DNA from: a virus
Reading direction: 5' to 3' (one strand)
Virus record (IMG/VR): IMGVR_UViG_3300020442_000865
Coordinates: 1 to 21,012 of that record
Length of the DNA: 21,012 nt
Position numbers and translations under genes: made by a program. A model generated the notes under the pieces. That model ran no database searches and had not been told where the DNA came from. It worked only from the letters and a program-made list of their open reading frames with translations. Shown here piece after piece: positions 1 through 21,012 of this stretch; position 1 is the stretch's first letter, and every line of letters starts with the position of its first letter.

Positions 1-1022
1 AAGCAGCAGAATTAGCAAAGATGGGTGAAGTCCTAACCAATAGTCAGATTGGTGGGCGAAGGAATTTACTTTATAATTCAAAGTTTGAAGTGGCACAAAG
101 AGGGACTTCATTTTCTGGTGGAACGTCTGCTTTATATGGATTAGATAGATGGCACATAGCAAATGGTAGTAGTTTTGATTTTAATGTTACAGTTTCACAA
201 TCAACAACTGTTCCATCTGGTCAAGGGTTCAAACATAGTTTGAAAGTTGAAGCAGATGTAGCAGACACTCCAACTGGAAGTGAAAATGGAACAATACAAC
301 AAAAATTAGAAGCACAAGATGTTCAACAATTAATGTATGGAACAAGTGATGCTAAAACTTTAACTCTTTCTTTTTGGGTAAGGTCAAATAAAACTGGCAC
401 TTATTGTGTGCAGTTTATGACTAATCAAGGTAATTCAACAGTTGGAAATAGATATGTTCATGTAAAAGAATATACAATTAATAGTGCTGATACTTGGGAA
501 AAAAAGACTATGGTGCTTACTGGACATACAGCACAAGCATTTGATGGAAATGATAATTCAGATGGATTAAGGGTTACATGGCATTTAGTTACTGGAGCAG
601 ATGATAAAACTGCAACAGCAGACACTTGGACACAATCTCCAAGTTTTTTAACTACATCTAATCAAGTCAATTTTATGGATAGTGCAGATAATGAATGGTA
701 CTTGTGTGGATGCCAGTTAGAGGTAGGAACAGCCACACCATTTGAGCATAGGTCATTTGGAGAAGAGCTTGGTTTGTGTCAGAGATATTTTGAAACTGGA
801 ACTACTTACGATATTGCTGTAGCCAATGGTGAAAGTGACCATCAAGTTTGGTATAGAACAACTAAAAGAGCTAATGCTACATTAGCTCTTGATAATGAAA
901 CTGGAGTTACTAATCACTCTACACACTACAGTCGTACTGGAGGTTTCTCATTAAATGGAAGTGCAGGTGCAGGTGGTTACACAAATTATTTCTATACTTG
1001 GACTGCTGATTCGGAGTTATAA
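1..1022 (+). CDS. Tail/appendage protein, C-terminal part (5' partial)
   Basis: The frame is open to the left edge: seven sense codons precede the first ATG at 21, so this is probably the end of a longer protein whose start lies outside the window. The visible 333 residues are rich in Thr, Ser, Asn and Gly and look like beta-structured phage appendage sequence. They contain NLLYNSKFEVAQRG near the start and a C-terminal segment with LEVGTATPFEHRSFGEELGLCQRYF. That pattern is familiar from C-terminal regions of phage tail-fibre or tail-associated proteins, where a jelly-roll, carbohydrate-binding-like domain is followed by a variable end. A receptor-binding or tail-fibre role is inferred from the pattern and from its place upstream of other virion genes. 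The exact fold and the true start cannot be seen. Confidence 0.65.
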   Translation, partial: AAELAKMGEVLTNSQIGGRRNLLYNSKFEVAQRGTSFSGGTSALYGLDRWHIANGSSFDFNVTVSQSTTVPSGQGFKHSLKVEADVADTPTGSENGTIQQKLEAQDVQQLMYGTSDAKTLTLSFWVRSNKTGTYCVQFMTNQGNSTVGNRYVHVKEYTINSADTWEKKTMVLTGHTAQAFDGNDNSDGLRVTWHLVTGADDKTATADTWTQSPSFLTTSNQVNFMDSADNEWYLCGCQLEVGTATPFEHRSFGEELGLCQRYFETGTTYDIAVANGESDHQVWYRTTKRANATLALDNETGVTNHSTHYSRTGGFSLNGSAGAGGYTNYFYTWTADSEL

Positions 1023-1024
1023 TT

Positions 1025-1198
1025 ATGGATACAATGTCAATTACAAACGCACAACATGATGGCGATAATAATAGGTCAATTAAATGCACAATAGATGGAG
1101 TTGTCTGTCATGTGCCATTAGACCCTGCTAACAGACACTACGCAGAAATACTAAAACAAGTTGCAGATGGCACACTAACCATCAAGGATGCCGACTAA
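1025..1198 (+). CDS. Small conserved-looking phage protein (57 aa)
   Basis: A 57-residue frame starts two bases after the tail-protein stop. The upstream GGAG (1013-1016) lies eight bases before the ATG, a good ribosome-binding site. It contains DGVVCHVPLDPANRHYAEIL followed by an acidic end (DGTLTIKDAD). The segment predicting a short strand (CTIDGVVCHVPLD) followed by an amphipathic helix (NRHYAEILKQVADG) resembles short proteins encoded just after tail genes in many marine phages. I assign no function. The tight packing with both neighbours and the absence of any competing frame support it as real. Confidence 0.7.
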   Translation: MDTMSITNAQHDGDNNRSIKCTIDGVVCHVPLDPANRHYAEILKQVADGTLTIKDAD

Positions 1199-1201
1199 GA
1201 C

Positions 1202-1435
1202 ATGGAAATAGACGCAATGTTATTTTGGAATATTATCCTAACAATGGTCGTTGTACCTGCAGGGTGGGCATTCAACAAGATGTTCCAAGAGGTAAAGCGT
1301 CTACAGATATTATTAAACAAGACTCGTGAAGAGTATGCACGTAAAGATGATGTTAAAGATGATATGCACGACCTTATGGATGCAATCAAAAGACTAGAAG
1401 ATAAACTAGATAAGATATTAATTGGAGCTAAATAG
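1202..1435 (+). CDS. Small membrane/coiled-coil protein, holin- or spanin-like candidate (77 aa)
   Basis: Residues about 6-25 (MLFWNIILTMVVVPAGWAFN) form one hydrophobic, membrane-spanning-like segment. The remainder is a highly charged helix with heptad-like spacing of Leu, Met and Ile (about residues 28-74), so a single-pass membrane protein with a cytoplasmic or periplasmic coiled coil is expected. The stop TAG shares its last base with the GTG start of the next gene, indicating coupled translation. Small proteins of this architecture after tail genes are often lysis accessory proteins (holin, spanin) or membrane-bound virion factors. No other lysis gene is visible here, which makes the holin idea attractive but unproven. 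Confidence 0.7.
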   Translation: MEIDAMLFWNIILTMVVVPAGWAFNKMFQEVKRLQILLNKTREEYARKDDVKDDMHDLMDAIKRLEDKLDKILIGAK

Positions 1436-3387
1436 TGGCAATATTTACAGGTTTTAAACCACAGGCAATGCAAAAGATTGCAGGTAGACTTGGATACAAA
1501 GGTTCTATGGAAGAGTTTGATAACTTTCTAGAGCAGAATCCTGAGAAGAAGAGACAGATGGTTGTTTACGAAGAAGCTGCAAAACAAATGGCTCGTGGTG
1601 GTGTTGTTAAGATGCAAGAGGGTGGTGTACCAACACAGTCTACTCCTTCATTTACTCCTGCAGGACAAGCCTATGTAACCACATTAGGTGAGCAGGAAGG
1701 ACAAGTACCTGCATACTCAGGAGACCCATCTATTCAAGATGTTTCAGCCACATTAGCACAGACAGGTGCAATACCTGTTGGTGCAGTTACACAACCACAA
1801 TTAACACCTGTAATGCAGGAACAAATGATTAGTGACGTAGGACAAGTGGGTACTGCACCTGTTGCACCTACTGCACAAGCTACTACAGCACAAGCAGATG
1901 CTCCTATCACTGCTACTGCCACACAAATGGAGGCAGCACAGGTAACTCCTGAAGTACAAGACGCTATACAAGCGAATCAAGCAGCACAGACAGACTTAAC
2001 TGACCCAAGAGCTAAGGTGGTAGCTGCACAACAAACAGCCTCTAGTGTCGCAAATGTGACTGCTGCACAGGGTAATTCAATTCAGTTAGATAATCCTGTA
2101 CAAAGAGAAATACAGGCAGGTGAACTCATTGACCCTGTAGCAAATGCAGAAAAGGCAAAGGCATTTACAGAACAAGTAGAGGCAGCAACATCTACACCAA
2201 CTGACCAAGCAACTGTCGCAGGACAACTTGCTAGTTTAACTGCAAACTTCGATGCAACAAATCCACCTGCATGGGCAGCAGGAGCAATTAGAGGTGTTAA
2301 TGCAGTTATGCAACAAAGAGGTATTGGTGCTTCTAGTATTGCAGGACAGGCACTTGTTCAGGCAGCAATGGAATCTGCATTACCTATTGCACAAGCAGAT
2401 GCAAGAACTGTTGCTACGTTTGAGGCACAAAACTTATCTAACAGACAACAAAGAGCCATGTTAGCTGCTCAACAAAGAGCACAGTTTATTGGACAAGAGT
2501 TTGACCAATCTTTTCAGGCAAGAGTACAAAACTCTGCACGTATAGCTGACATAGCAAATAGAAACTTTACTGCAGAACAGACTATTGGTTTAGAGAATAG
2601 TAGAGCAGCCAATACTGTAAACTTAAATAATTTATCAAACAGACAGGCATTAACTATGGCAGAGGCTTCTGCACTTGCACAACTTGATACTGCAAACTTA
2701 AATGCAAGACAACAGGCTTCCGTACAAAATGCAAATAACTTCTTACAAATGGATATGGCAAACTTGTCTAATGAACAACAGACTGCCTTGTTTAACGCAC
2801 AGGCAATCAATCAATCCTTATTAACAGACCAAGCAGCAACAAATGCTGCAAGACAGTTTAATGCTACATCACAAAATCAAGTAGACCAATTCATGTCTAA
2901 TTTAGCAAATCAGATATCACAATTTAATGCAACACAGGCAAATGCACAGGCACAATTTAATGCAGGAGAACAAAATACTTTAGCTAGATTCAACTCTGAA
3001 GTCTCTAATCAAAGAGACCAATTTAATGCACAGAATCAATTAGCTATTGCACAAAATAATGCAGTGTGGAGAAGAGAGATTGCTACTGCTGATACTGCTG
3101 CACTTAATCGTGCTAACGAATTAAATGCAAAAGCAGTCTTAGATGTTTCAAATCAACAGTATGATAACTTGTGGCAGTTCTTTGCTGATACTATGGAATG
3201 GGCATGGAAGAGTGCTGAGAGTGAGCAAGAAAGAATAAAAGATTTAGCTGTTGCTAACTTAGATAAAGAAGCAAAAGAATATCAATCTCAACTACAGTCT
3301 GCCTCTCAAGGTGGTGCAGCAGTAGGAAGTTTAATAGGAACATTAGGTAGTGCTGCTTTACAATTTGGTTTTGGAAAGGTAATATAA
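1435..3387 (+). CDS. Virion structural protein with long 11-residue repeat array (650 aa)
   Basis: The GTG start overlaps the previous stop by one base (TAGTG), and GGAG lies seven bases upstream. Residues 1-65 form a compact N-terminal unit ending in the glycine motif RGGVVKMQEGGV (54-65). Residues about 66-230 are low-complexity, rich in Ala, Gln, Thr and Pro. Residues 333-574 are an in-phase array of 22 units of 11 residues, usually starting with Asn and often ending in Gln-Phe, predicted to be one very long helix. After it come an aromatic segment (NLWQFFADTMEWAWK) and a glycine-rich hydrophobic tail (VGSLIGTLGSAALQFGFGKVI). Composition, length and position among virion genes suggest an internal core, ejection or tail-tube protein. 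That role is inferred, as no catalytic motif is visible. Confidence 0.75.
   Translation: MAIFTGFKPQAMQKIAGRLGYKGSMEEFDNFLEQNPEKKRQMVVYEEAAKQMARGGVVKMQEGGVPTQSTPSFTPAGQAYVTTLGEQEGQVPAYSGDPSIQDVSATLAQTGAIPVGAVTQPQLTPVMQEQMISDVGQVGTAPVAPTAQATTAQADAPITATATQMEAAQVTPEVQDAIQANQAAQTDLTDPRAKVVAAQQTASSVANVTAAQGNSIQLDNPVQREIQAGELIDPVANAEKAKAFTEQVEAATSTPTDQATVAGQLASLTANFDATNPPAWAAGAIRGVNAVMQQRGIGASSIAGQALVQAAMESALPIAQADARTVATFEAQNLSNRQQRAMLAAQQRAQFIGQEFDQSFQARVQNSARIADIANRNFTAEQTIGLENSRAANTVNLNNLSNRQALTMAEASALAQLDTANLNARQQASVQNANNFLQMDMANLSNEQQTALFNAQAINQSLLTDQAATNAARQFNATSQNQVDQFMSNLANQISQFNATQANAQAQFNAGEQNTLARFNSEVSNQRDQFNAQNQLAIAQNNAVWRREIATADTAALNRANELNAKAVLDVSNQQYDNLWQFFADTMEWAWKSAESEQERIKDLAVANLDKEAKEYQSQLQSASQGGAAVGSLIGTLGSAALQFGFGKVI
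2431..3156 (+). repeat. 22-unit hendecad (11-residue, 33-bp) protein repeat array
   Basis: This stretch encodes residues 333-574 of the 650-aa virion protein. Cutting it every 11 residues gives units such as NLSNRQALTMA, NLNARQQASVQ, NATQANAQAQF, NAGEQNTLARF and NSEVSNQRDQF without any insertion or deletion. Asn occupies position 1 in 16 of 22 units. At DNA level only short identities remain, for example caatttaatgca at 2920-2931, 2953-2964 and 3019-3030, so the array is old or under codon drift. An 11-residue period is the hallmark of hendecad coiled coils. Confidence 0.85.
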
Positions 3388-3653
3388 TGATTTCTAATTT
3401 TGCAGGTAAGATATATAATCAATATGACTCTTTATTAAAAGAAATATCTAATACAGAAGATTTAAACTTTAAAGTAAAAAAATTTTCAGGAGGAGGATTA
3501 TTAACACGTTCTAGTGGTCTTTCTAATGCTAATGATACTAATAGTAATATGAGCATGAGGGAAGAACAGTTAAGAATACCTTTATTGGCTATGAGAGAAA
3601 TAAGAAAAAGAAGAGAAGAATTAAAAAATGGAACTGAAAGACTTAGAACCTAG
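3387..3653 (+). CDS. Unknown small virion-module protein (88 aa)
   Basis: The start overlaps the previous stop by one base (TAATG), and an AAAGGT sequence lies just upstream. The N-terminus looks helical (KIYNQYDSLLKEISNTEDLNF). A KKFSGGGLLTRSSGLS segment at about residues 31-46 echoes the glycine motif of the preceding protein. The C-terminal third is strongly basic and helical (REIRKRREELKNGTERLR). It overlaps the next gene by 26 bases. I do not recognise a family. Its place inside the row of virion genes suggests a small structural or assembly component. Confidence 0.65.
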   Translation: MISNFAGKIYNQYDSLLKEISNTEDLNFKVKKFSGGGLLTRSSGLSNANDTNSNMSMREEQLRIPLLAMREIRKRREELKNGTERLRT

Positions 3654-4140
3654 ATTTGAGAATCCTATTCCGGGGATGGGACTAACTCACGAAGTTGGTG
3701 CTAGACCTTGGCAAAGTCCTGCTCAATACACAAAAATGGAGGACATAGTAGACTATTATGTATCTCGCATGGCTGATGACTCATTTCAACAACAATTATT
3801 AAATGTTATGGAATCAGGTATACCATTAACGTCTTTAGCAAACACTATTCAACTTGCTAGTGTTATGGAAGGAGTTCATAGCATAGATACAGGTTTATTA
3901 GTTATGCCTGTGCTGATTGAACTTATGATGTTAATAGCTGAACAAAATGATATTAAATATACAAGTGGCATGGAAAGAAATAAAAAAGAAGAAAGAAAAG
4001 ACTCTGTTATTCAGAATGCTTTGGCAAAGTTTGCTGAAGAAGAAGCAAAAGAAAGTGAAACATTAACTATGCCTGAAGAAGAGATGGTTGAAGAAGAAGC
4101 TGAAGAGCCTAAAGGTCTTATGTCTAGGAGAGATACATGA
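3628..4140 (+). CDS. Virion-associated protein with acidic C-terminus (170 aa)
   Basis: The N-terminus carries PRFENPIPGMGLTHEVGARP, followed by helical, hydrophobic sequence (SFQQQLLNVMESGIPLTSLA; LVMPVLIELMMLIAEQNDI at about residues 90-111). The last 50 residues are extremely acidic (EEEMVEEEAEEP) and end GLMSRRDT. The N-terminal pattern resembles small proteins found beside internal-protein genes of marine podoviruses, where they are annotated as structural or hypothetical. The start lies inside the previous gene and is the only one that keeps the conserved-looking N-terminus. The stop overlaps the next start (ATGA). A chaperone-like or core-assembly role would fit the acidic tail but is speculation. 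Confidence 0.7.
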   Translation: MELKDLEPRFENPIPGMGLTHEVGARPWQSPAQYTKMEDIVDYYVSRMADDSFQQQLLNVMESGIPLTSLANTIQLASVMEGVHSIDTGLLVMPVLIELMMLIAEQNDIKYTSGMERNKKEERKDSVIQNALAKFAEEEAKESETLTMPEEEMVEEEAEEPKGLMSRRDT

Positions 4141-5228
4141 GTATATTTGGTGCATTAGGAAAGATATTTGGTTATAGTGGAGACAAGGCAGAGGCATTTG
4201 GCTCTGGATTAGCACAAGCAGGTGCTGAAACATTTACTACAGGTTTAAATAAAGCGATAGATAAGTTTGATAAGAGAGTAGAAGAGACTGATAAATTATT
4301 ACTTGCTGATGAACTACAAGAGGCAAAGCTCACAAGAAAAGAATTAGATGAAGCAGTTAAAGGAATAAAAAAATACACTACTTTAGGTTTCAGTCCTGCT
4401 GTTGCAGCAGCAATACATTCATCTCCTGCTGAAACACAAAAGGTTATGATTGATGGTGCTAATGCAACCGAAGATAAATCTAAATTAGATTCATTGTGGA
4501 AAACATCTGTTACTATTAATAAACAAATTCCACAGTTAAGTGTTATGGATGCAGCAAAGTTACTAGTAGGCAATCAGGTACAGCCACAATTAGATTATGA
4601 TAAAATTCCTGATACAGAAAATATGCTTTCTCGTTTAGGATTTAATGCTAATTTAAAAGAAGCTATTGAAGAAAGAATAAAAAGTAGACCTAGTATGAGA
4701 CCTGACTTAACTGTAGACACTGAAGGGACAATACCAAAAGGAGGTCCTTCTGCATCTGCATTGGCTTTATCAAGAACATATAGAAAATCTACTACAGGTG
4801 ATAGAGTTTCTAGTTTTGAAAACATAGCAGCAAGTGCATCTAATAAAATAAATATATTACAGGCTAATAAAAAGCCTGAGGATTTGACAGCAGATGAAAT
4901 AAAACAAATCGCACGTTTACAAAGTATAAAGAAAAAAGCAATAAGCGATGCTGTAAACTTAAATATTTCAAAAACTGGTTCTCTAGATAAAATAATAAGT
5001 AAAAATGCTTTAAATTTAGACACTGACCAAACTGTATTAGATGGAGTTGATTTATTTAGACTTGCTCCTTTTTTTAATAGTCTAGTAGAATTAAAGAAAC
5101 AAGAAAATGCAGGTGACCCAAACGCTAGAGCTAAATTAGATGCTCAGCTTCTAGAAATAGGAAAATCTAAAGGAAGAGATTATTTAGAAACATACACAAA
5201 TGAAATAATACAAAAAGCAAATCAATAA
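4137..5228 (+). CDS. Putative internal virion protein (363 aa)
   Basis: The start overlaps the upstream stop as ATGA, and GGAG sits six bases before it, the clearest ribosome-binding site of the module. The N-terminal 30 residues are glycine/alanine-rich (GALGKIFGYSGDKAEAFGSG), then long charged helices follow (about residues 40-80). A predominantly helical, Lys- and Leu-rich remainder includes a run rich in Ser, Lys and Ile. No enzyme motif or membrane segment is evident. It sits directly before the giant internal protein, the usual position of a second ejection or core protein (compare T7 gp14-gp15-gp16), which is the basis of the role suggested. The homology itself is not demonstrated. Confidence 0.65.
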   Translation: MSIFGALGKIFGYSGDKAEAFGSGLAQAGAETFTTGLNKAIDKFDKRVEETDKLLLADELQEAKLTRKELDEAVKGIKKYTTLGFSPAVAAAIHSSPAETQKVMIDGANATEDKSKLDSLWKTSVTINKQIPQLSVMDAAKLLVGNQVQPQLDYDKIPDTENMLSRLGFNANLKEAIEERIKSRPSMRPDLTVDTEGTIPKGGPSASALALSRTYRKSTTGDRVSSFENIAASASNKINILQANKKPEDLTADEIKQIARLQSIKKKAISDAVNLNISKTGSLDKIISKNALNLDTDQTVLDGVDLFRLAPFFNSLVELKKQENAGDPNARAKLDAQLLEIGKSKGRDYLETYTNEIIQKANQ

Positions 5229-5237
5229 GAGATTCAA

Positions 5238-8200
5238 ATGAATGATTTATTAGACAGATACGATGCTATTATAGCAAAGCAAAAGCAAGACCCTGATGAA
5301 AAAAAAGAAGACATAGCCGTAGAAACTATAGAGGCTAAAGCTAAACAAACAAAAGATGACCCTACCTTTCTTTCTGAAACTACACGTGCAGTAGTTGGAG
5401 GTGTACGTGATGCTGTTCAAGGTGGTTTTGATTTAATAGACCAAGCAGCAGATTTTCTAAACTCCAAAGTCCCCATACCCTATCAAGTTAAATTTGGCAA
5501 TGAAAATAATAGACTTGAATTAAGTGACTTATTACCCACAATAAGAAAAGTTAACCAAGCTGAATTAATAAAAGGTAATCCCTTCTCTCTCCCAGAAGTA
5601 GACAAAAACGAAACTATAGCAGGTAAAATAGGCAGAGATTTAACTCGTTTTATTACAGGCATGGTTATTGCTAGAAAAGGTATGAGAAGTGGTTATACTA
5701 AAGGTATGATTAAAAAACTTGGGGAAAAGGGTTTAGGTGGTAAGGCATCTAGACTTGGAGAAACTTTAGTATCAGGTGTGTTAGGTTCTCAGATAGTATC
5801 AAAAGGAGATGAAGGTAGGTTAGCAGACTTGCTAATACAGATACCTGCTCTTAGAGAAAATGAAAAGTTCAATAGTGCATTAGAATATTTACAAACTAAT
5901 CCTAATGATGATGAGGCACAAAATAGATTAAAAATGGCTATTGAGGATATTGTTATAGCTTTGCCTATAGAGGGTGGACTAGCATTAGCTAGAAATCTTT
6001 TTAAAGGTAGCAAAGACCCTGTTGCTCAAGAAATATCTAATCAATCAGAAGACATATTAAATAACGCATTAATAAAAGAATCTGCTAAAGATAATCCATT
6101 GAATGTAACAAAACAAATGGATAAAATAATGAATATGTCACCTAAATTTAGCAAAGAAAAGGTGGCAGGATTGCCTGATACAAATATTAATTTTGTTAAC
6201 AAGGCAGGTGAGCCTTTATTCTCAGGTGCAGATGATGGGGTAGAAGACTTAGTTTTAGAAATAAGCAACAAATTAAAAGAGGCTAGAGCAAGGGGAACAG
6301 GTGCTACTAACGAAGAAACAATAAAAAGAGCTAAAGACTTAGGATTAACAGATGAGGTATTAAAGAAATTACCTAAAAATATATCTTCTCCTGAGTTAGC
6401 TACTGCCACACGTATATTATTTGTAACATCTGCTAATAATGTAAAGAGAATAGCTGACGAGGTTGTAAAAGACTCATCTCCACAATTAAGAGGAACTTTA
6501 GAAATATCTTTGATTAGACACAGAGCTATACAAGAAAAATTAGCAGGTATGGCAGCCAACGCAGGTAGAACACTACAAGCATTTAATATAAATATAGGGG
6601 ATGATGTCTTATTAAAAAGCAAACACTTAGATGATTTAGCAGAGGCTTTTGGTAATGATACAACTAAAATAGCTAGAGCCATATCTCAAGGTGGTGACTC
6701 AAGTCTTAAATCTGTATTAGATTCAAGATTTACATCTAGCTTTACAGACAGATTAAATCAACTTGTTTATTTTAATTATTTATCAAACCCATCCACATAC
6801 TTTATCAATGCTATAGGCAACTTGGGCACAAATGTATACGAAACTTTAGTAGCTCTTCCTGTTGCTGCAACTGTTAGTGCAGTTAGAGTAGGAACAGGTA
6901 AATTAAAAGATGCCACACGAAGAGCATTTGGTTTAGATGTTAAAAAGAAAGACTACAAGGATGCTGTTTATTTTAGAGAAATAATAGGTAGAATGACAGG
7001 AACAGCACAATCTACCATACCTGCTGTTAAAAACTTTTTTAAGTCGGCATATAATTTTGATTTACCTCCTGAATTAAAAAGAATGACATCTTCTGAGTAT
7101 GAAGAGTTTGTTCAAACTGGTATAGGCAGAGCAGGAGATTCAGGTATAATGGCAAAAACTGCAGGAGCAGTGTTAAGAATACCTGCTACTGTATTATTAG
7201 GAACAGACGCTTTTTTTAAAACATTAGCAAAAGGTGCTTTTATGCATCAGATGGCTTACAGAGAAGCTGCTAAAAAAGGCTACGGATTAAACCCATCTCA
7301 AGTCATAGATGGCAAGACACAAACACAATTCATAAAAGACTATCTATCTAAACCTAGACCTGTATTAGAAAAGGCTGCTTTAGATGATGCAGCAAGAGTA
7401 ACTTTTACTAAAGATGGTAAAATAGCTAGAGCAGTATCAAAAGTTAAAAGAGTAAAAGTTCCTATAGGTGACAACTTTGAAATACCTATAGGTAGTGTAG
7501 TTAATATGTATTTACCTTTTATAAGAACTCCTTTAAATCTATTAGAATATAGTATGGAAAATTCTTTATTTGCAAAGATGACCCCCGGTTATGGAAGAGC
7601 CATGAAAAAAGGTGGTGCAGCAAAAGATGATGCAGTAGGAAGAATGATTGCAGGTACTTCTATAATGACAAGTGCTGTATTAATAGCAGAGGGTGGTACA
7701 GAAATAGAGTCATTAGATGATGTTGGGGTTACAGGGACTTTTGGTGCTGATTACAATTTAAAAAATACACTAAAACAAGCTACAGGTTGGCAAGAGAGGT
7801 CTATAAGAATAGGTGACGAATATTATAGTTACAGTAGATATGACCCTGTTTCTACAATAATAGGATTTGCTGTTGATATTAGAGATATAAATAGAAGATT
7901 GCAAATGATGGGTGGAGCACAGCCTGAAACACCTACAGAAAAATATCTTTTAAGTGCTCTTAAAATGGTGGGTGGTTCTATGTGGTCTAATATAGCTGAT
8001 AAAGCTATGTTAAAAGGATTGGCAGATATGGGTGAAACCATAATGACAATACAACAAGATATAGAAGCAGGAGCAGATGTTAATAGAGCTAATAATGCAT
8101 TCAGAGCATTATCTAATCAGGTTGCTAGAGCATTAATTCCTAATGTTTCTAGAGGATATGGTAGGGCAAGAGACCCTTATGTTAGAGACACTTACACATT

Positions 8201-8756
8201 TCTTGATACTATAAAAGATGGAATACCTTTCTTCAAAAATGATTTAGAATTAAGAGTAGATATGTTTGGTAATCCTATATATCTAGAAGAGTATGGTCCT
8301 GCAGGTGAAAAATTATCTGAGGATATAAGGGAAATGATTGTTAATATAACTAAAAAATCAACTAGAAAAAAAGAAACTGAAGGTACAAAAATGTTAGTGC
8401 AATTAGGATATAGACACAAAAGACCTAGTAGAAAATTAACATTCTCAGGTCAAAGTGTTGAGCTTGATAGCAAACAATATGGTTTACTAGAGATGGCTTC
8501 AGGAAAGCAATTTAAACAATTAATAGAAGAACTTGCTAATAATCCTGCATACATAAAGGCAAAGCCTTTTGAAAAACAAATATATTTAAGACAAGTTAGA
8601 AATGCTGCAAATAAATTTGGAAGAGAGATTGTAAAAATACAGCACGGAGATGAATTAATAGACAAAGGACTATTAGAGTATTACAGAAAGAGAAGAGATA
8701 CTAATTGGTATGAAGAGTTACCTAAATTTTTACAAGAGGGTTATTTAGAAAGGTAA
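5238..8756 (+). CDS. Large internal virion (DNA-ejection) protein (1172 aa)
   Basis: This is the largest protein in the window. It begins with a charged N-terminus and continues into a glycine-rich region (about residues 130-190). The central part contains LSNPSTYFINAIGNLGTNVY at about residue 513, followed by a hydrophobic stretch. Further hydrophobic segments lie near residues 640-675, 755-775 and 800-820. The C-terminal region (about 1070-1140) has a helical LDSKQYGLLEMASGKQF... NNPAYIKA pattern that I associate with ends of phage internal or ejection proteins. Length, several amphipathic or membrane-like segments and last position in the structural operon fit a gp16-like protein that leaves the capsid and helps DNA cross the envelope. 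No lytic transglycosylase active-site motif was seen. It ends one base from the convergent gene. Confidence 0.7.
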   Translation: MNDLLDRYDAIIAKQKQDPDEKKEDIAVETIEAKAKQTKDDPTFLSETTRAVVGGVRDAVQGGFDLIDQAADFLNSKVPIPYQVKFGNENNRLELSDLLPTIRKVNQAELIKGNPFSLPEVDKNETIAGKIGRDLTRFITGMVIARKGMRSGYTKGMIKKLGEKGLGGKASRLGETLVSGVLGSQIVSKGDEGRLADLLIQIPALRENEKFNSALEYLQTNPNDDEAQNRLKMAIEDIVIALPIEGGLALARNLFKGSKDPVAQEISNQSEDILNNALIKESAKDNPLNVTKQMDKIMNMSPKFSKEKVAGLPDTNINFVNKAGEPLFSGADDGVEDLVLEISNKLKEARARGTGATNEETIKRAKDLGLTDEVLKKLPKNISSPELATATRILFVTSANNVKRIADEVVKDSSPQLRGTLEISLIRHRAIQEKLAGMAANAGRTLQAFNINIGDDVLLKSKHLDDLAEAFGNDTTKIARAISQGGDSSLKSVLDSRFTSSFTDRLNQLVYFNYLSNPSTYFINAIGNLGTNVYETLVALPVAATVSAVRVGTGKLKDATRRAFGLDVKKKDYKDAVYFREIIGRMTGTAQSTIPAVKNFFKSAYNFDLPPELKRMTSSEYEEFVQTGIGRAGDSGIMAKTAGAVLRIPATVLLGTDAFFKTLAKGAFMHQMAYREAAKKGYGLNPSQVIDGKTQTQFIKDYLSKPRPVLEKAALDDAARVTFTKDGKIARAVSKVKRVKVPIGDNFEIPIGSVVNMYLPFIRTPLNLLEYSMENSLFAKMTPGYGRAMKKGGAAKDDAVGRMIAGTSIMTSAVLIAEGGTEIESLDDVGVTGTFGADYNLKNTLKQATGWQERSIRIGDEYYSYSRYDPVSTIIGFAVDIRDINRRLQMMGGAQPETPTEKYLLSALKMVGGSMWSNIADKAMLKGLADMGETIMTIQQDIEAGADVNRANNAFRALSNQVARALIPNVSRGYGRARDPYVRDTYTFLDTIKDGIPFFKNDLELRVDMFGNPIYLEEYGPAGEKLSEDIREMIVNITKKSTRKKETEGTKMLVQLGYRHKRPSRKLTFSGQSVELDSKQYGLLEMASGKQFKQLIEELANNPAYIKAKPFEKQIYLRQVRNAANKFGREIVKIQHGDELIDKGLLEYYRKRRDTNWYEELPKFLQEGYLER

Positions 8757-8757
8757 G

Positions 8758-9051
8758 TTATACAAACAAGTGTCTCATAATTCCCATAGCTAAGGCTGCA
8801 CAGGCTACCCCATTTACCATGAGTAAAGCTCTGTCATGCCATAGAAATGCCATACCTGCCAATAATCCTGTACCTATACAAGACGATATAAGGTCATACA
8901 GAGGCAAAACCCCTGCTGCCCTACATATTATACCTGACATAATTAATAATGAACCTGCCCACTTTAAATACCACGAGGCATCAAAGACAGGTGTTACTTT
9001 GTTAACGAGTGTCTCCTGACCCTTGTAACTTTCCTCTTTCTTTTCTGTCAT
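8758..9051 (-). CDS. Small integral membrane protein, unknown (97 aa)
   Basis: After a polar N-terminus (about 26 residues, MTEKKEESYKGQ...) come three hydrophobic segments at roughly residues 27-45, 52-68 and 73-93. The loop between the second and third contains Trp-His-Asp-Arg (FLWHDRALL). The arrangement SWYLKW-hydrophobic-LYDL-hydrophobic-W.DRAL is one I associate with short hypothetical proteins of marine phages. The first 50 bases overlap the end of mazG, and it is the last gene of the leftward transcript. Membrane location is well supported. Function is unknown; a holin-like or superinfection role is possible only by analogy. Confidence 0.65.
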   Translation of the reverse strand: MTEKKEESYKGQETLVNKVTPVFDASWYLKWAGSLLIMSGIICRAAGVLPLYDLISSCIGTGLLAGMAFLWHDRALLMVNGVACAALAMGIMRHLFV

Positions 9052-9364
9052 ATAACTTATCTAAATTACCTTCCATTATCTTTCCAAGACTAACGTTCAT
9101 CTCAGAGGCTAACATAGCACAATACCACAGTACATCGCCTATCTCAGAGGCTACATCTGACTGTGTTCCATCACGAATAAGTTTCTTTACTTTTCCTGAC
9201 ACCTCTCCTGCTTCACTACCAAGTCCCAAAGCAAGATATGGCAATGCATCCTTTTTAGGATAGATGGCAGTTGCCTTTGCCTTCTCTTGATACTCATCTG
9301 CAGTAATCATACTTTTATTCTTTGACTGCATGAACTTCCTTGCTTCCTCTTCTAGATTCACCAC
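9002..9364 (-). CDS. mazG: MazG-like nucleoside triphosphate pyrophosphohydrolase (120 aa)
   Basis: The protein shows the MazG/all-alpha NTP-PPase signature: EYQEKAKATAIY, then GLGSEAGEVSGKVKK with E51 and E54, then VASEIGDVLWY with E74 and D77. These four acidic residues bind Mg in the family. The enzyme hydrolyses (d)NTPs, or in some phages possibly (p)ppGpp, to monophosphate and pyrophosphate. The single-domain size of about 100-120 residues is usual for phage versions. The GTG at 9364 is chosen because a GGAGA lies about ten bases upstream. The ATG at 9310, just before the EYQ motif, would remove the 50-base overlap with the upstream gene but lacks a clear ribosome-binding site. Together with RNR and nucleases it points to nucleotide-pool management. 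Confidence 0.9.
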   Translation of the reverse strand: MVNLEEEARKFMQSKNKSMITADEYQEKAKATAIYPKKDALPYLALGLGSEAGEVSGKVKKLIRDGTQSDVASEIGDVLWYCAMLASEMNVSLGKIMEGNLDKLYDRKERGKLQGSGDTR

Positions 9365-9590
9365 GTTTTAATTTCTCCAACTGTTTGAAGTATGCAAAGT
9401 CGTATCCTCTTTGCCACTCTCTATGTTGCATGGTATTTTCATTATAAGGACTAACTGTAGCTATAATCTTATGCCCATCAACATTTCTTATGTATTGCTT
9501 TCCCCTGAATGCATTCACACCTCTTTCAAACTGAATACGAAGAGGTGCATCATATTTACTTAGATGTGGATTTCTTTTCTTCTTTTTCAT
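9315..9590 (-). CDS. Small Rmf/CrpP-like basic protein (91 aa)
   Basis: The N-terminus is very basic (MKKKKRNPH). Two features resemble ribosome modulation factor: an early F-E-R-G-V-N-A-F segment (residues 21-28, compare the RGYQAG of Rmf) and a later SPY...EW.RGYDFA block (S47-P48-Y49, W59, G62, A66; compare CPY...W..GW.EA in Rmf). The gap between them is longer than in E. coli Rmf. Rmf-like domains occur in short phage and plasmid proteins, and their function outside ribosome hibernation is mostly unclear. Both ends overlap neighbouring genes (35 and 50 bases). The family assignment is by eye and uncertain, but the gene itself is convincing. Confidence 0.6.
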   Translation of the reverse strand: MKKKKRNPHLSKYDAPLRIQFERGVNAFRGKQYIRNVDGHKIIATVSPYNENTMQHREWQRGYDFAYFKQLEKLKRGESRRGSKEVHAVKE

Positions 9591-9801
9591 CTATCTGCTT
9601 TCTTTCAAAATATTTTAAAATCATTGATAATTTGGCATCATACTTATCAATCTGTTCCATCTCTTTGTCAATGGATTCTACAATATCAGAATGCTCTCCA
9701 ATGCCAACAGATGTTCTTAAATATATTTCTACATTAGCTATATGTTTATTAATGTTGCCTACATAGTAAGACTTCAAGGCTGATAATAACATTTCTCTCA
9801 T
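9556..9801 (-). CDS. Small helical/coiled-coil protein, unknown (81 aa)
   Basis: GGAG lies six to seven bases before the ATG, inside the last codons of the upstream nuclease gene, whose stop is one base away. The sequence MREMLLSALKSYYVGNINKH, then IANVEIYLRTSVGIGEHSDI, then a charged helix, is a pattern I have seen in hypothetical proteins of marine phages of several groups. The last 20 residues are Lys/Glu-rich and probably disordered. It looks like a helical hairpin with no enzymatic motif. The function is unknown. Its position between the small nuclease and the Rmf-like protein puts it in the nucleotide-metabolism end of the early operon. Confidence 0.7.
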   Translation of the reverse strand: MREMLLSALKSYYVGNINKHIANVEIYLRTSVGIGEHSDIVESIDKEMEQIDKYDAKLSMILKYFERKQIDEKEEKKSTSK

Positions 9802-9802
9802 A

Positions 9803-10210
9803 CTACTCTCCTTTAAATGTTTTAATTACGTCTGATGAAAATAGTTTCTGTATGTTTAAGAGATACATCTTAGATGCATTATGGTCTCCCCCTGATACAG
9901 ATTTCTTATAATCTAAATTGTCAATAAGTTTCTTTAGGTTTTTTACATTAAATACTAAAGTGCAAAACACATCATCACCTACACAAAGATTGTGAAACCA
10001 ATAGTCTGCCTCAGTAGCATTGATACCACTAGGTTTGCCATAAGATTCATACTCAATAGCAATATTACCTGTTCTCTGCCACATATCTCTTTCACTTTTG
10101 ACTTCTATCTTCTTGTCCTGTAGCATATCTGCCACATACTTTTCTCTGACTTGACCATATTGCAGGTCAATGTCAAATTTCTTTCTGTCTTCTACTGATG
10201 GTTCTAGCAT
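9803..10210 (-). CDS. PD-(D/E)XK-like endonuclease (135 aa)
   Basis: The likely catalytic core is E36-x-K38 in KKIEVKSERDMWQRTGN, followed by the strand IAIEYESYGKPSG (about 50-62) and the signature GINATEADYWFHN (about 62-74). This order (helix, E-x-K strand, TGN-IEYE strand, SGI-T-ADYW) is typical of small phage nucleases of the PD-(D/E)XK superfamily. The preceding acidic residue is probably D28 or D32, with E23 also possible. GGAG lies upstream of the ATG, directly after the RNR stop. A role in DNA processing or host-DNA breakdown is inferred. The fold is quite likely, the specific substrate unknown. Confidence 0.7.
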   Translation of the reverse strand: MLEPSVEDRKKFDIDLQYGQVREKYVADMLQDKKIEVKSERDMWQRTGNIAIEYESYGKPSGINATEADYWFHNLCVGDDVFCTLVFNVKNLKKLIDNLDYKKSVSGGDHNASKMYLLNIQKLFSSDVIKTFKGE

Positions 10211-10219
10211 ACTTACTCC

Positions 10220-12148
10220 TTAACTAGCTTCTATATCTACTATTTCACAGACACCTGCAGTACAAGCAAGTTCCTTGCTACCACTTGTTGTGTCTTCCTT
10301 TTCAAAGTCTTGCAACTTACTCCAATCTATAGCAGGTGGCATGGCTTCCTTTAAGGTTTTATATTCATTCTCATCTATGTCCTGATAAGGTGCTTGTTTG
10401 TATGTATGCTCACTAAAAGGCAGAAAGGAAATACCTGATACTTCGTCAAAATTATCATACACCCAAGCACCTACTTGCATCCACTCATGCTCTTTCACAG
10501 ATACTGTTATTGATGGTTTATGTTCGCACCAATAACGTTGGTATAGTAACCAAAAGTCTAACTGTTCAATCGCAGTCATGTCTGTTCGTGTTACTGCACC
10601 TGAAGGTGCTTTCATAGGAAAGCTAAACACAGTTGTGCTATCAGGTTTCATAACATCAGGCTCATTAGGTATCTTAGACTCTTTCATAAACTGTGTCAAG
10701 GGGTCTTTGTTATCTCCTCTAACAGTTCTGACATAATATGGATTATGTCTTGCATGAATGCCACTTGCACTATCAACTAACTGTGATACAGTTCCTGATG
10801 GTTTGATACAAGTGATTGCAGTTGACTGTGGGATACCTAAATCTTTAGCAATCTTTTTGTTTGTTTCTATGGCAACATTTTTTAAGTCCATAAGAACACC
10901 TTCTAAGTTTGCTTCTGTATTTGTAAGCATAGGACAATCTAATATACCTGTAAGAGAAACACCTAATAGTCTTTCTTCTTCTGTATTATCTTTCCATACC
11001 TTACGTAAATATTTAAACTGAGTAAGTGTAGACTGAAATGTACCAAGTATAGTAGCCAATCTAACTTTCTCTTTTAGTGTATTCATATCGTCTGTTTCAC
11101 GTGCTACAACTTCAGTTAAGTTACAGAACTGATAGGGTCTAAGAATAATCTCACTACAAGGATTGCATCCAAAGTAATAGTCAGACTTTCTTCTGCCATT
11201 CTCTTCTACTTTTTTAACTGCTGCCTTACGATTAAATATACCTCTTTCACCTGACTTTGATTCATATAAAGATGTCCACTCTCTCATGAATGTACCCATG
11301 TCAGGCTTACCTTTATATGCAACAGAGTTATTAGCTAAGGCTCTTTGTCCTTCATTCTCCCACCATTGTCCTGACTTGGCATGACGCATTTGGTCATCAC
11401 CTAAATTAGACAAAGATATAAGAGCAGAACGTCTAACACCACCTACAACTACAACTTCACCTATCTTACACATTAAGTCATGACACTCAATAGGATAAAG
11501 TTTTCTACCTTTTGCACCTTTGAATTTGTCAATACAAAAGTCAAATAATTCTTCTAATGGAGCAGGTCCTGATGCTCTGCCACCAAATGTTTTTAGTCTA
11601 GCACCTGCAGGTCTTACTTGTGAAGTATCCCACTTAGGTACTTGACCTACATATAACATAGCAATAAGTTCTCTCAATGCTCTTGCCCAACCTTGCCTAC
11701 TATCATCAACTTTTATTATAGTTGTGCTATCTTCAAAGTGTTCATTCACAATAGGCAACTTATCTACATTCTCTCTTTCAACAGAGAAACCTACACCTGT
11801 GCCACACATAAGTATATACATACATTCATCAAATGAACGTGGACTATCTACAGGTATATAACTACAATTATATCCTGCAACATGGCATCTGTCTAATGCT
11901 ATACCTGAGGTCATCAATGCTCTCATGCTAGGCATAGTACCTAAGGACATAATGCCATCCGTTAGTTTTTCTTTCAATGCCTTAGTTAGAGTGTAGTTAT
12001 AGTTTTTAAATAAATGATTAGTCATATAATCAAAATATCTGTCAACAGTTTCACTCCATGTTTCTCTTCTTTGCTCATCTTCCTTCCATCTTGCGTAGCG
12101 AGACAGAGCAATAAAATTTTGATAGTCTGTGGGTAGGTAGTTTTTCAT
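10220..12148 (-). CDS. nrdJ: Monomeric class II (adenosylcobalamin-dependent) ribonucleotide reductase (642 aa)
   Basis: The enzyme reduces ribonucleoside triphosphates to deoxyribonucleotides using a B12-derived thiyl radical. By comparison with the Lactobacillus leichmannii enzyme, the essential residues are in place: C95 (in AGYNCSY) and C342 (in YQFCNLTE) as the active-site redox pair, C331 as thiyl-radical cysteine and N329/E333 in GCNPCSEI. The spacing of 11 between C331 and C342 equals that of C408-C419. The C-terminal shuttle pair is C629 and C634 (ACTAGVCEI), spacing 5 as in C731-C736. It is shorter than the about 739-residue bacterial enzyme, as usual for phage forms. The start directly follows the stop of a 54-aa gene (TAAATG) with GGAG six bases before it. 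It needs host or scavenged cobalamin. Confidence 0.95.
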   Translation of the reverse strand: MKNYLPTDYQNFIALSRYARWKEDEQRRETWSETVDRYFDYMTNHLFKNYNYTLTKALKEKLTDGIMSLGTMPSMRALMTSGIALDRCHVAGYNCSYIPVDSPRSFDECMYILMCGTGVGFSVERENVDKLPIVNEHFEDSTTIIKVDDSRQGWARALRELIAMLYVGQVPKWDTSQVRPAGARLKTFGGRASGPAPLEELFDFCIDKFKGAKGRKLYPIECHDLMCKIGEVVVVGGVRRSALISLSNLGDDQMRHAKSGQWWENEGQRALANNSVAYKGKPDMGTFMREWTSLYESKSGERGIFNRKAAVKKVEENGRRKSDYYFGCNPCSEIILRPYQFCNLTEVVARETDDMNTLKEKVRLATILGTFQSTLTQFKYLRKVWKDNTEEERLLGVSLTGILDCPMLTNTEANLEGVLMDLKNVAIETNKKIAKDLGIPQSTAITCIKPSGTVSQLVDSASGIHARHNPYYVRTVRGDNKDPLTQFMKESKIPNEPDVMKPDSTTVFSFPMKAPSGAVTRTDMTAIEQLDFWLLYQRYWCEHKPSITVSVKEHEWMQVGAWVYDNFDEVSGISFLPFSEHTYKQAPYQDIDENEYKTLKEAMPPAIDWSKLQDFEKEDTTSGSKELACTAGVCEIVDIEAS

Positions 12149-12313
12149 TTAAGTCTCCGTTAATACTTTTATTTGTTGTACTGTGACTCCATCAATATCA
12201 TAGAACAACTCTTTTACATATTCTTCAAAATCTTCAGTAACATCTCCGTCTGATGGAATAGGATAATCTTCTTCATCCACCGATAGAGTTACCATCATCT
12301 TTACTTTTATCAT
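12149..12313 (-). CDS. Small conserved-looking protein overlapping the DUF3310 gene (54 aa)
   Basis: The frame runs from ATG 12313 to TAA 12149, directly before the RNR start, and fills what would otherwise be a 124-base gap. The product starts MIKVKMMVTLSVDEEDYPIP and ends DGVTVQQIKVLTET: a strand, an acidic loop (SDGDVTEDFEEYV), a helix, and a second strand, as in a tiny alpha/beta domain. I have seen similar short proteins with a YP.PSDG core in marine phages. Later starts in the same frame exist at 12298, 12295 (ATG) and 12280 (GTG). The first keeps the whole predicted beta strand. It overlaps the upstream gene by 41 bases. Function unknown. Confidence 0.65.
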   Translation of the reverse strand: MIKVKMMVTLSVDEEDYPIPSDGDVTEDFEEYVKELFYDIDGVTVQQIKVLTET

Positions 12314-12581
12314 CTTCTAGTTCATCTATTAGTTCATTGAGATACCATTGTGCCTTCTTTAAATCTTCAACACCATTTTTGTACCTGTATCTCCATAGGT
12401 ACTTCATGATATTACCTTGTAAGTAATATTCATATCCCCCATCTGTCATAGCCTTGATTGCATCAATCGTCTCTATGCCTGATTTATTATAATGTGGTGG
12501 ATTATTGACCATATCTATTTTTTTCATTTGCTCTCTCACTTCTCTATATCGTTGCCTTATTGCTTCTCTATACATTCCCAT
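12273..12581 (-). CDS. DUF3310 protein, T7 gp1.7-like (102 aa)
   Basis: The central segment VNNPPHYNKSGIETIDAIKA (about 25-44) followed by YLQGNIMKYLWRYRYKNG and VEDLKKAQWYLNELI is the signature of the DUF3310 family. This is a very common phage domain that includes the C-terminal part of T7 gp1.7, described as a nucleotide kinase. The charged C-terminus (DELEDDKSKDDGNS) is probably disordered. The first 18 residues are basic and helical. An alternative start is ATG 12527 (MKKIDMVNN), which has a GAGAG four bases upstream and begins nearer the domain. A role in nucleotide metabolism fits the neighbouring RNR but is not proven for short DUF3310 proteins. Confidence 0.85.
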   Translation of the reverse strand: MGMYREAIRQRYREVREQMKKIDMVNNPPHYNKSGIETIDAIKAMTDGGYEYYLQGNIMKYLWRYRYKNGVEDLKKAQWYLNELIDELEDDKSKDDGNSIGG

Positions 12582-12592
12582 AATTAAATATC

Positions 12593-12928
12593 TTAATGTT
12601 TAGTATCTGAGTCAAATGAAAGTACCACAACATTATCGTGTCTGTCAACTATCTTAGCCTTATTTTGCTTTTCATATTCTCTATCTTCTTGTTGTAAAAA
12701 GGCTATTGCTTTTTTTCTAATATTCTCATCTCTTTCCATAAGGGGAATACTAGCACACATAACTCTACAAAATTCTAATACACCATAGTAGTCCTCATCA
12801 TTGAGAGGGTTATCTGAAGATGTTATAACAGATACATCCACCTCTCCTGTCCACTCTGAATCATTTCTTAATGTAGGTTTTACTTGTATAATAAAATCCT
12901 CATTATTTAATTTGTCTTTTATCGCCAT
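12593..12928 (-). CDS. Unknown phage protein (111 aa)
   Basis: The product has FIIQVKPTLRNDSEWTGEVD near the start, DNPLNDEDYYGVLEFCRVMC in the middle and a charged helical tail. It looks like an alpha/beta domain of the sort found as conserved hypothetical proteins in marine phages, with no catalytic motif. ATG 12928 (MAIKDK) is chosen because GAG lies five bases upstream. ATG 12940 in the same frame adds MRDN but has no ribosome-binding site. Either start overlaps the end of the endonuclease I gene (10 or 22 bases), implying coupled translation. Function unknown. Confidence 0.7.
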   Translation of the reverse strand: MAIKDKLNNEDFIIQVKPTLRNDSEWTGEVDVSVITSSDNPLNDEDYYGVLEFCRVMCASIPLMERDENIRKKAIAFLQQEDREYEKQNKAKIVDRHDNVVVLSFDSDTKH

Positions 12929-13389
12929 GTTGTCTCGCATTCAATTACAGGAGCATGATTATTCTTGCCCTTTTCTTTTAACCACTCATCAGGTATAGTC
13001 TTATCACTATACTTAAATCCATTTTCTTCACACCATTGTGCATAGGTTGTTTTAGAACCTGTGTATAATTTGTTATTACTATTCCCAAAGACAAATCTAA
13101 TGTCAAGAGAGGGATGTTGTCTTTTTATAGCTAATGCTCTTGTTCTTTCTTTTGGCTGAAAGAAACCTTTAGCTTCAATGATTATGCCATTACTTAATAT
13201 GAAGTCAGGCTTATAGGTACGATGAGTAAGATAAGACCATTTTATTCTGATAGTCTCATATTCAAACTTAGCCTTTTTGCTCTTTAAGTCTTCGGCTATG
13301 CCATGCTCTAACGTACCCCTAAAGCCATCTTCTAAATGTGCTATTGTTGGCACTAGAGTAGTCTTCTCCACCCTGAGAAAGGACTCCAT
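12919..13389 (-). CDS. T7-type endonuclease I (Holliday-junction resolvase, 156 aa)
   Basis: It aligns by eye along its length with T7 gp3. The catalytic set is E28 (GTLEHG), D62 (YKPDF), E72 and K74 (IIEAKG), matching E20, D55, E65 and K67 of T7 with identical spacing between the last three. The following segments QHPSLDIRFVFG, NKLYTGSKTTYAQWCEENGF and IPDEWLKE also match the T7 protein in order. The enzyme resolves branched DNA and, in T7, helps degrade host DNA and prepares replication intermediates for packaging. Size is close to the 149 residues of T7. It overlaps the coiled-coil gene upstream by 37 bases. A GTG at residue 7 is an alternative start. Confidence 0.93.
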   Translation of the reverse strand: MESFLRVEKTTLVPTIAHLEDGFRGTLEHGIAEDLKSKKAKFEYETIRIKWSYLTHRTYKPDFILSNGIIIEAKGFFQPKERTRALAIKRQHPSLDIRFVFGNSNNKLYTGSKTTYAQWCEENGFKYSDKTIPDEWLKEKGKNNHAPVIECETTWR

Positions 13390-13589
13390 TCGTACTCAGA
13401 ACTATTATAGTTGTAGCCAAGTGCCTTCATTTCTTCTTTGACTGCCTCGTCTGCCAACTTCTTTGCTTCCATTGCCTCACGTAAACCTTTAGTTCTCATT
13501 TCACGTAAAGTTTTTTTAGCTTCAGCTAGTTCTTTTTCCATATTGTCAATGTCTTTCTGCAACTCTTCTATCTTCTTTGCATCTGCCAT
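13353..13589 (-). CDS. Short coiled-coil protein, unknown (78 aa)
   Basis: ATG 13589 is chosen because it overlaps the stop of the exonuclease gene as TAATG, the coupling used repeatedly in this region. Longer in-frame starts (13604, 13646) would run deeper into that gene. Residues 1-57 form a continuous, highly charged helix with Leu/Met in heptad spacing (MADAKKIEELQKDIDNMEKE...), a clear coiled coil. The C-terminus GYNYNSSEYEWSPFSGWRRL is aromatic and may be a short binding tail. It lies between exonuclease and endonuclease I, so an accessory or partner role in recombination is conceivable but not shown. Confidence 0.65.
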   Translation of the reverse strand: MADAKKIEELQKDIDNMEKELAEAKKTLREMRTKGLREAMEAKKLADEAVKEEMKALGYNYNSSEYEWSPFSGWRRLL

Positions 13590-14338
13590 TATTTTACACT
13601 CCATATTTTTTCTGCTTCTTTCTTCATATCTTCTGACCATTCCCACTTATCAAAGTTAGGATGTATTAAAGAAGCTAACTCATGTCTATCTTCACTTATA
13701 GACAAAAACTTTTGAATGCTAAAAGCAACCTTCTTTAACTGTTTCTTGTATTTAGTTATACTACTAAGTGTAAATACTCTGTGTTGTTTAGGACTTACAA
13801 AAAACAAGTCTACCTTCTTATCAGGATATGCCATAGAATATAAAGCCATCTGTCTTTTCTGTGCTTCTGTAGGTTTAGATGGCATTCTATTTGTTGTTTT
13901 TAAGTCAACTATCTTGTCTTTAAATAAAAAATCTACATATCCCATAATAGGTATTGGCAAATCCTCAACTTGAACCTCTACCTTTTCCTGATAACTTTCA
14001 AGATTATCGTACTTGAAGTTCTCGTCAAGGATAGTGCCAAAACTACGAAGAGCATCCTTCTCTTTTAAGGTTCTTCCATCATTCAAATCAACACCTGATT
14101 CGCAACACAATGCAATAAACTTGCTATCAAGTGCCTGAAAGTCAAAGAAACCCTTCTCGTACTTCTCAGCGAGAATATGCTCTTCTGTAATACCTCTTAT
14201 AGCACCTGCTCCACTAGGAGATTTTACTTTAAAGAGGTATCTCATAGTCCACAAAGGCATATCAGAGATATAAGTATTAATACTGCTAGGAGACAGATAA
14301 TTAATATTGTGGACTTTGAATGGGTTATTACTTCTCAC
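13589..14338 (-). CDS. PD-(D/E)XK exonuclease, RecB/Cas4-like (249 aa)
   Basis: The motifs of the RecB-like nuclease family appear in order. NYLSPSSINTYISDMPLWTM is the N-terminal helix motif. H54 lies in GITEEHI. G133-Y134-V135-D136 gives the metal-binding Asp. D145-L-K147 in IVDLKTTNR is the (D/E)XK strand, and Q163-M-A-L-Y167 is the downstream Q-x-x-x-Y motif. No Fe-S cysteine cluster of the Cas4/AddB type is present. It probably digests DNA ends during recombination or host-DNA breakdown, filling the place of T7 gp6. The GTG start overlaps the upstream stop by one base (TAGTG) with GGAAG nearby. Confidence 0.85.
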   Translation of the reverse strand: MRSNNPFKVHNINYLSPSSINTYISDMPLWTMRYLFKVKSPSGAGAIRGITEEHILAEKYEKGFFDFQALDSKFIALCCESGVDLNDGRTLKEKDALRSFGTILDENFKYDNLESYQEKVEVQVEDLPIPIMGYVDFLFKDKIVDLKTTNRMPSKPTEAQKRQMALYSMAYPDKKVDLFFVSPKQHRVFTLSSITKYKKQLKKVAFSIQKFLSISEDRHELASLIHPNFDKWEWSEDMKKEAEKIWSVK

Positions 14339-15225
14339 TACTTAGAGGCTTCCATTTCTACATCAATGAAATCATCTACAGTATCCATATCTTCTTTACT
14401 CACATCTTTCTTAGCTTTCATGTCCCACTCATTGTAGATATATGAATTGTAATTGTCAATCCAAGCCATGAAATCAATAAAAGTATCTTGGTCTTCCTTA
14501 GACACTTCTACGTGATTTTGTAAGTCTAGAGTATATGTAGGTAAGTAAAAAGAATTACCATTAGGTAACTTTCTTTCTTCAGTATTAAGAGTAATAGTAT
14601 GCTGAACAGGTAATCTTTTGACCTGAGAGAACTTCTTAAATGGCTCTGCCATTGTTTTGAATGCATCTCTATTATCTATTTCCCAAATGAAAGGTGAAGT
14701 TTCCTTCTCTACTTTATTGCCTTGCTCATCAACTGCCTTCACAAGGTCAACCATACCAAAGATAACTCTAACTCTCTTAATCTGTTTAATAACATCTTGA
14801 GTGTCAGCAGGTAAAGCCTTAAAGTCTTTGATAAAGCCTGATGGCTTACCACAGTTAAACTTTCCCTGATTATCTTTTAAGTCAGTATTTAAATTGTCTG
14901 ACATTATGGTCTTGTGATATGTTCCTAAAGGCTCTCCTGCCTTTGCTGACATATTCTTAACAAATCTTTTATACATAAATCTCTGCACAAAAGGTCTGAT
15001 ATTTGCAGATGTAGCATAGAGTGTAGAACTCTCAGGTATCTCCAACTTATATGCTCCACCCTTAACTAATACCTTATCAGAACCTATAATAGGACTATGT
15101 TGAATCCTAAATCTTGGTAAAGTATTAGATTTTTTATCAGAAGAAGTAGATTCTCCTGCCATGCCCATAGCTTTTGCCATGAGAGCATAGTTATTTGTAT
15201 CTATTGTTGTTACTTCATTGTTCAT
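14338..15225 (-). CDS. Probable single-stranded DNA-binding protein (295 aa)
   Basis: I see no enzyme motif, but the protein ends in a strongly acidic tail (KEDMDTVDDFIDVEMEA), the hallmark of phage and bacterial SSBs such as T7 gp2.5, where it contacts polymerase and helicase. The body is mixed beta-rich sequence with basic and aromatic residues (RPFVQRFMYKRFVKN, about 77-91). The gene sits between DNA polymerase and the exonuclease/endonuclease I pair, as the equivalent gene does in related marine podoviruses. The 43-base gap before it (15226-15268) is the largest in the window. It holds a GGAG twelve bases from the ATG, longer than usual, and no clear promoter or hairpin. Confidence 0.65.
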   Translation of the reverse strand: MNNEVTTIDTNNYALMAKAMGMAGESTSSDKKSNTLPRFRIQHSPIIGSDKVLVKGGAYKLEIPESSTLYATSANIRPFVQRFMYKRFVKNMSAKAGEPLGTYHKTIMSDNLNTDLKDNQGKFNCGKPSGFIKDFKALPADTQDVIKQIKRVRVIFGMVDLVKAVDEQGNKVEKETSPFIWEIDNRDAFKTMAEPFKKFSQVKRLPVQHTITLNTEERKLPNGNSFYLPTYTLDLQNHVEVSKEDQDTFIDFMAWIDNYNSYIYNEWDMKAKKDVSKEDMDTVDDFIDVEMEASK

Positions 15226-15268
15226 ATTTATAGTTTACTCCTTTATTTACAAAAGTCTTATTGTTATA

Positions 15269-17290
15269 TCATATAATATCTTTTGTGTCAAGCCAATTAT
15301 CACCTATTTTTGCTTCTAAAAGCAAGGGGACATTAAAATTTATGTTGAATTGTCCATTAACTAGTTGAGTTATTTGTTGATTTACTGTTTTTATTAAAAA
15401 TACTACCTTATTTATTTCTTCAGGATGTACATCTATAACAATAGAATCGTGGACAGTATTTACAACACAAGAGTTCAATTCTTTTAATTTATTTTCTATG
15501 TCTATAAGAACTAAAGGTACTATATCTGCAGTTGCAAAGGATTGTACAGGATAATTTTTTATTTGTGTAAAGTTTGACACCTTACCAAAGGCATTTCTTT
15601 CTACATTTGGGAATGCAAACTGTCTGCCTGATGGTGTGGTAATCATTCCTGTGCTTATAGCCTCTTTAGCCAATCTGGAATGCCATAATGCGATTTCCTT
15701 GTACTTCTCTGTGAACATCTTATAATACTGTGCTTCAGCATTCGTTCTCCCAAAGCCTGTTGCTCCATAGAGGGGTGCAAAGGTATGAGCCTTCGCCTCT
15801 TGCCTAGTCGTTTTCTGACCTGCATCACTAATAACACGAGCAGTATAACTATGCACATCAAATCCATCTTCAATCTCCTTCATTGCTATTTTATCTTGAG
15901 ACAAATAGGCTGCCGTTCTAAATTCTAACTGAGCAAAGTCTGCCTCTAATATCTTGCCACCTTCCCATCTTGATACAAATACTTTCTTTACAGGAAATGT
16001 TCCACCTCTAGGCATATTCTGCATATTAGGGTCTGCTCCACTAAATCTGCCTGTTGCAGTTCTATGTTGTAGTAATCTAACATGAAGTTTGCCATCAGGT
16101 TTAACATAAGTATTAATACCTTCAACGAAGGAAGACAAGTATGTTTCTAGTGCTGATAGTCTCTGCAAGTCTTCTAGAAACTGTACTGCATCTGTTAAAT
16201 TATTCTTCTTAGCTATGCTCTGTAGTATAACTAAATTACTTTTATTAACAGTAAAGCCATTGGCACTTACCCACTTTGCATTTGGTGGTGTGAATTTTAA
16301 TCCTGCTATTCTACCTGTAGGTCTAAAGAAGTATCCTATGCCTTCACACTCACTACACTTACTTGGTTTAGCAAAAGGTGTACCATCTTTCTTTGTTTTT
16401 CTAATCTTGCCTGAGCCTCTACATGAATTACATTGAACTGCATTTGTCTTATACACAACATCAGAATTATCTTTTACTACTTGTTTATATTCTTTGACTT
16501 CCATATAAGGTGTAAATGCATTTGCCCACATGGGTTTGTCCTTAGGCTTCCTGCTATAAATAACCCAAGACATTTGCTCAGGACTGCTGAGATTAATAGG
16601 TGTATCACCCATTAGTTGTATAACTTGTTTTCTCAATCTATCTTCTGTCTCAATCTTTTCTTTCTCAAACTCTTGTTTTACTTCTTGTAACTTATCTTTA
16701 TCTACAGAAAAACCATTCTTATATATCTTGGCTAAACATACTGATACTTTATTTGTTAGTATAACTGTGTTCATCAATCCTGCATACTCTACTGTATTTA
16801 GTTTCTTGTATAACTTATCTGACAATTCTTGTGTTGCTTTCAAGTCTGCTGATAAATATTCTTTTAATTCATCTCTTGGTATGCCATCCACTCCAATGCC
16901 TTGAGCAAAGTAATGTTTTAGTGTATCTTTCTTTTGTGTATCTAACTCATATCTTTCTGCACAAGCCTCAAGTGATAAAGGCTCTTTGATACCTCTTTGT
17001 ATTATATACTCAGCTAACATAGTATCAAATACTGCACCATCATATTTAAAGCCACACTCCCAAAGCCACATTAAATCGTAGGCTATGTTATGTCCTATAA
17101 GAATAGTTGCTCTGTCCAATACTTCTTGTAGATATATGCCATCAGGCACATCCATATTAAACAAATGCTCCTGACCATTGTCTTCTAAACATCCTACTAA
17201 TACTAATTTATTTGTAGGCTCAAATGGGTCAAGGTGCAACTTGCCGTCTCTTTTTGTCGTTGTATTTTCTACATCAAGTGTTAGTTTCAT
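15269..17290 (-). CDS. Family A DNA polymerase with 3'-5' exonuclease and zinc-ribbon insert (673 aa)
   Basis: The proofreading domain is shown by D6/E8 (LDVENT), N68/D72 (GHNIAYDL) and D149 (YLSADL). The polymerase domain has motif A DFAQLEFR (D451, E456), motif B R496-x3-K500-x3-F504-x3-Y508-G, and motif C VHDS (H614, D615); D451 and D615 would bind the catalytic metals. There is no 5' nuclease domain, as in T7 polymerase. Between the exonuclease and palm lies an insert with two CxxCxGxG motifs (287-294 and 312-319), a DnaJ-type zinc element. The residue equivalent to E. coli F762 is Phe (F504). The start overlaps the helicase stop (ATGA), and GAGG lies five bases upstream. Confidence 0.95.
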   Translation of the reverse strand: MKLTLDVENTTTKRDGKLHLDPFEPTNKLVLVGCLEDNGQEHLFNMDVPDGIYLQEVLDRATILIGHNIAYDLMWLWECGFKYDGAVFDTMLAEYIIQRGIKEPLSLEACAERYELDTQKKDTLKHYFAQGIGVDGIPRDELKEYLSADLKATQELSDKLYKKLNTVEYAGLMNTVILTNKVSVCLAKIYKNGFSVDKDKLQEVKQEFEKEKIETEDRLRKQVIQLMGDTPINLSSPEQMSWVIYSRKPKDKPMWANAFTPYMEVKEYKQVVKDNSDVVYKTNAVQCNSCRGSGKIRKTKKDGTPFAKPSKCSECEGIGYFFRPTGRIAGLKFTPPNAKWVSANGFTVNKSNLVILQSIAKKNNLTDAVQFLEDLQRLSALETYLSSFVEGINTYVKPDGKLHVRLLQHRTATGRFSGADPNMQNMPRGGTFPVKKVFVSRWEGGKILEADFAQLEFRTAAYLSQDKIAMKEIEDGFDVHSYTARVISDAGQKTTRQEAKAHTFAPLYGATGFGRTNAEAQYYKMFTEKYKEIALWHSRLAKEAISTGMITTPSGRQFAFPNVERNAFGKVSNFTQIKNYPVQSFATADIVPLVLIDIENKLKELNSCVVNTVHDSIVIDVHPEEINKVVFLIKTVNQQITQLVNGQFNINFNVPLLLEAKIGDNWLDTKDII
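16334..16432 (-). other. DnaJ-type zinc-binding insert within the DNA polymerase
   Basis: These codons specify residues 287-319 of the polymerase: CNSCRGSG, a basic linker (KIRKTKKDGTP) and CSECEGIG. Two CxxCxGxG repeats are how DnaJ central domains bind one zinc ion. The insert falls between the exonuclease and the palm, near the thumb where T7 polymerase carries its thioredoxin-binding loop. A partial DnaJ central domain in the polymerase is reported for HMO-2011-type phages. Its function is not known to me. Confidence 0.85.
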
Positions 17291-18513
17291 AAATACCTCG
17301 CAGTTAAATAATCTAACTCACAATGTTGAACACCATGCCATCCTGACAATTTATTCTTAACAACATTTAAATGTCTAGCAGGACTTTCTTCTTCTCCACC
17401 ATCAGGATTCTTGACAGTATCTTTGGCTATCAAAACCATCAAGTCAGCCTCTGCTGCCTTACCTGTTCTACTGCCTTCCATCATAGCCTGATTAAGATAA
17501 ACCTTACCTTCAGCCTCAGCAGATAGCTGAGACATATAAAAGATTGCACACTCATGTTGCTTGGCTATCTGTCTTGCATGAATTGCATTTGCCTTAAGTG
17601 CCTCATCAGGTCTAGCAAAGCCACCTGACTTAGCAAACTTATCTCCCATGTCTAGTATAACTACATCAGGTTTGTATGACTTACATACACTTTCGACCCA
17701 AGCCATGTCTCTGCCTGAGGCATCCTTTATAAAGATATTCTTTCTAACTGCATCATATAAGTCTCTTGCCTTCTCAGGATTTTCTTTTATCTCATGCATT
17801 GTCATACCTGTAGCTGATGTTAGATATCTTGCACCAACTCTATGTGCTGATTCCTCATTACATAAGATAATGCACTTAGCACCTTGATGTGCAAAGCCAC
17901 CTGTACTTGCAACAAGTGATGCATGAAAGGATGTCTTGCCTGTGTTTGGTCTAGCACCTACTTCAATTAAATGTCCTGCACTTACTCCTTCAACTTTTCG
18001 TGTCAATGCAGGTATATTAAATGTCCATTTTGCCTCTAGGCTATTCTTTGATATTAGTGTTTCCAAACTCATGTCATCCCATTCTATATTTAAATTAGGT
18101 GTAAAATCATCTGCATATAATTCCAAAATATTTCGTATGGGTTCAAGAGAGGATTTAGTACCATTAACATAGTCAAAGCCAATATTAGCAATATCCTCGC
18201 CAACAACTTGTTGAAATAGTTTAGATAATACTTCTTGTGCGACATCTTCTCCAAGAGGTTGCTCCTTTTTTATTTGTGTAAACAAACTTAAGTAGGCTTG
18301 TTTCTGTGCAGTAGTCATTGATGGATTGCCTGATATAAATAAGGCTTCAATCTCATCAGGTGTTACTGTTCTCTCATATGTAGACATTGCATTGTCAATA
18401 GCTTGTTTAATCTTTCTTACATCTTTACTAAACAATCTATCAGGACATTTTGCACCTCTATGTTCATCATAGAACTTTTTGTCCATCAAACTTCTAATTA
18501 GTGATAATTCCAT
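17287..18513 (-). CDS. Replicative DNA helicase, DnaB/gp4-type (408 aa)
   Basis: The RecA-like motor domain begins at about residue 178. Walker A is G186-x4-T-G192-K193-T194 (GARPNTGKTS), and a glutamate follows in LCNEES (E220/E221). Walker B is PDVVILDMGD (D288), and the sensor glutamine is in FYMSQLS (Q329). A late basic segment (LNVVKNKLSGWHG) is typical of the DNA-binding and arginine-finger region. The N-terminal 170 residues are helical, without a zinc finger or TOPRIM domain, so this is a stand-alone helicase. Primase is encoded just upstream with a 20-base overlap; the GGAG six to seven bases before the ATG lies inside that gene. It should unwind the fork for the polymerase. Confidence 0.9.
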   Translation of the reverse strand: MELSLIRSLMDKKFYDEHRGAKCPDRLFSKDVRKIKQAIDNAMSTYERTVTPDEIEALFISGNPSMTTAQKQAYLSLFTQIKKEQPLGEDVAQEVLSKLFQQVVGEDIANIGFDYVNGTKSSLEPIRNILELYADDFTPNLNIEWDDMSLETLISKNSLEAKWTFNIPALTRKVEGVSAGHLIEVGARPNTGKTSFHASLVASTGGFAHQGAKCIILCNEESAHRVGARYLTSATGMTMHEIKENPEKARDLYDAVRKNIFIKDASGRDMAWVESVCKSYKPDVVILDMGDKFAKSGGFARPDEALKANAIHARQIAKQHECAIFYMSQLSAEAEGKVYLNQAMMEGSRTGKAAEADLMVLIAKDTVKNPDGGEEESPARHLNVVKNKLSGWHGVQHCELDYLTARYL

Positions 18514-19285
18514 GTTGGTTCTCCTTTGGGGTTAGGTTGTGTAAATTATTAAAATCTTCCTCGTTTCTATATTTTAAATCATCCTTTATCTTTAATACTC
18601 TTACATCTTTAACATGACCTCTCAACTCTTTTGCAAAGGCTAGTGTCTTGGGCATTGCATCAGGGTCTAAGGCAATTATTGCAGTTGAGAATTGCGATAG
18701 GTACTTCTTGTGTTCTTCACTTAATGATGTTCCCAACACAGCTACCCCTACAAAAACATCATTACCTACTACAGAGGCACTTATGCAATCCTCTACTACA
18801 ACTGCCACACTACCACAACCAAAAGAAAAAGGCAAGTTATTTTTTCCATATCTTTTCCACTTAGGTAATCTAAATGTAGTTGAACGACCAATGGCATCAA
18901 CAATAACACCATTGTATTTGATAGGAAAAACTATTCTCTTTTCTTTTATATCGTAGTAGAGAGGTATTCTCTCAAAATCAATGCCATACTCAAGAGCAAA
19001 ACTTTTAATCTCAGGTCTGCCATTGTGATAAACGACATACTCAGGCATTGTAAATTCTTCTTCTAGTTGTTTAACTAATTGTAAAGAAGATTTGATATCA
19101 TCAACAGATAAGTGTATTCTCTTTGAACCTGATAAATTGCATGATGCCTTGTAACAGTTCCATAAGAGAGTTCCCATATTGTTAGTTATACTAAAAGTTT
19201 TATAACCATTGCAGGATGGACAGTTCATTCTTCTGTTTTCTCCTACACTTAAGTGTATATCATTTATATATGTATATATACTCAT
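18494..19285 (-). CDS. DNA primase with zinc finger and TOPRIM domain (263 aa)
   Basis: The N-terminal zinc-binding domain is marked by C22-x2-C25 and C44-x4-C49 (NCPSCNGYKT; WNCYKASCN). The TOPRIM domain follows, with E165 in VVVEDCISA and D207-P-D209 in IIALDPDAM, which bind Mg. This is the primase half of T7 gp4 as a separate polypeptide. It is expected to lay short RNA primers at the fork and to act with the adjacent helicase, whose start lies in its last 20 bases. The ribosome-binding site is weak (GAAAGTGA). The TA-rich start of the gene (ATGAGTATATATACATATAT) is coding and should not be read as a promoter. Confidence 0.92.
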   Translation of the reverse strand: MSIYTYINDIHLSVGENRRMNCPSCNGYKTFSITNNMGTLLWNCYKASCNLSGSKRIHLSVDDIKSSLQLVKQLEEEFTMPEYVVYHNGRPEIKSFALEYGIDFERIPLYYDIKEKRIVFPIKYNGVIVDAIGRSTTFRLPKWKRYGKNNLPFSFGCGSVAVVVEDCISASVVGNDVFVGVAVLGTSLSEEHKKYLSQFSTAIIALDPDAMPKTLAFAKELRGHVKDVRVLKIKDDLKYRNEEDFNNLHNLTPKENQHGIITN

Positions 19286-19310
19286 ATGTGTATCACTTTC
19301 TATGTATCAT

Positions 19311-20213
19311 TTAATTGTTAGTATCGTAATTTTTTCTAGTTGTCAAGGCTCTTTTTGCACTTTCATAAGTATTTTTCATGTAAGGCTTAACTGATTGTGG
19401 ATTTGCATGACCTGTAACTGACATAATCTGACCCATTGACACACCTGCCTCAACCATTTCCGTAGTACCTGTTCTTCTTAAATCAGCGATTCTAAGCTCA
19501 TTAGGTAAGCCACAGAGCTTGATAACCCTTCTTGCTACTATAGATAGCCTATGAAGTGAATATGGCTTGTATGAGCCTCTAAGGGTGCTTGGATAGGGTG
19601 CGACATATTCTTGGAAGTCATAGTCGTGTTTCTGTTCCCTCAGCATTTCAAGTAAATCTTCGCTAATTGGCAGGGTAACACTTGCACCTCTCTTAGATTG
19701 CTCAAGATTGAGTATTCCCTTATCATAATCTATGTTTTCAAACTTAAGTAACCTCATATCTCCTACTCTTTGACACCATTCATATGCCATTTGTATAATT
19801 AAACCTAAACTTCTATATTTAAATTCACTATAACAGTAGTCTAACATCTGTGTTATTTGTTCCCTTGTCCATACAACCTTTCTAGGCTTGGTAACTTTAC
19901 ATTTAAATGTAGAGAAGGGATTGTATTCTGCATATCCCATCTCCATTGCAAAGGAATAAACTTTTCTAGATGTAGCAACCATGTGGTTTGCCATATAGAT
20001 GCCACGATTTAGCCACACTTCATATGACTGTCTTGCTATAGCACCTGACAGTTTATTAACTTTAGTTGTACAAATAAAATGTCTACCGACTTTTGTCTTC
20101 AAAACTGACTCAAGACAATTCGTATAATCTACTTTAGTTTTTACTGCTAACATACTGTAATCACTAGATTTATAGTATTCGTTAACCAACTCTTGCATTG
20201 TCATTTTGTTCAT
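19311..20213 (-). CDS. int: Tyrosine recombinase/integrase (300 aa)
   Basis: An N-terminal SAM-like core-binding region (about residues 1-105) precedes the catalytic domain. Likely catalytic residues are R149 (CQRVGDMRLL), K174 (EQSKRG), R246 (ADLRRTGTTEM), H269 (VTGHANPQS) and the nucleophile Y278 (KPYMKNT). The usual box II His of HxxR is Ala (A243), a substitution tolerated in some members. The order and size fit phage integrases, suggesting that the phage can integrate or resolve its genome. No attachment site or tRNA fragment is visible nearby. The start overlaps the upstream gene by 32 bases with GAGAG before it; ATG 20204 is a possible later start. Confidence 0.88.
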   Translation of the reverse strand: MNKMTMQELVNEYYKSSDYSMLAVKTKVDYTNCLESVLKTKVGRHFICTTKVNKLSGAIARQSYEVWLNRGIYMANHMVATSRKVYSFAMEMGYAEYNPFSTFKCKVTKPRKVVWTREQITQMLDYCYSEFKYRSLGLIIQMAYEWCQRVGDMRLLKFENIDYDKGILNLEQSKRGASVTLPISEDLLEMLREQKHDYDFQEYVAPYPSTLRGSYKPYSLHRLSIVARRVIKLCGLPNELRIADLRRTGTTEMVEAGVSMGQIMSVTGHANPQSVKPYMKNTYESAKRALTTRKNYDTNN

Positions 20214-20529
20214 TTTTTAACTCTCTTTCAATTTTGTTTTGTTCTACAAATCTGTTTAAAAATCTAGTAACAAAATCATCTATGCCATTACTATAATAAT
20301 GAACTTTATATTTCATTCTTCTTCTAGACCACCTACCTGTAGTCCAATAGTAAACATATTCTCTACCCTCTTCATTTTCTATATAAACCAAAGATGCAGG
20401 TATGTTTACTCGATATTCAATATTTTTTTCTTTAAGATAATTTTTAACAAATTCTAAACTTTCATTTGTATCTTTTCTAAATACTGCCTCTCCTTTTGAA
20501 TTTGTTCTAACGTATTGCCATTTACTCAT
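20182..20529 (-). CDS. Unknown protein (115 aa)
   Basis: It starts after an excellent AAGGAG at spacing 5, placed over the last codons of the upstream membrane microprotein. The sequence has MSKWQYVRTNSKGEAVFRKD, a basic Trp/Arg segment (YYWTTGRWSRRRMKYKVHYY, about 60-79) and a helical, charged C-terminus. It is basic and could bind nucleic acid, perhaps as an excisionase or regulator in view of the adjoining integrase, but no helix-turn-helix is evident and I recognise no family. The overlap with the integrase start suggests coupled expression. Confidence 0.65.
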   Translation of the reverse strand: MSKWQYVRTNSKGEAVFRKDTNESLEFVKNYLKEKNIEYRVNIPASLVYIENEEGREYVYYWTTGRWSRRRMKYKVHYYSNGIDDFVTRFLNRFVEQNKIERELKNEQNDNARVG

Positions 20530-20531
20530 GC

Positions 20532-20699
20532 TTACTCCTTCCTAAACTCTACTATAACCCATGCTATAAACATAGGTATAAATGTTATAATATAGACTAT
20601 CCAAACTAGCAAGGAATAAACATTGTGCTTTTTTGAATAGTCTTCCCAAGATAATAATATCATATCATCTTCTTTTTGTTGTTGTTTTGTTTTAGTCAT
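20532..20699 (-). CDS. Single-pass membrane microprotein (55 aa)
   Basis: The frame runs from ATG 20699 to TAA 20532. Its start overlaps the upstream stop as ATGA. The product has a polar N-terminus (MTKTKQQQKEDD), a short linker (SWEDYSKKHN) and one long hydrophobic helix (VYSLLVWIVYIITFIPMFIA at about 28-47, continuing WVIVEF), then FRKE. The positive residues after the helix suggest the C-terminus is cytoplasmic. No family is recognised. Small early-gene membrane proteins in phages can alter the host envelope or block superinfection, which is only an analogy. The start/stop coupling on both sides supports it as real. Confidence 0.65.
   Translation of the reverse strand: MTKTKQQQKEDDMILLSWEDYSKKHNVYSLLVWIVYIITFIPMFIAWVIVEFRKE
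20535..20540 (-). promoter_or_regulatory. Strong ribosome-binding site AAGGAG for the 115-aa gene
   Basis: AAGGAG lies five bases before ATG 20529 and also encodes the last two residues (Lys-Glu) of the upstream 55-aa gene. It is the most complete Shine-Dalgarno sequence I saw in the right half of the window. Confidence 0.75.
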
Positions 20700-20866
20700 A
20701 CAACTGTCTTGTAAGTTTGTAATGTACCTTTCATATCATCAGATTGGCTCATATATTTTTTACCAAATGCAAAAACATATATTTGTTTTTTCTCTTCATC
20801 AGTACAAGATGATATTTTTTTATCTTTAATTATTTTAATCATTTCAGTTTCTGATAATTTCTTCAT
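20696..20866 (-). CDS. Small soluble early protein, unknown (56 aa)
   Basis: ATG 20866 (MKKLSETEMIKIIKDKK) is chosen over the longer frame at 20926 for two reasons: GGAG lies seven bases upstream, and the start overlaps the stop of the 27-aa gene as ATGA. The product is short, charged and mostly helical (KLSETEMIKIIKDKKISS, then DEEKKQIYVFAFGKKYMSQS). No motif is recognised. Its stop overlaps the next start (ATGA), so at least three small genes here are chained. A host-takeover or regulatory role would be typical of such early genes but is not shown. Confidence 0.6.
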   Translation of the reverse strand: MKKLSETEMIKIIKDKKISSCTDEEKKQIYVFAFGKKYMSQSDDMKGTLQTYKTVV

Positions 20867-20946
20867 AATCCTACTCCCATAAATCCTAGTATGAATGCCA
20901 TGCAACACATACCAAGTATAAACCAAATTAATTCTTCATTATTCAT
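20863..20946 (-). CDS. Tiny hydrophobic membrane peptide (27 aa)
   Basis: The frame starts at ATG 20946 with GGAG seven bases upstream and ends in ATGA overlapping the next gene. The peptide is MNNEELIWFILGMCCMAFIL followed by GFMGVGL: five polar residues, then one continuous hydrophobic segment long enough to span a membrane. Frames this short arise by chance, but the good ribosome-binding site, the coupled stop/start and the ordered membrane-like composition together make translation likely. Function unknown. Confidence 0.5.
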   Translation of the reverse strand: MNNEELIWFILGMCCMAFILGFMGVGL

Positions 20947-21012
20947 GTGTCCACTCCTCTTGTTTACAAAATAAATCTATACCAAAGTCATAACCTTGTT
21001 TATAGTAATAAC
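20939..21012 (-). CDS. C-terminal end of a further small gene (5' partial)
   Basis: One minus-strand frame is open from the right edge to TAA at 20939-20941, giving 23 residues that end CKQEEWTHE and include YKQGYDFGIDLF. The stop lies inside the first codons of the 27-aa gene (8-base overlap), the same packing seen throughout this operon. The GGAG for the next gene is within its Glu-Glu-Trp codons. Too little is visible to name it. Confidence 0.45.
   Translation of the reverse strand, partial: YYYKQGYDFGIDLFCKQEEWTHE

Follow-up and report, generated by a model that had tools for sequence, protein, structure and literature searches.

The nearest described arrangement to the gene chain reported here is the ninR chain of lambdoid phages. 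Excerpts of two studies portray the nin region as a run of tightly packed, dispensable genes, largely of unknown function, in the early operon, with numerous ATGA start/stop overlaps and a gene content that varies among phages (PMC8022706; PMC10695390). The present chain shares with ninR the ATGA-linked succession of genes and a content that is variable between related phages. It differs from ninR in that its members p27, p56, p55 and p115 have no nin-family match in PHROGs, in that it stands before the integrase and replication genes and not between the replication genes and Q, in its additional, frequent class of 8-base overlaps and its membrane-peptide links of 27-55 aa, and in that its dispensability is deduced from absence in relatives. 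The ninR gene chain was reportedly treated by Kroger and Hobom in 1982. Judged by gene arrangement, the island described below appears to work like a nin chain, but we do not class it as one.

Two further reference points come from marine phages and from small membrane proteins. Extracts of one study describe the HMO-2011-type phages as dominant and broadly distributed in the ocean, give an assigned function for 254 of their 1235 protein groups, and name as a hallmark a partial DnaJ domain with two CXXCXGXG repeats, placed centrally in the DNA polymerase between its exonuclease and polymerase domains (PMC9038755). Escherichia coli YohP (27 aa), as it is portrayed in part of the literature, is like p27 in length and one-helix make-up; the gene setting of p27 is viral, and the two are likened by size and make-up, not by sequence. 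Among the matches listed in open-licence PubMed Central, we found no paper on the island or on p27.

Window and phage group

The window is the whole stretch of DNA that was analysed, namely the 21,012 bases of the bacterial virus record IMGVR_UViG_3300020442_000865 in IMG/VR. Downstream of p115 its genes follow the order integrase, primase, helicase and DNA polymerase, as in HMO-2011-type phages, and all four assignments are supported by PHROGs. The tyrosine integrase (19311-20213, minus strand; phrog_1 integrase, 5.7e-36) forms the downstream end of the island, and the DNA primase (18494-19285, minus strand) is the first replication gene behind it. The DNA polymerase (15269-17290, minus strand) is 64.1% identical to that of Puniceispirillum phage HMO-2011 over 100% of its length, and reading its translation by eye revealed an inserted, DnaJ-like CXXCXGXG segment with the repeats CNSCRGSG and CSECEGIG. 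The criterion for the group comprises ten core genes, including portal, capsid and terminase, and the window genes set beside it are the primase, helicase and polymerase with their PHROGs matches. On these sequence comparisons the window comes from an HMO-2011-type phage, and because of this phage group its origin is probably marine. At its other end the leftward operon borders on the rightward genes, and there a 97-aa protein with hydrophobic stretches is encoded (8758-9051, minus strand; DUF6552 match, 5.1e-11).

A chain of overlapping small genes

The small genes, all on the minus strand, lie exactly where the original prediction had placed them and with the overlaps that it had given. The first of them, A73, is cut by the window edge: an open frame at 20939-21012 represents the 3' end of a cassette of 61-85 aa, complete relatives of which are present in L001, L003, L004, L041, L069, L076 and L078 (family dN/dS 0.43). 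A73 joins p27 (20863-20946) through the 8-base overlap ATGAATAA, and its codons GAG GAG hold the ribosome-binding site of p27 (GAGGAG, 20959-20954). The joins from p27 to p56 (20696-20866) and from p56 to p55 (20532-20699) are each a 4-base ATGA overlap. A gap of 2 bases separates p55 from p115 (20182-20529), whose ribosome-binding site, the AAGGAG noted in the original prediction, lies within the last codons of p55 (20535-20540, read as 20540-20535), and p115 in turn overlaps the integrase frame by 32 bases.

When the 481 bases were re-drawn 20,000 times from a first-order Markov model, a comparable three-gene chain appeared once; it was defined as three ATG frames with minimum lengths of 25, 50 and 50 aa and overlaps of 1-8 bases, thresholds that were picked after the data had been seen. 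Conservation is the stronger evidence that the small genes are genuine. Their frames, for which a survey of relatives and of dN/dS had been suggested, are kept at 46 IMG/VR loci for p27, 16 for p55, 5 for p56 and 111 for p115 (80 of them retained in our set), and dN/dS ranges from 0.22 to 0.32 for the four genes. The frames thereby withstood the check that the original prediction had named as able to overturn it, a lack of conservation in close relatives. The comparisons thus run, which cover the anatomy of the chain, selection on its proteins and modular exchange, indicate that the small chained genes are genuine and conserved.

Conservation and predicted structure of the small proteins

The length of p27 is 27 aa in all 77 gene calls, many of which represent one contig fetched twice, and these calls comprise 26 distinct nucleotide sequences. 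A broader profile raises the count of loci from 46 to 48, with two loci on one contig in each list; alignment over 70% of the longer protein was required, so that much longer relatives are uncounted. In all 26 distinct sequences, positions 6-27 are free of K, R, D, E, N, Q, H and P, and the other two forward frames are stopped. Variable columns number 13, 6 and 22 of 26 each at codon positions 1, 2 and 3, and dN/dS is 0.25 (234 of 325 pairs), or 0.27 from loci not fetched with p27. All dN/dS values were obtained from aligned codons in pairs with pS <=0.55; the loci are partly redundant and the pairs not independent. Both length and hydrophobicity of p27 are retained down to 54% identity, and its best 19-residue Kyte-Doolittle mean is 2.32, in one strongly hydrophobic stretch. 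Given the conserved length, dN/dS and residue make-up, p27 is best read as a predicted single-pass membrane microprotein. Regarding finer detail, a packing face in the p27 helix was rejected, the seven always-small positions being no more one-sided than random (fraction 0.81), and a regular-looking subset of four positions was dropped as chosen after the fact. A tandem arrangement of p27 in L128/L129 (G013, contig IMGVR_UViG_3300037991_002652) was set aside, as a run of N lies between the copies; the two differ, stand ~0.5 kb apart and are probably a scaffold join, or else a true duplication.

The second predicted membrane protein of the chain, p55, comprises a charged N-terminal part followed by one predicted membrane helix. 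Its dN/dS is 0.22 (47 of 78 pairs; 0.23 from loci not fetched with p55), its best 19-residue hydropathy mean is 2.51, again in one strongly hydrophobic stretch, and AlphaFold models residues 5-53 as one helix (mean pLDDT 83.9, pTM 0.44). By these models p55 is likewise best read as a single-pass membrane microprotein. That p27 and p55 each look like one membrane helix had been proposed from the sequence, and the predictions agree: the single transmembrane helix by which small membrane proteins are recognised is predicted in both. The protein between them, p56, has no membrane helix and is an optional cassette (dN/dS 0.30, 10 of 10 pairs), replaced by a cassette of 44 aa in L001 and L004.

For p115 (dN/dS 0.32 from 69 of 780 pairs, with 40 sequences sampled), AlphaFold gave a confident alpha/beta model from a 55-row alignment (mean pLDDT 86.0). 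Foldseek returned no convincing match for this model (best PDB E 0.44, viral models E 0.028, VIA Z 6.3), and the p115 profile found nothing better than E 0.28 among PDB sequences.

The suggestion that such genes are rarely annotated is borne out by their poor coverage in family libraries. Neither p27 nor p56 has a PHROG match at E up to 1, the best PHROG matches of p55 (E 0.035) and p115 (E 0.0021) are weak, and PADLOC matches none of the four. Against PDB sequences, the p27 profile gave no match, and the best hit of p55 (E 0.034), an unrelated viral envelope chain, was judged to be chance. Searching a collection of phage records by tblastn yielded no convincing match for p27, p55 or p115; p27 hit a Providencia phage spanin (E 5) and p115 hit Klebsiella phages of ~300 kb (E 0.4), both at chance level. 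The default shortest gene in Prodigal is 90 bases, and p27, at 84 bases, would therefore be missed with that setting. Gene calling in the HMO-2011-type study, according to an extract, employed GeneMark and Prodigal (PMC9038755).

A cassette island between methylase and integrase

In relatives of the locus, the microprotein chain proves to be the integrase-side end of a larger island. This island, a string of mostly small genes, extends from a C5 cytosine methylase gene to the integrase, and the majority of its genes are optional cassettes. The original prediction covered this one end, and the start-to-start modularity of the whole is the larger finding. The methylase gene is found before the integrase in 18 of 80 integrase loci, many of the others ending earlier. 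Besides A73, we labelled the cassettes TM118, SleB, K166, G34, H43, T37, E44, X51, F47, D63, N82, M187, R108, V154, Y284, Z291 and Dcm; the labels are our own, and one representative was scanned per family. TM118 (118 aa) is strongly hydrophobic, and G34, H43 and T37 contain one hydrophobic stretch each, the G34 family taking in two membrane cassettes of 34-45 aa. SleB is a PF07486 cell-wall hydrolase (9e-26; phrog_938 endolysin, 1.2e-22), and K166 resembles the pyrimidine-dimer glycosylases of PF03013, just at the cut-off, with a match to phrog_624 'DNA binding protein' (5.4e-40). Y284 corresponds to DUF932, Dcm to PF00145 and Z291 to an ADP-ribosylglycohydrolase. The latter (PF03747, 4.8e-62) is an optional cassette directly before the integrase at L025:1199-2074 and occurs also in L027, L029, L030, L036, L037 and L039; according to an extract of the HMO-2011-type study, five genomes of subgroup I contain a gene of this kind (PMC9038755). 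The methylase, ADP-ribosylglycohydrolase, glycosylase-like and hydrolase neighbours fit accessory, host-directed functions. For ten other cassettes, dN/dS ranges from 0.12 (TM118) to 0.62 (G34).

The content of the island is highly variable. Removing redundancy left 95 of 226 loci, 19 of which hold both methylase and integrase, and the gene strings between the two differ in 19 of 19 regions, also when named families alone are considered; near-identical loci had been removed beforehand, which favours difference. Regarding order, 8 of 95 co-occurring named pairs were found both ways round. In the 19 regions, p27 co-occurs with p55 (p 0.018) and p55 with E44 (p 0.035); as these are the only pairs below 0.05 and are uncorrected for many tests, we did not build upon them. 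Of the 18 integrase-selected regions in which a methylase precedes the integrase, 4 contain p27, and its function would therefore be dispensable.

The Roseobacter phages CRP-1 and CRP-345 carry SleB, K166 and DUF932 cassettes before the integrase, and of these three HMO-2011 carries only DUF932. In the stretches searched from the start of HMO-2011, CRP-1 and CRP-345 (11.0, 12.6 and 13.5 kb long), p27, p55, p56, p115, A73 and TM118 were not found.

Cassette borders run from start codon to start codon

Comparison of the loci indicates that most cassettes are modules which begin with their own start codon and end where the next gene starts. The clearest case is p27, whose neighbours we surveyed in 46 copies (45 loci and the window; L119, which begins inside p27, was excluded). 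Upstream stands TM118 in 23 copies, A73 in 10, G34 in 6, Dcm in 2, F47 and D63 in 1 each, and an unassigned gene or none in 3. Downstream, 43 of the 45 copies with a called gene have a 4-base overlap, and the genes that follow are of eight kinds (E44, K166, integrase, p55, p56, X51, F47 and one unassigned gene). When copies with differing upstream genes are compared in 10-base bins, identity is 0.27-0.40 in the 40 bases before the ATG, close to the background of 0.278 for random 10-mers, and 0.91 over the 10 bases with which the gene begins; copies that share their upstream gene are 0.74-0.84 identical before the ATG. Past the stop codon, copies with differing downstream genes drop in identity from 0.92 to 0.43 within 6 bases and lie at 0.20-0.42 thereafter.

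A sharp step at the start codon is also seen for p55 (0.38 to 0.82), K166 (0.40 to 0.99) and SleB (0.30 to 0.71). A weaker step was found for p115, A73, N82, M187 and the integrase, whose initial codons are themselves variable, and a blurred one for H43, where the 10 bases ahead of the start already show an identity of 0.60, with 0.93 behind it. For TM118 the comparison is uninformative, as pairs with the same neighbour are low too (0.37-0.60). The analysis leaves out p56 and E44, with one named upstream gene each, and genes with unnamed neighbours. At the 3' border of p27, the stop codon is TGA in 25 of 26 distinct sequences, the single TAA (L101) occurring where the next gene follows without overlap, and in most variants the final codons spell GGAG and TTATGA. 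In L001, p115 is missing from start to start, and the integrase ATG stands directly behind p55. From these identity steps and the absence of p115 in L001, the last codons of a module carry the ribosome-binding site and the overlap for the next gene.

With E44 or p56 upstream, p55 lacks a Shine-Dalgarno match in all 30 calls; with X51 upstream it has one in 6 of 6 calls, and with p27 in 3 of 6 (redundant loci included). This pattern fits coupled translation, with the matches behind p27 as a point against it. In the window, coupling is expected for p55 because of its ATGA overlap with p56, no ribosome-binding site of its own having been found.

Analyzing all gene starts of the non-redundant set, which were called with a simple, purpose-written scoring script and not with a standard caller, we found that the 4-base overlap outnumbers every other class in the island. 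The 427 starts through to that of the integrase comprise 102 overlaps of 4 bases, 56 of 1 base and 47 of 8 bases; among 206 starts further downstream there are 37 of 4 bases and 7 of 1 base, and the 8-base class falls outside the 15 commonest. Apart from the 4- and 8-base overlaps, ATG starts read ATGA in 128 of 270 cases in the island versus 70 of 161 downstream, and ATGANTA(A/G) in 32 of 270 versus 10 of 161. ATGA is found at 0 of 28 starts of H43 and 1 of 12 of Y284, and H43, T37 and V154 never start with it. We therefore rejected ATGA as a general start rule, there being no clear enrichment outside those overlaps, and state the rule for overlapping borders, not for every cassette.

How modules are exchanged at these borders may involve short homologies. 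The start ATGAGTAAA is shared by p115 in the window (20529-20515) and the integrase in L003 (1815), and the integrase of L004 (3001) starts with ATGAGCAAG. A start shared in this way is a possible short homology for the insertion or loss of p115. According to an extract of one study, RecET recombines at 5-13 bp (PMC2327257), so that homologies of such length could serve cassette exchange.

Other repeats and replacements were seen near the borders. In L001, a 20-base direct repeat (936-955 and 1540-1559, 85% alike) occurs where the SleB and p55 genes end, each copy just before the next gene start, that is, at two cassette borders, and a second pair is 29 bases long and 72% alike; no direct repeats were found in L003, and a two-copy repeat of such size in L001 may be chance. 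On the contig of L003, a cassette of 108 aa (L091:1496-1822) replaces p115 between p55 and the integrase; its match to PD-(D/E)XK nucleases is weak (0.005, below the cut-off).

Possible functions of the predicted membrane microproteins

The explanation that we favour, with somewhat better than even confidence, is that the locus is an integrase-proximal accessory island of chained modules in which p27 and p55 are membrane microproteins, made by coupled translation, with dispensable, host-directed functions. The comparison shows modules gained, lost and replaced at start-to-start borders, leaving the chain unbroken, and a ribosome finishing one frame would re-start on the next, most clearly at p55. 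With the integrase and replication genes following on from the chain, expression is presumably early, and p27 and p55 would insert as single helices in the host inner membrane, by their predicted topology, early in infection. There they would most likely modify the host envelope or a membrane process for the phage, with exclusion of other phages, host takeover and protection from defence as candidate roles, and these functions would be dispensable and vary from phage to phage. The early timing and the host-directed function are read from position and gene company. The original prediction had likewise named envelope, anti-defence or superinfection roles for these microproteins, which stand as an analogy.

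A bolder version, which we regard as rather unlikely, sees an open plug-in system: a gene starting with ATGA (ATGANTA(A/G) as the 8-base connector) could join behind another without linker or promoter, HMO-2011-type phages would in this way put together, each phage for itself, combinatorial sets of small enzymes and membrane microproteins directed at hosts and competing phages, and p27 would be the founding member of a new phage family of 27-aa membrane effectors, which usual gene calling may overlook at a gene length of only 84 bases. A strict plug-in rule is weakened by the starts reported above, as outside the 4- and 8-base overlaps ATGA is about as frequent downstream, and H43 and Y284 never or rarely start so.

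In the main rival reading, the chain would be a lysis module, with p27, p55 or both, together with TM118, acting as holin, antiholin or spanin-like partners of the SleB hydrolase. SleB is the second cassette upstream of p27 in L001 and L003, and 8 of 46 p27 loci contain it, many loci ending before it could show. Small one-helix proteins, the make-up predicted for p27 and p55, can be holins. The chain, however, reads into replication genes and not into late genes, and a search for this endolysin type found PF07486 in none of 8 long p27-bearing contigs (32-55 kb, possibly incomplete). The same search matched 3 of 4 p27-free contigs in which SleB was already known, which demonstrates that it works and is not an independent control. 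Together with p27, SleB occurs in 1 of 8 p27 regions, versus 5 of 11 regions without p27 (Fisher p 0.18, not significant). We consider a lysis role for p27 and p55 unlikely, and less likely than the host-directed reading.

Slightly less probable again is that p27 and p55 are membrane-depolarising toxins, similar to those of type I systems, or regulators of one host membrane protein. Their size and one-helix make-up suit such a role, and an extract of one study documents membrane insertion of a 27-aa protein through SRP and SecYEG/YidC (PMC7549839), but p27 has no family match in PHROGs or PADLOC, and the proposal differs from the favoured explanation only in the exact target.

That the peptides themselves are unimportant, and that only the ribosome-binding sites and overlaps leading to p115 and the integrase are conserved, accords with the way in which these signals are built into the coding ends, including the last codons of p27, but is rendered very improbable by the dN/dS of 0.22-0.30 for p27, p55 and p56, by the length and hydrophobicity that p27 keeps in its most divergent copies, and by the integrase following many different genes, with p27 often absent.

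The locus is more interesting as a cassette system than as a source of single peptides. The island gives a simple start-codon-to-start-codon rule for the exchange of very small phage genes, and by the same rule microprotein genes can be sought whose shortness puts them beyond usual gene calling. Present with an unchanged 27 codons on more than 40 contigs, p27 is a compact candidate for phage one-helix peptides directed against hosts.

Integrase relatives in genome contigs

Searching genome contigs with the integrase returned 5 loci, which we judged insufficient to assign a host. The best relative (77%) is on a 22.5-kb contig of a Rhodobiaceae MAG, and the others are at 47%. The latter include identical copies of two phage contigs in Flavobacteriales and Neomarinimicrobiota MAG bins (L232-L235), a sign of mis-binning. 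Upstream of the integrase on the Rhodobiaceae-labelled contig, L231:486-569 shows 46% identity to 28 residues of p56 (E 2.7e-4 in a small search).
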